Of a stretch of DNA of 64,000 bases, positions 1 through 64,000 are shown piece after piece; the stretch's first letter is position 1, and every line of letters begins with the position of its first letter. This DNA is from Nitrospira sp. (lineage in GTDB: Bacteria; Nitrospirota; Nitrospiria; Nitrospirales; Nitrospiraceae): assembly GCA_035968315.1 (NCBI GenBank), contig JAVYIN010000002.1:62001-126000 (forward strand), read 5' to 3'. The notes below the pieces were generated by a model. That model saw nothing but the letters and a program-made list of their open reading frames with translations. It was not told the DNA's origin and made no database searches. Position numbers and translations under genes: made by a program.

Positions 1-110
1 ATATTCTCATAGGTTTTGGCGAGATACCACCAAAAAGAATGGGGCCGAATAGCCCTAGAGCATGTGCGATATCACAACACCATAAAATCACAAATACCTT
101 AAGTTGCACG

Positions 111-143
111 GAGCCCGCCAGGCCATCATGGCCTGGCGGGCTC
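111..143. terminator. Perfect 14-bp inverted repeat, possible terminator hairpin
   Basis: Arms GAGCCCGCCAGGCC and GGCCTGGCGGGCTC pair perfectly around a 5-nt loop (ATCAT). It lies about 60 bp beyond the stop codon of the minus-strand lipoprotein gene, so it could end that transcript. Neither side has a clear T-run, so intrinsic termination is only inferred. Confidence 0.45.
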
Positions 144-205
144 ATGGATCTGTACTTCAGAACGTGCGTCACACCACTCGTTGCCTTCTTGAATCCAAAG
201 CCTCA

Positions 206-2059
206 CTACGGAATAACCCACACCTGGAAAGCACGCCCAGAGAGATCCTGGGTTGTTAGCCCAAGGCCCGAGCTTGTCACCGTCCGACCTGCTCCAGGTG
301 GAGCCACTGTAAAGAAAGTACTCACAGCGGACGTAACAAGATCTATATCGACGTAATCAAACGTCACACTCCCTCCGCCATTGGGAATCGTCCCCCGGAC
401 AAACTCGATACTCTCAGCAAGCTGCCCTGCCGGCAGCGTCCAGGCCGCGAGCACATTCCCACCAGAAAGACCCGCCACTGTGACCTGACCAGCTGTTGGA
501 CTTGTGAACACTGGGAACACACTGGGAAACTCTGTTGATAAATATGGACGTTTAGGCAATGTGACTTGATACCCCGTTCCGTTCAGTGGAACATCATCGC
601 TCAAATCAGATGGAGTGCCGTTGTCATCGTAGAACACAAACGTATACACCTCGTTATCGCCAAAATTCGCGTTCTGTATTTCTTGGTCCGTCAGTGGCAA
701 TATGTTGTACCGATCATTACGCCGAAGCGGCGTGGTAACTCCTTGATACGGCGGGGCCGCGACGCCCGGGGAAGCGCCGTTTTGGTAATTCACCAACAAC
801 AACCCTGGTGAAACGCCATCTGCTCCACCTTTGTTTCCCAATCCCCTCCCCGTGACAACGGCATAACCGATACCGGAACCAGCCGGCATAAACGTATCGA
901 TAAACCACAGCCCTGAGGTCGTGCCCCCCCCTGCATTTGAAGCCTGCGCTTGCACACCGGCGTCGGCAATCCATTGATTACCGATCGACTTCCAGGTCGA
1001 AACATTGTTGACCGTCACCTTATTCAACTGCCACTCTGCCACGGTACTTGGGATCCGATTCTTTTGCTTGACCGTAAGCTTTACTCTCGCATTAGTGGGT
1101 GCATTGGAGGGAGTAAACGATAATGGGGTCAATGCAAATGTGACCCCAATATTTTGAGCGTCAAGAAACTCGGCGGCAAACTCAGAATAGGTTGCTCCGC
1201 TAAACCGAAATCCTTGCGCGTCGAAGAGCGCAAGCAACTGGGCATCATCGGAAGCAGGAACTCTAGTGGCAAACAAGCCCTCCAATGTTCTAAAACCTTG
1301 GGCAATCTGGTCATAATCACTCACCCCGGCTGCATCGATCACCGTGATATCCGCAATACTGGCAAGATTATCGATGATCTCCTGATTATTGATGAGGTTC
1401 GTGATAATAACCGAAAGGGTTGGATCGTTGGGATCAGGAGCCATTCTCACAATATCCAAGGCCTCATCAATCCCAGTGCCATTGGCCTCAAACGAAGCAC
1501 GCAACAAATCCACGGTGCCATCGAGACCGACACCTTGAAGCAATGGCAGCAGGCGATTCCTCAATTGCTGTTGAGCGCTGGTGAGCGCTTGCGGAGTCAA
1601 ACTGCTGAAATTGCCACTACTGTAATAATTCGCAGCAATTGTTCCCGCGATGTTCCCTATAATCAAATTAGTAAAAGGCGTAATGTTGACGTTGACAGTC
1701 CCCGCTGCCCCCACATTATCAATACCCGAAAAGTAGGTGACGCTAGCACCACCTACCATACCTTCCGCGCGCAACATAAACGGCGGCGTGAGGCCCGTCA
1801 CATCCATGGAATACTTACCCGTAGCTGCTAGATCTACCGCTACGGCTCTTTCGACAGGAGGGAGGCTGCTATCTTTAACCGTCACAGTCCCAACCAACGG
1901 AGCCCCACCCGCGACAGTACCAGTAATCGTCTTCGTCGCAGCCACAGGAGTTACTCCAGGACTCGTCCCGGAGACTGAACTATCGCCTCCCCCGCTGCAC
2001 GCCGCCAGCAACATCGCCAGACAGATCAACAGCCCTGCTTTCGCTGTTTCCAGTTTCAT
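206..2059 (-). CDS. Large secreted lipoprotein of unknown function
   Basis: Codes for about 617 residues. I chose the ATG at 2059 because AAGGGGGGCG lies just upstream and because the protein then begins with a classic lipoprotein signal: MKLETAKAG, a hydrophobic stretch, then LLAACSGGG, with Cys about residue 21 as the lipidation site. A longer reading to 2122 is open but has no signal peptide. The mature protein starts with a Gly/Ser/Thr-rich linker. It then has a segment resembling a carboxypeptidase-regulatory-like beta domain (TITGTVAGGAPLVGTVTVKD), a helical middle, and a long beta-rich C-terminal half. I recognise no catalytic motif. It is probably an outer-membrane-anchored protein, and the gene stands alone. 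Confidence 0.85.
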   Translation of the reverse strand: MKLETAKAGLLICLAMLLAACSGGGDSSVSGTSPGVTPVAATKTITGTVAGGAPLVGTVTVKDSSLPPVERAVAVDLAATGKYSMDVTGLTPPFMLRAEGMVGGASVTYFSGIDNVGAAGTVNVNITPFTNLIIGNIAGTIAANYYSSGNFSSLTPQALTSAQQQLRNRLLPLLQGVGLDGTVDLLRASFEANGTGIDEALDIVRMAPDPNDPTLSVIITNLINNQEIIDNLASIADITVIDAAGVSDYDQIAQGFRTLEGLFATRVPASDDAQLLALFDAQGFRFSGATYSEFAAEFLDAQNIGVTFALTPLSFTPSNAPTNARVKLTVKQKNRIPSTVAEWQLNKVTVNNVSTWKSIGNQWIADAGVQAQASNAGGGTTSGLWFIDTFMPAGSGIGYAVVTGRGLGNKGGADGVSPGLLLVNYQNGASPGVAAPPYQGVTTPLRRNDRYNILPLTDQEIQNANFGDNEVYTFVFYDDNGTPSDLSDDVPLNGTGYQVTLPKRPYLSTEFPSVFPVFTSPTAGQVTVAGLSGGNVLAAWTLPAGQLAESIEFVRGTIPNGGGSVTFDYVDIDLVTSAVSTFFTVAPPGAGRTVTSSGLGLTTQDLSGRAFQVWVIP

Positions 2060-2538
2060 AACGCCCCCCTTTTGCTCAACTGTCCACACACGATAAGACT
2101 GCCACTTTCCCCACCTCAGCAATTTCTAAACCAACTGGCATAGCACGCACCTTCACTTCGGCCAATCTCGCAAGCCACACATCCGAACTGCCAATTCATC
2201 AGCCCACGGCACATAGCGCCATCCGTCGTTCAACATGTTTCACTGCACTCTTTGAATCCATTTCAATCCAGCCTGAATCTAAAAGTGCTCACGATCATTT
2301 CTATCGCAACACCAGTAAATTTCATGACCGAACCATCGGGCGCCGACTATCCCGCAACACCTCACCAAACGACAACCCCACAGAAGGCGTACGCTAAAGC
2401 GCGTACACACTTCACGCCTCGACTATTACAACCATTACGTATGTACAAAGTGCTTGGAGCGGAGAGAAAGAAGGAGGGGGAGAAGGGAGCGTCCCACATC
2501 TCGAAAACAGCCGTGCGACCCTCGCATATATGTTTTTC
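2060..2538. other. Intergenic region, nothing recognised
   Basis: This stretch of about 480 bp separates two minus-strand genes and is upstream of the lipoprotein gene. It is less GC-rich than its neighbours and ends in a purine-rich tract (about 2457-2490). I see no RNA gene or convincing hairpin. An open plus-strand frame across it has no ribosome binding site and unnatural composition. Confidence 0.5.
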
Positions 2539-2745
2539 TTACTTAGTAGCGGCTCGCACCGCGAAGAGAGCTGCAGCGGTCCGCCCTTCCACTCCTAACT
2601 TGGCGTAAATCCTCTGCAAATGCTTCTGCATGGTACGGGGACTGATCCCCAGTTGCCGCGCTAAGTCTTTGGTCCTATCCCCGTGCGTCAGAAGCCCCAA
2701 GACCTCCCGCTCTCGCACGGTGAGACTCTCCAGTTTTTGAGTCAT
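2539..2745 (-). CDS. Stand-alone LuxR/GerE-type HTH protein
   Basis: A 68-residue protein that is almost entirely a LuxR-family DNA-binding domain. It shows the conserved LTVREREVLGLL start, the helix-turn-helix around DLARQLGISPRTMQKHLQRIYAKLGV, and the tail RTAAALFAV. I prefer the ATG at 2745 to the one at 2808 because the domain starts directly after it, although the ribosome site (GGAG) is weak and distant. No receiver or ligand-binding domain is attached. It is either a minimal regulator, as seen in small GerE-like proteins, or the remnant of a NarL-type response regulator. The region upstream holds no recognisable receiver domain. Confidence 0.7.
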   Translation of the reverse strand: MTQKLESLTVREREVLGLLTHGDRTKDLARQLGISPRTMQKHLQRIYAKLGVEGRTAAALFAVRAATK

Positions 2746-3396
2746 GGCTGCGCAGCTCCATATTCGCACGAGACAATAGCCAGCATTACCCCAGATTGAC
2801 CGGCACACTGGATACCATTACCCCAGGCATCTACCAGCGTCTATACGCCTATCGGCGTACGACGCTTCCAGATCGCGAGAATGCTTCTGGCACAACGGTC
2901 TTGGAACCAAGAACGGAATGGGACATTCCCCTGCGACTCGCACGACTCCCTCGCGCACGCTTGAGACTCTCTGCGCTAGAAACTCATCTCAGGTTGGCGC
3001 AATTCGTTTTCTACCTGTCGCTACGCAAGAGACTCTTTAGCCTTCTGCAGGGATACAGACTCCACTCCATGACGGCACTCGCCCGTTGTATGGATTGGTG
3101 AAATGAGAATGTTGTCCGAATGGGACGGGGAGGGAGAGAGATGGCCACACAATCCGTCGAAAACTCGTGGATCAGGCAGCCTGAGAGACCATACTTCCTG
3201 AGCATTGTCGCACCCAGCACGGCGTTGCCTTCCTCGGCAAGGATCGTCGCGAATGCATGAGACTCATCAGACACGCAGTATTCACAATCCATCAGGCCCT
3301 GGCAATCGGTCCATCAGCCCCTAGGACAACTATCTAATATTGCCAGGCCAACGGGGCAGCAGCATTGCCCTCGCGCACGCTTGTCCGTATAGTGCC
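2746..3396. other. Divergent intergenic region with a 16-bp direct repeat
   Basis: About 650 bp between the HTH gene and the acyltransferase gene, which point away from each other. Direct repeat CCCTCGCGCACGCTTG occurs at 2948-2963 and 3368-3383. A minus-strand open frame at 3011-3292 (93 codons) has a weak AGGG site and reasonable codons at its 5' end, but no recognisable family. I treat it as unproven. No RNA gene seen. Confidence 0.4.
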
Positions 3397-5625
3397 ATGT
3401 TTATGAGATCCTTCACCTGCAGCACCTTTATTTGCCTCGCCATGAGGCTTGCCATCAAGATCCTCTATCGCGTCACGGTGCTTGGCCGGGCCAACGTGCC
3501 GCAGACCGGCGGCGCACTGCTCGTCCCCAACCATCTGTCGTTCATCGATGGCTTTCTGCTGATCGCCAGCCTCGACCGGCCCGTTCGCCTCGCTGTCGAT
3601 GCCGCCTGCGCCACCCAACCGCACTTCCGATGGCTCATGGCCGCCCTCGGCGTCATTCCCATTCCATTCTTCGGCGACCAGTCAGCTACCCTACACGCAC
3701 TCCGCACAGCCGGTGACGCCCTCGACCAGGGCGAGATCGTCTGCCTCTTCCCAGACGGGCCTGCAGCTACGACCAACGCCGGACTATCCTTCGGACAACG
3801 GTTCGAGCACCTGGTCAAAGGCCGGACCGTGCCGGTCATTCCGGTGCATCTGGACCGGATCTGGGGGAGTCTCTTCAGTTTTGTGAACGGCCGGTTCGTC
3901 ACGAAATGGCCCGAGCGGATTCCCTATCCGGTGACCGTCTCCTTCGGAGCCCCGCAGCCCGCGGAGACGCCGGCCCATGACATTCGGCGGCTCGTGCGCG
4001 AGTTGGGCGAAGCCGCCTGGGGGTTGCGCAAAGCCGATCAACAGCCCATCCACCGGCCGGTCATTGCCGCCTGGCGCCGCCATCCGCTCACCTTCGCCAT
4101 GGCAGACGCGGCGCGCCCGCACATCACGGGGCTGAAGGCCGTGATCGGAACCATCTCCCTGGCACGCGCCATGACACATCATTGGGAAGGCCAGCGCCAG
4201 GTGGGGCTGCTGCTGCCGCCCAGCGTTCCCGGCGCGCTGATCAACGTCGCCGCCGCCCTCGCCGGAAAAACCAGCGTGAACTTGAATTACACCGTGGGGC
4301 GCGCGGGGCTCGAATCGGCCGTCACGCAAGCCGGACTCAAGACGGTGCTCACTAGCCGCCAATTTATCGACAAAGCCAAGCTCGACATCCCTGGCGGAGT
4401 CACCATCCTCTATCTGGAAGATATCGCCAAGACAATCGGCGGCGGCGCAAAGTTGGCGGCTCTGCTGCTCGGGCTCTGTGCGCCGATCGGTCTGCTGGAG
4501 CGGGCCTGTGGCCGCACGCAGCCGATCAACCTGGACGACCTCGCCACCATCATCTTCAGCAGCGGCAGCACCGGCGAGCCCAAGGGCGTGATGCTGTCAC
4601 ACTTTGCCATCAACTCGAACGTCGAGGGCGCGGCGCAAGTCCTCCACGTCAGCCAGGCCGACCGCGCCTTGGGCATCCTCCCCTTCTTCCATTCCTTCGG
4701 CTACATGCTGCTGTGGTACTACACCCGCCACAATGTGGGAATGGTCTTCCATCCCTCGCCCCTGGACGTCGCCGCCATCGGCGAACTCTGCAGCACGTAC
4801 CGGGTGTCGCTGCTGGTGGTGACGCCGACGTTCCTCCAACTCTATCTGCGCCGTTGCACCCCGGAACAGTTCCGCTCCTTGCGCGTCGTGCTGACCGGCG
4901 CGGAAAAACTTCCGCTGCGGCTCGCGCAGGCCTTCCAAGACAAATTCGGCATCACACCGGTCGAAGGGTATGGCGTCACGGAATGCGCGCCGGTCATATC
5001 TTCCAACTGCCCCGACTTCCGCGCCGCCGGCTTCTACCAGGCCGCCTCGCGGCGCGGGACGGTTGGCCAGCCGTTCCCCGGCGTGTCCGTGCGCATTGTC
5101 GATCCCGATACCTGGGCCGTCCTGCCCCCCGGCCAGCCCGGCATGCTGCTCGTCAAGGGCCCCAACGTCATGAGCGGCTACCTGGGGCGGGAGGACCTGA
5201 CGGCCAAAGCCATGAAAGACGGGTGGTACATTACCGGGGACATCGCCACGCTCGATGAAGATGGATTTCTCACTATTACCGACCGGCTCTCCCGCTTCTC
5301 GAAAATCGGCGGCGAGATGGTTCCGCATGGCAAGGTCGAAGACGCGCTGCAACAGGCAGCCGGCGCCGAGACGCAGGTCTTCGCGGTCACCGGCCTGCCG
5401 GACGAGAAAAAAGGCGAGCGGCTGGCCGTGCTCTACACCCTCGACGAAGCCGGCCTCCCCCAGGTGCTCGACAAACTGGCCGCCATCGGACTGCCCAATC
5501 TCTTCATCCCCGCGAAAAGCCAATTCGTGAAAGTCGAGGCGCTGCCGGTTCTCGGCACCGGCAAGCTGGATCTGCGCGGCATCAAACGCATCGCAATAGA
5601 ACGGCTGCAAGGACCTGAGGTGTGA
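3397..5625 (+). CDS. aas: Aas-like bifunctional acyltransferase / acyl-[ACP] synthetase
   Basis: About 742 residues in two domains, as in 2-acylglycerophosphoethanolamine acyltransferase/acyl-ACP synthetase. The N-terminal PlsC-type domain carries NHLSFIDG (the HxxxxD catalytic motif) near residue 46 and a later FPDG block. The C-terminal part is an AMP-forming ligase with the P-loop SSGSTGEPKGVMLSH, the GYGVTECAPV adenine-binding segment and the GWYITGDIATLDEDGF motif. The expected role is re-acylating lysophospholipids at the inner membrane using acyl-ACP made by its own ligase domain. The start is uncertain: ATGs at 3397, 3403 and 3442 are in frame, none with a good ribosome site. The MRSF and MRLAIKILYRV starts match the family N-terminus best. 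No lplT-type flippase segment is fused. Confidence 0.85.
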   Translation: MFMRSFTCSTFICLAMRLAIKILYRVTVLGRANVPQTGGALLVPNHLSFIDGFLLIASLDRPVRLAVDAACATQPHFRWLMAALGVIPIPFFGDQSATLHALRTAGDALDQGEIVCLFPDGPAATTNAGLSFGQRFEHLVKGRTVPVIPVHLDRIWGSLFSFVNGRFVTKWPERIPYPVTVSFGAPQPAETPAHDIRRLVRELGEAAWGLRKADQQPIHRPVIAAWRRHPLTFAMADAARPHITGLKAVIGTISLARAMTHHWEGQRQVGLLLPPSVPGALINVAAALAGKTSVNLNYTVGRAGLESAVTQAGLKTVLTSRQFIDKAKLDIPGGVTILYLEDIAKTIGGGAKLAALLLGLCAPIGLLERACGRTQPINLDDLATIIFSSGSTGEPKGVMLSHFAINSNVEGAAQVLHVSQADRALGILPFFHSFGYMLLWYYTRHNVGMVFHPSPLDVAAIGELCSTYRVSLLVVTPTFLQLYLRRCTPEQFRSLRVVLTGAEKLPLRLAQAFQDKFGITPVEGYGVTECAPVISSNCPDFRAAGFYQAASRRGTVGQPFPGVSVRIVDPDTWAVLPPGQPGMLLVKGPNVMSGYLGREDLTAKAMKDGWYITGDIATLDEDGFLTITDRLSRFSKIGGEMVPHGKVEDALQQAAGAETQVFAVTGLPDEKKGERLAVLYTLDEAGLPQVLDKLAAIGLPNLFIPAKSQFVKVEALPVLGTGKLDLRGIKRIAIERLQGPEV

Positions 5626-5629
5626 GCCA

Positions 5630-5660
5630 TTGCCTCCCGAGGGAGGAAATGCGTTATAAT
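5630..5660 (+). promoter_or_regulatory. Candidate sigma70 promoter
   Basis: A perfect -10 hexamer TATAAT (5655-5660) has a partial -35 TTGCCT (5630-5635) 19 bp upstream. It sits about 93 bp before the start of the cupredoxin-like gene. The spacing is longer than ideal. Confidence 0.4.
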
Positions 5661-5752
5661 CGGCTTCCCGCTATCGGACGACGGTCGCCCCTGGCATCCA
5701 AACCGATGCGTGATCGCAGGCCCCAACGATTTCTGCCATGAGAGGACTTACC

Positions 5753-6697
5753 ATGCGCGCCATTCTGATCGCTCTCTTCGCACTCATGTCCAGTGTTGGC
5801 TCTTCCGCCTGGGCCTATGAAGAAACCGCCGTGGCTGAGGGAGGCACCCTCACCGGCACCGTCAAGCTGGAGGGAGCGATCCCCAAGCCGAAAGGCTACA
5901 ACTTGACCACCCTGCCCGACCCCTTCTATTGCGGCCGCATCTCCGATGGCGAAGGCTGGCGCATCCTGCAGCCGTTCAACGTCGGACCGGCCGGCGAGTT
6001 CCGCGAGGTGGTGGTCTATCTCGAAGGCATCGAGAAGGGCAAACCCTTCGACGTGGGCGGCGTGCCGCAGATCGAGGCCAAGGACTGCCTCTTCCTTCCG
6101 TTCACGACCGTCGTGCGGGATGAGCAGAAAGTGACCGTGGTCAACATGGATCCGGTCATGCACGACATTCAAGCCTATGAAACGTCGAATTTAGGCGCGC
6201 GCGTGCTCTTCAACGTGCCGCTGCCGATGAACCCGCAGCATCCGCGCAACTTCAAGGATCGCACCGAAGCCGGCATGTATCACAAGCACATGGCCGGCCC
6301 GCCGATGAAGCAATTGGTCAATCTCAGCAAGAACCGGCGGATTTTCGTGATGCAATGCGGCTTCCATGCCTACATGGAGAGCTGGGGCGTCGCCGTCACC
6401 AATCCGTACTATGCCAAGACCGATGAGCAGGGCCGGTACACCATCACCGATGTGCCGCCAGGCACGTACAAGCTGGTCGTGTGGCACCCCTATATCCGCA
6501 CCGCGACCGAGCAAACCGTGACCATTGGCCCCAAGGGAACCGTGGAAGCCAACATCGCGGTCCCGGCACCGACGGGACGGCTCTACGCCAACGAAGTGCT
6601 GGATCATGCCTACGTGCGCTACAACGTGACCGAGGGCGCGAAGAAAGAAATCGATCCGCTGGTGGAGAAACAGGATCACCCGGCCGGGCACAACTAG
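5753..6697 (+). CDS. Secreted cupredoxin-like protein with carboxypeptidase-regulatory domain
   Basis: About 314 residues. The ATG at 5753 is preferred to the in-frame ATG at 5738 because GAGAGGA then sits at ribosome-site distance. An N-terminal signal peptide ends near SSAWA. The middle resembles a cupredoxin fold: a His in VNMDPVMHDIQAY and a later block CGFHAYM (C-x2-H-x2-M). Together these could supply the His, Cys, His and Met ligands of a type I copper site. After it comes a carboxypeptidase-regulatory-like beta domain (TDEQGRYTITDVPPGTYKLVVWHP). The likely role is a periplasmic electron-carrier-like or copper-binding protein; copper binding is inference from the ligand pattern. A strong terminator follows, so it appears to be a single-gene unit. 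Confidence 0.75.
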   Translation: MRAILIALFALMSSVGSSAWAYEETAVAEGGTLTGTVKLEGAIPKPKGYNLTTLPDPFYCGRISDGEGWRILQPFNVGPAGEFREVVVYLEGIEKGKPFDVGGVPQIEAKDCLFLPFTTVVRDEQKVTVVNMDPVMHDIQAYETSNLGARVLFNVPLPMNPQHPRNFKDRTEAGMYHKHMAGPPMKQLVNLSKNRRIFVMQCGFHAYMESWGVAVTNPYYAKTDEQGRYTITDVPPGTYKLVVWHPYIRTATEQTVTIGPKGTVEANIAVPAPTGRLYANEVLDHAYVRYNVTEGAKKEIDPLVEKQDHPAGHN

Positions 6698-6751
6698 AAA
6701 AGACCGGGCACGAAACCACTCGCGTCCAAGAAGAACAAGGCTTAGAGAAAC

Positions 6752-6785
6752 AAAGAGGCCGCCGGGGCAACCCGGCGGCCTCTTT
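6752..6785. terminator. Strong intrinsic terminator, probably bidirectional
   Basis: A perfect 15-bp stem (AAAGAGGCCGCCGGG with its complement) closes a GCAA tetraloop and is followed by a T-rich tail on the plus strand. The complementary A-rich side gives a T-run on the minus strand. It lies between convergent genes and can end both. Confidence 0.9.
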
Positions 6786-6808
6786 TGTTTTTGGCTTTCC
6801 TATCCTGC

Positions 6809-7627
6809 CTAGGCTTGAGTCCGTCCTGCATAGCGTCCAAGCGTGGCGACGAACGGGAACCGGAGCATCATGAAGAGATTCAAGCAGACCGGCGGCCCGA
6901 GGTGTTCCAGGCCGATCTTCATCCCCAGTTGTCCCAAGGCTGGCTCAGCACAGTAGGTCCCGAAGAGCCGGTCCCACCAAGGCACATTAAATCCGTAGTT
7001 GCTGTTCGTCTCCCGCCTATCCGTCGAATGGTGAATGCGGTGCATGTCCGGCGTGACAATGACCCAGCGGAGCGCGCGATCAAGCCCCAGCGGCATCCGC
7101 ACATTGCTGTGGTTAAACAACGCCGTGGCATTCAGCACGATCTCAAACGCGACCACCGCCAGGGGAGCCACCCCGAGCACCAGCACCGCCGCGCTCTTCA
7201 CCAGCAGCGAGAAGACCATCTCCACCGGATGAAACCGCACCCCGCTGGACACATCCAGATCCAGGTCAGAATGATGCATCATATGAAAGCGCCAGAGGAT
7301 CGGAACCAGATGAAACACCTGATGCTGCCAGTAGATGATGAAGTCCAGCAGCACCACCGCCAGGCCCATTTCAAGCCAGGCCGGCCCGTCGACCCAATTC
7401 AACAGACCCCAGCCCCGCTCCTGCGCCAGAGCCGCCATCGCCACCACGCCGCCAGAAAACAACAGCCGCGCAATGACCGTATTCAAGGCCACAATCGTGA
7501 GATTGCCGCCCCAGCGGCAGAACTTCGACGCCGTCAACGGGCGGCGCGGCGCCAGCCATTCCCACATGGCCATCACGCCCAGCACCGACAGATACGAGCC
7601 CATACGAATCAGGTCTTGAGACGCCAT
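6809..7627 (-). CDS. Fatty acid hydroxylase / sterol desaturase family protein
   Basis: A 272-residue integral membrane protein of the FA_hydroxylase superfamily. The di-iron histidine clusters are all visible: HQVFH, HMMHH and HRIHHS, with an additional NHSNV. Several hydrophobic segments flank them. Members use a non-haem di-iron centre and O2 to hydroxylate or desaturate lipid substrates at the membrane; the substrate here cannot be told. GAGGAGAGGAG directly before the ATG is an excellent ribosome site. The gene starts about 118 bp downstream of the YnfA-like gene, and both read leftwards, so they may be co-transcribed. Confidence 0.85.
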   Translation of the reverse strand: MASQDLIRMGSYLSVLGVMAMWEWLAPRRPLTASKFCRWGGNLTIVALNTVIARLLFSGGVVAMAALAQERGWGLLNWVDGPAWLEMGLAVVLLDFIIYWQHQVFHLVPILWRFHMMHHSDLDLDVSSGVRFHPVEMVFSLLVKSAAVLVLGVAPLAVVAFEIVLNATALFNHSNVRMPLGLDRALRWVIVTPDMHRIHHSTDRRETNSNYGFNVPWWDRLFGTYCAEPALGQLGMKIGLEHLGPPVCLNLFMMLRFPFVATLGRYAGRTQA

Positions 7628-7745
7628 ATAACTCCTCTCCTCGACAGAGTGAGCGCCCTGCGGATGGTAAGAGACACCGTGGATTGAATGGATTCAGGCT
7701 GGCAAACAGACCGATCAAGAGTCTCTGGGCCATCGCTTCCCGCCA

Positions 7746-8084
7746 TTAGGATGACACCTGGCGTGGCGCAAACATGATGATCGCCATGCCGCAGAGACAG
7801 ACCGCGACGCCGACCCAATCCCATGGGGAAGGACGCACCCCGTCAACGAGCCAGAGCCAGACGATGGCAACCGACACATAGACCCCGCCATATGCGGCAT
7901 AGACACGCCCGGCGGCGAGCGGATGCAGCGTCAACAGCCAGGCAAACACCACCAGACTCGCTGCAGCGGGAAACAACACCCAGATCGAAGCGTCCTTCTT
8001 CAGCCATAAATAGGGAAGATAACACCCGACAATTTCAGCGACCGCAGTAGCCACGAACAGTGCGACGGTTTTCAGTTCCAACAT
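7746..8084 (-). CDS. YnfA/UPF0060 family small membrane protein
   Basis: A 112-residue protein with four hydrophobic helices and the family hallmarks: [13 protein letters not shown] near the N-terminus, the central [12 protein letters not shown] stretch, and [30 protein letters not shown] at the end. The length is typical for the family. It is related to small multidrug resistance exporters, but its substrate is unknown. AAAGGAC precedes the ATG at a usable distance. Confidence 0.9.
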
Positions 8085-8240
8085 CAGCAGATTGTCCTTT
8101 GCCCCCCTTAATCTCTTCCTCAGACCCGGGCAGCCACCTTTATATTCCTTCGACAGACTGAAGGCGCAATGATTCTTACGCGTATACCAGGACTTGTCAA
8201 CGCGGAGGATCGCTCAGACGATATTTCTTCGGCAAAACGA

Positions 8241-8276
8241 CAACGGCGGGTGTGGCCACGCCACATCCCGCCGTTG
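8241..8276 (-). terminator. Intrinsic terminator of the 8316-9263 gene
   Basis: Arms CAACGGCGGGTGTGG and CCACATCCCGCCGTTG form a stem with one bulged base. Read on the minus strand it is followed by TCGTTTTG. It lies 40 bp beyond the stop codon of the hypothetical protein gene. Confidence 0.75.
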
Positions 8277-8315
8277 CGACACTTGACGCCAGCCCTGCGG
8301 CTGACGCGGTTGCCC

Positions 8316-9263
8316 TTATGTTCTGAGAGAAAAGGAGAAGGTGGTCTGACGTGCCGCCTGATAGGCCACAAGCATGCTGCCGTTGAGAATCGTTGGGCTC
8401 GGCGGCGCAGCCACAGGATCTGCCTGCTCGGCAGACTCGGCGTCCCGCTCGCCCCCTGCGTCTTTCCCGAGGTCCTCACGCAGTTTCTTGAGAAAATCGG
8501 GGAGGTACTTCTTCGTCTTTTCCACATCCAGCCGGCTCTGCTCCAGCGCGTCCAGGATTTGCCGAACCAATGACGCCGTTGGGTGCGCATCCTGAGCGGG
8601 CGCGAGGAGACGAGCCCCGTCTGGCGAGGCCGTCGAAGGCGGGGTGGGCGCCGTGGTACCGGTGGACGGCTGCGGGATCACCGCCGCCGTCGCAGACGCC
8701 CCACCCGGGGTAGCCGTCGAATTTGGAAAGGACCCGGTCACCGCTGACACCATCTGCGAGGCAAGCATGGTGACCGACCGCTCCACATCTACGCTCAAGT
8801 CCAAGCTCGACAAAGATGAGGCCTGTCCAAACTGCTCGGCCAGTGAAACCGTCTTGGCCAGCGCTGCCTCGTCCTGCCCATTGAAAAATTTACTGAAGAT
8901 ATTCGACACCTTCCGGAAGAGGCCTTCTAAATCATGCACTTCCTGCTCGTTCAAGTCGCCCTCGACCGTCACGCCGTACTGTTGCGACAAGGAGAAGGCT
9001 GCGCCTTGTGCGCGGACATCCACCGTCTTCCCGTTCGACTCGGCATGCCCCTGGTAACTGGCGGCCTGGAACCGGGCTTCCAGATCGGCGGAGAGGGTAA
9101 TCTTGTCTCCCTCCGCTGTCACCACGCTGAGCCGGCCGGTCAGGTCGCTGGCCGTGGAAATGGCGGAGACGTTCGTATCCAGACGCTGGACGCCCTGTGC
9201 CGATGGCGCAGGGGCCTGAAAGAATGTGGATGGATCGAATTGTGTGAGCCCTGCAATTGGCAT
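8316..9263 (-). CDS. Conserved-looking hypothetical protein with low-complexity linker
   Basis: A 315-residue protein of unrecognised family. The first 170 residues look folded. They include a beta-rich part (TGRLSVVTAEGDKITLSADL) and a helical part (LNEQEVHDLEGLFRKVSNIFSKF). A Ser/Thr/Pro/Ala-rich linker of about 60 residues follows, then a helical C-terminus (LVRQILDALEQSRLDVEKTKKYLPDFLKKL written here in part as LVRQILDALEQS). There is no signal peptide or membrane segment. CGGGAG lies 6 bases before the ATG. The beta part plus long helices recalls proteins encoded near flagellar or surface systems, but no such gene is nearby, so I give no function. Confidence 0.8.
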   Translation of the reverse strand: MPIAGLTQFDPSTFFQAPAPSAQGVQRLDTNVSAISTASDLTGRLSVVTAEGDKITLSADLEARFQAASYQGHAESNGKTVDVRAQGAAFSLSQQYGVTVEGDLNEQEVHDLEGLFRKVSNIFSKFFNGQDEAALAKTVSLAEQFGQASSLSSLDLSVDVERSVTMLASQMVSAVTGSFPNSTATPGGASATAAVIPQPSTGTTAPTPPSTASPDGARLLAPAQDAHPTASLVRQILDALEQSRLDVEKTKKYLPDFLKKLREDLGKDAGGERDAESAEQADPVAAPPSPTILNGSMLVAYQAARQTTFSFSLRT

Positions 9264-9344
9264 CGGATACTCCCGGATCCCAGATAGCCTGCACCCCGGC
9301 CTGTCAATCCTATCGGTACCTTACTAGTTAAACTTAAGAAGGGC

Positions 9345-9350
9345 TATGAT
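9345..9350 (+). promoter_or_regulatory. Possible -10 element for the DUF3015-like gene
   Basis: TATGAT occurs about 55 bp upstream of the start at 9405. A -35 hexamer at the right distance is poor (TTACTA). Weak evidence. Confidence 0.3.
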
Positions 9351-9404
9351 ATAGTTGATTCTTGCATAGGCCCTGAGGCATCCCCAAACCAAAGGAGACA
9401 TCCC

Positions 9405-9842
9405 ATGCGCACACCATCGGCCTCTCTCCTCCTCGCATCGGCCTTCCTGGCCATCAACGTGATCGCGACCGGGTGCTCCGTCAAAGCCACATTCAAGCAA
9501 ACCACGGATACGACATCGAATGTCACCGGCACGACTTCAGGCCATGCCTGGTGGAATGAGGATGGCCTGCTCCACCCGGAACACAAGGCCATTGCCTTTG
9601 TCACCATGAACCAGACCAACCTGCAACACGATATAGCGAAGGGACAGGGAGAGTACCTGACCTCCCTTGGCGCCCTGCTCGGCGTACCGGCGCAGGATCG
9701 CCTCGCCTACGGCGCGGACGTACAAGCTCGCTATGCCCTGACACAAGAACCCTCGCAGGACACTCCGGCCGCCTGGCTGACCCTGCTGCAAGACACCGCA
9801 CAACCCTATCGGCGCATGGCCGACACAACCCCACAACATTAA
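9405..9842 (+). CDS. Small lipoprotein resembling DUF3015
   Basis: A 145-residue protein with a lipoprotein-type signal (hydrophobic run followed by IATGCS). AAAGGAG lies 7 bases before the ATG. The C-terminal half contains LQHDIAKGQGEYLTSLGALLGV, which matches my memory of the conserved core of DUF3015 proteins; a profile search would settle this. The role is unknown, with an expected location in the periplasm attached to a membrane. The stop codon is followed two bases later by the ATG of the universal stress protein gene, so the two are probably translated together. Confidence 0.75.
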   Translation: MRTPSASLLLASAFLAINVIATGCSVKATFKQTTDTTSNVTGTTSGHAWWNEDGLLHPEHKAIAFVTMNQTNLQHDIAKGQGEYLTSLGALLGVPAQDRLAYGADVQARYALTQEPSQDTPAAWLTLLQDTAQPYRRMADTTPQH

Positions 9843-9844
9843 TC

Positions 9845-10699
9845 ATGACGCCCCCCGTTGCCCCGGCTACGGGGCTCCCCTATCGCCGGATCATCCACCC
9901 CTCGGACTTCACCGAGGACAGCCACACCGGGTTGGTCCATGCCATCAAACTGACCCTCGCGGCACAGGGAGAATTGTCGGTCATGCATGTAGACCCGGAG
10001 GTGGCGCGCGCAGACTTCGAAGATTTTCCCAAAGTCCGCCCGATTCTCGAGCGATGGGGCGCGCTCCCGAAGGGAAGCCGTCGCGAACAGGTCCGCGACT
10101 TGGGCATCACGATTAAAAAAACCAGAACCGTCGGCAAAACCCCAGCTGAGGGCATTCTCCGCTACCTCGGCACGCATCCGGCCGATTTGCTGGTGATGTC
10201 CACCAATCAATACGAAGGACTCACGCGCTGGCAGCACGCTCCCATCGCCGAACCGGTGGCACGCGGAAGCCACACCGCCACCCTCTTCGTCCCGGCTCAC
10301 GTTGAAGGATTTGTGGTGAAGGAATCGGGGCAGCCGAAACTGCGCCGCGTGCTCGTTCCCGTCAGCGCCGACTCTCAGCCTCAACTCGCCATCGATACGA
10401 CTGCCCAACTGGCGGCCGCCTTGGGATGCGACAACCTGACCGTCGTCGTCGTCCATGTCGGAGACGACGACACTCTCCAGTCCATCCGCTATCCCAGCCA
10501 GACAGGCTGGCTCTGGCACACGATGACTTGCCGAGGCAATGTGGTCGATGTGATCCTCGGGATGGGCGCGGATTTCGATGTCGATCTGATCGTGATGACC
10601 ACGGCGAAGCAGCAATCATTGCTCGATATGATGCGTGGCAGCGTCACCGAGCGGGTCTTGCGTGGCGCCCGCTGCCCCCTGCTGGCCCTACCGGTCTAA
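9845..10699 (+). CDS. Tandem universal stress protein (two UspA domains)
   Basis: A 284-residue cytoplasmic protein made of two UspA-like repeats. The first opens with YRRIIHPSDFTEDSHTGLVHA and the second with LRRVLVPVSADSQPQLAID. The second repeat ends in GSVTERVLRGARCPLLALPV, the phosphate-binding tail typical of ATP-binding UspA proteins. The first ends more loosely in EPVARGSHTATLFVPA. Such proteins help survival under stress or growth arrest; no specific partner can be named. It starts 2 bp after the lipoprotein gene and overlaps the 3' end of the convergent helicase gene by 12 bp. Confidence 0.85.
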   Translation: MTPPVAPATGLPYRRIIHPSDFTEDSHTGLVHAIKLTLAAQGELSVMHVDPEVARADFEDFPKVRPILERWGALPKGSRREQVRDLGITIKKTRTVGKTPAEGILRYLGTHPADLLVMSTNQYEGLTRWQHAPIAEPVARGSHTATLFVPAHVEGFVVKESGQPKLRRVLVPVSADSQPQLAIDTTAQLAAALGCDNLTVVVVHVGDDDTLQSIRYPSQTGWLWHTMTCRGNVVDVILGMGADFDVDLIVMTTAKQQSLLDMMRGSVTERVLRGARCPLLALPV

Positions 10700-13600
10700 C
10701 AGGCCTCGCACCGCCAGCGTTTCATCGATCCGGCTCTCCCCGCCGTGCTTTCCCATCACGGTGCGGACAATACGTCCCTCTTTGATGACCAGAAAGTTCG
10801 TCAGCACCGAGGGGATTCTCGGCCCCGGCAGGATGACGCCGGCGAGATTCAGCGGATCCACCGCCGACAACTTGATTTCCTGAGAGATTCCAAACCCGCT
10901 CTTGCGCAACGCGCGCAATGACTCAAGGGCTTCCGGCAAGGCAAATTGCTCTCCGACAAACCCGGCCACGAAACGCCCGCCGCGCACCTCGCCCTTCATC
11001 TCCATTCTCCGGTACGCCACCAGCAAATCCCGCCAGGACTGTACCAGCGTCTCCCGCGCCAGCAGATCGCGAAACACCACGCCATACCGGCGCAAGAGCT
11101 GACGGGCGACTTTTTCCATGTAGCTGATAGGCGATGGCTGATGGCTGATAGCACTTCGGAGCAATGACCACCGCCCGGCTGCGTGACGTGGACGGCGCAG
11201 CCGCGCCCGCCCCTCTGCCCGGCGCCGCTGCGGATCCATGAGCGCCCGCAGATTATCGAACCCGTCGGCCGTCACAAGGCCGGCAGCCACCAGTTCCCAC
11301 AACCCCTCTTCCACTTCCGTCGGAAGATGGTGCGTCAGCCGCACCAAGTCGGCAAAGAAGCTGGCCCCTCGCTCACGCAAAACCCGAAGCAGATTCTGCC
11401 CCACGGCACTCACCAGCGTAGAGGGATCTGTCCAGGAAGACACAGCCCGATCCTGCACCGCCTCCATCAGCCACTCCCCTTCCTCTCGCGGAAAGAGGGT
11501 GATCGGCGCCACGCTGGTGGGAACAATCCGGCGTGCCCGATCGAGATCCCCTGATGGCATCAGCCGCGGGTGGCGAGATAACCGGCCCCAACTCACGGCC
11601 CCGCTCAAACACAGGCGGTCCAAGAGCTCCGGCTCAAACTTCGCCAGCCGGCTGCGCAGCAGCTGCGGCTCCCACGCCGCCGCCGCCGCCTCAAATCCCG
11701 CCAACTGCGCGATGACCTCGGCAAGCCCCGCCTCCCCATGCATCCGCGCGCCCGGCGCCACATGCTGCCAGCGCAGCAGAAACGACATGAAATCGGCCGC
11801 CGTTACCGGCTCAATCTCCTTGCGCAGGCGGCCCAGCGTGAGCCGGTGAATGCGCGCGAGGAGGCGGCGATGGCACCATTCTTCCGCTCGCGCGGCAGGC
11901 GTGAGGCAAGAGGCCTGGGGCAAGGGGCAAGAGCTGATTCCCTCACCACTAACCTCTAGCCCCGTGCCCCGTGCCAGGCCTTGAGGCCGGAATTGGCCGC
12001 GTAGGACTTGGCCCATCGCCTCCAGCCTCAACATCGATCCATTCACGGCATCGGAGGGCAGATGCAGCCGGGCAGCGAGGGCGGCGACCGTCGTCGGCCC
12101 GATGCTTTCCATCCAGCCCAGAACGATGGCATCGAGCGTGGTGTCATCACCATCGGCAAATACCCGTTCAATCCCGTCCCGGTTCTCCGTCGCCACCCAC
12201 CCCCTCGCCTCTCGCCCATCGCCTCTCGCCTGCACAAAAACCACACGTCCAGATTCGATCAAGACCGGCACAAACGCCGCCCATGGCTGCATCTGGTCAT
12301 CGGGCAGCCACACCAACGTGAGCACGGCATCGTGCAACTCATCGGGATCGCGCACGACCGGCCACGATTCCCGCTCCACTTCTTCAATCGCCTCGGGATC
12401 GAGCGCACCCACCTGGCCAAGCAATGCCGGCGGCAGGGTCCGCCGCATCTCCACCGCCCGCGCCCGCCGTTCTTCCAATGGCGCGTCATCGAGAAAGGCA
12501 TAGGGATTGGCATTCAGAATTTCGTGCGAGAAGGGAGAGGGTGCCGGGGTATCGACCGCCACGCAATGGATGCGGCCCGCCTCGATGTCTGCCAATACGC
12601 TCGTGAGGCCGTCCAGATCCATGGCCTCCGTCAGGCAATCCCGCAGCGTCTCCTTGACCAACGGATGATCGGGAATCTGCCGCGCCGCCCGCGCCCCGGT
12701 GAGATTCTCCTGGCACGCAATGGCATCGGGGAAGACCGCGGCCAGCAAATCCTCGGCTTTCATGCGTTGAATCTGCGGCGGCACCTTTTTCCCGTTGGAG
12801 AATCGCAGCAGCGCGAGCGCCCGCGAGACGTTCCATCGCCAGCGCGTCGTGAACATCGGCGCGAGCAAGACGGCCTGAATCAGCACGTCCCGCACGGAAT
12901 GCGACTGGAGATACCCGAACACGGACTCCAGCGGGAAGCTGTGTTTCTCACCCAGCGAGATCACCAAGCCGTTATCCGTCGCCGCCGCTTGCAGCTCGAA
13001 ATCGAAGGTGACACAAAAGCGTTTCCGCAGGGCGAGGCCCCAGGCCCGGTTGATCCGCCCGCCGAACGGCGCGTGGATCACCAACTGCATCCCGCCGCTT
13101 TCGTCGAAAAACCGCTCGGCGATAATCGTCCGTTGCGTCGGCACCGTCCCCAGCGCCGCCAGCCCCGCCGTCACATAGGCCACCGCCTGCTCCGCGCCGC
13201 GCTGGTCGAGCGCACATTCGTGGCGAAGCCAGGCCATGGGCAAGAGGCGAGAGGCGAGAGGCAGGTGAGAAACATCCTCTCCACCTCGTGCCTCTGGCCC
13301 CGCGCCACTAACCCGCTGCGCGATCGCTTGCCGCAGAGAAGCCACCTCCGCAGAAAGTTCCGCCGTCCTCGACGGGGCCTCGCCCCGCCAGAAGGGGATA
13401 TTCGGCGGCGCCCCTTGCGCATCTTCAACACGAACTTTGCCCGCTTCGATCCGCTGAATCCGCCACGAGGTATTGCCGAGCAACATGATGTCGCCGGCCA
13501 GGCTTTCCACGGCAAAATCCTCGTCCACCGACCCCACGACCGTGCCGTCCGGTTCCGCCACCACCGCATAGTTGGCCGTATCCGGAATCGCCCCGCCTGA

Positions 13601-15070
13601 CGTGATGGCTGCCAGTCGCGCCCCGCGCCGCCCCTTGATCCGGCGGTTGATCCGGTCATGATACACATAGGCATGGCCCCGGCCTCGTTGGGTCGCAATC
13701 CCATCGGATAACATCCGCACCACCTGATCAAACTCTTCCCGCGACAGATTCCTGTACGGATAGGCCCGCCGGCAGAGGGAAAACAAGTCGTCTTCCGTCC
13801 ACGTCTGACTCGCCGCCGCCGCGACGATCTGTTGCGACAAAATATCGAGTGGCGCGATCGGCACCTCGATGCGGTCCAACGTCCCCGCCCGAATAGCGCG
13901 AACAAGCGCGGCGCATTCCAACAACTCGTCCCGCGTCATGGCAAAGAGTCGGCCTTTTGGAACGGCCTTGATCCAGTGACCGGCACGACCGATCCGCTGC
14001 AGCGCCGTGGCAATGGCCCTCGGGGAGCCGATCTGACAGACCAGATCCACCGTCCCGACGTCGATGCCTAATTCCAGCGAAGCCGTGGCAATGACCACGC
14101 GGGTCTTGCCAGTCTTGAGCCGCTCTTCGGCATGCAGACGAATCTGCCGTGACAGGCTGCCGTGATGCGCCGCCACCACGCCGGGGCCCAAATCCTGGAG
14201 GCGTTCTTCCAGATAGTGCGAGACGCGCTCCGCCAGACGTCGAGTATTGACGAACACCAGCGTCGAGCGATGCTGCCGGACCAATTCGGCCACGCGGTCG
14301 TAGACATCGGACCAGACTGTATTCGTAGCAATCGCGCTCAGTTCATCTTTGGGCACCTCCACCGCGAGATCGAGTTCGCGGCGATGGCCGACATCAATGA
14401 TCATCGGGCGTTGGCGAGCGCCCACCAGAAACTCTGCAACCAGTTCAATAGGCCGTTGCGTGGCCGAGAGCCCGATGCGCTGCGGCTTGGCCAATGTGAG
14501 CGCGTCAAGCCGCTCCAGTGACAAGGCCACGTGCGCGCCGCGCTTGTTCGGCGCCAGCGCATGGATTTCGTCCACGATCACCGTCCGCACGGTTTGCAGC
14601 ATCCGGCGGCTTTTGTCGGCGGTCAGGAGAATGAAGAGCGACTCCGGCGTCGTGACCAGAATATGCGGCGGCCGCTTCAGCATCTGCTGCCGGTCCGCCA
14701 TAGGCGTGTCCCCGGTGCGGACCAGTACGCGTAGTTCGGGCATGAGCAGCCCGGCCTGTAGCGCGGCCTGGCCGATCTCCGTCAACGGCTTCTGCAGATT
14801 CTTCTGGATGTCGTTGCTCAGCGCCTTCAGTGGCGAGACGTACAACACCTGGGTGTGGTCGTCGAGTTCGCGGGCGAGAGCTTGTTTGAAGAGGGAATCG
14901 ATACAGGACAGAAACGCGGCGAGCGTCTTCCCCGACCCGGTCGGCGCGGCAATCAGCGCATCCGCACCGGATTGAATGGCCGGCCAGGCCTGCACCTGGA
15001 CATCGGTCGGCTCACCAATCTGCGACCGGAACCAATCGGCAATGAGGGGATGAAACGTGGAGAGGCTCAC
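10688..15070 (-). CDS. lhr: Lhr-family large DEAD/DEAH helicase with in-frame heptamer insertions
   Basis: A 1460-residue superfamily 2 helicase. The Q-motif region is followed by Walker A APTGSGKT (42-49), DEIH box (167-170), SATQRP, and motif VI-like QRIGRAGH. The Lhr-specific winged-helix and C-terminal domains complete a length close to the 1538 residues of E. coli Lhr. These enzymes are ATP-dependent 3'-5' translocases acting on DNA or DNA/RNA hybrids and are linked to repair. The start is a GTG. The gene carries four short degenerate 7-bp repeat arrays (11121-11152, 11898-11981, 12204-12231, 13232-13312). They encode odd segments such as RSAISHQPSPISY and SHLPLASRLLPMAW without breaking the frame. 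These probably form surface loops. Confidence 0.92.
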   Translation of the reverse strand: MSLSTFHPLIADWFRSQIGEPTDVQVQAWPAIQSGADALIAAPTGSGKTLAAFLSCIDSLFKQALARELDDHTQVLYVSPLKALSNDIQKNLQKPLTEIGQAALQAGLLMPELRVLVRTGDTPMADRQQMLKRPPHILVTTPESLFILLTADKSRRMLQTVRTVIVDEIHALAPNKRGAHVALSLERLDALTLAKPQRIGLSATQRPIELVAEFLVGARQRPMIIDVGHRRELDLAVEVPKDELSAIATNTVWSDVYDRVAELVRQHRSTLVFVNTRRLAERVSHYLEERLQDLGPGVVAAHHGSLSRQIRLHAEERLKTGKTRVVIATASLELGIDVGTVDLVCQIGSPRAIATALQRIGRAGHWIKAVPKGRLFAMTRDELLECAALVRAIRAGTLDRIEVPIAPLDILSQQIVAAAASQTWTEDDLFSLCRRAYPYRNLSREEFDQVVRMLSDGIATQRGRGHAYVYHDRINRRIKGRRGARLAAITSGGAIPDTANYAVVAEPDGTVVGSVDEDFAVESLAGDIMLLGNTSWRIQRIEAGKVRVEDAQGAPPNIPFWRGEAPSRTAELSAEVASLRQAIAQRVSGAGPEARGGEDVSHLPLASRLLPMAWLRHECALDQRGAEQAVAYVTAGLAALGTVPTQRTIIAERFFDESGGMQLVIHAPFGGRINRAWGLALRKRFCVTFDFELQAAATDNGLVISLGEKHSFPLESVFGYLQSHSVRDVLIQAVLLAPMFTTRWRWNVSRALALLRFSNGKKVPPQIQRMKAEDLLAAVFPDAIACQENLTGARAARQIPDHPLVKETLRDCLTEAMDLDGLTSVLADIEAGRIHCVAVDTPAPSPFSHEILNANPYAFLDDAPLEERRARAVEMRRTLPPALLGQVGALDPEAIEEVERESWPVVRDPDELHDAVLTLVWLPDDQMQPWAAFVPVLIESGRVVFVQARGDGREARGWVATENRDGIERVFADGDDTTLDAIVLGWMESIGPTTVAALAARLHLPSDAVNGSMLRLEAMGQVLRGQFRPQGLARGTGLEVSGEGISSCPLPQASCLTPAARAEEWCHRRLLARIHRLTLGRLRKEIEPVTAADFMSFLLRWQHVAPGARMHGEAGLAEVIAQLAGFEAAAAAWEPQLLRSRLAKFEPELLDRLCLSGAVSWGRLSRHPRLMPSGDLDRARRIVPTSVAPITLFPREEGEWLMEAVQDRAVSSWTDPSTLVSAVGQNLLRVLRERGASFFADLVRLTHHLPTEVEEGLWELVAAGLVTADGFDNLRALMDPQRRRAEGRARLRRPRHAAGRWSLLRSAISHQPSPISYMEKVARQLLRRYGVVFRDLLARETLVQSWRDLLVAYRRMEMKGEVRGGRFVAGFVGEQFALPEALESLRALRKSGFGISQEIKLSAVDPLNLAGVILPGPRIPSVLTNFLVIKEGRIVRTVMGKHGGESRIDETLAVRGLLDR
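11121..11152. repeat. Heptamer array inside lhr (GCTGATR type)
   Basis: Four consecutive 7-bp units, GCTGATA, GGCGATG, GCTGATG and GCTGATA, followed by GC. It is in frame in lhr near residue 1310. The same unit family recurs at 43998-44022. Confidence 0.85.
11898..11981. repeat. Two-part heptamer array inside lhr
   Basis: The first half has five G-rich units (GGCGTGA, GGCAAGA, GGCCTGG, GGCAAGG, GGCAAGA). After about 21 bp, the second half has C-rich units (CTCTAGC, CCCGTGC, CCCGTGC, CAGGCCT). The halves are imperfect reverse complements, so the whole could fold into a hairpin. It is in frame in lhr. Confidence 0.8.
12204..12231. repeat. Heptamer array inside lhr (CTCGCCT type)
   Basis: Four units: CTCGCCT, CTCGCCC, ATCGCCT, CTCGCCT. 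It is in frame in lhr near residue 950 and encodes GDGREARG-like sequence on the minus strand. Confidence 0.85.
13232..13312. repeat. Two-part heptamer array inside lhr
   Basis: G-rich units GGCCATG, GGCAAGA, GGCGAGA, GGCGAGA, GGCAGGT (13232-13266) are followed by C-rich units CTCGTGC, CTCTGGC, CCCGCGC, CACTAAC (13285-13312). It has the same two-part layout as the array at 11898, and the CACTAAC unit also occurs there. Confidence 0.8.
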
Positions 15071-15133
15071 AAGCTGTCATCCTACCAAAGCGGCGCGCCT
15101 CCTCCAAGGGCCCCACTGACGCAGGAAGCGCGC

Positions 15134-16561
15134 CTACCTGACGGCGAACGCGCTGACATTCCCACCCGTGATAAGATTTCCATTCAACGTCGTGCTCGTT
15201 CCAGCCGATGAGAAAAAGACTTGGTAGAGTTCCACGGCCGCCGCCGAGGTCTGATTCGCCCGATACAGAACCGAGGCACTGTTGGACGTCACCACAGCCT
15301 CCTCCACGACCCGTCCGCTGGCTAGCGTCGGATTGAGCTTGGTACTCGTTGCAGGCGTTGCAAACAGCACCCGGTACAACTCTCTCGTCCCTGCGGATGT
15401 CTCGTCCGCGATGTAGACGACTCCGCTGCTATCAGGAATAGTCGCCACACCATAGACATCCTCTCCGACACCAATACGAGGACTTGTCAGAGGCGTCCTG
15501 GTCACACCGGAAAATACCGTCCGATAGAGTTCGAATTGTTCATCAACCGCTTCATCTGCGATATACACGACACTGGCGCTATCCGGTGTCACGACATAGG
15601 TCGCACTCACATTCCCACCAGAAATAAGCCCCCCATTCATTTTCACACTCACTGTGGGAGATGCCAGGGCAACGCGATAGAGTTCGTTAATGCCATCCGT
15701 GTCCTGGTCAGCTCGATACACGACGCTGGCGCTGTCAGGACTCACAACAAAGTCCAGCACATTCCCGCCGGTAGCCAGGGTATTGCTGACCGTCACTCCC
15801 GTACCGCCTCCAAACACGGTCTCATACAACTCCGTCACACTGCTGCTCGTTTGATTGGCGGTATACACCACCCCCGTGCTATTGGGCAACAGCTTGAAGG
15901 AAGAGACGGATTTCCCTGATGCGTAGTTGGAATGCAGTTTGGAATTCGCACCACTGGACACAATCGTCCGATAGAGTTCGACAACTGTATCTGTGTCCTG
16001 GTCTGCTCGATACACGACGCTCCCGCTGTTCGCCGTGACATCAAACTCCAGCACATTGCCTCCCGTCGTCAGCGTCCCATTGACTCTTGTAGACGTCCCC
16101 GGCGATGAAAACAGCACCTTATACAGCTCATTGACTCCATCCGTGTCTTGATCGGCGAGATACACCACCCCTGTGCCATCAGGAAGCAGTTTAAAATCCT
16201 GTACATCCTTCCCTCCGGTAATCGCTGCGGCACTGAGCTTCGTGCTCGTTCCCGGCGCCGCCAGATTGACCCGATACAATTCATAAACGGATGTGGCGTC
16301 CTGATCCGCGATATAGATAACCGAGGAGAGATCTGCCGTGAGCGCAAACCGCTGAACGGTCTTGGGCAAAGCGAGTTGAGGATTAATCCGCCCCCCAGAA
16401 CTCACCGAGAACAGCTCCTCGACCGTATCGGTGGATTGATCGGCACGATACACAACACTGGTCACTCCGCCATCATTGCTCGTGACACCGCTTGTATTGC
16501 ACCCTATGAGCAGGAGCATTCCAAGAGCTGGCACGGACCAATAGCCATGTATGGCTTTCAT
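15134..16561 (-). CDS. Lipoprotein with nine beta-propeller-like repeats
   Basis: A 475-residue protein. A signal sequence leads to LLLIGCN (lipidation Cys near residue 21). Nine repeats of about 50 residues follow, each containing a V-V-Y-x-A-D/N-Q/E core then ELY, for example VVYRADQDTDTVVELYR and VVYIADETSAGTRELYR. This is the pattern of TolB/WD40-like propeller proteins. Such proteins are usually ligand- or protein-binding scaffolds in the periplasm; no catalytic residues are apparent. AAGGAGGTAGG before the ATG is a very strong ribosome site. The repeat DNA is well conserved between copies, which suggests recent internal duplication. Confidence 0.85.
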   Translation of the reverse strand: MKAIHGYWSVPALGMLLLIGCNTSGVTSNDGGVTSVVYRADQSTDTVEELFSVSSGGRINPQLALPKTVQRFALTADLSSVIYIADQDATSVYELYRVNLAAPGTSTKLSAAAITGGKDVQDFKLLPDGTGVVYLADQDTDGVNELYKVLFSSPGTSTRVNGTLTTGGNVLEFDVTANSGSVVYRADQDTDTVVELYRTIVSSGANSKLHSNYASGKSVSSFKLLPNSTGVVYTANQTSSSVTELYETVFGGGTGVTVSNTLATGGNVLDFVVSPDSASVVYRADQDTDGINELYRVALASPTVSVKMNGGLISGGNVSATYVVTPDSASVVYIADEAVDEQFELYRTVFSGVTRTPLTSPRIGVGEDVYGVATIPDSSGVVYIADETSAGTRELYRVLFATPATSTKLNPTLASGRVVEEAVVTSNSASVLYRANQTSAAAVELYQVFFSSAGTSTTLNGNLITGGNVSAFAVR

Positions 16562-16740
16562 ATCCTACCTCCTTACACAACCTGCCTTATGCCAATGCTC
16601 GCGGACACCCGCGACACCATCCCTCTCTTGCGCAAGATCATCGCCATCACCAACCGCCAATCCATCGGGAAGTTTTCGATAGACTCTCCCGAACCATCGC
16701 TGGCACACTGCCGGCACGCGACACGGAGGGCCATCTCACT

Positions 16741-17520
16741 GTGCAGAACACTCTGATTATCCTTGGTTCAGGCTATACCGCGCGATTTCTCCTGCCCCTT
16801 GCGGCCCGGCACTATGCTACGGTGCTTGCCACCAGCCGCGATCCAGACAAGAATCTCAGTCACCTCTCACGAGACCAGCGCCTCCGCTTCGACCTTGCGC
16901 AACCTGACACGTGGACGGCTCTCCCCGACAACGCCGATATTCTCTGGAGCTTTCCCGCTGCCCCGCTCAACCTCGTGCAACAGTATTCCGAAAGACTCCG
17001 GACATCGTCTTGCCGCCTGGTCATACTCGGCAGCACGTCAGCCTACGAAACCGGCGGCTCCCAGGGCTATCCACCCCCCTGGATCGACGAAACGGCTCCA
17101 ACCGATGGGACGAAGCCCCGCGTGCAAGGCGAAGACTATCTCCGCACCACCCTCGGCGCGATCGTCCTCCGCGTCGCCGGGATTTATGGCCCCGGGCGCA
17201 ATCCCCTCAACTGGATCAGAACCGGCCGGGTCAGCTCCTCACGCAAATATGTGAACCTAATCCACGTCGAAGATCTCGCCTCAATCTGCCTCCTGGCGCT
17301 CGAACGAGGCACCCTCGGAGAAATCTACAATGTCAGCGACGGCACGCCCCACACCTGGAGAGAGATCTGCGATTATGCCCAGTGCCAGAGGGGAATCGCG
17401 CCACCTCTCTCTGTCGTCGACCGCGAACCGGGGAAACGCATCTCTATCAAGAAACTGACGCAGAACCTCGGCTATCAGATTCACCACCACGATCTCTACG
17501 AAGAGCTTTCTCTTCTTTGA
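16741..17520 (+). CDS. NAD(P)-binding epimerase-like protein, YeeZ-like
   Basis: A 259-residue Rossmann-fold protein of the extended SDR/NAD-dependent epimerase group. The nucleotide-binding loop is LGSGYTARFL at residues 8-17. It then shows LGSTSAYE (the Ser/Tyr region), VLRVAGIYGPGRNP and VNLIHVEDLASICLLAL, all typical of YeeZ/YbjS-like proteins. The substrate is unknown. The start is GTG with GGAGGG about 12 bases upstream. The catalytic YxxxK of true SDRs is not obvious, so it may have a non-canonical activity or bind rather than convert its substrate. Confidence 0.75.
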   Translation: MQNTLIILGSGYTARFLLPLAARHYATVLATSRDPDKNLSHLSRDQRLRFDLAQPDTWTALPDNADILWSFPAAPLNLVQQYSERLRTSSCRLVILGSTSAYETGGSQGYPPPWIDETAPTDGTKPRVQGEDYLRTTLGAIVLRVAGIYGPGRNPLNWIRTGRVSSSRKYVNLIHVEDLASICLLALERGTLGEIYNVSDGTPHTWREICDYAQCQRGIAPPLSVVDREPGKRISIKKLTQNLGYQIHHHDLYEELSLL

Positions 17521-17528
17521 ATCCTCGC

Positions 17529-17648
17529 GGGCGTTCAAACTGGCTTTGAATAAGGCCGCAGCCGAGTCAAAACCGGAGGCGTACCCTCTTGGGTACGTTG
17601 AGGATTTTGACGAAGCGAGACCGCCGTTGGAAAACAGTTTCACCGTCC
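17529..17648 (+). repeat. MITE-like palindromic element, copy A
   Basis: A 120-bp element fills the gap between two convergent genes. Its ends are imperfect inverted repeats (GGGCGTTCAAACTG and the complement of GGACGGTGAAACTG). Its core has the hairpin CGTACCC-TCTT-GGGTACG. The core blocks CCGGAGGCGTACCCTC and GGGTACGTTGAGGAT are shared with the copy at 57081. Confidence 0.75.
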
Positions 17649-17650
17649 GG

Positions 17651-19177
17651 CTATCGCAACAGCGCCATCACGCTCACGCAGACGAGCAGATTGTTCGTGG
17701 CATGCGCGATCATACCGGGCAGCACACTGCCCGTCCGTTCGTAGATCCAAGCCCAGAGCAGTCCGCTCCAGAAGACGCTGAGAAAACCGATCACCCCATA
17801 CCCATGTGCGAGCGCAAATATCCCCGCGCTGATCATCGCCGCGGGCAGCGGCCTCAATCGCCTGCGGAGAATCGCATACAGCAGGCCCCGAAAGGCGAGT
17901 TCTTCAAAGATCGGGGCAAAGACCACATACTCCAGCAAGCTGATCGTCAACACCGACCCGGAGGCCCACACAAGATCGGGATCGAACCACTCTGTCCAGT
18001 GATTCGTCATGTGCAGCGACTCGGCCACGCGGCCCATCACCCATTCGCCCCACAATCCCGCCGCCACGACGGCCAGCACGATCCCCGCAAGCCGGCCGGC
18101 CTGCGTCCAGTGAATCTGCAACCCGAATCCGTTCCGGAAGTTCAATCCCGCCGGCTTCAACAAGTAGGCATAGGCCATCGCCAGAAGCGGAAGGTTGGCC
18201 GCCGGAATGGCCAGGGCACGCAATGAGGCATTTTCGATCGGCGCGAAGGAGAGAAAGACCAGCGTCACGACGGCCCCCAGCGCCCCGCCCCTCAGCAGCA
18301 CCGCACTGCCGATCCCGCCCGGCCAGGGCGGCGGCACACCCGGTTGATGCAATCGCAAGATGTCCGTCCGTTGCCCTTTCAACCGCACAATCCCGAACAA
18401 CAGCACCGAGCCAAGCACCAAGCAGGACAGCTCCACTACGGTCAATACCTGCGCCCGCTGCTCGACCAGCGCCCCGCGCGCCTGAATCTGTCCCGCCACC
18501 GTGGCGCCCAATGCCCCGTCGCCGGCTCGCGCGGCCAGCGCGGCGGCCAGATGGCTGTAGAACCACCCGGCGGGCACGGCTTCGGCCAGCTCGGCCTGCA
18601 GGGCCAGTTCGTCCTCCTGTGAGAGCGGCCTGTCGCCATAGGCGGATTCAATGAATCGGGCATAGAGAGGAAGCGGTTCGGCATCGGCCTTCCAGGCCTG
18701 CGCGGCGGTGACGGCCTCTCCGCGATACCCGGATTCGCCTTGCAGAATCGCCAGCCGTAACTGCGCCTGCGGCGTGCCGGTCGTCGCCACCAGTTCCCGA
18801 TACCACTGGATGGCTTGATCCCGTTCGGCCTGAGGACTGCCGGACGTCCAGGAAGCCACCCATTGTTGCCACCTTGGCGCCCGTTCCAAACCATCCTGCG
18901 CCTCCATCGTCCGGCTGACCATCAGATCGAGGGCCTGATCGGGGTCGTCAAAACGGTCGAGCTTGGGGCTATGCGAGGAAAACCAGAGAATGGCCCCGAG
19001 CGTGGCCAGCAGCACCAGCGCGGAGAGGATGCTCACGAAGGGGGAAAATTGCGGGCGAGCGGACCCCTCACACGGTGAAGGAGACACCGTTTCGACCGCT
19101 TCGCCGGCGCGCAGCGGCTGATCATTCGGTTGCGGCTCACATTCCATGGGTTCGACTATACCATTGAGCCCGGCCAC
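17651..19177 (-). CDS. CPBP family intramembrane protease
   Basis: About 508 residues from a GTG at 19177 (an ATG at 19147 is an alternative; neither has a strong ribosome site). One membrane helix near residue 50 is followed by a soluble helical, TPR-like region of about 180 residues. The rest is a multi-helix membrane domain carrying the CPBP/Abi signature: EELAFRGLLYAILRRRL (EExxxR), then FALAHGYG, then IAHATNN. These Glu and His residues form the metalloprotease site of Rce1-like enzymes. Members cleave membrane proteins or prenylated peptides, or act in immunity to bacteriocins; the substrate is unknown. The stop codon is 3 bp from the palindromic repeat element. Confidence 0.85.
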   Translation of the reverse strand: MAGLNGIVEPMECEPQPNDQPLRAGEAVETVSPSPCEGSARPQFSPFVSILSALVLLATLGAILWFSSHSPKLDRFDDPDQALDLMVSRTMEAQDGLERAPRWQQWVASWTSGSPQAERDQAIQWYRELVATTGTPQAQLRLAILQGESGYRGEAVTAAQAWKADAEPLPLYARFIESAYGDRPLSQEDELALQAELAEAVPAGWFYSHLAAALAARAGDGALGATVAGQIQARGALVEQRAQVLTVVELSCLVLGSVLLFGIVRLKGQRTDILRLHQPGVPPPWPGGIGSAVLLRGGALGAVVTLVFLSFAPIENASLRALAIPAANLPLLAMAYAYLLKPAGLNFRNGFGLQIHWTQAGRLAGIVLAVVAAGLWGEWVMGRVAESLHMTNHWTEWFDPDLVWASGSVLTISLLEYVVFAPIFEELAFRGLLYAILRRRLRPLPAAMISAGIFALAHGYGVIGFLSVFWSGLLWAWIYERTGSVLPGMIAHATNNLLVCVSVMALLR

Positions 19178-19474
19178 GACCTACCCCCCAAACTGGGTAG
19201 GAGCCCCACTGGCGCCTCGAATATCACATGGCCTATCCGCCCGGAGTTGGCTATACTGTCACGCCGTAACCCGCTGACTTCTCTGATCAATGACCGATTG
19301 AGGCGCACTGATGCCCCTGCAAGGAAACACCCCTGGGAACGATATCCGGGCACACCTGCGCCATCTGGTTCCCTCCGCGAATTGTATGCCTATCGCGCTG
19401 CCGGGAACGGGCTCAGCCAGCATAGCCGCCACGCGAATCTATCGCCGCCCCATGCCACAGGAGGAACGCAGACC

Positions 19475-20068
19475 ATGAACCGTCCGCTCTTAGTTGTGTT
19501 AGGAGCCATCACCGTTGCGTTCATGAGCGTCATCTTCTTTTGGGTCTTCAAGCTGACGATGGCCGACTCCAAGAAGTCCGACATGGTCGCCCCGGAGAAG
19601 GTCGCATCATTCATGCATGCGCTGCTGGAGGCCAATCGCGCCAACTACACGGACAATGTCGTGGTCAAGCTGCAGAAGGAAGGGATCGAGGCGCACGAAC
19701 ATTGGAAGGACGAACGCGGCGTGCCCCTCCCAGCGCAATATCTGATGGAGTCCGGCCGGCTCGTCGCCCTCAAGGATTTGAAGTTTACATTCCGGCTCGC
19801 CAGCTTGACCCCTATTTATGTGTGGAATGGGGCCAACAGCGATCTGGAACGGCTCGGACTCGCCGCGGTCGAGAAACAACCCGATCATCCCCATTATGGG
19901 TTTCTCACCAAAGACGGAACCCGCTACTTCCAGGCGATCTACGCCGACCGCGCCACATCCCAGGCCTGTGTCGACTGCCACAACAAACACCCCAATAGCC
20001 CCCGCCGCGATTTCAAGTTGAACGATGTCATGGGCGGAATCGTCATCACCTTCCCGGTCGGAGAATAG
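19475..20068 (+). CDS. Tll0287-like (DUF3365) c-type haem protein
   Basis: A 197-residue protein. The ATG at 19475 follows AGGAGGAACG at the right distance. An N-terminal membrane anchor (LLVVLGAITVAFMSVIFFWVF) leads to a periplasmic domain of the DUF3365/Tll0287 type. It contains a single haem-binding CVDCHNKHP motif (CxxCH) near the C-terminus and the conserved GFLTKDGTRYFQAIYADRAT stretch before it. Members are single-haem redox or sensor-like proteins. The amidohydrolase gene starts 4 bp after the stop codon, so the two form an operon, although no functional link is obvious. Confidence 0.85.
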   Translation: MNRPLLVVLGAITVAFMSVIFFWVFKLTMADSKKSDMVAPEKVASFMHALLEANRANYTDNVVVKLQKEGIEAHEHWKDERGVPLPAQYLMESGRLVALKDLKFTFRLASLTPIYVWNGANSDLERLGLAAVEKQPDHPHYGFLTKDGTRYFQAIYADRATSQACVDCHNKHPNSPRRDFKLNDVMGGIVITFPVGE

Positions 20069-20072
20069 ACTC

Positions 20073-21281
20073 ATGGCGCTCGCACTCCAGCACGTCCGCC
20101 TCATCGATGGCACCGGCCATGTCTACGAACAGGCCACCGTCCTCATTCGCGGGGCCAAGATCGCCGCCGCCGGCCTCAGCCGCACCATCACGATCCCCCG
20201 CGGCGTGACCAAGATCAACGGCCGGGGGCTCACCGTGATTCCTGGTCTGATGGACTGCCATGTCCACCTCTGCCTGGGCGCGGAACCGGACGTCGTCGCG
20301 GCGGTCGAAACCGACGCCCCTTCGCTCACCCTGCTCAAGTCGGTCCTCCACGCCAGACAGACGATCGAAGCCGGCTTTACCACGATTCGCGATGTCGGCT
20401 CGCGTGACCACTCCATTTTCGTCCTCAAGCAGGCGATCGACGCAGGCATCTTGCCGGGCCCGCGCATTGTCGGCGCCGGCCTCGCGATCTGCATGGTCGG
20501 CGGCCATGCGCGCTTTATCGGCCGGGAAGTGGCGGGGCCCGACGAGGTCCGCCGCGCCGTCGACGCGCAACTGGCCGCCGGCGCCGAGGTGATCAAAGTC
20601 ATCGCATCCGGCGGCGTCCTGACACCCGGCACCTCGCCGGACCAGGCCCAGATGACGGTGGAGGAACTCACCGCGGCGGTCGAAACCGCCCGGCGCGCCA
20701 AAAAGAAAGTCGCGGCCCACGCCCACGGGGCCTCTGGGATGAAAAACGCCATTCGCGCCGGCGTCCACTCCATCGAACACGCCACGCTGCTCGACGATGA
20801 AGCCGGCGAATTGATGAAGCAGCACGGCGTCTACATGGTGCCGACGCTCTCCGCCCTCTCCACCACGGCGGCAGGACGCCCGGGTTGCGGCATTCCTGTC
20901 AGCGCGCTCGACAAAGCCAAGGCGATGACCAAGCGCCACCAAGCCAGCTTCAAGAAGGCCCATCAGAGCGGACTCTTCATCGCCATGGGGACCGACGCCG
21001 GCACCCCCTTCAACTATCACGGCGATAATGCGCAGGAGCTCGAACGGATGGTGGCCTTCGGCATGAGCCCGATGGACGCCATCCTCGCGTCAACGGCAGC
21101 CGCCGCCCGGCTCATCGGCATTCACGAGACCGTGGGCACACTAACGAAAGGAAAACAGGCCGATCTGGTGATTCTCAACGGCAACCCGCTGAAACGGATC
21201 GACGTGCTTCGAGACCGCAGTAAGATCATGGGCGTGATGCAGGCGGGGAAATTTGTGGCGGGACCGCTGGCGAAGACGTGA
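20073..21281 (+). CDS. Amidohydrolase family metallo-hydrolase
   Basis: A 402-residue cytoplasmic enzyme of the amidohydrolase superfamily. The metal ligands are readable: DCHVHLC (HxH), the Lys in EVIKVIASGG, His in AAHAHG, His in SIEHATLL, and Asp in GTDAGTP. The overall order resembles the prolidase-like/imidazolonepropionase-like group that hydrolyses Xaa-Pro or related amide bonds. The exact substrate is unknown. The ATG at 20073 is chosen because GGAGA precedes it and the longer frame runs into the haem-protein gene. The TGA stop lies in the first unit of the heptamer array that follows. Confidence 0.85.
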   Translation: MALALQHVRLIDGTGHVYEQATVLIRGAKIAAAGLSRTITIPRGVTKINGRGLTVIPGLMDCHVHLCLGAEPDVVAAVETDAPSLTLLKSVLHARQTIEAGFTTIRDVGSRDHSIFVLKQAIDAGILPGPRIVGAGLAICMVGGHARFIGREVAGPDEVRRAVDAQLAAGAEVIKVIASGGVLTPGTSPDQAQMTVEELTAAVETARRAKKKVAAHAHGASGMKNAIRAGVHSIEHATLLDDEAGELMKQHGVYMVPTLSALSTTAAGRPGCGIPVSALDKAKAMTKRHQASFKKAHQSGLFIAMGTDAGTPFNYHGDNAQELERMVAFGMSPMDAILASTAAAARLIGIHETVGTLTKGKQADLVILNGNPLKRIDVLRDRSKIMGVMQAGKFVAGPLAKT

Positions 21282-21373
21282 AACGTAAAACGTGAAAAGT
21301 GAAACGATCTTGGAGTCAGCCCTCTTACGTTTTACCTTTCACATTTCACCTTTCACGATTACCGTTTACCGTC
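21276..21373. repeat. Two-part heptamer array between convergent genes
   Basis: First half: ACGTGAA, ACGTAAA, ACGTGAA, AAGTGAA (21276-21303). Second half, after about 20 bp: seven units of the T-Y-A-C-N-T-T type from TTACGTT (21325) to TACCGTC (21373). The halves are complementary. The array contains the TGA of the amidohydrolase gene at one end and the TAA of the J-domain gene at the other, and may act as a bidirectional terminator. Confidence 0.85.
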
Positions 21374-22004
21374 TCTCATAGAACAATTCCAGCGCCGACG
21401 CGTAGCCGTGGATGCGGCCTTTGCGGAAACTCTCTTCGAGGGCGCCTCGCACGGACCGGAACCCGCCTTCGTCGTGCTTCTTCACGACGCCTTGCGACAC
21501 CATCATCTCGGCGGCCACTTCGACCAATCGGCCTTTGCGCGCCTCCATCTCCTCGGTGAGAAAGTCGTCCATCACCTCTGCGCCCCGCTCGGCCACGAGA
21601 TCCTCTCTAAATGAATCATAGCCCTGATCCGCCACCGTCCGTTCGCGCAAGAGCGCCAATTCCGCCTTCACCCGTGCGACGTCCTTCACCAGCACCGCAA
21701 AGAGCTCCTTCCGTCCCTCATCGAACAGTTTCTGCTCCATCTCATGAAGGATGACGAAGGGGTCCACCACGTCCGCGCGCGGCTCGTCCCCCCAGTAGAG
21801 CCGGTCATAGCTGCGGCGCTTCTCGGCATCGCCCACGATCTCGTAGGCGGCGTTGATCTCGCGGATCTTCGCTTCCGCATCTTTGCTGTCGGGGTTCCGG
21901 TCCGGGTGATGCTGAAAGACCAGCTTCCGGTAGGCTTTTTTGATGTCATCGTCGGAGGCCTCCCGCGAGACCCCGAGCACTCGATAATAATCCATGCGCG
22001 CCAT
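21366..22004 (-). CDS. J-domain (DnaJ-like) co-chaperone
   Basis: A 212-residue protein with an N-terminal J domain: [20 protein letters not shown], the essential HPD tripeptide in [10 protein letters not shown], and the closing [15 protein letters not shown]. The remaining 140 residues are helical and charged, with no Gly/Phe region, zinc fingers or DnaJ C-terminal domain. It is therefore a type III J protein, expected to bring a particular client to a DnaK partner. The client is unknown. Its stop codon lies inside a heptamer repeat array. Confidence 0.88.
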
Positions 22005-22124
22005 GCGGGAAACTATACCACGGGGCTTCTCGCCGCTTCACCTTGCGGCGGCAGGCTCACGGCATCTCTGAATAGCCCGCCAACGGCCTCTTGACCTCAC
22101 CATTGACCTGGTTATCTTAAAACC

Positions 22125-22760
22125 ATGACTGAACACACCCATCCCAAACCCCTGACCCACGACGAAAAGAAGGCGGCCGATGCGGCATTCGCCGGACGCC
22201 CGTTCAATCCTTCGTGGTCGGACTCCGCCCGAGTGATCTACGAGGGCATCGTCACCGCCTTGCCGAAGACAGAGTTGGCGCTTCCCTCGACTGCGGCGGC
22301 TGACACTGATCCTGTAACGGACGTGCTTGCAGACCGGGAAGATACTGCGGAGGCCTCCAGCGCAGGACCGGGCGTTCCAACGATCAAAGACCGTCAGCAG
22401 GCGATTCTGTCAGGGATATTGATCGACGTCACGCCGACCGCCCAACAGCTCGGGCTCACGTTTCCCGTGACGATCACCAAACCGTTGTGGGAGCTGGGCA
22501 TCGTGACCACGGACTCGTTACCCGAGGAAGAACAGGCAAGACGCTTGCGCGATGTCTTGATGGCCTTCCGATTGAGATTGGCCAGCCTCGCGACGATTTC
22601 TCCGTTGATCGATTTCCCGGCGATCCTTGCCATGCCGCCAAGCACCATACCGCAAGCCGTTCCGCTCTTTGCGATCATCCAGCCTGACGCCGCGAACCAG
22701 GCCAACGTGACGCTGTTGCTGCCGAACGAAGTCTCTCTCTCCATCACTCCGACGAATTAA
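22125..22760 (+). CDS. Hypothetical protein, DUF6573-like C-terminal part
   Basis: A 211-residue soluble protein. The first 85 residues are polar and probably disordered. The C-terminal half holds GILIDVTPTAQQLGLTFPV, then KPLWELGIV and RRLRDVLMAFRLRLA. This resembles my recollection of DUF6573 proteins (ID-V-x-x-A...G-x-x-x-P-V-x-x-T...W). There is no catalytic motif. It converges on the nucleotidyltransferase gene with a 4-bp overlap of coding ends. Function is unknown. Confidence 0.7.
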   Translation: MTEHTHPKPLTHDEKKAADAAFAGRPFNPSWSDSARVIYEGIVTALPKTELALPSTAAADTDPVTDVLADREDTAEASSAGPGVPTIKDRQQAILSGILIDVTPTAQQLGLTFPVTITKPLWELGIVTTDSLPEEEQARRLRDVLMAFRLRLASLATISPLIDFPAILAMPPSTIPQAVPLFAIIQPDAANQANVTLLLPNEVSLSITPTN

Positions 22761-25423
22761 GCCGCACCGCCGGCGGGCCGGCGGAGAAGCCGGTGCACCA
22801 GCGCCCGCTCATCGGCTTCGGTTTTCACTGCCCCGTCGAGGTGCGCATCGCGCAACTGTGCCAGCACCTTGCTGTAGATCGGCCCTGGCTTTACACCCAT
22901 CGCGCGCAGATCCGCTCCCGTGAGCCGCGGCTTCGCGTGCTGCCAGGTCGTGAGGTACGCAGCCACCTGCCGTTTGACCGGCTCGGATTGGCTCTGCGCC
23001 ATCATCGCCACCAACGCTTCGTCCGGCATCCCTTCCAGCAATCGAACGGCCGCCGAGGGTGGAAGCGGCGGCCGTTTCGCCAGTTGCCGGAACACCCGAT
23101 GGGCCCCGCCGCGAAACACCTTCAGCGTGGCCGCTTCCCGTTCGCTGAACGGAAACCGTTTGAGCCACTCCGTCACGCCGCGATCCGGCAGCACGGCGGC
23201 AAGCACCATCATATAGACCAGCCAGCCCTCCATCGTGCGATCGAGATAGAGCAACCGATACCAATCCAACGCCTCCGCCGCCGCGAGCAGCATGCGCTCC
23301 AGACGCGCCGTCCAGGCCAGCTTCGGGTGAATGAACCGGAGCAGATCGAGTTCCGCCAATCGCTTGAGGCCGGTCTTCGGCTCCCGCTCGGAACAGAGCG
23401 CCTTCAGTTCTTCCAGCAGGCGATGCCCGGACAGCCGATGGAACAGCTCCATCTTGACCGCCGCCTTGATCAAGGCCAGCGTGTCTTTGCCCAAGTGGAA
23501 CCCGAAGCGCGTCTCAAAGCGAATCGCACGGAACACCCGGGTCGGATCTTCGACAAAACTCAGACTGTGCAGGACACGAATGGATTTGTCCTTCAGGTCG
23601 CGCTGCCCTCCGTAGAAATCGAGCACGTCCCCGAATCCCCGCCCGTTCAGCCGCACCGCCAGGGCATTGATCGTGAAATCCCGGCGATACAGATCTTTCT
23701 TGATCGAACTCTGCTCGACGGTCGGCAGCGCGGTCGGAAATTCATAGTACTCGGTGCGCGCCGTCGCCACATCCAGCTTGACGCCGTCCGGCAGCACGAC
23801 GACCGCCGTCCCAAACCGCTCGTGCGCCTTGACCCGCCCCCCGTGCTCCGCGGCCAATTTGCGCGCGAATGCAATGCCGTCACCTTCCACCACCAAGTCG
23901 AGATCCAGATTGTCGAGCCCGAGCAGGAGATCGCGCACAAATCCCCCGACCACATAGAGAGACACCTCCAACCGGTCGGCAAGCAGACCCGCCTCCTTCA
24001 GCAACGTGAAGAGCGGCGGAGGCAGTTTTTCCCGAATCTGCTGGCTGAGATTGCGCCGATGCATGGGCCGGGTCGTCTCGGCAGGCTCGCTGAGCTTGGG
24101 ACGCACCCGCAGCGTCCGCGAGACATCGTCATGCCAGGTCCTGAGCAAATCCGTGCGGGTGATCACCCCGGCCACGCGGGGCCCGTCGAGAATCGGCACA
24201 AAACGCTGATTCCGCTCGAGCATCGCCTGTTCGATCTCGTGAAACGAGGTCTCGGGGCTTGCCGCATAGTGATCGGTGTGCATGATCTCCTGCGCCATCA
24301 GCGAACCCAGCCGATGGAACAGCGCCTTCTGGATCTGCTCCCGGCTCACCAGGCCAACATAGCGATCCTTCCCGTCCAGAACCGGAAGCACGTTGACCCC
24401 GTAGTGCGTCATCTGCTGCTCGGTGTCTTTGACCGTCGTCTCTGCGGCCACCGTCTTCACCGGCTTGGTCATGACATCTTTGGCCAGGAGCGTGGGCCGA
24501 TAGCGCTGCGTGAGCAACTGCACCACCCGCTCCTTCACCTGCGCCAGCGTCTGACCTTTGACCATCGCGGCCGCCGCGACCGCGTGTCCGCCGCCGCCGA
24601 ATTCCTTCGCGATACCCCCGACATCGATGTCGGGCGTGCGGCTGCGGCCGATGACTTCGATATGCTCCTCGGTCATGACCGCCACGATCACCGCATCCAC
24701 CCCCTCCAACTCCGCCAGCTTGTGAACCGCCTCGGCGGCTTCCGCTTGGCACCGATCGACCGTGCTGGTGGCCACCAGGACTTTCCGGCCTTCGAGATAA
24801 TGGACCTCACTATGCTCGAGGAGATCGTTGAGCAAGGCCACCACGTCCGGGTCGAGCGGCCGCTGCAAGGTCTGCGACACAAGATTGAGATCGGCTCCAG
24901 CCTTGAGAAGAAATGCCGCGGCTTCGAGATCTCGCGGCGTCGTGGATCCAAACGTGAAGGAGCCCGTTTCTTCATAGAGGCCCAATGCCAAGACTGTCGC
25001 GTCCAATACCGTCAGCGGCACCGCCGCCGCGCGCACCCGTTCAATCAGGAGGGTCGTCGTGGCCCCGACTGCCTCAAGCACCGTGGTCACCGGCCTCCCG
25101 CCTGACGGCGTCTCAGGCGATGCCGCGCTTGCACCATGATGATCGAACACCAGCACCTCGACCTGTGGATTTTCCCAGCAGGACTTGAACGGACCGATCC
25201 GATCAGGCTCGTGCGTATCCACCAGGATCAGCCGCCGGACTTGGGCGAGATCGATATCTTTCAGTTTGGTGAGATTCAGGTCGTGCGTACTGAGAAAGGC
25301 ATGCACGGATTCTTGCGACCCGCCAGACAACACCAGCCGCGCCTCGGGATACAGCTTGCGCACCGCCACCATCGAGGCCAGGCCGTCGAAATCCGCGTTA
25401 CGGTGGGTCGTCACGACTTCCAT
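22757..25423 (-). CDS. DHH phosphoesterase-CBS-poly(A) polymerase/tRNA nucleotidyltransferase fusion
   Basis: An 888-residue protein with three modules. Residues 1-300 are a DHH/DHHA1 phosphoesterase (HRNADFDGLAS, VDTHEPDR, VFDHHGAS, GGGGHAVAAAAM). Residues 315-430 are two CBS domains (DVMTKPVKTV; EIMHTDHYAA). From about 495 there is a class II nucleotidyltransferase head (VVGGFVRDLLLG then DLDLVVEGDG) with its RNA-binding body. This architecture matches the A-adding tRNA nucleotidyltransferases of Aquifex and relatives. Those finish the tRNA CCA end together with a separate CC-adding enzyme. No CC-adding enzyme is in this window. The DHH part may trim RNA or cleave small nucleotides; CBS may sense adenylates. 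No clear ribosome site precedes the ATG. Confidence 0.88.
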   Translation of the reverse strand: MEVVTTHRNADFDGLASMVAVRKLYPEARLVLSGGSQESVHAFLSTHDLNLTKLKDIDLAQVRRLILVDTHEPDRIGPFKSCWENPQVEVLVFDHHGASAASPETPSGGRPVTTVLEAVGATTTLLIERVRAAAVPLTVLDATVLALGLYEETGSFTFGSTTPRDLEAAAFLLKAGADLNLVSQTLQRPLDPDVVALLNDLLEHSEVHYLEGRKVLVATSTVDRCQAEAAEAVHKLAELEGVDAVIVAVMTEEHIEVIGRSRTPDIDVGGIAKEFGGGGHAVAAAAMVKGQTLAQVKERVVQLLTQRYRPTLLAKDVMTKPVKTVAAETTVKDTEQQMTHYGVNVLPVLDGKDRYVGLVSREQIQKALFHRLGSLMAQEIMHTDHYAASPETSFHEIEQAMLERNQRFVPILDGPRVAGVITRTDLLRTWHDDVSRTLRVRPKLSEPAETTRPMHRRNLSQQIREKLPPPLFTLLKEAGLLADRLEVSLYVVGGFVRDLLLGLDNLDLDLVVEGDGIAFARKLAAEHGGRVKAHERFGTAVVVLPDGVKLDVATARTEYYEFPTALPTVEQSSIKKDLYRRDFTINALAVRLNGRGFGDVLDFYGGQRDLKDKSIRVLHSLSFVEDPTRVFRAIRFETRFGFHLGKDTLALIKAAVKMELFHRLSGHRLLEELKALCSEREPKTGLKRLAELDLLRFIHPKLAWTARLERMLLAAAEALDWYRLLYLDRTMEGWLVYMMVLAAVLPDRGVTEWLKRFPFSEREAATLKVFRGGAHRVFRQLAKRPPLPPSAAVRLLEGMPDEALVAMMAQSQSEPVKRQVAAYLTTWQHAKPRLTGADLRAMGVKPGPIYSKVLAQLRDAHLDGAVKTEADERALVHRLLRRPAGGAA

Positions 25424-25514
25424 AGCGGCATTCTAGCAGGGTCGCTCCTATCGCGAAACGGCTGCCCCGCTTACCGCCCAGACAACGCCGCATGAACATG
25501 ACCGGCTCCCAACG

Positions 25515-25554
25515 GCATGAGGGGCTCACGACCGCCGTCGTGAGCCCCTCATGC
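25515..25554. terminator. Perfect 18-bp hairpin
   Basis: Arms GCATGAGGGGCTCACGAC and its exact complement flank a CGCC loop. It lies 19 bp beyond the stop of the small secreted protein gene (minus strand). There is no U-tract, so it may be a terminator or an mRNA-stabilising structure. Confidence 0.6.
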
Positions 25555-25572
25555 GATCATGGCAGCAGGAAT

Positions 25573-25899
25573 CTAGCGATGCCGCGCGCCCTGCCGATCA
25601 TGTTTCTCGCGGGCAATATGACGCGACGCCTGATTCTGCTCATGCGTGATCCTGGCACGCTCCCTATTCGTGACGACCCCGTCGGCCTTCGCACGATTCT
25701 CCATGCGATCAACCCGATTCTGCTCCCGGTCCAGCCGGTTGGCTTCCCGCTGATTCAATTGGCCGCTGGCAATTCCCTGATCGATCCGCCTTTCCTGATT
25801 GGCCTGTCGCTGATCAATTCCCGGCGTGTCCACTTGAGCAAACGCCGCCCCGCTCATGCCCAGCATCAACCCACACACCGCAAGCCACATCGTCTTCAT
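25573..25899 (-). CDS. Small secreted Arg/Gln/Asn-rich protein
   Basis: A 108-residue protein. The ATG at 25899 follows GGGAGGCAGCG and starts a clear signal peptide (MKTMWLAVCGLMLGMSGAAFAQ). The mature part is strongly helical and charged. It has a repeated pattern in IDQRQANQERRIDQGIASG and LNQREANRLDREQNRVDRM, then KADGVVTNRERARI. Similar short proteins are common in environmental proteobacteria and Nitrospira, but I know no function. No Cys or metal site is present. Confidence 0.8.
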   Translation of the reverse strand: MKTMWLAVCGLMLGMSGAAFAQVDTPGIDQRQANQERRIDQGIASGQLNQREANRLDREQNRVDRMENRAKADGVVTNRERARITHEQNQASRHIAREKHDRQGARHR

Positions 25900-26087
25900 C
25901 GCTGCCTCCCTGGAGTGAAAGATTGCATCTCCGTACCCTTCAACCAACGCGCGGCATACCAGTCCGTTGACAGCAGGCGAAACATGTTGAATAGCCTTAT
26001 CTATCAGGCCCATGGGTAGCTGTCTAGAGATTCGGAACAAGAAGAATTGTTTCGTGAAAGTGGGCCGGAGACTTCGAGGCTGCTGCG

Positions 26088-26933
26088 CTAACGATCACGG
26101 CCACCGTGGCCGCTCCGGTCAGGACGGCTGCCACGGTCGTCGCGCCCGCCGCCGCGATCGTCACGTCCTCCACGGTCCGAGCCCCCGCTTCGCTCCATCC
26201 GCTCACCACCGCCGGAGCCGCTTTGATCGCCTTCACGGAAGATCCGGTCAACCCGCTGGCCCTTGGAGACCTGGTCCTTGATGCTCTGCACATTCATCCG
26301 GCCCTGTTGGAGATCGGCCCCTCGTCGCTTGATTTCACGCGCAAGATCGGCCAGCTCCGTGGGGCGATAGCCCTGTCGCAGGCCTTCCGCCACCAGCGCC
26401 GCTCCGTCTTTCGATGGAATCTTCGCTTCTTTGAGAATGGCCAGGCTTTTGGCTCCGGAAGCCAGGGATTCCTGCGAGACCTTGCCTCCCGCTCCTTGCC
26501 CCGTTCGTGCCAATTCACGCACTTCCTCGGCTGTCGCCCCGCGGCTCAGCGCCTCAGCCAGCCCCTCAAGCGCCCGCTGACGATTAGCTGGCGAGGAATC
26601 CATCAAGCCTTTTGCCGATGCCTCTTGCAGAATCTCGTGAGCGGATTCAAGATGAGTCACCAGTTGCCGTACGACCCCATCAATACGCTTCGGCTCGACG
26701 CCTTTTGCCAATCCTTCTTTCACCTTGTTGGCCAACGGCTCCGTGGGCAAGCCCTTCTCACCAGCCTTGCTCACCTGCTCAACCAGGGCATTGACCTCTT
26801 CCTCCGAGTGGCCTTGCGCCACGCGCAACCGGGCGATCTCCTCCCGATCCTGATTTGAAAGAACATCAGCCTGTACAGGCGAACCGCCCAGGAGGCAGAG
26901 TGCCAAACTGACCAACCACACCCGTCTGTTCAT
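26088..26933 (-). CDS. Secreted helical protein with Gly/Arg/Asp-rich tail
   Basis: About 281 residues from the ATG at 26933, which opens a signal peptide (MNRRVWLVSLALCLLGGSPVQA). ATGs at 26945 and 26987 are alternatives. The first 200 mature residues are helical and contain repeat-like units around EGLAKGVEP, AEALSRGATAEE and AEGLRQGYRPTELADLA. These may form a helical solenoid. The last 45 residues are a disordered RGG/DRGG tail. The gene begins 13 bp after the stop of the CBM48 lipoprotein gene and is the last gene of the sigma-factor operon. Function is unknown. Confidence 0.75.
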   Translation of the reverse strand: MNRRVWLVSLALCLLGGSPVQADVLSNQDREEIARLRVAQGHSEEEVNALVEQVSKAGEKGLPTEPLANKVKEGLAKGVEPKRIDGVVRQLVTHLESAHEILQEASAKGLMDSSPANRQRALEGLAEALSRGATAEEVRELARTGQGAGGKVSQESLASGAKSLAILKEAKIPSKDGAALVAEGLRQGYRPTELADLAREIKRRGADLQQGRMNVQSIKDQVSKGQRVDRIFREGDQSGSGGGERMERSGGSDRGGRDDRGGGRDDRGSRPDRSGHGGRDR

Positions 26934-26946
26934 CGTCGTATGCATG

Positions 26947-27309
26947 CTATCGAACAATGACCACTCCGTTGATCTGCCCAAATCCATCCGTCACAAAGTC
27001 CTCTGCCAGCGGCGGCACCACCCACTCTGTTCCGTTCACCAGATACATGAAGGTATGTTCCCCCCGCCGTACGATCACGTCCGCAACCCAGACTCCCGTG
27101 CCTGCCACTTGCTTCATCGGCGTGGCACCCTTCACCCACCCGTTGAATGACCCCACAATGGAGACGGAACTGGCCGACGGACCCAGATACGTGAACCGCA
27201 CCGTTCCCGCCACCAGCTTGGGAAGGTCCGGCTTAACGGCCGTGGCGCAGGCGCTCATCCCCACCGCCAACGCGCCCCCCAGCATCACAGCCCTGAATCC
27301 TCTCTTCAT
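26947..27309 (-). CDS. Lipoprotein with CBM48/AMPK-type glycogen-binding domain
   Basis: A 120-residue protein from the ATG at 27309. A lipoprotein signal ends in GMSACATA. The rest is a single domain of the AMPK beta/CBM48 type: VRFTYLGPSASSVSIVGSFNGW, then WVADVIVRRGEHTFMYLVNG and WVVPP near the end. The SVSIVGSFNGW strand with a following aromatic is the family's hallmark for binding alpha-glucans. It would display the domain in the periplasm. It lies in the sigma/anti-sigma operon, 53 bp after the anti-sigma gene, whose external domain is the same fold. Confidence 0.8.
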   Translation of the reverse strand: MKRGFRAVMLGGALAVGMSACATAVKPDLPKLVAGTVRFTYLGPSASSVSIVGSFNGWVKGATPMKQVAGTGVWVADVIVRRGEHTFMYLVNGTEWVVPPLAEDFVTDGFGQINGVVIVR

Positions 27310-27362
27310 GGGCCGCAGAGTACCCGACAGCCGAATCCGATGCAAGGCAACTGCGCTTACGT

Positions 27363-28043
27363 TTAAATACCGACATCGAGCACCGCATTCTCTGATCCAA
27401 ATCCATCGCCTGAGGTTTCGCCCGCCAAGGGGTCGGCGATCCATTGCTTGCCGTCAATCACAAACATATATTGATACCGGCCCGGCCTCAGAGGAATCGT
27501 GGCGGTCCACATGCCGCCCTCCGACCGCTCAAGCTGCGTTTTGTGCGGGTTCCAGCCGTTGAAATCACCGGCGACGGACACTGAATGTGCTTCCGGCTGC
27601 AACAACACCAGCCGGACAAAGACCTGGGGCCCAGCATTCGCTTGTGCGGCAATCGTCTGCGCCGGCGCCTGGCCTACCGGCGCTTTCACAATCCGCTCCG
27701 GCGTCATTCGCAGCAATCCCACAACTGCCATCACCGCCACACAGGCCACCACCATCGCTCCGACCAGATTCCACTCCAGCCTGCGGGGCACGGTGAGGAC
27801 CTCGCGGACTCGATCCCACAGACCGACCGGTGGCGGGGCCACCGTCGCCTTCAACTGACTCAGAAACCTGGCCGAAGGGGTAATTCTCGGCAGGTGCGCC
27901 GCCTCAGCCACCACCATCTCAAGATTAAGCCAGCTCCGGCGTAACCCGGGATCGGTATCGATCAATCGGAGAAACGCCACCCGCTCCTCCGGCGTCAAAT
28001 CCTGATCGAGAAACCGTTGCACCATGAGATCCTGGTCATCCAT
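27363..28043 (-). CDS. Putative anti-sigma factor with external CBM48/AMPK-type domain
   Basis: A 226-residue single-pass membrane protein. The N-terminal 60 residues (QRFLDQDLTPEERVAFLRLI) resemble the cytoplasmic part of ECF anti-sigma factors, although no HxxxCxxC zinc motif is visible. A membrane helix follows around residues 95-112 (LVGAMVVACVAVMAVVGLL). The outer part is a CBM48-like domain (HSVSVAGDFNGWNPHK, then WTATIPLRPGRYQYMFVIDG and WIADP). It begins 29 bp after the sigma factor gene. The layout suggests a sensor that holds the sigma factor until the outer domain detects a carbohydrate or protein; this is inference. Confidence 0.78.
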   Translation of the reverse strand: MDDQDLMVQRFLDQDLTPEERVAFLRLIDTDPGLRRSWLNLEMVVAEAAHLPRITPSARFLSQLKATVAPPPVGLWDRVREVLTVPRRLEWNLVGAMVVACVAVMAVVGLLRMTPERIVKAPVGQAPAQTIAAQANAGPQVFVRLVLLQPEAHSVSVAGDFNGWNPHKTQLERSEGGMWTATIPLRPGRYQYMFVIDGKQWIADPLAGETSGDGFGSENAVLDVGI

Positions 28044-28072
28044 CGCCTATATCCTATTTCAGTGACCCTGCG

Positions 28073-28654
28073 TTATCGCGTCGGCTTCAGCTCTGCCAAT
28101 TCATGGCTAAGCTGCAACCGTCCCTTATACACGCGCATCTTTAACGTATCGCCATTCACCCCGAGAATCTCCTGCATCTCCTCGTAACTGAGACCTTCCA
28201 CGTGTTTCAACACAAAGGCTTCACGATAGAGCGGCGGCAATCGCTGAATCGCCTGTTCCAATTCCTGCGCCACCTGTTGCTGGGAGAGCAACCGCTCCGG
28301 CGTCCGACCTTCGGACACGTCGATATCCAACACCTCGTCAATATCCACATCCTGCTGACCTTGCCCTGGCCGTTTGGCTCGCAGCCAGTCTGTGCACTTG
28401 TTGGCCGCGATCCGATACAGCCAGGTTGAAAACTTCGAATCCGCCCGAAACGACGGCAGCGATTTGAACGCCGCCAGGAATGCTTCCTGGGCCAGATCCT
28501 CGGCCTCGGCGCGATTCCCGACCATCCGATAGGCCAGACTGACGATACGGGCCGCATGCCGATCGATGAGCTGGCCAAATGCGTCATGATCCTGCTTGAG
28601 ACTGCGCGCAACCAGCTGCGCATCGTCAGGCCCCTCTCGCTGATTCAGCGGCAT
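28073..28654 (-). CDS. ECF-type sigma-70 family RNA polymerase sigma factor
   Basis: A 193-residue sigma factor with region 2 (LIDRHAARIVSLAYRMVGNRAEAEDLAQEAF in part: DLAQEAFLAAFKSLPSF; then STWLYRIAANKCTDWLR) and region 4 (LPPLYREAFVLKHVEGLSY, then EILGVNGDTLKMRVYKGR). It lacks regions 1 and 3, as expected for ECF sigma factors. I chose the ATG at 28654, where the family homology begins; a longer frame to 28843 adds unrelated sequence overlapping the next gene. The anti-sigma gene follows directly. Its targets are likely to include its own operon; I could not identify the recognised promoter. Confidence 0.88.
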   Translation of the reverse strand: MPLNQREGPDDAQLVARSLKQDHDAFGQLIDRHAARIVSLAYRMVGNRAEAEDLAQEAFLAAFKSLPSFRADSKFSTWLYRIAANKCTDWLRAKRPGQGQQDVDIDEVLDIDVSEGRTPERLLSQQQVAQELEQAIQRLPPLYREAFVLKHVEGLSYEEMQEILGVNGDTLKMRVYKGRLQLSHELAELKPTR

Positions 28655-28755
28655 CGAGCAATCCCCACAACCTGCCTGCCACCAAATCTGTTGCGCTGAC
28701 CGGATTGATTCATTAGACGAAATACCAGCATGGGCGCAACCAGAGGCCGCCTCCG

Positions 28756-29679
28756 TCAAAATCGGTAGCTGGTTCCGACCGTCAGTGCAAAGTCGGGCGC
28801 GCCATCGGAAAGCCCGAGCGTTAACCCTCCGTTGAAACGCCACGCCGATGATGCCGTATAGTTAGTGGCAATGAAGATATCCCGCGCATTGACGAAACCT
28901 GGCGCGATCGCGCGATACTCCTCATAATACGCACTGAGCAACATGGACTTTGTCACGTAGTACCCAGCCCCGACATCGTACCAATGCTGATTTTGCAAGG
29001 TCAGTCCGTCCGGATCACCGATGATGTTGTAACCGCCATCCAGAAAGGCAATCCATTTCTCACCGAGCATCTTGGACATTTCCACGCCAAATCCATAGTC
29101 GAATGCGCCGGTTCCCAGCCCCTGGCTGGCGCTGGCGGTCGGCAGCTTCATCCGGCCCGTCACGGCAATGAGCGGCACGTAGTCCTTTTCCTCGACGACA
29201 TAGTACCGGCCCTTCAGAATGATATCGCCCAGGCCAGAGGTCGTCACCTTCTGGCCTGGATTTCGTGTCGTTAATCCGCACACTCGGTTTTTGCCGCTGA
29301 CGTTAGACCCCTTCCCGCTACATCCCCCATCAGTACCGGTTCCACTGCCTGTCCCGGAGTTACTCCCACCATTGTCATCGATCCTTGTCGCACTGCCACC
29401 CACCAGCGTCGTCCGCCCATCGCTCGTCACCGAGACAAACGGCATCACCAACGTCACATCGCCATCCTTGAATAATCTCCGAATTGAAAGCGGGACATAT
29501 AAAAAACTGCTCGTCGTATTCGTCCCAAAGTTGCCGCTGCTGTAACTGGGGGTGAATCCCACCTGCCACTGCTGCTCCTCACGTGCCGGGCCTTGATCAA
29601 TCCTGTCTGCCGCAAACACAGTCCCGCCGCACAATCCTGCCACCAGGCCTCCTACCAGCACCTTGCTCCACCGCCTCAT
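28756..29679 (-). CDS. Outer-membrane beta-barrel protein
   Basis: About 307 residues from the ATG at 29679, with GAGGGGG upstream and a signal peptide ending in TVFAAD. The mature protein alternates polar and hydrophobic residues in strands throughout and ends in the aromatic strand FALTVGTSYRF, the usual barrel-assembly signal. It resembles the MetA-pathway/transporter-like barrels annotated as phenol degradation MetA. One extracellular loop (about residues 118-150) is Gly/Ser-rich with two Cys that could form a disulfide. The transported substrate is unknown. It precedes the sigma factor operon on the same strand, 101 bp away. Confidence 0.75.
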   Translation of the reverse strand: MRRWSKVLVGGLVAGLCGGTVFAADRIDQGPAREEQQWQVGFTPSYSSGNFGTNTTSSFLYVPLSIRRLFKDGDVTLVMPFVSVTSDGRTTLVGGSATRIDDNGGSNSGTGSGTGTDGGCSGKGSNVSGKNRVCGLTTRNPGQKVTTSGLGDIILKGRYYVVEEKDYVPLIAVTGRMKLPTASASQGLGTGAFDYGFGVEMSKMLGEKWIAFLDGGYNIIGDPDGLTLQNQHWYDVGAGYYVTKSMLLSAYYEEYRAIAPGFVNARDIFIATNYTASSAWRFNGGLTLGLSDGAPDFALTVGTSYRF

Positions 29680-29842
29680 GTCCACCCCCTCTTCCTTTCC
29701 GTACAGGCCAGCCCCCCACACTACTCGCGTCGCCTTACTCTTCACTGACTCTACCGCGCTTCGTCTCACTCAACGACTTTATATGAGTCGCCGGCACCGG
29801 GAACCTTCCCCCATGCCGGCGACAGAGCGCTGACAACCGTGG

Positions 29843-30349
29843 CTAGTTCCGCCCCGCCCGTTCCGTTCGCTCCGGGCGCTGTGGACGCTCCGGACGTTCC
29901 GGCCGTTGCCCCTGTTCAACCCGCTCCGGACGTGTCGATCGTTCCATCTGAGCCGCGCGTGCATTGTCACGCCCCTGTTGGCCATGTTCACCGGCAACCT
30001 GATCGGCACGATCCAACCCACGCACTTCCCCGCCGGCATTGGAGCGGCTATCGGCTTGCCGATCAGCCCGCCGGTCCTCACGCCTGTCTTCGCGGCGGGC
30101 TTGCTGGCGGTCTTCTTGGCGCACATCCTCTGCCTGTGCCACTCGAAGATCATCCCCGCCACGCCGGCCGCTGTTCATAGATCCGGAACCGCTATTCAGC
30201 GACCCAGGGCCCCGATTGTCCGTACGCACAGACGGCTCCCCCACAGGATCCGTCGCTTGCCCCACCGCCGGCGCCGCAGTGATCAATAGACCCACCAGCA
30301 TCCCCAACAACATCCTGTTCCAACGCTCAGGTCGACGATAATTCATCAT
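29843..30349 (-). CDS. Secreted disordered Arg/Asp/Glu-rich protein
   Basis: A 168-residue protein. Two adjacent ATGs (30349, 30346) follow GGAGGG; the second has better spacing. A signal peptide ends near AAPAVGQA. The mature part is low complexity. It has a Gly/Ser/Asn stretch, then Arg/Asp/Gln-rich sequence (DRQQARREDRREDRRADRQ) and an RPER/RPQRPER tail. It is probably intrinsically disordered in the periplasm or outside the cell. It resembles in style the tail of the 26088-26933 protein. Function is unknown. Confidence 0.65.
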   Translation of the reverse strand: MMNYRRPERWNRMLLGMLVGLLITAAPAVGQATDPVGEPSVRTDNRGPGSLNSGSGSMNSGRRGGDDLRVAQAEDVRQEDRQQARREDRREDRRADRQADSRSNAGGEVRGLDRADQVAGEHGQQGRDNARAAQMERSTRPERVEQGQRPERPERPQRPERTERAGRN

Positions 30350-30748
30350 AATCCCTCCGGTTAAGGTGATCCACCGCCTCTGCGCGCGACATACCCGACT
30401 GGACATCGCCACGCAGTGGCCTCAGTCTACTGAGTTAGACGTGGCCAGCGTCAAAATGTAAACGACGTCACCAACCTTCCCCAAGCTACCCGTTTCTTCA
30501 CGATAAGAAAACGCCCGGCATTTGCTCCCGAGTCTGGCGCAACAACTCCCTGAGCAGAAATGCACAGCCGAATGACGTTTTTCTCCTTTCTCTTTCCCAT
30601 CCCCCTGCGTACCCCACCTTAACCAGCCATCTAACCCTCTGCTTTTTAACGATATCCCCCCTTACCCACTTACGGCACATGCCTTGCTGATACATGCTGG
30701 TAAATGACAGCACCTACTCACTCTGCTGTTCACGCAAGGAGGTTGCCG
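30350..30748. other. Divergent intergenic region, nothing specific recognised
   Basis: About 400 bp between two divergently read secreted-protein genes, with lower GC than the surroundings and pyrimidine-rich tracts on the plus strand. A minus-strand 71-codon frame (30498-30713) lacks a convincing ribosome site. No hairpin with a T-run and no RNA gene seen. Confidence 0.4.
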
Positions 30749-31159
30749 ATGAAGAGAGCGATTCAAACCCAGATTCTGACTATTGCGATTGCCGCCCTGG
30801 CTACCGTGGCACTGGCCCCGGCTCCGGCATTCGCAAAGGAAAAGGACGCAAAGAAGAAATCGTCAGGAACGCAGCATTCCTCCGCGGCAGCCGCCGCCTC
30901 ATCCACCGGCCAGATTCCTGAAGTCGGCCATGAGCCGAAGGCCGGCGAACATGATAGCAAGCCGGGTCCGGCTTGGAAGACGGTCGGAGGGACGGTCAAA
31001 CAAATCGACGGCAATGCCTATACGGTTGAAGATTACGACGGCAACCAGGTGAGGCTGTACGTTGGCCAGGGAACCAAGCAGCTTCGGGGAGCGAAAAAGG
31101 TCGGGGACACGGTCCGCGCCGAAATCACACGGGGTGGCTTCGCGAATTCCGTCCAGTAA
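30749..31159 (+). CDS. Small secreted protein with OB-like C-terminal domain
   Basis: A 136-residue protein. CAAGGAGGTTGCCG precedes the ATG at 30749, and the signal peptide ends in APAFAKE. A Lys/Ser/Ala-rich linker is followed by a compact beta domain (GGTVKQIDGNAYTVEDYDG, then VRLYVGQGTKQLRG and KVGDTVRAEITRGG). This resembles the DUF5666-type/OB-like beta barrels seen in small periplasmic proteins. The role is unknown. A terminator follows 50 bp after the stop codon, so it is its own transcription unit. Confidence 0.8.
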   Translation: MKRAIQTQILTIAIAALATVALAPAPAFAKEKDAKKKSSGTQHSSAAAAASSTGQIPEVGHEPKAGEHDSKPGPAWKTVGGTVKQIDGNAYTVEDYDGNQVRLYVGQGTKQLRGAKKVGDTVRAEITRGGFANSVQ

Positions 31160-31207
31160 CCCCTCTCATTGAATCCGCGCACCCGCCCGGGTGCGGGACG
31201 GTCCTCG

Positions 31208-31241
31208 AAGGGGGCTGGCCCTGTACAGGCCGGCCCCTTTT
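31208..31241 (+). terminator. Intrinsic terminator
   Basis: A G/C-rich stem (AAGGGGGCTGGCC with GGCCGGCCCCTTT, one bulge) around CTGTACA is followed by TTATTTTG. It ends the small secreted protein gene and may also serve the convergent DUF3047 gene, whose stop is at 31261. Confidence 0.8.
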
Positions 31242-31260
31242 ATTTTGCCTGACGCCCCTC

Positions 31261-32013
31261 CTATTGCGGCGCCTTCCTGAATGATATATCGCCGTAGTAG
31301 GCAACCGCACGGTCCTTCGTGTTATCCGTATCGCTCATGATGGCGACTCCATTGATCATCGGCGGCTCTTCGCCAAAGGCTTGTTTATAGTCTTCGTAAA
31401 TATTTCGTTCCTCGTCCACCCAGACCCCCACCTTCTGCGGCCCGCTCTCGACGACAATCATCTGGGCGAAGCCGGTAAACGCATTTTCCACAATGGCCCC
31501 GACGGGCGCCTTCGTCTCCCAAATATAGTTCAGCGCCCCGATCGGAATATCTCCGAAGAGGGCTCGGCCGGCCTGGTATTTGAGCTTCTTCCCGACACTC
31601 ACCTTGTCTGGATCGTAGGCGAACGTGATGTACAACCGCGCCGGGTAATCATCCCCCTCCTTGCGGCTGACATCACTGCGCTGGAGGAGATTCTCCACTT
31701 TCCAGCGCCAGTGGACAATGGGATAGTCTTTGGGATTGATCGCCACGGCCTTGATGAGCCCGGAAGCCGACGCCTCGCTGGTGGCTTTCACCACAACCTG
31801 CCCACCCTCGCTCACTAGCATATACTCCGTGTGCTTGGGGATCTTCTTGAACGTCAGGGGCTTCCACCCAACGGGAAAACCTGCCCCCGGCTGATCTGAT
31901 GAAAATGCCCCCACCTCGATCAGCGGGACAGATTGCGCCCAGGAGAGGACCGGATGACCATCCCCGCCCATGATCAGAACCGTCACGGCGATGATCCGAT
32001 ACAAGGCTATCAC
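31261..32013 (-). CDS. DUF3047 family secreted protein
   Basis: A 250-residue protein with an N-terminal signal peptide (MIALYRIIAVTVLIMGGDG, cleavage near LSWAQS). The body matches DUF3047: GWKPLTFKKIPKHTEY, IVHWRWKVENLL, DDYPARLYITFAYDP, LNYIWETKAPVG and a C-terminal VAIMSDTDNTKDRAVAYYGDI. The start is GTG with GGGAGG seven bases upstream. The fold is probably a carbohydrate-binding-like beta sandwich, and no function is established. It follows the MerA-like gene by 12 bp and so is the third gene of that operon. Confidence 0.85.
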   Translation of the reverse strand: MIALYRIIAVTVLIMGGDGHPVLSWAQSVPLIEVGAFSSDQPGAGFPVGWKPLTFKKIPKHTEYMLVSEGGQVVVKATSEASASGLIKAVAINPKDYPIVHWRWKVENLLQRSDVSRKEGDDYPARLYITFAYDPDKVSVGKKLKYQAGRALFGDIPIGALNYIWETKAPVGAIVENAFTGFAQMIVVESGPQKVGVWVDEERNIYEDYKQAFGEEPPMINGVAIMSDTDNTKDRAVAYYGDISFRKAPQ

Positions 32014-32025
32014 GCCACGGCCTCC

Positions 32026-33579
32026 CTATCGCCTCAGCATTGCAAACAGCTTCACAAGAAGACTCTTCGAGCGCTGCGTAAAATGCGCCTTGCGCCACAA
32101 GTTGATGACCTTCTTGCTCACCTCGGCCTGGGTCGGATAGGGATGAATCGTGGCCGCGAGGGATTTTGCGCCGAGTCCGGCTCTCATGAGCACCGAGAAT
32201 TCGTTGATCATGTCGCCAGCGTGAGCCGCGACAATGGTTGCCCCGACGATTTTATCGGTGCCTTTCTGGATGTGAACTCGCGCAAACCCCTCCTCGTCGC
32301 CGTCAAGGATGGCGCGATCAACCTCATCCAGCTTGAATGTATAGGTTTCGACTTCCAGGCCCTTCGCGTTCGCATCCTTTTCATATAGACCGACATGCGC
32401 GATTTCCGGCTCCGTAAACGTACACCAGGGCATGACGAGGGAATCGACACCGGCATAGCCCAAGCCCAAGGGATGCGGAAACAGCGCGTTCTGAATGACG
32501 ATCTGCGCCATCGCATCGGCCGCATGCGTAAACTTATAGCGGGAGCAAATGTCGCCGGCGGCGAAGATGCGCGGGTTTGTCGTCTGGAGCCGGTCATTCA
32601 CGATGACCCCGGTCTTGTCATACTGCACGCCTGCCGCCTCAAGCCCGAGGCCCTCGACATTCGGCTGGCGTCCGGCCCCCACCAGGATGTCATCGACGGT
32701 GATGGCGTAGTGCTGTCCGTGTGACTCCACGGTCAACCGCTTTTCGCCATCCGCCTGGCTCACCGTCAGATCTTTTCCGCAACAATGCAGGGTGACGCCG
32801 TCACGCACCAGTTGCTGCTGGACAAGGTGCGCCGCCTCCCGATCCTCATTCGGCAGAATGCCGTGCATCGCCTCGATAAGCGTTACCTGGCTCCCCAAGC
32901 GGGCAAACGCTTGCGCGAGTTCACACCCAATCGGACCCGCGCCGATCACACCCAATCGGGGCGGCAACTCCGTGAGCGAGAACACGGTTTCATTGGTGAG
33001 ATACCCGGCTTCCTGGAGCCCTGGAATAGGCGGAGCCGCCGCACGAGCCCCGGTGCAGAGGGCCGCCTTCACAAACGACAGGCTCCGGTTCCCAGCCTCT
33101 CCCTTAACCGCAATCGTATCCGGTCCTGCAAAGTGAGCTTGGCCGATCAACACATCGACGCCCAAACTCTTGTAGCGATGGGCCGAGTCGTTATGACTAA
33201 TCCGCGCCCGTAGCTTTCTCATGCGGGCCATCACCGCCCCGAAGTCGTACGTCACGCCTGGCGGAATGTGCAGGCCAAACTCTCCGGCCTTCTTCAGATC
33301 CGACCAAGCTCGCGCCGCCCGGATCATCCCTTTGGACGGCACGCAGCCGACGTTCAGGCAGTCGCCACCCATCAGGTGTTTTTCAATAAGCGCAACCTTT
33401 GCTCCCAAGCTAGCGGCAATGACCGCAGTAATCAGCCCGGCCGTTCCCGCCCCGATCACGACGATGTTATAGCGGCCGGTTGGCTCAGGATTCACCCAGT
33501 TGGCAGGATGCACATTGGCGACGAGCTGCCGATTGTGTTCGTCGTCAGGCAGCACAAGCCTCTGGTCATGCAGGCTCAT
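32026..33579 (-). CDS. MerA/dihydrolipoamide dehydrogenase-like flavoprotein disulfide oxidoreductase
   Basis: A 517-residue FAD- and NAD(P)H-dependent class I oxidoreductase. It has the FAD-binding GAGTAGL loop near residue 43, the redox-active disulfide in GGDCLNVGCVPSK (C-x4-C), the NAD(P)H-binding GAGPIGCELAQAFARLG, the second FAD contact FAAGDICS, and a C-terminal dimer interface ending HPYPTQAEVSKK. The C-terminal vicinal Cys pair of true mercuric reductases is absent, so mercury reduction is unlikely. The start codon overlaps the stop of the upstream TVP38 gene by one base (TGATG). This pairing of a TVP38 membrane protein with such an oxidoreductase is seen in other bacteria. Confidence 0.88.
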   Translation of the reverse strand: MSLHDQRLVLPDDEHNRQLVANVHPANWVNPEPTGRYNIVVIGAGTAGLITAVIAASLGAKVALIEKHLMGGDCLNVGCVPSKGMIRAARAWSDLKKAGEFGLHIPPGVTYDFGAVMARMRKLRARISHNDSAHRYKSLGVDVLIGQAHFAGPDTIAVKGEAGNRSLSFVKAALCTGARAAAPPIPGLQEAGYLTNETVFSLTELPPRLGVIGAGPIGCELAQAFARLGSQVTLIEAMHGILPNEDREAAHLVQQQLVRDGVTLHCCGKDLTVSQADGEKRLTVESHGQHYAITVDDILVGAGRQPNVEGLGLEAAGVQYDKTGVIVNDRLQTTNPRIFAAGDICSRYKFTHAADAMAQIVIQNALFPHPLGLGYAGVDSLVMPWCTFTEPEIAHVGLYEKDANAKGLEVETYTFKLDEVDRAILDGDEEGFARVHIQKGTDKIVGATIVAAHAGDMINEFSVLMRAGLGAKSLAATIHPYPTQAEVSKKVINLWRKAHFTQRSKSLLVKLFAMLRR

Positions 33580-34292
33580 CAGCGCGTCCCTCTGAATTTC
33601 TTATACAGCGTCGGGACCAGCGCCAGCAGCCCCAACAACACAAACGCTCCAATCACATTCGGCGAGGCAATTTCTTTCAGCGAATTGATCGTGCCCAACT
33701 GCCGGCCGGCATAGGCATAGACGAACGAGCCGGGAATGATCCCCAGCGCGGTCGCCGCCACGTAGGTGCCGACCTTCATGCGGGTCAGACCTGACACGAG
33801 GTTGATCACGAAAAATGGAAAGAGCGGAATCAGGCGGAGGGTCATCAGATAGCTGAAGGCATCCTTCGCAAACCCGGCCTGCACCGGCTCAAGCCATGTC
33901 CCAAATTTTTGTTCAACCCAATCCCTGAACAGATAGCGGGCGGCCAGGAAGGCCAGCGTGGCGCCGGTCGTCGCGCCAAGATTCACGAAGAGCAGGCCCC
34001 AACCAGTCCCAAACAGAAACCCGCCGGCCAGGGTCAGGATCACCGCGCCGGGGAGCGACAACCCCGTGACCGCAATATAGGCGAGAATAAACACCCCGGC
34101 AGACACGGCATAATGGGCCTCTGTCAACGCCAGCAATTCATCGCGATGCTGCTGCAAGGCATCCAGCGACAACAGGCGGCCCAGATCGAAATAGAAAAAC
34201 AGCCCGAGCGCCGCCGCCACGCCCAGCATGATGGCGGCCTTGTGCCCGATGGACGGCTGTGCGGGTCTCGTTGTGGAGGCTTGGCTGGTCAT
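33579..34292 (-). CDS. TVP38/TMEM64 family membrane protein (DedA-like)
   Basis: About 237 residues from the ATG at 34292 (upstream in-frame ATGs exist but give an unlikely N-terminus). Five or six hydrophobic helices surround the SNARE-associated/VTT core. Visible signatures are SLPGAVILTLAGGFLFGTGWG, then GATTGATLAFLAARYLFRDW, and RLIPLFPFFVINLVSGL. VTT proteins of the DedA/TVP38 group are thought to move or scramble lipids. It is the first gene of a three-gene minus-strand operon with the MerA-like flavoprotein and the DUF3047 protein, and its stop overlaps the next start by one base. Confidence 0.85.
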   Translation of the reverse strand: MTSQASTTRPAQPSIGHKAAIMLGVAAALGLFFYFDLGRLLSLDALQQHRDELLALTEAHYAVSAGVFILAYIAVTGLSLPGAVILTLAGGFLFGTGWGLLFVNLGATTGATLAFLAARYLFRDWVEQKFGTWLEPVQAGFAKDAFSYLMTLRLIPLFPFFVINLVSGLTRMKVGTYVAATALGIIPGSFVYAYAGRQLGTINSLKEIASPNVIGAFVLLGLLALVPTLYKKFRGTR

Positions 34293-34432
34293 AGCGGCTT
34301 CGGCCTGTATCATGGGGGCTCTGCTCAGTCCTGTCAATGCGATCAGCGATGTACAGACGCACCGGCTCCACTCCGGGAGTGACTTGTCACAGACGGTTCG
34401 ATTCTCGTACTCTGTGGCAGGAGGCCACATCC

Positions 34433-35077
34433 ATGGATCAGGACAATCGGCTCACAAAAACCAAAGAGCAGTGGGCACAGGCGCGGCGCGGTGGCGAAGA
34501 GCGCGAGGTCTTTTACGAAGGCGATGACCGGCTGCCGCCGGGCCAGCATCTGGTCGAAACCTTTCCGGTCCTGGATCTTGGCTTCAAACCGGATATCCCC
34601 CTGGCTGAATGGAAGCTGACCATCGGCGGGTTTGTGACCAGCCCGGTCACATGGACATGGGACGACTTCCTCGCCCAGCCGCAGTTCAAGGACCGGTCGG
34701 ATTTTCATTGCGTCACCTCCTGGAGCCGCTATGACAACGACTGGGAAGGAGTGAGCTTCAAACACATCATGTCCGTCGTCAAGCCGCTCTCCCTGGCCAA
34801 ATTCGTCCTGTTCAAATCCTACGACGACTACACCACCAACTTGCCGCTCGACGCCTGCGACGATACCGACGTCTTGCTTTCCTATAAATGGAACGGCAAA
34901 CCGCTGACAAAAGAACACGGCGGACCGGTGCGGGTCATCGTGCCCAAGCGCTATGCCTGGAAGGGCGCGAAGTGGGTGAAGGAGATCACGTTTTCAGATA
35001 AAGACGAAAAAGGCTTCTGGGAAGTCCGTGGCTATTCGAACACCGCCCTGCCCTGGAAGAACGACCGCTACGGGTGA
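34433..35077 (+). CDS. Sulfite oxidase-like molybdopterin-dependent oxidoreductase
   Basis: A 214-residue protein made of one molybdopterin-binding domain. AGGAGG precedes the ATG at 34433. The likely molybdenum ligand is the Cys in FHCVTSWSRYDNDWEGV. Other family motifs are WKLTIGGFV at the start and HGGPVRVIVPKRYAWKGAKWVKEI near the end. There is no signal peptide, Tat motif or haem domain, unlike periplasmic MsrP or sulfite dehydrogenases, so a cytoplasmic role is likely. The substrate is unknown. The stop codon overlaps a GTG start of the cellulose synthase gene (GTGA), which hints at translational coupling. Confidence 0.85.
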   Translation: MDQDNRLTKTKEQWAQARRGGEEREVFYEGDDRLPPGQHLVETFPVLDLGFKPDIPLAEWKLTIGGFVTSPVTWTWDDFLAQPQFKDRSDFHCVTSWSRYDNDWEGVSFKHIMSVVKPLSLAKFVLFKSYDDYTTNLPLDACDDTDVLLSYKWNGKPLTKEHGGPVRVIVPKRYAWKGAKWVKEITFSDKDEKGFWEVRGYSNTALPWKNDRYG

Positions 35078-38000
35078 GGCGGCCACAGGGCCGCTCCCTG
35101 CGACAGATGGTCGCCCTGCTCTCTCTATTCACGAACCCCCTGATTCAACGATTCATGCACCACCTTGCCAAACTTGTATCACTCGCCTTGGTTCTCCTCG
35201 TCTGCTGCGCCGGACTCCCCAGTCGCGCTACCGCGACGGCCGCCTCGCAATCGAACGACGACGCGATCCGGCAACTCGACGACCTCTCCGCCCTCTGGAG
35301 CTTCTACAAACGGACCTATATCCAGAATGGCCGGGTCGTCAGCCTGGATGAACAGGGCATCACCACCTCGGAGGGCCAAGGCTACGCGCTGCTCCGCGCC
35401 GTCTGGTCGAACGACCGGACCACCTTCGAGGCGGTCTGGGACTGGACCAAGCAGCACCTCCAAGTCCGCGACGACAAATTGTTTGCCTGGAAATGGAAAG
35501 GAACGGTGCTCGACAGGAACTCGGCCACCGACGCGGATACCGACATCGCCCTTGCCCTGATCCTGGCCGCGCGGCGGTTCGACCACCCGGCCTTTGAACA
35601 GGATGCGCTGGCCATCCTCGATTCGATCTGGAATCTGGAACTGGTCCATATCGGCACCCACAGCTATGTCACCGCCGGCAATTGGGCGCGCCATGAGCCG
35701 GTTCCAACAATTCACGTGGCCTACCTGGCCCCCTATGCCTACGAGATCTTTGCTTCCATCGATCCGCGCCATCCCTGGGCCCAAGCCATCGCCACCAGCT
35801 ATGGCCTGCTGCACTGGCTCTACGATGAGGAAGGCCTGCCAGTCCCTCCCGAACTTGTCTACCTGAACCGGCAGACCGACCGGCTGACCGTCACCCATCC
35901 CGTGTCCGGAGCTACGTCTTCGTTCAGCTATGATGCGTTCCCCATCTTTTGGCGTGTGGCGCTGGATGCCGCCTGGTTCGGACGAGCGGAAGGCCCCCTG
36001 CGGGGCAAGATGCTGGAATTTTTCGCACGCGAATGGAAGACGCGCGGGCTCTTCGCCGACCACTATTCACTCAAAGGCTCGCCCCTGTCATCGAGCGAGG
36101 GACTCCCGCTCTACGCCACCATCCACACGCTGGCCGTTCAGGAGCAGCACGACCTTGCCCGCCTGTTGCGCGCCAAGAAACTCGCCCCGCTCGAAGCCGG
36201 CATTCTGGCAGGGAAGCGACTCCCGTACTATTTCCACAACTGGCTCTGGTTTGGCCAAGCCGTGACGCTGTCGCAAGCCCGTCACTACGATGAGTTCCTG
36301 GGATTCTTGCGCCCCTTCAATGTCGCCGGATTCTCGGCCCACTTCCCCTGGGAACTGTTCGCCGTTACCGTCATCCTCTATCTGCTCGCTCGGTGGCATC
36401 CAGTCATCAAGCTCGCCTTTCTGCTCTGCGGCTTCAGCCTCTGTCTCCGCTACCTCCACTGGCGGCTCTTCCATACACTAAACGTCCTAGAAACCGGCGG
36501 GCTCTTTATCAGCCTCTCCCTCTGGGCCGCCGAGCTCTATGCCTTCTCCACCGTCGTCCTGCTGTTCATCCAGGTCGGAACCGGATGGAGACACAAGCCG
36601 GCTCGCCCCCCTGAGCTCTCACAGGGCTTTGCGCCAACCGTCGATATTTTCATCCCCATCTATTCCGAGTCCTGCGAGATTCTGGAGAAGACGCTGATCG
36701 GCGCCGTGGCAATGAAATACGGCTACAAACAGATCTACGTCCTGGACGACAGCCATCGGGACGAGGTTGCCCAGCTCGCAGGACGATTCGGAGCCACCTA
36801 CATCAAAGGCCCCAAGAAGCATGCGAAAGCCGGCAACTTAAACCATGCCTTGACCAAGACCGACGGCGAACTCATCGTGGTCTTCGACACGGACCATATT
36901 CCCGTGACGACGTTTCTGGCGGAAACCGTGCCATTTTTCGCCGATCCCAAGATGGGTTTCGTCCAAACGCCGCACCACTTCTACAACCAGGATATCTTTC
37001 AACGGGCGCTCGGAGCGGGCCCCCGCATCCCCAACGAGCAGGATCTGTTCAACCACGCGATCCAGGGTGGCCGCCAGCGCTGGCACGGCTCGTTTTTCGT
37101 CGGCAGCGGGGCCGTCTTTCGGCGCGTAGCCATTACCGAACTGAACGGCTTCAACCTGATGAGCATCACAGAAGACATTCACACCAGCCAGCATCTCCAT
37201 GCCAAAGGCTGGAAGTCCGCCTTCGTGGACAAGGACCTGGCGGTCGGGCTGACGGCGGAAAATCTGGCGTCCTATATCGTCCAGCGGCGGCGCTGGATGC
37301 TGGGCTGCCTCCAGATATTCTTCAAAGACAATCCGCTCCTCTGCCGGGGTCTCTCGCTTCGCCACCGGATCGGGTACTTTGCCTCGCTCTATTACTTCTT
37401 TTTTCCGATCGCGCGCGTGATCTTCTGGATCACGCCTCTCTACTTCCTGCTGTTCCATCTCCATCCGATTTTTGCCGACGTCTCGATCCTCGTGGCCTAT
37501 CTGCTGCCCTTCATGATCGTGCTTCCGATGATGTCGGCCACGCTGCTCCCAGGCTGGCCCAGGCTCATGTGGTCGTCACTGTATGAAGGAGCAGTCAGTT
37601 TTCCACTCTTCCGGTCGATGTTCGACCTCTTGCTCCCCAAAAACTTGGGGTTCAAAGTCACCCCCAAGGGCCTGCTCTCGGAGCAGCGCTCGTTCGACTG
37701 GCGCTCGTCCGCCAGCCTGGCCATCGCCATCGCGATCACCCTCGCCGCTATCGGCAAAGGCCTGTGGGAGTTTTGGTACTTCGGCATTGAACAGGACGCG
37801 TACTTTTTCAATATCAGCTGGGCCTCGGTCAATCTGCTGACCCTGCTGGTCGGGCTGTTGATGGCCTGGGAGAAACCGCAGCGCCGCATTGAGGAGCGCA
37901 TTCTCAAGTCTGTTCCCTTTGAACTCCGCGCCAATGAGCGCTGCCTGCAAGGCACGGCACAGGATATGAGCCTGACCGGGCTCTCATGGAACCAGGCCCC

Positions 38001-38550
38001 ATCCGACCCGCTCCCGCCAACCATGACCATCACATTGCTCGACAAAATTCCCTTCACCTGCCAGGTCCGGGTGGTCTATCATGACCGCTTGCCAGGGCAC
38101 GGCATCCGCTGCGGCTTGACGTTTCTCAGCCTCTCGGAAGAACAGCGCCGACACCTGCTGCTGAATCTCTATGCCGATCCTGGCACCTGGAAAGATGCGC
38201 ATACGCACCGCCTGCGCAGCAGTGCCATGATGGCATGTCACTTGCTTTTAGGTTTATTCCGGCACTTTCGGCCATTACGCCTCAGCCGGCGGCAGAGTCC
38301 GAGACAATGGAGATGTCAGATCATCCAGATCCAGGTTGGAAATATACGGCACCGCGCAGTCCTCAGAGATCAATCCGCCCAGGGCCTTGGTCTCATGACC
38401 TTCGCCCCCAATAGGCCCGGATCCACCCCCTGGCTCATCCCGAACGAGAAGGGACAGCTGACCGCCTATCGCCCGATCTCACGCACCATGATCTTGGGCC
38501 TGGTGCCGCGGGTGGGATTGCAGGCTGTCCCTTCGCCATCGACCGAGTAG
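35074..38550 (+). CDS. GH8 endoglucanase-cellulose synthase-PilZ fusion protein
   Basis: About 1158 residues. A signal or anchor segment (LVSLALVLLVCCAGLPSRA) precedes a GH8 cellulase domain (about 60-430) with TSEGQGYALL (acid Glu near 100) and DADTD (near 153). Then comes a BcsA-like GT2 synthase among several membrane helices, with LDDS (near 558), FDTDH (near 605), TED (near 700) and QRRRW (near 737). A PilZ domain follows with RRIEER and DMSLTGLSW, fitting c-di-GMP control. The last 80 residues (RRQSPR, then DQSAQGLGL) resemble a second PilZ domain. It should make and trim beta-1,4-glucan at the inner membrane. The GTG start overlaps the previous gene; ATGs at 35107 and 35155 are alternatives. 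No bcsB is present nearby. Confidence 0.88.
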   Translation: MRRPQGRSLRQMVALLSLFTNPLIQRFMHHLAKLVSLALVLLVCCAGLPSRATATAASQSNDDAIRQLDDLSALWSFYKRTYIQNGRVVSLDEQGITTSEGQGYALLRAVWSNDRTTFEAVWDWTKQHLQVRDDKLFAWKWKGTVLDRNSATDADTDIALALILAARRFDHPAFEQDALAILDSIWNLELVHIGTHSYVTAGNWARHEPVPTIHVAYLAPYAYEIFASIDPRHPWAQAIATSYGLLHWLYDEEGLPVPPELVYLNRQTDRLTVTHPVSGATSSFSYDAFPIFWRVALDAAWFGRAEGPLRGKMLEFFAREWKTRGLFADHYSLKGSPLSSSEGLPLYATIHTLAVQEQHDLARLLRAKKLAPLEAGILAGKRLPYYFHNWLWFGQAVTLSQARHYDEFLGFLRPFNVAGFSAHFPWELFAVTVILYLLARWHPVIKLAFLLCGFSLCLRYLHWRLFHTLNVLETGGLFISLSLWAAELYAFSTVVLLFIQVGTGWRHKPARPPELSQGFAPTVDIFIPIYSESCEILEKTLIGAVAMKYGYKQIYVLDDSHRDEVAQLAGRFGATYIKGPKKHAKAGNLNHALTKTDGELIVVFDTDHIPVTTFLAETVPFFADPKMGFVQTPHHFYNQDIFQRALGAGPRIPNEQDLFNHAIQGGRQRWHGSFFVGSGAVFRRVAITELNGFNLMSITEDIHTSQHLHAKGWKSAFVDKDLAVGLTAENLASYIVQRRRWMLGCLQIFFKDNPLLCRGLSLRHRIGYFASLYYFFFPIARVIFWITPLYFLLFHLHPIFADVSILVAYLLPFMIVLPMMSATLLPGWPRLMWSSLYEGAVSFPLFRSMFDLLLPKNLGFKVTPKGLLSEQRSFDWRSSASLAIAIAITLAAIGKGLWEFWYFGIEQDAYFFNISWASVNLLTLLVGLLMAWEKPQRRIEERILKSVPFELRANERCLQGTAQDMSLTGLSWNQAPSDPLPPTMTITLLDKIPFTCQVRVVYHDRLPGHGIRCGLTFLSLSEEQRRHLLLNLYADPGTWKDAHTHRLRSSAMMACHLLLGLFRHFRPLRLSRRQSPRQWRCQIIQIQVGNIRHRAVLRDQSAQGLGLMTFAPNRPGSTPWLIPNEKGQLTAYRPISRTMILGLVPRVGLQAVPSPSTE

Positions 38551-38586
38551 CCATCGCCCATATTCACTGAAAGAAAGGTATGATCC

Positions 38587-40176
38587 ATGTCGTTACGGTC
38601 CCTTGCCTTGCTCAGTCTCATGCTGGTGTGCGTCGCCGCGTTCGACCAGCGCGCCGCGGCGGAAGACTTTACGGAATCCTGGTACCTGTCCCGCGGCCGG
38701 TCCAACATGGAGATCGACAACTATAAGGCGGCGATCGAAGCGTTCGAGAAAGTGGTGGAGCGCGACCCGGACCATCGGGAAGCGTTGCGCAGCTTGGGAA
38801 TCGCCTACGAACGGCAGGGGCTCAAAGACAAATCCATCGAGACCTTCGACCGGTATCTGGCGAAATACGACGACGATCCCGAGATCGCCTTCAAACAGGC
38901 CCAGGCGCTGGAATGGTCGCGCTATGCCTCGTATCGCGAAAAAGATCTGCTGAAGTACTACCGCATGGGGCTCAAGCGCAAAGACGACCCGGCCATGCGC
39001 TTGAAGTACGCCGCGCATCTCGCCGGCCGCAAAGAGACCGCGCAGGAAGCCATCGCTCAGTATGACAGAGTGCTCGCGTCGCAACCCCGCAATGCGCAAG
39101 CCCATCAGGGTCTGGCGAAGGCCTATGCCTGGCTGGGGCAGAACGACCAGGCGCTCTACCATGCCAATCTGGGCCGGCAGGCAGCGAAGCGCGAACCGGG
39201 CGATATGACCGCCTTGCGCCACGACATGCTCAAGGGCCGCGAACCGTCGGTCGAGGGCGTGCTCTCCGTGCTGGCCCAGCCGGAAAAACCCTTTGAACTG
39301 TATGGGATGCGGCTCGGCTCGCGGGGCAAGATGGACCTCAGCCCCTTCACCACCACGACACTGGAAGCCGGCGCCGAGCGTTTCTGGAATTCAAAAGAGA
39401 ATCGCGCCGGCGGATATCTCTCCTTCGCCAATCAGCTGCGCATCAATCCGGCCAACCGCTTCGACCTGCTCCTCGAATACCATGATGCCCCGCGCGGCGA
39501 CGGTATGGCCTACAAGTTTGAATATGCCTATGAGGGGGAGTCGGTCTCGATCCGCCCCGGTGTGAAACGCGAGTTCCGCTACGATTCGTTTGCCGCCCTC
39601 ATCGGATCGCGCAGCTCCGGACAGCTGGTGGGCCTGGCGCGCTCGACACAGTTTTACACCGACGTGATCTTCGACCTGGGATCGACCCACATCGACGTCA
39701 CCCCCTTCATCGGCTGGGTGACCGCTGAATCCCTGAGCGCCAATAGCCAAGTCGGTCTCACAGTGAAGACCTCGACGCCGCTGTGGGAGACCGGCAACTG
39801 GAACCTCTCCGGTGAATACCTCTTCTATCTCACCCACTATGGAGAGAATCAAAGCGGCTTTACGCCCAGCGCAGTCGAACCGCGCGGCGGCGCCTATTTC
39901 AGTCCGCAAGTCTTTGTGAACCAGATTCCCCGACTGGCCGCCACCTACACCTTCGACGAGAAGCAAGACATCACCTTCGCCGCAGGCCCCGCCCTGCAAT
40001 ACATCGATGAGGCCACGCAAGCCTCCGCCTTCCGCGTCGGCGGAGACGCCCACGTCGCCTACACCACGCGCCTCTCAAAACCATGGCTCTTGAAGGTCAT
40101 GGGCGACTACACGCAGATCGCGAATATCTATACGCGCATCCAGTGCAATGCCTTATTGGTCTACACGTTCTATTAA
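38587..40176 (+). CDS. TPR / outer-membrane beta-barrel protein, probable polysaccharide exporter
   Basis: A 529-residue protein with a signal peptide ending near RAAAED. Four or five TPR units follow over residues 30-220 (NYKAAIEAFEKVVERDPDHREAL; AYERQGLKDKSIETFDRYL in part). The C-terminal 300 residues are beta-barrel-like with a final strand CNALLVYTFY. TPR plus barrel is the plan of BcsC, PgaA and AlgK/AlgE exporters, and the gene lies 36 bp after the cellulose synthase fusion. It most likely guides the glucan across the periplasm and outer membrane. It is shorter than BcsC because it has fewer TPRs. AAAGG precedes the ATG. Confidence 0.82.
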   Translation: MSLRSLALLSLMLVCVAAFDQRAAAEDFTESWYLSRGRSNMEIDNYKAAIEAFEKVVERDPDHREALRSLGIAYERQGLKDKSIETFDRYLAKYDDDPEIAFKQAQALEWSRYASYREKDLLKYYRMGLKRKDDPAMRLKYAAHLAGRKETAQEAIAQYDRVLASQPRNAQAHQGLAKAYAWLGQNDQALYHANLGRQAAKREPGDMTALRHDMLKGREPSVEGVLSVLAQPEKPFELYGMRLGSRGKMDLSPFTTTTLEAGAERFWNSKENRAGGYLSFANQLRINPANRFDLLLEYHDAPRGDGMAYKFEYAYEGESVSIRPGVKREFRYDSFAALIGSRSSGQLVGLARSTQFYTDVIFDLGSTHIDVTPFIGWVTAESLSANSQVGLTVKTSTPLWETGNWNLSGEYLFYLTHYGENQSGFTPSAVEPRGGAYFSPQVFVNQIPRLAATYTFDEKQDITFAAGPALQYIDEATQASAFRVGGDAHVAYTTRLSKPWLLKVMGDYTQIANIYTRIQCNALLVYTFY

Positions 40177-40193
40177 GCAGAAGCTGGAACGAT

Positions 40194-40231
40194 CCGCCGG
40201 CTGAAGAGGACACCCCTTCTTCAACCGGCGG
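40194..40231. terminator. Hairpin between convergent genes
   Basis: Arms CCGCCGGCTGAAGAGG and CCTTCTTCAACCGGCGG pair with one mismatch and one bulge. It lies 18 bp after the exporter gene and overlaps the last codons and stop of the convergent membrane protein gene. No T-run. Confidence 0.5.
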
Positions 40232-41132
40232 CGCGCTTGACGGCGGGCTTGATTTGCTTGCGCACATGCAGATGCAACTGATCTTCCATGGCATCGATCA
40301 GCCGGTGCAACTGGGCCTGCTGTAAGCCCATCCGCTTGAGCCAGGGATCGCTGAACATCCCGGCCAGCAGACTCATGCTCGTCACAAACAGACCAACACA
40401 GAACGTGGCCCACACTACCTGCCAGAGCGACGGCTTGGGCGGGAACACCGAATAAAACGCTGAGCCGAGGCTCGAGCCCAATACGAAATGCGACGCCGCC
40501 CGGTCTCGGGCCGCCTTTCGGGCAATCTGATCGCCGAGCCCGGCAATGCCAAGGGAATGATCGCCGAACAAGACCCAACCCGTCGCCAGCGTCAACAATG
40601 TCGCGGCCATATCGCAGACCAGCCCGCGGCTGGACGAATGGGATTCGAGCACCCGTGTCATATCGGGCAAGCCGTTCAACGCCTCTTCCACGGTCGTCCC
40701 CAGCGCGAAGAGGGGGGCGATCGATCGCTCCTGCCTCAGCATCTCCGCCAATCCGCGAGGAGACGCCGCACCGGCATCGCGCCCGCATGGCCATTCCAGC
40801 AACTCGGTCGCCAGCAGCCGCTCAATGTGCCGCTGATACTTCGTCTTCATCCCTGAGGGCAGCAGACCGACCAGATCGGCCCCGGCCCGCCAGCCGAGCT
40901 TCTCTGGCACCTCGACGACTTTCTTCAGCAGCAGATAGGGAATGGCCCAGAGCGTGTTGACGGGATGGCAGAGCAGGTCGCTGACCAGTGATTGCTTCTG
41001 CAAGGCCACCGTTTCCTGCAGCGAAAAATGCCGTTCCACAAAGCCATCGACACGGCCATGGCATTCGGCAATATACCGGTCGATACAGTCGTCTAGCGCG
41101 GCCATCGCCGCCGCGGTATCCTGAGCAGCCAC
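40221..41132 (-). CDS. Membrane-associated protein of unknown function
   Basis: A 303-residue protein. The N-terminus is soluble and helical (CIDRYIAECHGRVDGFVERHFSL). A hydrophobic segment lies near residue 70, and two stronger ones occur at about 175-190 and 225-255 (VVWATFCVGLFVTSMSLLAG). The C-terminus is amphipathic and basic. The RVDxFVxRHF opening is reminiscent of DUF6635 proteins, which I cannot confirm without a search. No catalytic motif is seen. It converges on the cellulose exporter gene, so there is no operon link. Confidence 0.7.
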   Translation of the reverse strand: MAAQDTAAAMAALDDCIDRYIAECHGRVDGFVERHFSLQETVALQKQSLVSDLLCHPVNTLWAIPYLLLKKVVEVPEKLGWRAGADLVGLLPSGMKTKYQRHIERLLATELLEWPCGRDAGAASPRGLAEMLRQERSIAPLFALGTTVEEALNGLPDMTRVLESHSSSRGLVCDMAATLLTLATGWVLFGDHSLGIAGLGDQIARKAARDRAASHFVLGSSLGSAFYSVFPPKPSLWQVVWATFCVGLFVTSMSLLAGMFSDPWLKRMGLQQAQLHRLIDAMEDQLHLHVRKQIKPAVKRAAG

Positions 41133-41247
41133 GGGACCATCCCCTCCAGAAAATGTCTACTATATATAATTCCTCTCCCCGCTCAAGCAAATCGCCCATT
41201 TGCAAAGACGCGCGGCCACGCCCCACAAGCTGTCACCCCAGTTCCTT

Positions 41248-41275
41248 TTGACAACCGGACGATTCTTGCTATCCT
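41248..41275 (+). promoter_or_regulatory. Likely sigma70 promoter of the outer-membrane barrel gene
   Basis: Consensus -35 TTGACA (41248-41253), a 16-bp spacer, then -10 TATCCT (41270-41275). It lies about 65 bp upstream of the chosen start at 41340. Confidence 0.6.
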
Positions 41276-41339
41276 TGTGCGTAATTCTTATCCTCATTGG
41301 CAAGAAGCCAGGTTTATTGGCATGAAAGGAGTCTCCCTG

Positions 41340-41873
41340 ATGCGCATCGTTCATAATCTTCGAAAGATCCTCGCTCTCGCCTGTCTGACCGGCGCCCTGT
41401 ACGCCCTGACGCCCACGGCGTCTCACGCGTCGGAACTGCGCCAAGGCACCCTGACCGGCGGCGCGGGCATTGGCTTCCTAGGCAATACGCCGGACGGCAC
41501 CGCCTTCGCCATAAACTTCAACGCGGATTATTTTCTGAACTCGCAAGTGTCCGTCGGTCCATTGGCACAGTTCGCCTTTACCGGCGACTTGTTTCAAATG
41601 GGCTTGTCGGGGCAGGTGAAATATTGGTTCAGCCTCCCAGGCACCGACTCACGCTTGAAGTTCAATGTCCAAGGCGGCCTCGGATTCCTCTACGCCGACC
41701 GCTTTACCTCCGACACCTCCTGGCTCATCCCAATCGGAGTCGGCGCGGAGTACAAGCTCAACGACAATCTCACGCTGACGAGCACCTTCCTGCTCAACTT
41801 TACGGATGTGAATACGGGACGGGGCACCGACGCATCCGTGATGCCGGGCCTCACCTTTGGCGTTCGTTTTTAG
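41340..41873 (+). CDS. Outer-membrane beta-barrel protein (OmpA/OmpW-like barrel)
   Basis: A 177-residue protein from the ATG at 41340; AAAGGAG sits 8 bases upstream, which rules against the ATG at 41322 that overlaps it. The signal peptide ends in ASHASE. The mature part is an eight-strand-type barrel (GAGIGFLGNTPDGTAFAINF, YFLNSQVSVGPLAQFAF, LGVGAEYKL-like strands) ending in MPGLTFGVRF with the C-terminal Phe used for barrel assembly. The function is probably structural or adhesive. It has its own promoter and terminator, so it is a single-gene unit. Confidence 0.82.
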   Translation: MRIVHNLRKILALACLTGALYALTPTASHASELRQGTLTGGAGIGFLGNTPDGTAFAINFNADYFLNSQVSVGPLAQFAFTGDLFQMGLSGQVKYWFSLPGTDSRLKFNVQGGLGFLYADRFTSDTSWLIPIGVGAEYKLNDNLTLTSTFLLNFTDVNTGRGTDASVMPGLTFGVRF

Positions 41874-41884
41874 GCTGTCGAGAG

Positions 41885-41914
41885 AGCGACCGGCGCCTGC
41901 TGGCGCCGGTCGCT
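41885..41914 (+). terminator. Intrinsic terminator-like hairpin
   Basis: A perfect 13-bp stem, AGCGACCGGCGCC with GGCGCCGGTCGCT, and a TGCT loop, 11 bp after the barrel gene stop. The T-run is short. Confidence 0.75.
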
Positions 41915-42009
41915 TCCCGCCCCGCTGACTCCGCCACCGCAACATTTCCATTCCAATCTGCACAGAGACGGGATAGGCTAGCCGCCGCTCACGACGGGAG
42001 AGAGACTCT

Positions 42010-43110
42010 ATGTCCACCCCCATAATCAAACGAATCGAATTCTGGCCTGTCGATATTCCCATGACCGACCCCTTCGTCGTCGCCACAGGTACGCGTGTGG
42101 TTGCGGAAAATGTCTTCGTCCGAATGACGCTCCTTGACGGCACGCAGGGCTATGGAGAAGCGGCACCCTTCCCCGAAGTCGGCGGAGAAACCCGCGAATC
42201 CTGCCTGGCCACACTGGGTCAATTAGCCCCGGCGCTGATTGGGCAGCCACCGCAGGACTATCCGGCACTCGCCCGGCGCATGGCCGAGATCGCCCGATCC
42301 CACCCGGCCGCCCGCTGCGGATTGGAAACGGCCCTGATCGATGCCCATTGCCGGTCCACACACATTCCCCTGTGGCAACTCTGGGGCAAACCCGATGTGC
42401 GGCCCAGGGAAACCGACATCACCATACCGATCGCCACACGAGAAAAAACGGTTGCGCTGGCCCACGGCTGGTACGAAAAGGGCTTTCGCCTGTTCAAGAT
42501 GAAAGTCGGCAAGGATGCCGACGAAGACATCCGCCGGCTGGAGGCCGTGCATCGGGCACTGCCCGGCATCTCGTTCATCGGCGACGGGAATCAGGGGTTC
42601 TCGCGCGAAGACTGTCTCACATTTGCCAGGGGCGTCCGGCAATTCGGCGGCACGATGGTCCTGCTCGAACAACCGGTCGTGCGGGAGGATCTTGACAGCA
42701 TGGCGGCGATCCGCCGCGAGACCGGCATTCCGGTCGCAGCGGACGAAGCCGTGCGTTCACTGGCGGACGCCCGGATGGTCGTTGAACATCGCGCCGCCGA
42801 CTACATCAATATCAAGATCATGAAGACAGGAGTCGTGGAGGCCGCTGAAATCGCCGCGTTCACGCTGGCCTCAGGGCTCAAGCTGATGGTGGGTGGAATG
42901 GTCGAAACGCGAATCGCGATGGGCTGCTCCTTCAGCCTTGTACTGGGCATGAAGGGCTTCGACGTGCTAGACCTCGACACACCGCTGCTCTTAGCCAACG
43001 ATCCCATCGCGGGAGGCTATCGGTATCGCGGGCATCTCCTCGATCCATGGCATGCCCCAGGCTTGGGCCTGACGGCTCCGCCACAGGCAGGCCTGATCAC
43101 GATCGAGTAG
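42010..43110 (+). CDS. Dipeptide epimerase (enolase superfamily, MR/MLE group)
   Basis: A 366-residue enzyme. The N-terminal capping domain opens with the ATPFVVATGTR-like segment (here MTDPFVVATGTRVVAENVFV). The barrel holds the KMK base pair in FKMKVGK, metal ligands in GDGNQG, LLEQPV and AADEAV, and the second Lys in NIKIMKTG. This is the arrangement of L-Ala-D/L-Glu epimerases (YcjG type), which recycle murein peptides. The true dipeptide specificity cannot be read from motifs alone. GGGAGAGAG precedes the ATG. Its end overlaps the convergent DUF3565 gene by 14 bp. Confidence 0.85.
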   Translation: MSTPIIKRIEFWPVDIPMTDPFVVATGTRVVAENVFVRMTLLDGTQGYGEAAPFPEVGGETRESCLATLGQLAPALIGQPPQDYPALARRMAEIARSHPAARCGLETALIDAHCRSTHIPLWQLWGKPDVRPRETDITIPIATREKTVALAHGWYEKGFRLFKMKVGKDADEDIRRLEAVHRALPGISFIGDGNQGFSREDCLTFARGVRQFGGTMVLLEQPVVREDLDSMAAIRRETGIPVAADEAVRSLADARMVVEHRAADYINIKIMKTGVVEAAEIAAFTLASGLKLMVGGMVETRIAMGCSFSLVLGMKGFDVLDLDTPLLLANDPIAGGYRYRGHLLDPWHAPGLGLTAPPQAGLITIE

Positions 43111-43303
43111 GCGGCTCTCCCTCGTCGCACTTCTTGCACGCCAGCGTCTCCCCGAGATGCTGGGCCCGGCCCTCCGGCGTCAGCACCCAGGGCCGGCTGA
43201 AAAACGGCGGCTGATGCCGCACATGCTGCCCATGGCCGCAGGCCAGATCCGCCACCCAGTCGCCATATTCATCCTGATGATAGCCGATGATCGGTTGGGT
43301 CAT
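43097..43303 (-). CDS. DUF3565 family small Cys/His protein
   Basis: A 68-residue protein from the ATG at 43303, with the family start MTQPIIGYHQDEYGDWVA, the LACGHGQHVRHQPPFF block and a final CKKCDEG. Cys and His residues (CGHxxHxRH, CxxC) suggest a small metal-binding domain. Homologues are sometimes called pressure-regulated proteins, but no role is proven. A longer frame to 43516 is open but is not homologous. Confidence 0.85.
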   Translation of the reverse strand: MTQPIIGYHQDEYGDWVADLACGHGQHVRHQPPFFSRPWVLTPEGRAQHLGETLACKKCDEGEPPTRS

Positions 43304-43391
43304 GCCTAAAAACGCTTCCCCATACGATCCGTATTGAGAACACGCCTGAATTCGCTGAGAGTATCCGCTCCCACTAGAACCTGTTGAGTCC

Positions 43392-43622
43392 TCATAAGAT
43401 CGCGTGACAAGCGAACCGGAACGTGTCCTCAGCGGAAATCTCTTTGGCCCTCCCCTCGCGCAAGTCTTTGAGCCGTCGTTCAGCGTCGGCCACCCACAAA
43501 CGCAAATTCTCCTCATCCGAAGGCGCGTCCAAACTCAAAAGAAGCTTTTCCGCCAGCCGCGCCCTGGCATCAAGGCCAAGCTTCATGATCTCCGCTTCGA
43601 GCTGCTCATCGTTCATGGCCAT
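43392..43622 (-). CDS. Orphan addiction-module antitoxin-like protein
   Basis: A 76-residue protein of the putative addiction module component family (Unstab_antitox-like): AEIMKLGLDARARLAEKLLLSLDAP, then LWVADAERRLKDLREGRAKEISAED. AAGGAGG lies seven bases before the ATG, so it should be expressed. Such genes normally precede a ParE/RelE-type toxin gene. Here the 88 bp to the next gene are too short for one, and I see no toxin fragment. It is probably an orphan or the remains of a module at the edge of the accessory island. Confidence 0.8.
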   Translation of the reverse strand: MAMNDEQLEAEIMKLGLDARARLAEKLLLSLDAPSDEENLRLWVADAERRLKDLREGRAKEISAEDTFRFACHAIL

Positions 43623-43658
43623 AGCACAGCCTCCTTGCTATCATTGTCCTAGCCCCCA

Positions 43659-43958
43659 TTACTCATAATGCTCTGTATTTCTCTGAGATTGGTTCCACTT
43701 TACGCCACCTTCAAAAACATACCAGGATCGTTCCACGCAGGATATCCAATGGCCTTTGCCTTTCACGTTCCCGGATGCTTCTTTGGCGAAGCTCACTATT
43801 TCGCTTAGCTTTCCAGACAGATAACTGTCTATTGCGCTTTTCATGTCGGAAGCCACAAACTCTAACCGCCGTACTGAGCTCCGTGCTTCTTTTTTTGTCG
43901 CGGCGTACATGACTTCATCAACAAGCTGCCTAAGTTCTTTCAGTTTACCTTCGTTCAT
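43659..43958 (-). CDS. Small hypothetical protein in AT-rich DNA
   Basis: A 99-residue soluble protein. GAGG lies six bases before the ATG. It begins with a charged helix (EGKLKELRQLVDEVMYAATKKEARSS in part: KLKELRQLVDEV), then SDMKSAIDSYLSGKLSEIV, and ends with aromatic residues (WISCVERSWYVFEGGVKW). I recognise no family. Base composition is clearly more AT-rich than neighbouring genes, which suggests acquisition from elsewhere together with the adjoining restriction-modification locus. Confidence 0.65.
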   Translation of the reverse strand: MNEGKLKELRQLVDEVMYAATKKEARSSVRRLEFVASDMKSAIDSYLSGKLSEIVSFAKEASGNVKGKGHWISCVERSWYVFEGGVKWNQSQRNTEHYE

Positions 43959-43997
43959 ATATAAGCCTCATGAAGCGTATCTTTGTTGCCCCCTAAA

Positions 43998-44022
43998 GCT
44001 GATAACTGATGGCTATACGCTA
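43998..44022. repeat. Degenerate heptamer array (GCTGATR type)
   Basis: Three units GCTGATA, ACTGATG, GCTATAC and a partial GCTA, the same unit type as the array at 11121 in lhr. It lies between the small AT-rich gene and the Fic end of the restriction-modification ORF. Confidence 0.6.
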
Positions 44023-44112
44023 CTTCAACCGGTCCGCGCCTCACAAGATTTGCTCGACGAAGAGCTGACCAGCAAATCGGTGATAGCAGCAAAATTTCCA
44101 TGAACAATCGTA

Positions 44113-47100
44113 CTACAACGCATCGAGAATTCGATGTGACCACAATTCTGCTAGTGGGCCAAGATTACCATCGTCGGCAGCTTGCAACGCATCCAAATAC
44201 TGACGACGTGTGGTGGATTCCAGCGGAGCGGTTTCGACGTGAGGCAAGCAGATCTTATAGAGGAGCGCCGCGAGCAGGACGCGGCCAATTCGGCCATTGA
44301 AGTCCTTGAAGGGGTGAATCCACTGGAAGCGCCAATCCGCCCAGGCCAGGAGCGCCGCGCAGCCGCCAAGCGTTCCGTCCGGTTCATGGCGCAAGCGTTC
44401 AGCCAGATCATCGCAGAACTGCCGCATATGGATCGGGACCTCGTAGTATGGCGGAGGCGTGTGTCCGCCGACCTGCACATCCACATCACGGAATCGTCCG
44501 GCCCAATCGGGAAACAAATGCCCGGCGAGCCGTTTATGGCGTGCGCAGAGCCATTCCGAATTGATGACGATCTGATCGGGCTTGACCTGAAGAATCTCGT
44601 CGTAGATGCCGACGAGTGGCACAGCGAGGCGTTCGGAAAGTTCTGAATAAGAGAGGCGGCCCTCCGCTGTGTCGAACTGGCGAGTAGAGCCTAGCTCGCT
44701 TTGGCCTTCGGGATTTCCGTGAGCGCCTTGAGACGATCCGTACTGACCGGCTGGTTCTCGAACGCCATGGACTGGCTCACCCGCTCCAGCAACACCTTCC
44801 GGTGCGCCGCCGCTACCTTCGCCGGGGTATTGTGCTGGCTGCGCCACTGTTGCAGGCGCACCTCGGCTTGCACCAGGTCGATCGGCTGATTCGGCTTCTG
44901 ATTCATGACGATCATTCTCCTTCACTTTGGATGAGGATGCAACCGAGGCCGACTCAACGATCTTGATCTCCTCTTCCGTCAAACCATAGAGGTCATAGAC
45001 CAGCCGATCGATCTCTTGATCGGTCGCGTCGATCTGGCGTTGCAGACGGTCTTTGTCCGCAGGCGTCTTGGCCTCAAAGCCGCGCTCTTTAAGAGCGAGC
45101 ATGCGTTCGACCAGCACTCCCATCTGATCATGCTTAACCTTGTCTAATTTGTCGGAATAGTTAACTGCACGTATAGGCAATTGTTTGAGATACGTTCCTT
45201 TAATTTTAGGAAAGGTATGGCGCTGGTCATAGAAGCGATCCAACCAAAAAGTACGCATCAGCTTTGAATTCAAAATGCCTAGCACATATCGAACGCTTGG
45301 CCATTTTTCACGCAGATTTACCATGAATATGGTGTTCAGGCAGTGCCACCCTTCGACATCGATAGCAAAATCCGGATAACGTCCGATCTGACGGGTGAGA
45401 AGTTTATTCTTTGCGCCATGTTTACTTGCATCCCAGCATCCTCCCGATCTGGCGATCTCATCATTGAGGCATGCCAGATTCCCCCATTTTAGTAAGTACC
45501 GATTGATATCACGTCCCGAGTAGCATGGACGGTGGGTAGACGGCACTTTGCTGCCACTAGAAACCTCTATGACATCTTTTATAAATTTCTTTCGATCTCG
45601 CAATTGCTTCCCGAAGTTCACATCAGCAATATCGCCTAACCCACAGGATCTCGCAGCGATTCTCTTCCAAAGCTTCGCTAAAGCAGACTGGCCTGTTCCG
45701 GAGTAGAGAACGTGAGCATCTTCCAGCGCCACTGCTGGCGAGACAGTTGTCTGACTAGTTTGAATCAATTGTTGTCCTTCAAGCCTGGCGTGAGCGACTC
45801 GGAAATCCTGCATAGCCCGCTTACCAGGACTGAATACAAATATCGCGTTATCCACGCTAACTCCATCAAATACACCTCCGTCGATAATAACAACATGGTG
45901 AACGCTTGATCTCTCTAATATTACGCGCCGAAGCTTATCGAGGTGATTGTTCGTTAGGAAGTTGGCAGGTGTAATCATTGAAAACCGTCCACCAGTCCGA
46001 CAAAGATTTATTCTTTGCTCAATAAACAGATGGTAAGTGTCAATCTTGAAGGAGGCGGCCTTGAAGTTGGAGCGGAAATAGTCAAGCTGTCTGTTATCAC
46101 GAAATTGATCCTGAAGGAGTACATAGGGCGGATTGCCGATGACGGCATCGAAGCCCCCCGCTTTCATGATTGCCGGGAACTCGGCCTTCCAGTCGAAGAG
46201 ATTCACCCGCCGCATCTCCTCATCGTCCGGCATGAGCTGGCCCGTAAAGTAATCCGGCCCGATGAGGCTGTTGCCGCACTTAATGTTCTGCCCCAGGTCG
46301 GGCAACGCCCGCTCATGGACAAAGGAAAGCTGCCGCTTGAGCGTCTCGTCGCTTTCTCCTTCCAATACTTTGAGCAAGAGGCTGAGCTTGGTCACTTCCA
46401 CGGCCTGGCTGTCGATGTCCACGCCGTGGATATTGTTCAGCAGAATGCGCTTCTTTTCTTGCGTGGTCAGCCGCCATTCTCCGCTGGCCGCCTGAAAGAG
46501 TTCCTTGCGGTGCTTCTCCGGGCCGTCCTTCACGTACCAGTCTCGATGGTAGGCCAGGAGGTAGCGATAGGCCCCGAGCAAAAACGAGCCCGATCCGCAG
46601 GCCGGATCGAGAATCGTGAGCTTCGCAATCTGCTTGGGCGTCTTGCCCTCGCACAGCACGCCGACCGTCTGCTTGACGATGTATTCGACGATGTAGGCCG
46701 GCGTGTAATAGACGCCGCCGGCTTTCTTCACTTCCGGCTTCTCTTCGATCCTGGCCTGATGGCCGGAGGTGAGCCGGATGACCTTTCCCAGGAATTGCTC
46801 ATAGACCTGGCCGAGAATTTCCGTGGGCAGCACAGAAAACTCGTAGGGACTCTGGGGGTAGTAGAGCCGCCCCAGAATCTCTTTGAGGACCTTGTCGTCA
46901 ATCTTCAGGCTGGGGGTCAAATCGTCGGGCGATTCGGCGCGGTCTTTCTCCTTGTGAAAATGAAAAAGACCGGAGTTGTACCGGTCGTCGGCCTGTTCGT
47001 AGAGGTAGCGCAACCGGCCATAGATGTTCTGCCCGTTCAGCAGGGCTTGCAGCTGGCCGTAGGGCTCGACGCCACGATCTTCGCAAATGCGGAGGAAGAT

Positions 47101-47805
47101 GAGCCGGTCGATGGTGCGCTGGACGGAAAAGTTCAGCTCGTGGACGGTGAGCGCCGGATTGCGGAGCGCGAGATTCTTGGCGAGCGTGTCCCGCCAGGTT
47201 TCGATCTCCTTTAGAAACTCCGCATCGACGGTGGCCGTGCCCCGCTTACGATCGGTCACCGCATACTTGTCGAAGGAGCCTTTGAGCACCGCCTCCTTGG
47301 TGAAGATGGACGCGATCTCGTCCCATCGGGCCAAGTAGTCACGATACGTCAGATAGAGAATGCGGCCTGTGCTGGATTTATCAGACGCGTTCGGGCGGGT
47401 CCGGCAATCGTAAACGGCGAACTCTTCGAAGTCGGTCAGAATCGACAGCGGCAGCTTAGCCGACCAGGCGTAGCGGCGGAGCTGATAGGCCGGGGGAATC
47501 TCGTCTTTGACGTTGACGGCCGGTTTCTTGGCTTCCAGGAAAAACTTGCGCGCGCCGCCAACCCGAAAACAATAGTCGGGCGCTTTAGTGTTGCCGCCGA
47601 TCTTGATGGCATCTTCATGGATGACATCCTTGTAGGCCTCGGCATGGCCCTGCCTGTTGGCGACGTCCCAGCCGAGCGCTTCGAAAAAGGGATCGAGAAA
47701 CTCCCGACGCACTTGGGTTTCGTTGTAACCCTGGCTCTTGTAGGCATCCCGATTCCGCTCGAACCGGTCGATGAGGATGGCAACGATGGGAGGCGCCTGG
47801 CTCAC
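44113..47805 (-). CDS. Type IIG restriction-modification enzyme read through into a Fic domain
   Basis: A 1230-residue ORF. Residues 1-170 form a PD-(D/E)xK nuclease (PDYCF with D77, FFLEAKK with E91 and K93). The N6-adenine methyltransferase has DPACGSGSF near 400 and NPPYV near 557. A target-recognition region follows to about 950; its DNA (roughly 45100-46000) is visibly AT-richer. After KIVESAS comes a Gly/Pro/Ala-rich stretch (about 965-1038) that looks like out-of-frame translation. The end is a Fic domain: flap HTPPPYYEVP and active motif HPFKDFNGRIGR near 1163. The methyltransferase/nuclease should modify or cut DNA; Fic enzymes AMPylate target proteins. No ATG for a separate Fic gene is visible, only a GTG at the VPLVG segment. 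The ORF may encode one fusion or two proteins. Confidence 0.85.
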   Translation of the reverse strand: MSQAPPIVAILIDRFERNRDAYKSQGYNETQVRREFLDPFFEALGWDVANRQGHAEAYKDVIHEDAIKIGGNTKAPDYCFRVGGARKFFLEAKKPAVNVKDEIPPAYQLRRYAWSAKLPLSILTDFEEFAVYDCRTRPNASDKSSTGRILYLTYRDYLARWDEIASIFTKEAVLKGSFDKYAVTDRKRGTATVDAEFLKEIETWRDTLAKNLALRNPALTVHELNFSVQRTIDRLIFLRICEDRGVEPYGQLQALLNGQNIYGRLRYLYEQADDRYNSGLFHFHKEKDRAESPDDLTPSLKIDDKVLKEILGRLYYPQSPYEFSVLPTEILGQVYEQFLGKVIRLTSGHQARIEEKPEVKKAGGVYYTPAYIVEYIVKQTVGVLCEGKTPKQIAKLTILDPACGSGSFLLGAYRYLLAYHRDWYVKDGPEKHRKELFQAASGEWRLTTQEKKRILLNNIHGVDIDSQAVEVTKLSLLLKVLEGESDETLKRQLSFVHERALPDLGQNIKCGNSLIGPDYFTGQLMPDDEEMRRVNLFDWKAEFPAIMKAGGFDAVIGNPPYVLLQDQFRDNRQLDYFRSNFKAASFKIDTYHLFIEQRINLCRTGGRFSMITPANFLTNNHLDKLRRVILERSSVHHVVIIDGGVFDGVSVDNAIFVFSPGKRAMQDFRVAHARLEGQQLIQTSQTTVSPAVALEDAHVLYSGTGQSALAKLWKRIAARSCGLGDIADVNFGKQLRDRKKFIKDVIEVSSGSKVPSTHRPCYSGRDINRYLLKWGNLACLNDEIARSGGCWDASKHGAKNKLLTRQIGRYPDFAIDVEGWHCLNTIFMVNLREKWPSVRYVLGILNSKLMRTFWLDRFYDQRHTFPKIKGTYLKQLPIRAVNYSDKLDKVKHDQMGVLVERMLALKERGFEAKTPADKDRLQRQIDATDQEIDRLVYDLYGLTEEEIKIVESASVASSSKVKENDRHESEAESADRPGASRGAPATVAQPAQYPGEGSGGAPEGVAGAGEPVHGVREPAGQYGSSQGAHGNPEGQSELGSTRQFDTAEGRLSYSELSERLAVPLVGIYDEILQVKPDQIVINSEWLCARHKRLAGHLFPDWAGRFRDVDVQVGGHTPPPYYEVPIHMRQFCDDLAERLRHEPDGTLGGCAALLAWADWRFQWIHPFKDFNGRIGRVLLAALLYKICLPHVETAPLESTTRRQYLDALQAADDGNLGPLAELWSHRILDAL
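44691..44906 (-). CDS. Candidate class I Fic antitoxin nested out of frame in the RM-Fic ORF
   Basis: A 71-residue protein in a different frame of the 1230-codon ORF, exactly covering the odd linker. Evidence that it is real: AAGGAG lies 10 bases before the ATG at 44906 and the sequence has natural composition (VRLQQWRSQHNTPAKVAAAH and KVLLERVSQS). Residues 46-51 read SMAFEN, which fits [S/T]xxxE[G/N], the helix motif by which class I antitoxins such as VbhA put a Glu into the Fic ATP site. The Fic domain begins right after its stop codon, the usual antitoxin-toxin order. The antitoxin role is inference. Confidence 0.7.
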   Translation of the reverse strand: MNQKPNQPIDLVQAEVRLQQWRSQHNTPAKVAAAHRKVLLERVSQSMAFENQPVSTDRLKALTEIPKAKAS

Positions 47806-47888
47806 GCGAACACTCCAAAGAATCGCTCAGGATGCGCGGGCATTGCAGGCGGGAGTCTAGGAGCAACCTGCGACACTGTCAAATCACC

Positions 47889-48344
47889 TTACCGTTTCTC
47901 GAACGGGCGCTCGGGACGTTCCGAGGCTGGGAGATAGGTCCAGCGCTCCCCGGCATCTTCGTCGAAGCTCCCGAGAAAGATCACCTCACGGTCGAGGTGG
48001 CGGAACTCGGAGAGCGTGATCGTGCAAGCCTGACCATCGATCACCCGCGCATCGAATTGGCCGACGACATAGACCAGCCCATTTCTCGTCACGTACAAAT
48101 TGCGGCGGCTCGCATGGCCGGTATCCGGAAAGAGATCGACCTCGGTGCGGCAGTCCGGAGCCCGCTCGACGGTGAGCGCAAGATTATGCCGGGACAGAAA
48201 CGGATCGGTCGCGATCCGCACAATCGTCAGCCGGAGGCCGGTTCCTGGAACTTGCACAGAGGCCGGTTCAGGCACACCGCTGTTGCATCCAACCAAGCCG
48301 GCGCTCAAGGCCACGGCGAGGCACCACCACAGCCGTCGCGTCAC
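47889..48344 (-). CDS. Hypothetical lipoprotein
   Basis: A 151-residue protein with a lipoprotein signal (LAVALSAGLVGCNSG). The mature part is beta-rich (LRLTIVRIATDPFLSRHNLALTV in part: LTIVRIATDPF) with two Cys (PDCRTEVD and QACTITL) that could form a disulfide. No family recognised. Its ATG overlaps the stop of the GlcG-like gene by 4 bp (ATGA), so the two are co-translated. Confidence 0.75.
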   Translation of the reverse strand: MTRRLWWCLAVALSAGLVGCNSGVPEPASVQVPGTGLRLTIVRIATDPFLSRHNLALTVERAPDCRTEVDLFPDTGHASRRNLYVTRNGLVYVVGQFDARVIDGQACTITLSEFRHLDREVIFLGSFDEDAGERWTYLPASERPERPFEKR

Positions 48345-48859
48345 TTGGCTGCCGGAATCTTGGGCGCCGCGCCGATGGCGTCGAGCCCTGCTTCGGCGCA
48401 GGCATCGTCGAGATGCGTGCCGGGCGCCCCGCCCACACCGATGCCGCCGACGACGTCGCCGCCCATCTCGATCGGCAACCCGCCGCCCAGCATGAGAATC
48501 TGCTCGTTCATATCGCGTAACGCCTGAAGCGGAGGAGTCCGGCTCATGAGGTCGGCCAGTTCACTCGTCGCCCGGCGCAGGCTCGCCGCCGTATAGGCTT
48601 TCTTGCGGCTGCTATCGACCGTGTGAGGGCCCGCGCCATCCGCCCGGCCCATCGCGCGAAGAATCCCCGCGCGATCCACGATCGACACACTCACGCGATA
48701 CCCATCCTTTTTGCAGGCATCCACCGCGGCTTGCACCGCCCGCTGGGCCAGATGCAGCGGCAAGACCGACTCCTTGGCCAGTTCCTCGGCGGACACATCC
48801 CTCGCCCCCATGGTCAGACTAATCGCGACCAGCACCACGCCACACCAGACTCGATTCAT
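48341..48859 (-). CDS. GlcG/HbpS-like (DUF336) secreted protein
   Basis: A 172-residue protein from the ATG at 48859, chosen because AAAGGAG is correctly spaced and a signal peptide follows (MNRVWCGVVLVAISLTMGARDVSA). The body matches the haem-binding HbpS/GlcG/DUF336 fold: AVDACKKDGYRVSVSIVDRAG, then KKAYTAASLRRAT, MLGGGLPIE and GDVVGGIGVGGAPG. HbpS-type members bind haem or cobalamin outside the cell; others have unknown roles. It is the first gene of a two-gene operon with the overlapping lipoprotein gene. Confidence 0.85.
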   Translation of the reverse strand: MNRVWCGVVLVAISLTMGARDVSAEELAKESVLPLHLAQRAVQAAVDACKKDGYRVSVSIVDRAGILRAMGRADGAGPHTVDSSRKKAYTAASLRRATSELADLMSRTPPLQALRDMNEQILMLGGGLPIEMGGDVVGGIGVGGAPGTHLDDACAEAGLDAIGAAPKIPAAK

Positions 48860-48934
48860 ATCCATCTCCTTTATGTGTCCCGACATCGTCATGAGAAAAA
48901 GAAGACCGAAGAGTACGAAGGCTGCCGGGGGCTG

Positions 48935-50932
48935 TCAAGTGCGAGGCCGTGCGGGCACACATCCCCCGGCGGCTCGTATCACGCCAAGCTCTTCGATCAG
49001 CACTCGCAGCGGCTCCGCCACCGACCAGGCCTGCGCTATACAGCCACGTGCCTCATGCGGCGGGTCGCCATCGAAAATTTCCGACACCTGACCGACACAG
49101 GCCTGTTCCAAATGGGGGACAAGCCCGTTCAGCCACGTCCGTGCGCGAGCTCTGTTCTTCACCGTCTGACCGTAGGTCTTCAGCCAGGCGCTGACAAACG
49201 GGCCCATGAGAAATGGCCAGACCGTCCCTTGATGATAGGCCCCATCCCGCTCAGCCACACCCCCGTCATACCGCCCACGATAGCGTGGATCGTGAGGAGA
49301 GAGCGTCCGCAAGCCCACCGGCGTCAGCAAGTGCTCCTCGACCACCCTGAGAATCTGTTGCGCCTGTTCCTTCGCCACCAACCCGTCGCACAGTGCGAGG
49401 GCATAGAGCTGATTAGGCCGCAATGATGCATCGTCTCCCTCCGGGCCATCGATCACGTCATACAGATAGCCGCCGGCCCCATACCAGAAGCGCCGCTGAA
49501 ACGATTCCGTCGCCAGCGCCCGATCCCTGCGGCACCGTTCGGCCTGGGCCTTGTCGCGAAACTTCTTGGCCAGCATTTCTCCAACCGCCAGCGCCCTGAT
49601 CCACAGCGCTTGAATCTCGACCGGTTTGCCCTGGCGTGGCGTCACGACCCACTCGCCGACCTTGGCATCCATCCACGTCAACTGCGCTCCCGGCTCGCCT
49701 CCTGTGACCAGCCCGTCATGATCGACATGAATGCCGTAGCGCGTCCCCCGACGATACCCATCGAGAATCGCGGCCATCGCCGGCCAGACCTGGCGCACCC
49801 CCCCCATATCCTTCGAGTAGGCCAGATAGCGGTCCACGGCATGGATGAACCAAAGAGAGGCGTCAATCGTGTTGTACTCCGGCTGCTCTCCGTCATCGGG
49901 AAACCGGTTCGGGATCATGCCGTCAGACACGTGGGCGGCAAAGGCGCTGATCACCTGCCGCGCGATCGTGTACCGGCCGGTCACCAGACAAAGCCCGGGG
50001 AGTGAGATGAAGGCATCGCGCCCCCAATCCGTGAACCAGGGATAGCCGGCCACGATCGTCTGCTGCGAACCCCGCTCCGAAAGAAAGGCCTCCGTCGCCA
50101 CCCACAAGCGTCGAACCAGCGCATCGGTGGACGGCACCGCCTCGTCACGCGCCTCACGGCGAGATCGCTCGGCCTGCTCCAGCCTTGCCACATCCACCGC
50201 CTCCACGGTCTCGCTGCTCAAGACGAGATCAGCGGATGATCCAGGCGCGACCACGAACGAGAGTTCCCCCGGCGACCACCAATCTTCCCGATCATCGAGG
50301 CCGCGCTGTTGCTCGACAGGAAACTGAACGTGCCGATACCAATCCGGCGCATGCCGATAGCGGCCGTTATGAACGGCTCGAACCGCCGGCACGTCCGGAT
50401 AGGGCTGCCAGGTGACCTGGCCGTCCCTGACCGTGGCCTCAGTCCTCAGGGCTCCGTTCTCATGGTGCAAGGCATGATAATCCCGCCCCGTGAGCTTCGG
50501 TCGCACCCGCAAGGTACCCGTCCGTTTTGATCTGCCAACCACATGCCAGCGCAGCACGACAAGATCGCGCCCCTGCACACAGAAAAGCTCGCGCCGGAGG
50601 GTCAACCCGCCAACCTTGTAGGTCCAAACGGGCCAGGGAGCGAGCGCAAAACCTGCACAGTGGTCATAACCGGTCGGATGCACCACGCCGGGGTATAGAT
50701 TGGTGGAGAGAGGGAAGGAGTGCCCGTCAAGGTCGAGCCACTCTTCGACGCTGTTCACCAACACCACCCGCTCGGCCGGCGGATTCCTTGCCGTGAGCAG
50801 CAACGCATGATACCGCCGCGTATGAGCCCCAGCGACCGTGCCCGATGCGAACCCTCCACGCCCGTTCGTCTCCAGCCACTCGAGACTGAGCGCCTGATCG
50901 AGATGTCGGCAGTCTTTGGAAGGGATGTTCAT
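48935..50932 (-). CDS. Glycogen debranching enzyme-type amylo-alpha-1,6-glucosidase (GH133)
   Basis: A 665-residue cytoplasmic enzyme. The N-terminal beta domain has EWLETNGRGGFASGTVAGAHTRRYHALL in part (NGRGGFASGTVAGAHTRRYH). The C-terminal (alpha/alpha)6 domain includes PWFTDWGRDAFISLPGL, EYNTIDASLWFIHAVDRY, LTWMDAKVGEWVVTPRQGK and YHQGTVWPFLMGPF, all typical of GDE/GH133. It should remove alpha-1,6 branches from glycogen or related glucans. It lies just downstream of a GH63 gene on the same strand, separated by one MITE-like repeat element. The start ATG at 50932 has weak ribosome-site support. Confidence 0.9.
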   Translation of the reverse strand: MNIPSKDCRHLDQALSLEWLETNGRGGFASGTVAGAHTRRYHALLLTARNPPAERVVLVNSVEEWLDLDGHSFPLSTNLYPGVVHPTGYDHCAGFALAPWPVWTYKVGGLTLRRELFCVQGRDLVVLRWHVVGRSKRTGTLRVRPKLTGRDYHALHHENGALRTEATVRDGQVTWQPYPDVPAVRAVHNGRYRHAPDWYRHVQFPVEQQRGLDDREDWWSPGELSFVVAPGSSADLVLSSETVEAVDVARLEQAERSRREARDEAVPSTDALVRRLWVATEAFLSERGSQQTIVAGYPWFTDWGRDAFISLPGLCLVTGRYTIARQVISAFAAHVSDGMIPNRFPDDGEQPEYNTIDASLWFIHAVDRYLAYSKDMGGVRQVWPAMAAILDGYRRGTRYGIHVDHDGLVTGGEPGAQLTWMDAKVGEWVVTPRQGKPVEIQALWIRALAVGEMLAKKFRDKAQAERCRRDRALATESFQRRFWYGAGGYLYDVIDGPEGDDASLRPNQLYALALCDGLVAKEQAQQILRVVEEHLLTPVGLRTLSPHDPRYRGRYDGGVAERDGAYHQGTVWPFLMGPFVSAWLKTYGQTVKNRARARTWLNGLVPHLEQACVGQVSEIFDGDPPHEARGCIAQAWSVAEPLRVLIEELGVIRAAGGCVPARPRT

Positions 50933-50942
50933 TCTTGGATCT

Positions 50943-51063
50943 GAGGATGCTCAAAATGTCCATCCAACAAGGCCGCAGCTCGGGACTTCCCCTCGTTTCA
51001 CCTTTCACGCCTCACGTTTCACGACTCCTGAGAACGCCATTGGGGGGCATTTTCAGCATCCTC
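50943..51063 (+). repeat. MITE-like palindromic element, copy C, with heptamer array inside
   Basis: A 121-bp element filling the gap between two glycoside hydrolase genes. Ends are GAGGATGCTCAAAAT and ATTTTCAGCATCCTC (inverted repeats with one mismatch). It keeps CAAGGCCGCAG and GAGAACG blocks of copy B. The usual hairpin core is replaced by CGTTTCA, CCTTTCA, CGCCTCA, CGTTTCA (50994-51021). The right end supplies the TGA of the GH63 gene. Confidence 0.8.
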
Positions 51064-53743
51064 ACTCTCCCGACTGCTGGATCAGCTTCGCAACCAACCC
51101 CGTCCACCCCGTTTGGTGACTGGCGCCGATCCCAGCCCCGTTGTCGCCATGGAAGTACTCGTAAAACAGCACATGGTTCTGCCAGTGCGAATCGCGTTGA
51201 AACGTGGCTGTGCCGCCGAACACGGGGCGGATGCCGTCAGGATTTTTGAGAAAGATGTGCGTCAGACGCCGCGAGAGTTCCGCCGCGACCTGCCACAACG
51301 TGGCCTGCCGCCCTGAACGAGTCGGATACTCCACCGTAAATTGGTCCCCCAGAAAGTAGTGAAACTTCTGCAGCGACTCGATGAGCAAATAGTTCACCGG
51401 AAACCAGACCGGCCCGCGCCAATTGGAATTGCCACCGAACAAACCCGTCCCCGACTCAGCCGGTTCATAGTCCACCCGATGCTCCTTCCCCATGACCGAG
51501 AGAATATACGGATGATCCTTGTGATAGCGCGACAACGCCCGAATGCCATACGGGGAAAGGAACTCGTCCTCGTCCAGCATGTAGCGCAACACCGATTTCA
51601 GCCGATGGCGGTTCACCAGGGAGAGAAAGCGCCGCACGCCGCCGTCGTAGGACTGGGTTTCGACATGGGCGCTGAAGTCTGGACGGTTTTCGATGAACCA
51701 CTGCATGCGATGCTTGAAACGCGGCAAGCTGTCAATGAGTTCAGAATCCAGCGTTTCCACGGCAAAGAGCGGGATCAGGCCGACCATGGACCGCACCTTC
51801 ATGTGAAGGTTCTTCCCATCCGGCAAATGCAGCACATCGTAGAAAAACCCGTCCTCCCGATCCCACAGTTCGATCTGTTCACCGCCGATATTGTTCATCG
51901 CCCGGCAGATATAGACGAAATGCTCGAAAAACTTGCTCGCCACATCCTCGTAGGCCCGATTCTCCCGCGCCAGTTCCAGCGCGATTGAGAGCATGTTGAG
52001 ACAGTACATCCCCATCCAACTGGTCGCATCCGACTGTTCGATATGGCCGCCGGTCGGCAGCGGCGCGCTGCGATCGAACACACCGATATTGTCGAGCCCG
52101 AGAAACCCGCCCTGAAAAATGTTCTTGCCTTCGGCGTCTTTCCGGTTCACCCACCAGGTGAAGTTCAGCAGCAGTTTGTGAAACACCCGCTCCAGGAATA
52201 CCCGGTCGCCGGCGCCCGTCCGTTTCTTTTCAATCTTGTACACACGCCAGGCCGCCCAGGCATGGACCGGCGGATTCACATCGCCGAAGGCCCATTCATA
52301 AGCCGGAATCTGGCCGTTCGGATGCATGTACCACTCTCGCAACATAAGAATGAGCTGTTCCTTGGCGAAGGTCGCATCGACGATCGCGAGCGGGATGCAG
52401 TGAAACGCCAAATCCCACGCCGCATACCAGGGATACTCCCACTTATCGGGCATGGAAATGACGTCGGCGTTGTAGAGATGCGTCCAGTCCGCGTTGCGCC
52501 CCTGTACCCGTTCGCGCGGAGGCTCCGGTCCTGCGGGGTCGCCCTTCAGCCAGCGCGACACATCGTAATGATAGAACTGCTTGCTCCAGAGCAGCCCGGC
52601 AAACGCCTGCCGCTGCACCAGGCGGGCATCCGCCGACACATCTGGTGGGGCCAGACTCTCATAAAACTCGTCGGCCTCGGCCAGGCGTTGCGTGAAGATG
52701 GCCGCGCATTCCGCTGGTGAGTAGGCACGGCCGCCATCGCCGTTCAGAAATTGAAGCGAAATCGTCTTGGTCTCGCCCGGCGCGAGCGCGAGCCGGTAAT
52801 GCGCCGCCGCCTTGCTCCCGATCTGGCCGGGATTGACCGCCGCGCGGTCTCCCCGCACCACATACTCATGAAACCCGTCTTTGACATAGCGCGCGCCGTC
52901 GGCATCGCCGTACAGCCGCTTGGTGTTCGTCTCGTTCTCGGTAAACAATACCGGCGGCGCGCCCTCACAGAGCAGGCGCCGCAGGCCGTACTGCTCATGC
53001 GTCAACTCAATCGCGCTCATCCCCTGCGCCGGCGTCCCGGCTCTCATCCGTGGCCGCCGGACATCCAGCCCCCAGGACCAGGTATTGCGAAACCAGAGTG
53101 TCGGCAGAAGCGTCAGCTCGGTGGGATCGGGCCCTCGATTGACGGCATGGATACGGATCAGCAGGTCCTCCGGCGAAGCCTTGGCGTACTCCACCACGAC
53201 ATCGCAATAGCGATTCTCCGCGAACACGCCGGTATCGATGAGTTCGTACTCCGGATCCGTGCGTCCCCGCCGCCGGGTTTCCTCTACAAGCTGGGCGTAG
53301 GGAAACTCGGCATGCGGATACTTGTAGAGATATTTCATGTACGAATGCGTGGGAGTCGAGTCGAGATAGAAGTAGTAATCTTTGACGTCTTCGCCGTGGT
53401 TGCCTTCGTTCCCGGTCAGGCCGAAGACACGTTCTTTGAGGATCGGATCGCGGCCGTTCCAGAGCGCCAGCGCGAAGCAGATGAATTGATGGCGGTCGGA
53501 AATCCCCGCCAGACCGTCTTCGTTCCACCGATAGGCCCGCGACCGGGCATGATCGTGCGGGAACGCCTCCCACGCGGTGCCATGCGGGCTGTAGTCTTCG
53601 CGCACCGTTCCCCAGGCCCGCTCACTCAGGTAGGGCCCCCAGCGTTTCCAATGTTTCTCGCGGCGGGCATCTTCCTGGAGACGCTGCTGTTCTGCCAGCC
53701 TCAGGGCCTGACGCTGCGAGGAGGACCGATTTGCGTTAGGCAT
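51062..53743 (-). CDS. GH63-type glucosidase (MGH1-like)
   Basis: An 893-residue cytoplasmic glycoside hydrolase. The ATG at 53743 has GAGG upstream and is preferred to a GTG at 53755. The N-terminal half ([31 protein letters not shown]) is a beta-sandwich. The C-terminal (alpha/alpha)6 barrel has [54 protein letters not shown] and [14 protein letters not shown], typical of GH63/mannosylglycerate-hydrolase-like proteins. It probably removes glucosyl or related residues from small glycosides or oligosaccharides. The adjacent GH133 gene suggests shared alpha-glucan turnover. The stop codon lies in the palindromic element. Confidence 0.88.
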
Positions 53744-54047
53744 GCGCCGCCTCACCAGTCTGATTGAACCCGTCAGAAAGAAGACCGCCGTTCAGGCCAT
53801 CCGGCGATCTCTCGACGGAATTCTGATGACGATGCGCCATTCTGACAATCATTTCAAGGCGTCCTCACACACCGGCGCTCCTCCGACGGAGCACGGCACA
53901 GGGCCCCATTCGTCGCTTTATCGGACGATTCGCGCCCCCGCATGAAGGCAGAAGGGATCTCCCGTTGAAACAGGATCTGAAGACGTTGGAGACAGGATGA
54001 ACGAGAAAGAGAACCGCGCAATGATGGACAAGACAGGACGGAAAGCG
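53744..54047. other. Intergenic region, nothing recognised
   Basis: About 300 bp upstream of the GH63 gene and downstream of a small minus-strand gene. No hairpin, repeat or RNA gene stands out. A plus-strand open frame from 53997 overlaps the small gene at 54048 and has poor composition. Confidence 0.4.
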
Positions 54048-54233
54048 CTACATCCAGACGACGCGTTCCCGATTGAGGAGATAATCGATCACTTCGATGC
54101 TGTTGCGCATCTGCGCCTGGGCCTTATCGGACATCGGGAGCACCGCGCCGACGAGCTTTCCCGACTCCATGTCTTCCAACGACGGAATGCCATCGCCGGA
54201 ACGGGTATCGCAATCTTGCCGGAAGCTGGCCAC
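54048..54233 (-). CDS. Small hypothetical protein with strong ribosome site
   Basis: A 61-residue protein starting at GTG 54233, with AGGAGG six bases upstream, which is among the best ribosome sites in the window. It reads DTRSGDGIPSLEDMESGKLVG, then SDKAQAQMRNSIEVIDYLL, and ends RVVWM. There is no signal peptide or membrane helix and only one Cys. I recognise no family. It stands alone between two unrelated genes. Confidence 0.65.
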   Translation of the reverse strand: MASFRQDCDTRSGDGIPSLEDMESGKLVGAVLPMSDKAQAQMRNSIEVIDYLLNRERVVWM

Positions 54234-54376
54234 GGTGAACCTCCTGTTAGACTCTTCTCGGCCTGTCTGCCGCTTTCCTTGAGTACCGGTTCGCCGGGAA
54301 GAGCCGCCCCATAGAGAAAGCCTACCACACCCCGGGAGAGGGCCTGAGCGGCTGACACAATCCTGCGCTTTAACAA

Positions 54377-55408
54377 CTACTTGGACTGGCGTTGTGCCGC
54401 GGACGGGTGGACGGGAGGAAGCGCCCCAAGAAAGGGGAATTGGCCGACGTTCAGCAACGCACTGTCCGCGCGAAGCCGAAAGTCATCGTGCTCGGCATCG
54501 ACAAAACGGGGATCACCGATGAGATCCGAATCCTGCTTCAACTCGGGCGCCGGGATATTCGGCGAGCCGGCGCGCATATAATTGCCATCACTATTGAAGA
54601 ATGCATTGAACGCGGTCTTGGTCTGGCTGGATGGCGCCACGAGAAAGCCTACCTTATTGAGGCTCACCACATTCCCGAACGCCTCACTTTGGGAATAGCC
54701 CAGGAAGGCCACGCCGCCACCGTTCTTCACGAGCGTATTGCGAACCAGCATGGCCTTGGCCCTGTCAGTCACGACCACGGCTTCAAACAGGCTGCGCGTA
54801 ATGATGTTCCCTTCCAAACGGACCTGGGACTTGCCCGCCACATTCACCCCATGATCGTTATCGTGAATGTAATTGTGCACCAGCACAGCCTGGGAGTCGG
54901 CAAACTGGATGCCGGTGGTCTCGCTGCCGCCGATCACGCAGTCCTCGATCCGCACATCCTGCACCTGCTGGCCAAACACCATACCCTTGACCCGGAGATC
55001 CCGCAGCGTGATGCGCTCGCCGTTAAAAATGCCCAGCGCATGGCCGCCGTGTTCGTTGATCGTCAAACCGCGGATCTCGATATTGGTCGCGCCATAGGGC
55101 CACTTGCCGACATGCAGCACGCCCACCATCTGGCCCTTGCCCAGCATCGTGACCTGGTCCACGCCCGCCCCGATCAGCTTGATGCTGTCTTTGCTGTGAA
55201 TCGTGAGATCTTGCTCATATTGGCCGGGCTTGAGAAACACCGTGTCGCCCTTCTTGGCCGCATCCACCGCCTCTTGAATCGACGTGAAGTCTCCGCTGCC
55301 ATCGAGCGCGACCGTAATAGTACGCGGACCGGTGACAACCGGCTCATCGGCCCATGCCGGTACGCCCAGACCCATCACGCACGCCATCGCCACAATCAGA
55401 TTTCGCAT
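54377..55408 (-). CDS. Secreted right-handed beta-helix protein (NosD/pectin lyase-like fold)
   Basis: A 343-residue protein with a signal peptide (MRNLIVAMACVMGLGVPAWAD) from the ATG at 55408. The opening ITVALDGSGDFTSIQEAVDAA matches the start of NosD/periplasmic copper-binding and pectinesterase-like beta-helix proteins. Parallel beta-helix repeats follow: IEIRGLTINEHGGHALGIFNG, VRIEDCVIGGSETTGIQF, VLVHNYIHDNDHGVNV and so on. It should sit in the periplasm or outside and may bind or cleave polysaccharide. No catalytic triad of pectin lyases is clear. Confidence 0.82.
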   Translation of the reverse strand: MRNLIVAMACVMGLGVPAWADEPVVTGPRTITVALDGSGDFTSIQEAVDAAKKGDTVFLKPGQYEQDLTIHSKDSIKLIGAGVDQVTMLGKGQMVGVLHVGKWPYGATNIEIRGLTINEHGGHALGIFNGERITLRDLRVKGMVFGQQVQDVRIEDCVIGGSETTGIQFADSQAVLVHNYIHDNDHGVNVAGKSQVRLEGNIITRSLFEAVVVTDRAKAMLVRNTLVKNGGGVAFLGYSQSEAFGNVVSLNKVGFLVAPSSQTKTAFNAFFNSDGNYMRAGSPNIPAPELKQDSDLIGDPRFVDAEHDDFRLRADSALLNVGQFPFLGALPPVHPSAAQRQSK

Positions 55409-55490
55409 GAGCAAGGTATTACAGGCGGGCGAGGCGGCCTGTCAACGGGGTTTCTTGTGAGGTGGCACCCCCCATGATAAGCTCCGCGCC

Positions 55491-56093
55491 ATGCTACTGG
55501 TGGGACTGACAGGCGGGATCGCAACCGGGAAAAGCACCGTCGCCGGCATGTTCACGCGCTGCGGCGCCGTCGTCATCGATGCTGACGAGCTGGCCCGCCA
55601 GGTCGTCCAGCCGGGCAAACCGGCCTGGCGGGAGATCGTCAAGACCTTCGGCAAGACCGTCCTCAACCCCGATCGCACCCTCAATCGCCAAGCCCTGGGA
55701 GCGATGGTGTTTGGATACAAGACCCGGCTGCGCCGGCTGGAACGCATCATCCACCCCCGTGTCGCGCGCGAGCAGACCAGGCTCACCAAGCAAGCCGCCA
55801 GACACGATCCGCACGCCGTCGTGATCTACGACGTGCCGCTGCTCTTCGAAGCCGGTATCGATACACGGGTGGATGCCACGGTCGTCGTGAGCACCGGCCG
55901 CGAAACCCAGATTGCCCGTCTCAAAACACGCAACGGCCTCTCCCGCGCCGAAGCCCTGCGCCGGATCAACAGCCAGATGCCGATGGCAGACAAACGCCGC
56001 CGCGCGGATTATGTGCTGGACGGAACCTTGCCCCTTCCCGCGTTACGGAAACAAGTCGGCTCACTCTTTCGCCTGCTTCGCGCGTCCGCCTAA
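55491..56093 (+). CDS. coaE: Dephospho-CoA kinase
   Basis: A 200-residue enzyme of the P-loop kinase fold that phosphorylates dephospho-CoA with ATP in the last step of CoA synthesis. It has the Walker A GLTGGIATGKST at residues 6-17, the substrate-binding VIDADELARQVVQPG, the VYDVPLLFE motif (here IYDVPLLFEAG) and a lid with RINSQMP. The length is normal for the family. It leads a plus-strand run with trxB and thiI, but there is no sign of tight coupling to them. Confidence 0.94.
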   Translation: MLLVGLTGGIATGKSTVAGMFTRCGAVVIDADELARQVVQPGKPAWREIVKTFGKTVLNPDRTLNRQALGAMVFGYKTRLRRLERIIHPRVAREQTRLTKQAARHDPHAVVIYDVPLLFEAGIDTRVDATVVVSTGRETQIARLKTRNGLSRAEALRRINSQMPMADKRRRADYVLDGTLPLPALRKQVGSLFRLLRASA

Positions 56094-56144
56094 CGCTCAA
56101 CTCCCCCTGCATTCTGTTTTCTCTCTATGTTAGATTGCACGCCC

Positions 56145-57071
56145 ATGCGCCATGTCATCATCATTGGCTCCGGACCGGCAGGATTGACCGCCGCCATCTA
56201 TGCGGCGCGGGCCAATCTGTCTCCGCTCCTCATCGAAGGCTGGCAATCCGGCGGCCAACTCACGACCACGACGGAAGTCGAGAACTATCCCGGCTTCGCC
56301 ACAGGCATCATGGGCCCGGAGTTGATGAAGAGCATGCGGGCGCAGGCGGAACGGTTCGGCGCCGAATTTCTCACCGGCGAGGTCACGGCGGTCAATCTGA
56401 AAGCCCGTCCCTTCTCCGTCACCGTCGATGGCGAACAGACCATCGAGGCCAACGCCGTCATCATCGCAACCGGAGCATCGGCCATTCAGATCGGCCTCCC
56501 CAACGAACAACGCCTCACCGGCCACGGCGTCTCCACCTGCGCGACATGCGACGGCTTTTTCTTCAAGGGGAAAGAACTGATTGTGGTGGGCGGCGGAGAC
56601 AGTGCCCTGGAAGAAGCCCTGTTCCTCACGAAGTTTGCCGCAAAGGTATCGCTCGTCCATCGGCGGGACAAGCTCCGTGCGTCAAAGATCATGCAAACCC
56701 GGGCGATCCACAACGAACGGATCGCCTTCGTCTGGAACTCGGTGGTCGAAGATATCCTGGGTGGAGAAGTGGTGACCGGCGTGCGGCTCAAGAACCTCGT
56801 AACCGGCAAGACGGCAGCACTTCCCTGCGCCGGCGTCTTTGTCGCCATCGGCCATCGGCCCAACACGGCGCTCTTCGCGGGCCAGATCGAGATGGATGAG
56901 AAGGGCTACATCCTGACCCACCACGGCACCGCCACGAATATTCCCGGCGTCTTTGCCGCCGGCGACGTGCAGGACTCCAGGTACCGCCAAGCCGTGACCG
57001 CCGCCGGCTCCGGCTGCATGGCCGCCATCGATGCGGAACGGTTTTTAGAAACAACCTCCCATAACTTGTGA
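56145..57071 (+). CDS. trxB: Thioredoxin reductase
   Basis: About 308 residues from the ATG at 56145; an ATG at 56127 is in frame and neither has a good ribosome site. FAD-binding GSGPAGLTAAIYAARANL, NADPH-binding GGGDSALEEALFLTKFA and the redox pair CATC in STCATCDGFFF identify a low-molecular-weight thioredoxin reductase. The C-terminal VFAAGDVQDSRYRQAVTAAGSG is canonical. It transfers electrons from NADPH to thioredoxin in the cytoplasm. A MITE-like repeat element follows 10 bp after the stop codon. Confidence 0.95.
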   Translation: MRHVIIIGSGPAGLTAAIYAARANLSPLLIEGWQSGGQLTTTTEVENYPGFATGIMGPELMKSMRAQAERFGAEFLTGEVTAVNLKARPFSVTVDGEQTIEANAVIIATGASAIQIGLPNEQRLTGHGVSTCATCDGFFFKGKELIVVGGGDSALEEALFLTKFAAKVSLVHRRDKLRASKIMQTRAIHNERIAFVWNSVVEDILGGEVVTGVRLKNLVTGKTAALPCAGVFVAIGHRPNTALFAGQIEMDEKGYILTHHGTATNIPGVFAAGDVQDSRYRQAVTAAGSGCMAAIDAERFLETTSHNL

Positions 57072-57080
57072 GACTCCTGG

Positions 57081-57202
57081 GGATGCTCAAAATAGTCGTC
57101 CAACTAGGCCGCAGGCGAGACACACACCGGAGGCGTACCCTCAGGGGTACGTTGAGGATGTTGGCGAGCCGAGAACGACGTTGGCGGCTATTTTCAGCAT
57201 CC
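57081..57202 (+). repeat. MITE-like palindromic element, copy B
   Basis: A 122-bp element between trxB and thiI. Ends GGATGCTCAAAAT and ATTTTCAGCATCC are inverted repeats with one mismatch. The interior holds CCGGAGGCGTACCCTC and GGGTACGTTGAGGAT around a hairpin, as in copy A. It fills almost all of the intergenic space. Confidence 0.85.
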
Positions 57203-57212
57203 CACTAGCATC

Positions 57213-58391
57213 ATGAAATGCGCCATCGTCCACTACCACGAACTCGCCCTCAAAGGCCGCAACCGCGACTACTTTGAGCAGCGGCTGGTCCGCAATATTC
57301 AGCTCGCCCTGCGGGGCCTCGGCATCACCCGCGTAGAAAATCTTCGCAGCCGCATTCGCGTGATGCTGCCGCCGGATGCCAATGGAGCCGCCGTCAGCGA
57401 GCGGCTGGCGCGGGTCTGTGGCGTGGCGAACTTTTCCCTGGCCCGCGCGGTGCCGCTCAACCTGGCCGAGCCGAACCTTGAGGAACTCAACCGCGCCATC
57501 ATCGAGGAACTGCAGTCGAAATCTTTTTCGACGTTCCGCGTCACGGCGAAACGAGCCGACAAGCGTCTGACGTTGACCTCGATGGATGTCGAACGATTGG
57601 TCGGCGAAGCCATTCATGAACGCATGGGGAAACCGGTCAGCCTCAAGGCCCCTGACCTCACCGTCTACATTGAGCTGCTATCGAGAGACGCCTACTTCTC
57701 CGTGGACAAAGTTCAGGGGCCCGGCGGCATGCCGGTGGGAGTCAGCGGCACGGTTGCCTGTCTGATTTCCGGCGGAATCGATTCACCGGTCGCCGCCTAT
57801 CGCATGATTAAACGCGGCTGCCGCGCCGTATTTGTCCATTTCTCAGGCCGGCCGCTGGTGAGCCGCGCCTCGGAAGACAAGGTCCGTGAACTGGTCCAAA
57901 CCCTCAACGCCTCACTCTATGAGACCACGCTCTACGTGATTCCGTTTGGAGAGATCCAGCGCGAGATCGTGCTCAACACCCCCGCCCCCTTCCGCGTCGT
58001 CTTGTATCGCCGGATGATGATGCGGATCGCGGAAACCCTCGCAAGGAAGGAAGAGTGCTGGGGCCTGGTGACGGGCGACAGCCTGGGACAGGTCGCCTCT
58101 CAGACGCCGGAAAACCTGTCGGTGGTCGAAGAAGTGGCGGGACTGCCGATCCTCCGGCCGCTCATCGGGATGGACAAACTGGAAATTACGGACGACGCGA
58201 AACGCATCGGCACCTATGAGACCTCCATCGAACCGGATCAGGACTGCTGCAAACTCTTCACGCCGCCGCACCCCAGTACTAAGACACGCCTCGCAGAACT
58301 CTTGAATGTCGAGCGCGCCTTAGATATTCCCCGCCTTGTGCAACAGGGACTGGACAAGGCCGAGCGGACGGAATTTACTTTCCCCGCGTAG
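57213..58391 (+). CDS. thiI: tRNA 4-thiouridine synthetase ThiI (no rhodanese domain)
   Basis: A 392-residue enzyme. Order: ferredoxin-like N-terminus (YHELALKGRNRDYFEQRLVRN), THUMP domain (about residues 60-165), and a PP-loop adenylation domain with SGGIDSPVAAYRMIKRGC. The C-terminal CCKLFTPPHPSTKTRLAEL is a ThiI signature. It adenylates U8 of tRNA and inserts sulfur. E. coli ThiI (482 residues) carries an extra rhodanese domain; it is missing here, as in many bacteria, so sulfur must come from another donor. The ATG is 10 bp after the repeat element. Its end overlaps the convergent SRPBCC gene by 17 bp. Confidence 0.93.
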   Translation: MKCAIVHYHELALKGRNRDYFEQRLVRNIQLALRGLGITRVENLRSRIRVMLPPDANGAAVSERLARVCGVANFSLARAVPLNLAEPNLEELNRAIIEELQSKSFSTFRVTAKRADKRLTLTSMDVERLVGEAIHERMGKPVSLKAPDLTVYIELLSRDAYFSVDKVQGPGGMPVGVSGTVACLISGGIDSPVAAYRMIKRGCRAVFVHFSGRPLVSRASEDKVRELVQTLNASLYETTLYVIPFGEIQREIVLNTPAPFRVVLYRRMMMRIAETLARKEECWGLVTGDSLGQVASQTPENLSVVEEVAGLPILRPLIGMDKLEITDDAKRIGTYETSIEPDQDCCKLFTPPHPSTKTRLAELLNVERALDIPRLVQQGLDKAERTEFTFPA

Positions 58392-58932
58392 CCAGCGCCA
58401 GCCCTTTCTCCCGGACTATCGCAAAGTGCGTCTCCAGCTCACGCCGCATCGCCGCGGCCACCATCCAATCCGGCACGACCGTCTGGATCTCGACCAGTAA
58501 TTCGAACTCGGCTTTGGTATGGGCGCCGCCATCAACCGGCAGGAGCTTCCAGAACCGGTGATACTGTTTGAAGTCGCCGCCCTTCAGCTCCGTCAGCAAT
58601 CCGCCGCCTGGCAGCGTGCGCGACTCGCTGAGCAATCGCCGCTCTCCCGCCAGCAAGACATGCTCGATCCGGATGTCCGTCAGCACCGTGCCCTCCTGCT
58701 CGCGTATCTCCGCCATGCGCATGCGGGTGTCGAACAATTCGGGCCAATGGGCATAGTCGGTCAAGAGGCGTTGAATGATCGCCGGCGCCACCGGAAAAAG
58801 CACCGTCGCCGTCGCCTTCACCCCGCCAGCAGGTTCCGTCCGCACGTCCAGTACGACCGGTTCGGCCCCAACGCTCCACCCCGGATCGCTGCACAGGAGA
58901 CCGGCTAGCAGCATGATCGCTCGCCATACCAT
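58375..58932 (-). CDS. Secreted SRPBCC/START-like domain protein
   Basis: About 185 residues from the ATG at 58932, which begins a signal peptide (MVWRAIMLLAGLLCSDPGWSVGA). The rest is a polyketide-cyclase/START-like domain: ATVLFPVAPAIIQRLLTDYAHWPELF, then FKQYHRFWKLLPVDGG, VEIQTVVPDWMVAAAMRRELETHF. Such domains form a hydrophobic cavity for lipids or cofactors. The ligand is unknown. ATGs further upstream (58953, 59016) are open but give a poor N-terminus. Confidence 0.78.
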   Translation of the reverse strand: MVWRAIMLLAGLLCSDPGWSVGAEPVVLDVRTEPAGGVKATATVLFPVAPAIIQRLLTDYAHWPELFDTRMRMAEIREQEGTVLTDIRIEHVLLAGERRLLSESRTLPGGGLLTELKGGDFKQYHRFWKLLPVDGGAHTKAEFELLVEIQTVVPDWMVAAAMRRELETHFAIVREKGLALATRGK

Positions 58933-59014
58933 GGCGCGATTATATAGGCCCATGGCGATCCAGGCGAGGCCCTTGATTGACGCATCCAAACCGCTCTGTG
59001 CTAGGATGCGCGGC

Positions 59015-59377
59015 ATGACTCGCTGGACCTTGTGCCTGCTGACAATCCTCAGCCTGTGGAGCCTTTCAGCCTCCGCTCACGCCCAGCCCATGGACGGCTC
59101 GCACGCAACCACCGAACAATCCTGCAGCTTCGGCATGGGCAAGGGAGAAGCCTCGCATAGCTGTGCCGTCCCATTTCCCGCCGGATGCCGCGTGGCACAG
59201 GCGCCCGGTTCCACGAAACCCTGGACGACCATATCCAAGGGCGGCCGGTTCTTGTGCCGATTCGATGAAAAAGCCACCGACTGGAAAACCACCATCACCG
59301 GCGCCTGCGGCCGCTGCCAATCCGACCATTGCTCAGCGCAATTCAGCGTCCGTTATGACTGTTCCCCTCAACAGTAA
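59015..59377 (+). CDS. Small secreted Cys-rich protein
   Basis: A 120-residue protein with AGGA upstream and a signal peptide ending in ASAHAQ. The mature part has eight Cys (SCSFG, SCAVP, GCRVA, LCRF, ACGRCQSDHCSAQ, YDCSP), consistent with several disulfides in the periplasm. No membrane helix or enzyme motif. I do not recognise the family. The queG gene follows 5 bp after its stop codon, so the two are probably transcribed together even though one product is exported and the other cytoplasmic. Confidence 0.75.
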   Translation: MTRWTLCLLTILSLWSLSASAHAQPMDGSHATTEQSCSFGMGKGEASHSCAVPFPAGCRVAQAPGSTKPWTTISKGGRFLCRFDEKATDWKTTITGACGRCQSDHCSAQFSVRYDCSPQQ

Positions 59378-59382
59378 TCTCT

Positions 59383-60327
59383 ATGGCCCTCGCTAGGGCA
59401 ATCAAACAAGAAGCCCAGGCGCTCGGATTCGATGCCGTGGGCATTGTCCGCGTGGACACGGCACCCGCTCTGCCGCCCACGCTCGCCTCGCGCCTCACCC
59501 AATGGCTCCAGCGCGGGTTCCACGCCACCATGGCCTGGATGGAACGGACGCCGGAAAAGCGGGCCGATCCCCGCCTCGTGCTCCCCGGATGCCGCTCGAT
59601 CATTGCCGTAGGCATAAATTATTTTACCGGCCATCGCGCGGACGAACGGCCGGGCCACGGCCGGATCGCCCGCTATGCCTGGGGACAGGACTACCATGAC
59701 GTAGTGGGAGCAAAGCTGAAGGCCCTCGAAGCCCGTATTACCGCCCTCGCCCCCCATGCCACAACCAGATCCTATGCCGATACCGGCCCCATCATGGAAA
59801 AGGCCTGGGCGGAACAGGCGGGGCTCGGCTGGATCGGCAAACATTCCAATCTCGTGTCGGCCGAGCACGGCTCCTGGCTCTTGCTGGGGGAGATTCTCAC
59901 CACACTGGAACTGGACCCGGACGAACCGGCCAGCGACCTCTGTGGCAGCTGCACACTCTGTATTCAGGCCTGTCCAACAGGGGCGATCGCCGAGCCCTAC
60001 GTCGTGGATGCCACCCGCTGCATCTCATATCTGACCATCGAACTGCGCGGCGATATGGCTGCCGTGCCGGAGGAACTACGGCGCCGCATGGGCAATCACA
60101 TTTTCGGCTGCGACGACTGCCTGGATGTCTGTCCGTTTAACTTGCGCGCCGCGCCCACTCAGGAACCGGCATTTCAGCCCTCTCCTGTGACCTTGGCGCC
60201 GGATCTGGACGCGCTTGCCCAGTTGGACGACTCCGCGTTTCGCCGCACATTTCACCAGAGTCCGATCAAGCGGGCCAAACTGGCGGGACTTCAACGTAAT
60301 CTTTCAATCGCGAAAACCAACCAATAA
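59383..60327 (+). CDS. queG: Epoxyqueuosine reductase
   Basis: A 314-residue cytoplasmic enzyme that reduces epoxyqueuosine to queuosine in tRNA, using cobalamin and two [4Fe-4S] clusters. The clusters' ligands are visible as CGSCTLCIQACPTGA and CDDCLDVCPFN. The N-terminal domain has ALGFDAVGIVRVD, and the YADTGPIMEKAWAEQAGLGWIGKHSN active region is typical. It is shorter than E. coli QueG (379) because the C-terminal HEAT-like region is missing, as in many bacterial homologues. No ribosome site is seen before the ATG. Confidence 0.93.
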   Translation: MALARAIKQEAQALGFDAVGIVRVDTAPALPPTLASRLTQWLQRGFHATMAWMERTPEKRADPRLVLPGCRSIIAVGINYFTGHRADERPGHGRIARYAWGQDYHDVVGAKLKALEARITALAPHATTRSYADTGPIMEKAWAEQAGLGWIGKHSNLVSAEHGSWLLLGEILTTLELDPDEPASDLCGSCTLCIQACPTGAIAEPYVVDATRCISYLTIELRGDMAAVPEELRRRMGNHIFGCDDCLDVCPFNLRAAPTQEPAFQPSPVTLAPDLDALAQLDDSAFRRTFHQSPIKRAKLAGLQRNLSIAKTNQ

Positions 60328-60450
60328 ATAGCCCCACCTACATATTTCCATTAAAAAGTGTCCGCCCCTCTTTATTCCATCCGGCAAGAGGAGTAGGCTA
60401 TCTGTAGTCGATCGGTGTTCGACGGGAGCCCTTAACAAGGAGTCCTCCGA

Positions 60451-61794
60451 ATGAACCCTGCGACCTTCCTCCTGATTTCAAGCGACGTCCATACGCGGCG
60501 TGCCCTTGAACAGGTCGTTCCCCGGCATGCCATCCTTCTCACAGCCGACACCCCGTTATTGGGCATCCGGCAGATCCAGCAATCCAATCCCGCCCTCGTC
60601 CTCTGCGAAGGCACCCCGCATACGGTCGTGCCCATTCTTCAGGAAGCACGGCTGCGCCGCCCGAACCTCCCCGTCATCGTCATCGGCCCTCAAGCCTCCG
60701 TTCACGAGGCCGTCGAGACGATGCGCGCCGGAGCAGCGGACTATCTCGCCAAACCGCTGGTTCCCGAGGAACTCGATGCCGCCATTCGCCGGCTGCTCGT
60801 CACCCAGGAGCCGGCTCACGCCGCGCAGAAGCCGGTGGACCGGTTCGATCTGATCGTGAGCGTCTCTCCACAGATGAAACTCATGAAACAGCTGGCGCGT
60901 GAAGTCGCCCTGACTGACGCCGCCGTGCTGATTACCGGCGAAAGCGGAACAGGAAAGGAATTGTTCGCCCAGGCCATTCACGCGGCCAGCCCGAGAGCCC
61001 ACGGCCCTCTGGTTGCGCTGAATTGCGCCGGCATTCCCGAGCACCTCCTCGAATCGGAGCTCTTCGGGTATCATCAGGGTGCTTTCACCGATGCGACACA
61101 CACGAAACCAGGGCGGTTCCAACAGGCCGAAGGCGGCACGCTCTTTTTGGATGAAATCGGCGAGATGAGCCCGGCCGCACAGGCCAAGCTGTTACGGGTC
61201 CTCGAAGACCATACCGTGGACCCGCTGGGCGATACGCAGAGCCATAAAGTCAACATCCGCATCATCGCCGCAACGAACGAAGATCTCCCGGCGCACATTA
61301 AAACCGGCCGCTTCCGGCTCGACCTCTACTACCGGCTCAACGTGTATCAGCTCCGCCTGCCTCCGCTCCGTGAACGGCCCGAGGACATCGAGCCGATCCT
61401 TCAGCGCTTTCTGGAGCAGGCCCGCGTCGAGCGTGGCTGCCGCATCACCGGCATCACCCCCGACGCCCTGGCCCTCTTGCGACGCCACTCCTGGCCGGGC
61501 AACGTCCGGGAACTCCATAATATGGCCGAATGGCTCACCATCACCTGCAAAGCAGACTGGATCGAACCGCAGCATCTTCCCCCCTCAGTGCATACCGAGA
61601 ACGCCTCGGAGCCAGCGAGCCCTGAGCTGAAGCCGTCGCTCCTCGCCTTCGGACTCTCGGTGTCTGACATGGAGAAAAGGATGCTGGAAGAAGCCCTGCG
61701 CAAAGCGGCAGGGAACGTGTCAGAGGCGAGCCGCCTCCTGAAAATCACCCGCAACACCCTGCGTTACCGCATGGCCAAGTACCATCTGTCGTAG
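60451..61794 (+). CDS. NtrC-family sigma54 activator with degenerate receiver domain
   Basis: A 447-residue regulator. AAGGAGTCCTCC precedes the ATG. Residues 1-115 look like a response-regulator receiver, but the phospho-acceptor Asp is replaced by Glu53 (LVLCEGTP) and the usual acidic pair is reduced to SSD; Lys101 remains. The AAA+ domain has Walker A GESGTGKE (163-170), LFLDEIGEM, the R-finger region and the sigma54-contact loop GAFTDA (210-215), a variant of GAFTGA. The C-terminus is a Fis-type HTH (GNVSEASRLLKITRNTLRYRM). It should activate sigma54 promoters. The Glu may mimic phosphorylation, making it constitutively ready or controlled otherwise. No histidine kinase gene is nearby. 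Confidence 0.9.
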   Translation: MNPATFLLISSDVHTRRALEQVVPRHAILLTADTPLLGIRQIQQSNPALVLCEGTPHTVVPILQEARLRRPNLPVIVIGPQASVHEAVETMRAGAADYLAKPLVPEELDAAIRRLLVTQEPAHAAQKPVDRFDLIVSVSPQMKLMKQLAREVALTDAAVLITGESGTGKELFAQAIHAASPRAHGPLVALNCAGIPEHLLESELFGYHQGAFTDATHTKPGRFQQAEGGTLFLDEIGEMSPAAQAKLLRVLEDHTVDPLGDTQSHKVNIRIIAATNEDLPAHIKTGRFRLDLYYRLNVYQLRLPPLRERPEDIEPILQRFLEQARVERGCRITGITPDALALLRRHSWPGNVRELHNMAEWLTITCKADWIEPQHLPPSVHTENASEPASPELKPSLLAFGLSVSDMEKRMLEEALRKAAGNVSEASRLLKITRNTLRYRMAKYHLS

Positions 61795-61821
61795 CACGCG
61801 GCCACAACAGCCTCGATCCTT

Positions 61822-64000
61822 CTACCGGATCGTCACCACCGTCACCCCATCGCCACCTTCGGCACGGTCGCCGGGACGGAGACCGGCGACGTAGGGGGAG
61901 CCTTTCAAATACTCTCGAAGCGTGGCCTTGAGCTTCCCTGTGCCGTGTCCATGGATGATGCGCAGAAACGGCGCGCCGTCGAGCGTGGCCCGATCCAGGG
62001 CTGCGATGACCTGATCGAGCGCCTCGTCGGCAGCCTGGCCGCGCACATCGACCACCGTCTGCTCATCCAGCCCCAACCCGCCGCCGGCCGGGAACTTGCG
62101 CGGGCTCGATGAGGGCGCCGGGGGAGCGGGCGCAGCCGCCCCGCGCGCCACACCGACGAGATTGGCGACGGTGGCCAATACTTCGCCCTCGCCCACTTTG
62201 ACGCGAACCCGCTTCTTTCCTTGCGGCGCTTCCAGCAAACTCCCGGTCAGGCCCAACCCTGAAATTTCCACCTGATCGCCGATACTCAGCTGCGCGAGAG
62301 GAATCGGTTCGCCCGCCGGCGCCAGTTCTTGCTTGGCCTGCGCCTCCATCTCGCTCAACCGCTGTTTTGTTTCCTTGGCCTTGATCAGCTTTTGCTCGCG
62401 CTTGAACTCATCGACGGTCGCCTGCACCTCAGCCCGGGCGCGCTGAAACTGCTCGCCGATTTTTTTCTTGAGCCCCTTGCGGGCCTCCTGCTCGGCTTCT
62501 TCCAATCGTGCTTGCAGGGCTTTCGCTTCACTGGCCGCCTGTTCGGCTTCTGCTCTGGCTTGCCGCGCCCTCGCGGCGTCTTCAGCCAGCTGGCGCTGTT
62601 TCTGCTGCAAGTCGGCCATCAGATCTTCCAGCCGCCGATCTTCATGGCGCAGCCGCTGGCGCGCATCGGTCAAAATGGCTTCATCCATGCCCAGCCGCCC
62701 GGCAATCTCCAGCGCCGATGAGCCGCCGGGAATCCCCAAGAACAAGCGATAGGTCGGCGCCAGACGCGTCACGTCGAATTCCACGCTGGCGTTGGCAAAC
62801 CCCGCCGTGGTCTGCGCCAATTCTTTCAAAGGGCCATAGTGCGTCGTGACGACGACCTTCATGTTCAGCGACGCCAAATGGCAGAGCAGCGCTTCCGCCA
62901 GCGCCGCGCCTTCTAGCGGATCGGTCGAGGTGACCGGCTCATCGAGCAAGACCAGCGAATGAGCGCGCTGGCCCACAAATCGCCTGGACTCGGAGAGCAG
63001 CTGCACCATCTGCGACATGTGCGCGGAGAAACTGGAGAGGTCCCGGCTCAGATCCTGCGCGTCGCCAATGTCGGCATAGAGATCGGGAAAAATCGCCATC
63101 TCGGATTCCGGCGCACAGGGCAGATGCAGCCCGGCCCGCACCATCAACGAAAACAATCCCACAATCTTCAGCGTCACCGTCTTGCCGCCGGTGTTGGGGC
63201 CGGAAATCACGAGGGCACGGATGGATTCATCGAGCAGGATGTCGTTGGGCACGACCTGCTCTTTGGCCAGCATCAACAGCGGATGCCGGGCCTGCTTCAG
63301 CATCACCCGTCCGCAATCATTGAGCGAGACCGGACTGGCCTTGAGCCGCCGGCTGAGGGCCGCCTTGGCCTGGAGGCAATCGAGTTCGGTCAAGACCTCG
63401 ATGCCGGCCTGTAGAGGCTCCGCATGAGCCGACACGAGCAGGGAGAGTTCGCGCAGGATGCGCCGCACTTCCCGATCAATCTCCAGATCGGCGACCTTGA
63501 TCGAGTTGTTCAATTCCACCAGCTCGCGGGGCTCGAGAAACACCGTCGCGCCGCTGGCCGACACATCGTGCACGATGCCGGGCATGCGCCCGCGCATGTC
63601 GGCCTTCACCGGCACCACATAGCGGCCCTCGCGCTGCGCAAAGTAGGATTCTTGCAGGACCTCTTCATAACGGCTGGAGTGCAGAATGCGATCCAGCTGT
63701 TCCCGCATGCGCTGTTTCAACTCCTGGGCCGCATGGGTGAGCCGCCGCAATTCGGGGCTCGCCGACTCTTTCATCGCGCCGTCCGGCTGAATCGCCGCAT
63801 CCAACGCCCGCTGGAGCCCCTGCAACTCCCTCGTCCACTGCAACGGACCGGCCACCGCGGCGACGGCAGGCGCAGCGTGTTGATGACGGCCGGCAAACCG
63901 CGCCACCTCTTCCATCAGACTGAGCACGAGCCCGCAGTCGCGCAGCTCGATCGTTTCAAGCACCCCGCCTTTATGGGCGCGCTCGACGACCTCACGCACA
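61822..64000 (-). CDS. mutS2: MutS2 family ATPase, partial (N-terminus beyond the window)
   Basis: At least 725 residues are present; the frame is open to the window edge, so the true start lies outside. The core has VVPVKADMRGRMPGIVHDVS, Walker A ISGPNTGGKTVTLK and Walker B LVLLDEPVTSTDP. A long coiled coil covers about 465-590, followed by a KOW-like region and a C-terminal Smr nuclease domain (VDVRGQAADEAL, IIHGHGTGKLK). MutS2 acts on recombination intermediates or stalled ribosomes. The segment after Walker B usually reads DELGAGTDP; here it is DEPVTSTDP, an uncommon variant. The gene converges on the NtrC-type regulator gene with 27 bp between. Confidence 0.92.
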   Translation of the reverse strand, partial: VREVVERAHKGGVLETIELRDCGLVLSLMEEVARFAGRHQHAAPAVAAVAGPLQWTRELQGLQRALDAAIQPDGAMKESASPELRRLTHAAQELKQRMREQLDRILHSSRYEEVLQESYFAQREGRYVVPVKADMRGRMPGIVHDVSASGATVFLEPRELVELNNSIKVADLEIDREVRRILRELSLLVSAHAEPLQAGIEVLTELDCLQAKAALSRRLKASPVSLNDCGRVMLKQARHPLLMLAKEQVVPNDILLDESIRALVISGPNTGGKTVTLKIVGLFSLMVRAGLHLPCAPESEMAIFPDLYADIGDAQDLSRDLSSFSAHMSQMVQLLSESRRFVGQRAHSLVLLDEPVTSTDPLEGAALAEALLCHLASLNMKVVVTTHYGPLKELAQTTAGFANASVEFDVTRLAPTYRLFLGIPGGSSALEIAGRLGMDEAILTDARQRLRHEDRRLEDLMADLQQKQRQLAEDAARARQARAEAEQAASEAKALQARLEEAEQEARKGLKKKIGEQFQRARAEVQATVDEFKREQKLIKAKETKQRLSEMEAQAKQELAPAGEPIPLAQLSIGDQVEISGLGLTGSLLEAPQGKKRVRVKVGEGEVLATVANLVGVARGAAAPAPPAPSSSPRKFPAGGGLGLDEQTVVDVRGQAADEALDQVIAALDRATLDGAPFLRIIHGHGTGKLKATLREYLKGSPYVAGLRPGDRAEGGDGVTVVTIR

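Follow-up and report, generated by a model that had tools for sequence, protein, structure and literature searches.

Genes and Features of the Locus

The window considered here, a stretch of 64,000 nucleotides from a Nitrospira sp. contig, carries a bcsZA-like gene whose product joins a GH8 hydrolase to a BcsA-type synthase and two PilZ domains, followed 36 bp downstream by a gene for a BcsC-like exporter (Table 1). The fusion occupies a single uninterrupted ORF (35074-38550, forward strand; 1158 codons if counted from the GTG at 35074), and its product displays the order signal peptide, GH8, three transmembrane (TM) helices, GT2 (BcsA), four TM helices, PilZ1, and PilZ2. Pfam matches to GH8 (residues 74-342, E 8.5e-33), GT2 (522-743, E 7e-22), and PilZ (936-1029, E 8.7e-11), all counted from the GTG, each exceed the gathering cut-off, bearing out the proposal of an earlier note that hydrolase, cellulose synthase, and PilZ are present in one protein. 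That note placed the start of the gene at 35074; the true start is probably the ATG at 35155, because orthologues L001, L006, L016, and L021 have their first residue there and a signal peptide at the N-terminus. The N-terminal signal-peptide pattern of the orthologues is that of the Nitrospira sp. copy.

Table 1. Coordinates of the fusion gene, its domains, and the adjoining exporter gene within the window.
Feature	Position	Strand	Basis or description
bcsZA-like fusion gene	35155..38550	+	1131 aa from probable ATG 35155; stop 38550
Signal peptide	35155..35241	+	Hydropathy: hydrophobic core; A-x-A sites near residues 25-29, read from sequence
GH8 hydrolase domain	35275..36288	+	Pfam PF01270, structural alignment, catalytic residues
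Three TM helices before GT	36331..36570 (36331-36387, 36400-36456, 36514-36570)	+	Hydropathy
GT2 catalytic domain	36637..37302	+	D,D,D,QxxRW signature: LDDSH, FDTDH, ITED, QRRRW
Four TM helices after GT	37396..37869	+	Hydropathy; gating-loop motif FKVTPKG at 37651-37671
PilZ1	37879..38160	+	PF07238 E 8.7e-11; RRIEER (37882), DMSLTG (37963)
PilZ2	38290..38526	+	RQSPR (38290), DQSAQG (38368); six-strand barrel in model
BcsC-like exporter	38587..40176	+	529 aa; signal-like N-terminus, about 5 TPRs, 16-strand beta-barrel

Within the GH8 domain, alignment to CelA and CMCax identifies the catalytic acid as the Glu of SEGQGY (35368-35385) and the catalytic base as the Asp of FSYDAF (35923-35940). In VIA-align comparisons, which for the fusion involve the GH8 domain only, Z values reach 30.8-30.9 against BcsZ (3qxq/7f81) and 33.9 against CelA (1cem). 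The fusion scores 99.4 bits against the BcsZ equivalog NF008305, below the cut-off of 299, and its hydrolase, unlike BcsZ, which is a separate soluble periplasmic protein, is part of a membrane polypeptide. No second GH8 was found in the Nitrospira sp. genome, the fused copy being the only one.

Conservation of the Fusion

An assembly or sequencing error, or a degenerate gene, could in principle have fused bcsZ to bcsA, and a few MAG copies are indeed split by frameshifts (L002, L017, L058). However, dozens of independent genomes, single-contig chromosomes among them, carry the same fusion; every domain is under purifying selection, with dN/dS values of about 0.12 for GH8, 0.06 for the TM-GT region, and 0.3-0.45 for PilZ2; and the Nitrospira sp. 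genome holds no separate bcsZ or bcsB. The joining of two ORFs by a sequencing error, which the earlier note had named as a refuting case, is ruled out by this conservation, and we regard an artefactual or degenerate origin as extremely improbable. Sampled genomes with the fusion number 19 in Nitrospirota, counting the Nitrospira sp. source, 12 in Myxococcota, and 2 in Fibrobacterota, along with a single KSB1 MAG. In the tree, GH8 fusions form one clade with a support of 100/100; tethering to the synthase appears to have involved GH8 once, and GH5 in a separate synthase lineage.

Synthase Domain and Topology

The motifs LDDSH, FDTDH, ITED, QRRRW, and FKVTPKG of the fusion line up with BcsA structures, and a by-eye reading indicates that the E371-R580 pair, which is autoinhibitory in BcsA (PMC10374906), is retained as the Glu of GLTAEN and the Arg of RRIEER. 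Against TIGR03030, the BcsA equivalog (cut-off 699.1 bits), the fusion scores 507.9 bits and orthologous fusions 504-520, all below the cut-off, which the BcsB-partnered BcsA of Nitrospirota genome G156 exceeds with 829.6 bits. These scores suggest that the product of the fusion may not be cellulose. The polymer could instead be a mixed-linkage (1,3;1,4)-beta-glucan or another beta-glucan, made and secreted by the same machinery with a lichenase-like GH8, a reading in keeping with the presence of a GH8 beta-1,3-1,4-glucanase (5xd0) among the top fold matches of the hydrolase domain and with the activity of Romboutsia RiGT2, the closest published GT2 that bears PilZ and lacks both TM1 and BcsB, and which makes mixed-linkage glucan (PMC10374906). 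The D,D,D,QxxRW and FxVTxKG motifs, however, occur in every one of these synthases and cannot tell them apart, while the PilZ is BcsA-like rather than BgsA/CrdS-like (PMC6821405) and the partner is BcsC-like; we consider a polymer other than cellulose rather unlikely.

Canonical BcsA has four TM helices before the GT domain and an N-in orientation, whereas the fusion has three, placed after a signal peptide; the missing helix is TM1, and the three that remain are the equivalents of BcsA TM2-4. Three helices between GH8 and the cytosolic GT are typical of the other fusions as well, these counts being derived from hydropathy alone; at the chosen threshold, the number of peaks is lower or higher in some fusions. 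The odd number of helices, combined with a cleavable-type signal peptide before GH8, places the hydrolase in the periplasm, and the loss of TM1 thus leaves the N-terminus of the fusion, cellulase included, on the periplasmic side. This topology check supports the suggestion of the earlier note that the hydrolase is probably outside.

PilZ Domains and the BcsC-like Partner

The earlier note spoke of one or two PilZ domains; PilZ is present, and the number can be corrected to two. Pfam gives no match on the C-terminal tail of the Nitrospira sp. fusion, nor on those of fusions L014 and L019, but the RxxxR and [D/N]xSxxG motifs are found in the tail of every complete fusion aligned, AF2 predicts this region as a six-strand barrel (pLDDT about 80), and it corresponds to the second PilZ of the paralogues, which is detectable by Pfam in those proteins (hhalign E 1.9e-5, Prob 78). 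In the N. moscoviensis fusion, the second motif of PilZ1 is degenerate (EISPAG).

A BcsC-like gene adjoins the 3' end of the fusion in all loci with sufficient flank, and in one genome (L126) the partner runs on in frame within the ORF of the fusion itself. The best PDB matches of the Nitrospira sp. partner model are 9b8a, 9b8h, and 6tzk, all E. coli BcsC, and its score against Pfam BCSC_C, 15.1 bits, lies under the gathering score of 23.5. A search of the partner protein against plasmids gave no match. Neither this neighbour nor the link of the fusion with the losses of BcsB and TM1 described below was part of the earlier note.

Absence of BcsB

The whole Nitrospira sp. genome yields no match to PF03170 and none to a Nitrospirota BcsB query, while controls were matched, so that the absence of bcsB first noted within the window holds genome-wide. 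No BcsB above the cut-off was found in this genome and 17 Nitrospiraceae, nor in the 12 Myxococcota genomes with the fusion; the non-fused BcsA proteins of Nitrospirota and Myxococcota have BcsB adjacent. In both Nitrospiraceae and Myxococcota, the fusion is associated with the absence of BcsB, and it is also linked to the loss of BcsA TM1, a helix that in canonical BcsA makes contact with BcsB. In E. coli, the BcsB anchor occupies the groove of BcsA TM1-3 (PMC11470070), and RiGT2, which is devoid of TM1, has been judged to be BcsB-independent (PMC10374906). No HlyD-like partner, as in Type IV cyanobacterial bcs, was recognized adjoining the fusion, and a non-homologous BcsB substitute may be encoded elsewhere in the genome.

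With a single GH8 and no BcsB, the genome does not harbour a separate bcsB-bcsZ operon that would leave the fusion as a degenerate copy, a further refuting case that the earlier note had raised. Two other BcsA-like genes are present (L076, 9608-11923; L077, 8869-11223), each with two PilZ domains, and were considered as the real synthases, to which the fusion would be redundant; this was rejected, both genes being orphans around which ORF reading recognized no bcsB, bcsZ, or bcsC.

The coincidence of fusion and BcsB absence also evokes the possibility that the fused GH8 replaces BcsB structurally, not only cutting but also docking at the channel exit as an activating and guiding partner. The protein would be a single-chain, self-sufficient cellulose synthase-hydrolase. 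It would also be a member of a broader, undescribed group of BcsA proteins that are N-out and TM1-less and that would have acquired periplasmic modules (GH8, GH5, TPR) repeatedly; in other lineages, TM1-less BcsA types do have a GH5 or TPR domain where the fusion has GH8, at the N-terminus. Many TM1-less paralogues, however, have neither a periplasmic domain nor BcsB, which argues that BcsB loss needs no GH8 substitute, and AF2, run on the full fusion with 23 sequences, models the GT/TM region too poorly (mean pLDDT 59) to place GH8 at the channel exit. A structural role for GH8 is entertained only tentatively.

Proposed Mechanism and Significance

We think it likely that the gene pair 35155-38550/38587-40176 encodes a compact, BcsB-independent system for the synthesis and secretion of a beta-1,4-glucan of the cellulose type, whose beta-glucan product may be cellulose or a mixed-linkage glucan. 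The signal peptide would direct the N-terminal GH8 to the periplasm, and the three TM helices would bring the chain back to the cytosol, where GT2 would polymerize UDP-glucose. Binding of c-di-GMP to PilZ1, and possibly also to PilZ2, would open the gating loop (FxVTxKG) in the manner of Rhodobacter BcsA. The glucan would leave by a channel of seven helices next to the tethered GH8, which could cut chains that stall or escape into the periplasm. The BcsC-like partner, with its short TPR solenoid and 16-strand barrel, would then carry the glucan across the outer membrane. Activity, product, c-di-GMP response, nascent-chain cutting, and independence from any BcsB substitute are all inferred from sequence, as is the coupling of trimming to synthesis that the earlier note had envisaged.

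Why the synthesis operons of cellulose-making bacteria retain a cellulase is a long-standing puzzle. In E. coli, secretion depends on hydrolysis by BcsZ and not on the BcsZ subunit itself, and the same 2024 paper still calls the biological function of BcsZ unknown (PMC11379886). The tethering of a cutter to the synthase, by GH8 once and by GH5 in another lineage, speaks for a benefit of cutting at the channel exit, and the two-gene system, although read from its sequence only, makes the disputed role of the cellulase directly testable. Through the link between fusion, BcsB loss, and TM1 loss, the locus provides a minimal system for glucan secretion in bacteria, some members of which lie on complete chromosomes, and yields a clear prediction of how BcsB became dispensable. 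The carriers of the fusion are a bacterium of the nitrite-oxidizing Nitrospira lineage and relatives in several phyla. In the openly licensed literature, no description was found of a BcsZ-BcsA fusion, of Nitrospira cellulose, or of a Fibrobacter GH5-GT2 protein; the architecture may already be listed in domain databases.

Comparison with Known Systems

The canonical bcsA-bcsB-bcsZ-bcsC operon, as in E. coli and in Nitrospirota G156/L078, shares with the fusion system a BcsA-type GT2 with PilZ, a GH8, and a TPR protein with a 16-strand barrel, but in the fusion system GH8 and BcsA form one chain, BcsB is absent, and two PilZ domains are present; in addition, the partner has about 5 TPRs, versus 19 in E. 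coli BcsC (PMC11379886). Type I-III operons require bcsB, which the fusion genome lacks. In the BcsAB and BcsZC fusions, too, bcs subunits that are neighbours have become a single polypeptide, but these join A to B and Z to C, not Z to A (PMC7112194; PMC9693552).

Romboutsia RiGT2 resembles the fusion in having seven TM helices without TM1, no bcsB, and a PilZ with RxxxR and D/NxSxxG motifs, but it belongs to a Gram-positive organism, makes mixed-linkage glucan, and has neither a fused hydrolase nor a barrel partner (PMC10374906). Cyanobacterial XcsA/XcsB/XcsC and clostridial CcsZAB likewise combine a PilZ-bearing synthase and an endoglucanase with no homologous BcsB, the differences being that their endoglucanase is separate and their partner HlyD-like or CBM11-like (PMC12430437, PMC7710045). 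Finally, the N-terminal GT2-PgaB fusion of PNAG systems also places a periplasmic polymer-modifying domain on an inner-membrane synthase, although the pair there is a deacetylase and PNAG, and here a cellulase and a glucan (PMC7112194).

A single reading frame with a predicted external hydrolase

The earlier note had read 35074-38550 (+) as one gene joining a GH8 cellulase to a BcsA-type synthase, and the frame is indeed real and uninterrupted, with Pfam placing its domains in the order GH8, GT2/cellulose synthase, PilZ. The proposed start is probably wrong: GTG 35074 overlaps the stop codon of the upstream molybdopterin oxidoreductase gene, and the first residue of four orthologues (L001, L006, L016, L021) corresponds to ATG 35155, from which the N-terminus, MHHLAKLVSLALVLLVCCAGLPSRATATA, is a predicted signal peptide of typical form. 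The hydropathy profile shows a single segment at the N-terminus, then three TM helices that separate GH8 from the GT and another four past the GT, an order common to the other GH8 fusions, some of which have single helices below threshold or extra ones. Since a signal peptide and an odd number of helices precede the cytosolic GT domain, the hydrolase is predicted to be periplasmic, as had been supposed. Two Myxococcota fusions (L125, L127) carry a lipobox-like signal, LLAC, and their N-termini may be lipidated.

Alignment to CelA and CMCax places the catalytic acid of GH8 within SEGQGY and its base within FSYDA; the predicted fold of the domain agrees with BcsZ structures (Z about 31). The GT2 motif set is complete (LDD, FDTD, ITED, QRRRW, FKVTPKG), PilZ1 bears RRIEER and DMSLTG, and the equivalents of E371 and R580, described as the autoinhibitory salt link of BcsA (PMC10374906), are both kept in an alignment judged by eye. 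The tail, for which a second PilZ had been proposed, does contain one: PilZ2 has no Pfam match, its RxxxR and [D/N]xSxxG motifs are found in every complete fusion, its model has six strands (pLDDT about 80), paralogues carry a Pfam-detectable PilZ at that position, and profile comparison agrees (E 1.9e-5, Prob 78). Elsewhere in the window, a low-GC stretch holds an ORF of unusual domain pairing (see table).

Coordinates of the partner gene, related loci and other features
Feature	Location	Strand	Remarks
BcsC-like partner, TPRs + barrel	window 38587-40176		36 bp downstream of fusion
One-ORF form, GH8-TM-GT-PilZ then BcsC-like TPR-barrel in frame	L126:6917-11902	-	1661 aa
GH5 cellulase-BcsA-like GT2	L092:985-4125	-	Fibrobacterota
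GH5 cellulase-BcsA-like GT2	L093:1-3414	+	Fibrobacterota
TPR-BcsA-like synthase	L096:1039-4080	+	Nitrospira class; two PilZ stretches
TPR-BcsA-like synthase	L097:985-3990	-	Nitrospira class; two PilZ stretches
BcsA-like synthase	L076:9608-11923	-	Own genome; two PilZ
BcsA-like synthase	L077:8869-11223	+	Own genome; two PilZ
Broken fusion	L002:7887-11384
Broken fusion	L017:7872-10959
Broken fusion	L058:1330-4827
Type IIG restriction-modification enzyme (HSDR_N, Eco57I, TaqI_C) + C-terminal Fic	window 44113-47805	-	1230 aa

Absence of BcsB and loss of TM1

The lack of bcsB claimed earlier extends to the whole assembly, where neither the BcsB Pfam model nor a Nitrospirota BcsB protein query finds a match; no second GH8 was found there, and no bcs partners were recognised near its two orphan synthases. 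BcsB was likewise not found in 17 further Nitrospiraceae fusion genomes (G183 gave one match under the cut-off) or in 12 from Myxococcota. Two Fibrobacterota fusion genomes do have it, on another contig and adjoining a separate BcsA. Among non-fused relatives, BcsB adjoins BcsA in two Myxococcota genomes (G612, G613), and BcsA, BcsB, BcsZ and BcsC form an adjacent, canonical set at L078 (G156).

By hydropathy, the full-length Nitrospirota BcsA proteins here that occur with BcsB have four helices before the GT, and the fusion and BcsB-less paralogues about three. In E. coli, the groove of BcsA TM1-3 seats the BcsB anchor (PMC11470070); Romboutsia RiGT2, without TM1 or bcsB, is judged by its authors to be BcsB-independent, like plant CesA (PMC10374906). 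We infer that loss of TM1 took away the seat of BcsB and turned the N-terminus outward, making the addition of periplasmic domains possible. Separate clades with a GH5 cellulase or a TPR domain at the position held by GH8 fit this reading; the GH5 proteins, in which no PilZ is detectable, are a separate fusion following the same logic.

The partner gene and a proposed mechanism

The partner scores under the cut-off of Pfam BCSC_C; its AF2 model (mean pLDDT 82) has about five TPRs and 16 strands, and its top three PDB matches are all E. coli BcsC. It comes next after the fusion wherever the locus extends far enough, in lineages ranging from Nitrospira to Fibrobacterota and Myxococcota. In the one-ORF form, from one Myxococcota genome, a signal-peptide-like stretch lies at the internal junction, and the fusion part is shorter, PilZ2 being missing.

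Synthesis and c-di-GMP gating would proceed as in BcsA, the glucan would exit next to the tethered GH8, and the exported chain would be caught by the partner's short TPR solenoid and barrel. A clearing role for GH8 would agree with findings in E. coli, where BcsZ matters only via its hydrolytic activity and an unrelated cellulase substitutes for it (PMC11379886). The product's identity is uncertain: because the fusions score well under the cellulose-synthase cut-off, mixed-linkage glucan is a fair rival.

Distribution and comparison with known systems

The fusion occurs in 12 of 79 Nitrospira genomes, own genome counted, including the named isolate Nitrospira moscoviensis NSP M-1 (L009), and in seven more of the phylum sample (six of the same family, one of another family of the class). 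It is also present in Fibrobacterota (2/167), Myxococcota (12/195, one being a fragment and two sitting on contigs 5.01 and 5.03 Mb long) and one KSB1 MAG, whose phylum is doubtful because it shares a sample with a Myxococcaceae MAG (L018). Every GH8 fusion falls in a single clade with 100/100 support and therefore the fusion had one origin; it probably passed between phyla by transfer. dN/dS is well under 1 for each domain. A few MAGs have the fusion broken by frameshifts or internal loss, reflecting either assembly error or decay.

BcsAB and BcsZC fusions (PMC7112194, PMC9693552) and a GT-PgaB fusion (PMC7112194) are on record, as are BcsB-less cyanobacterial and clostridial systems (PMC12430437, PMC7710045). 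No description of a BcsZ-BcsA fusion was found in the openly licensed literature covered, an earlier mention elsewhere being possible.
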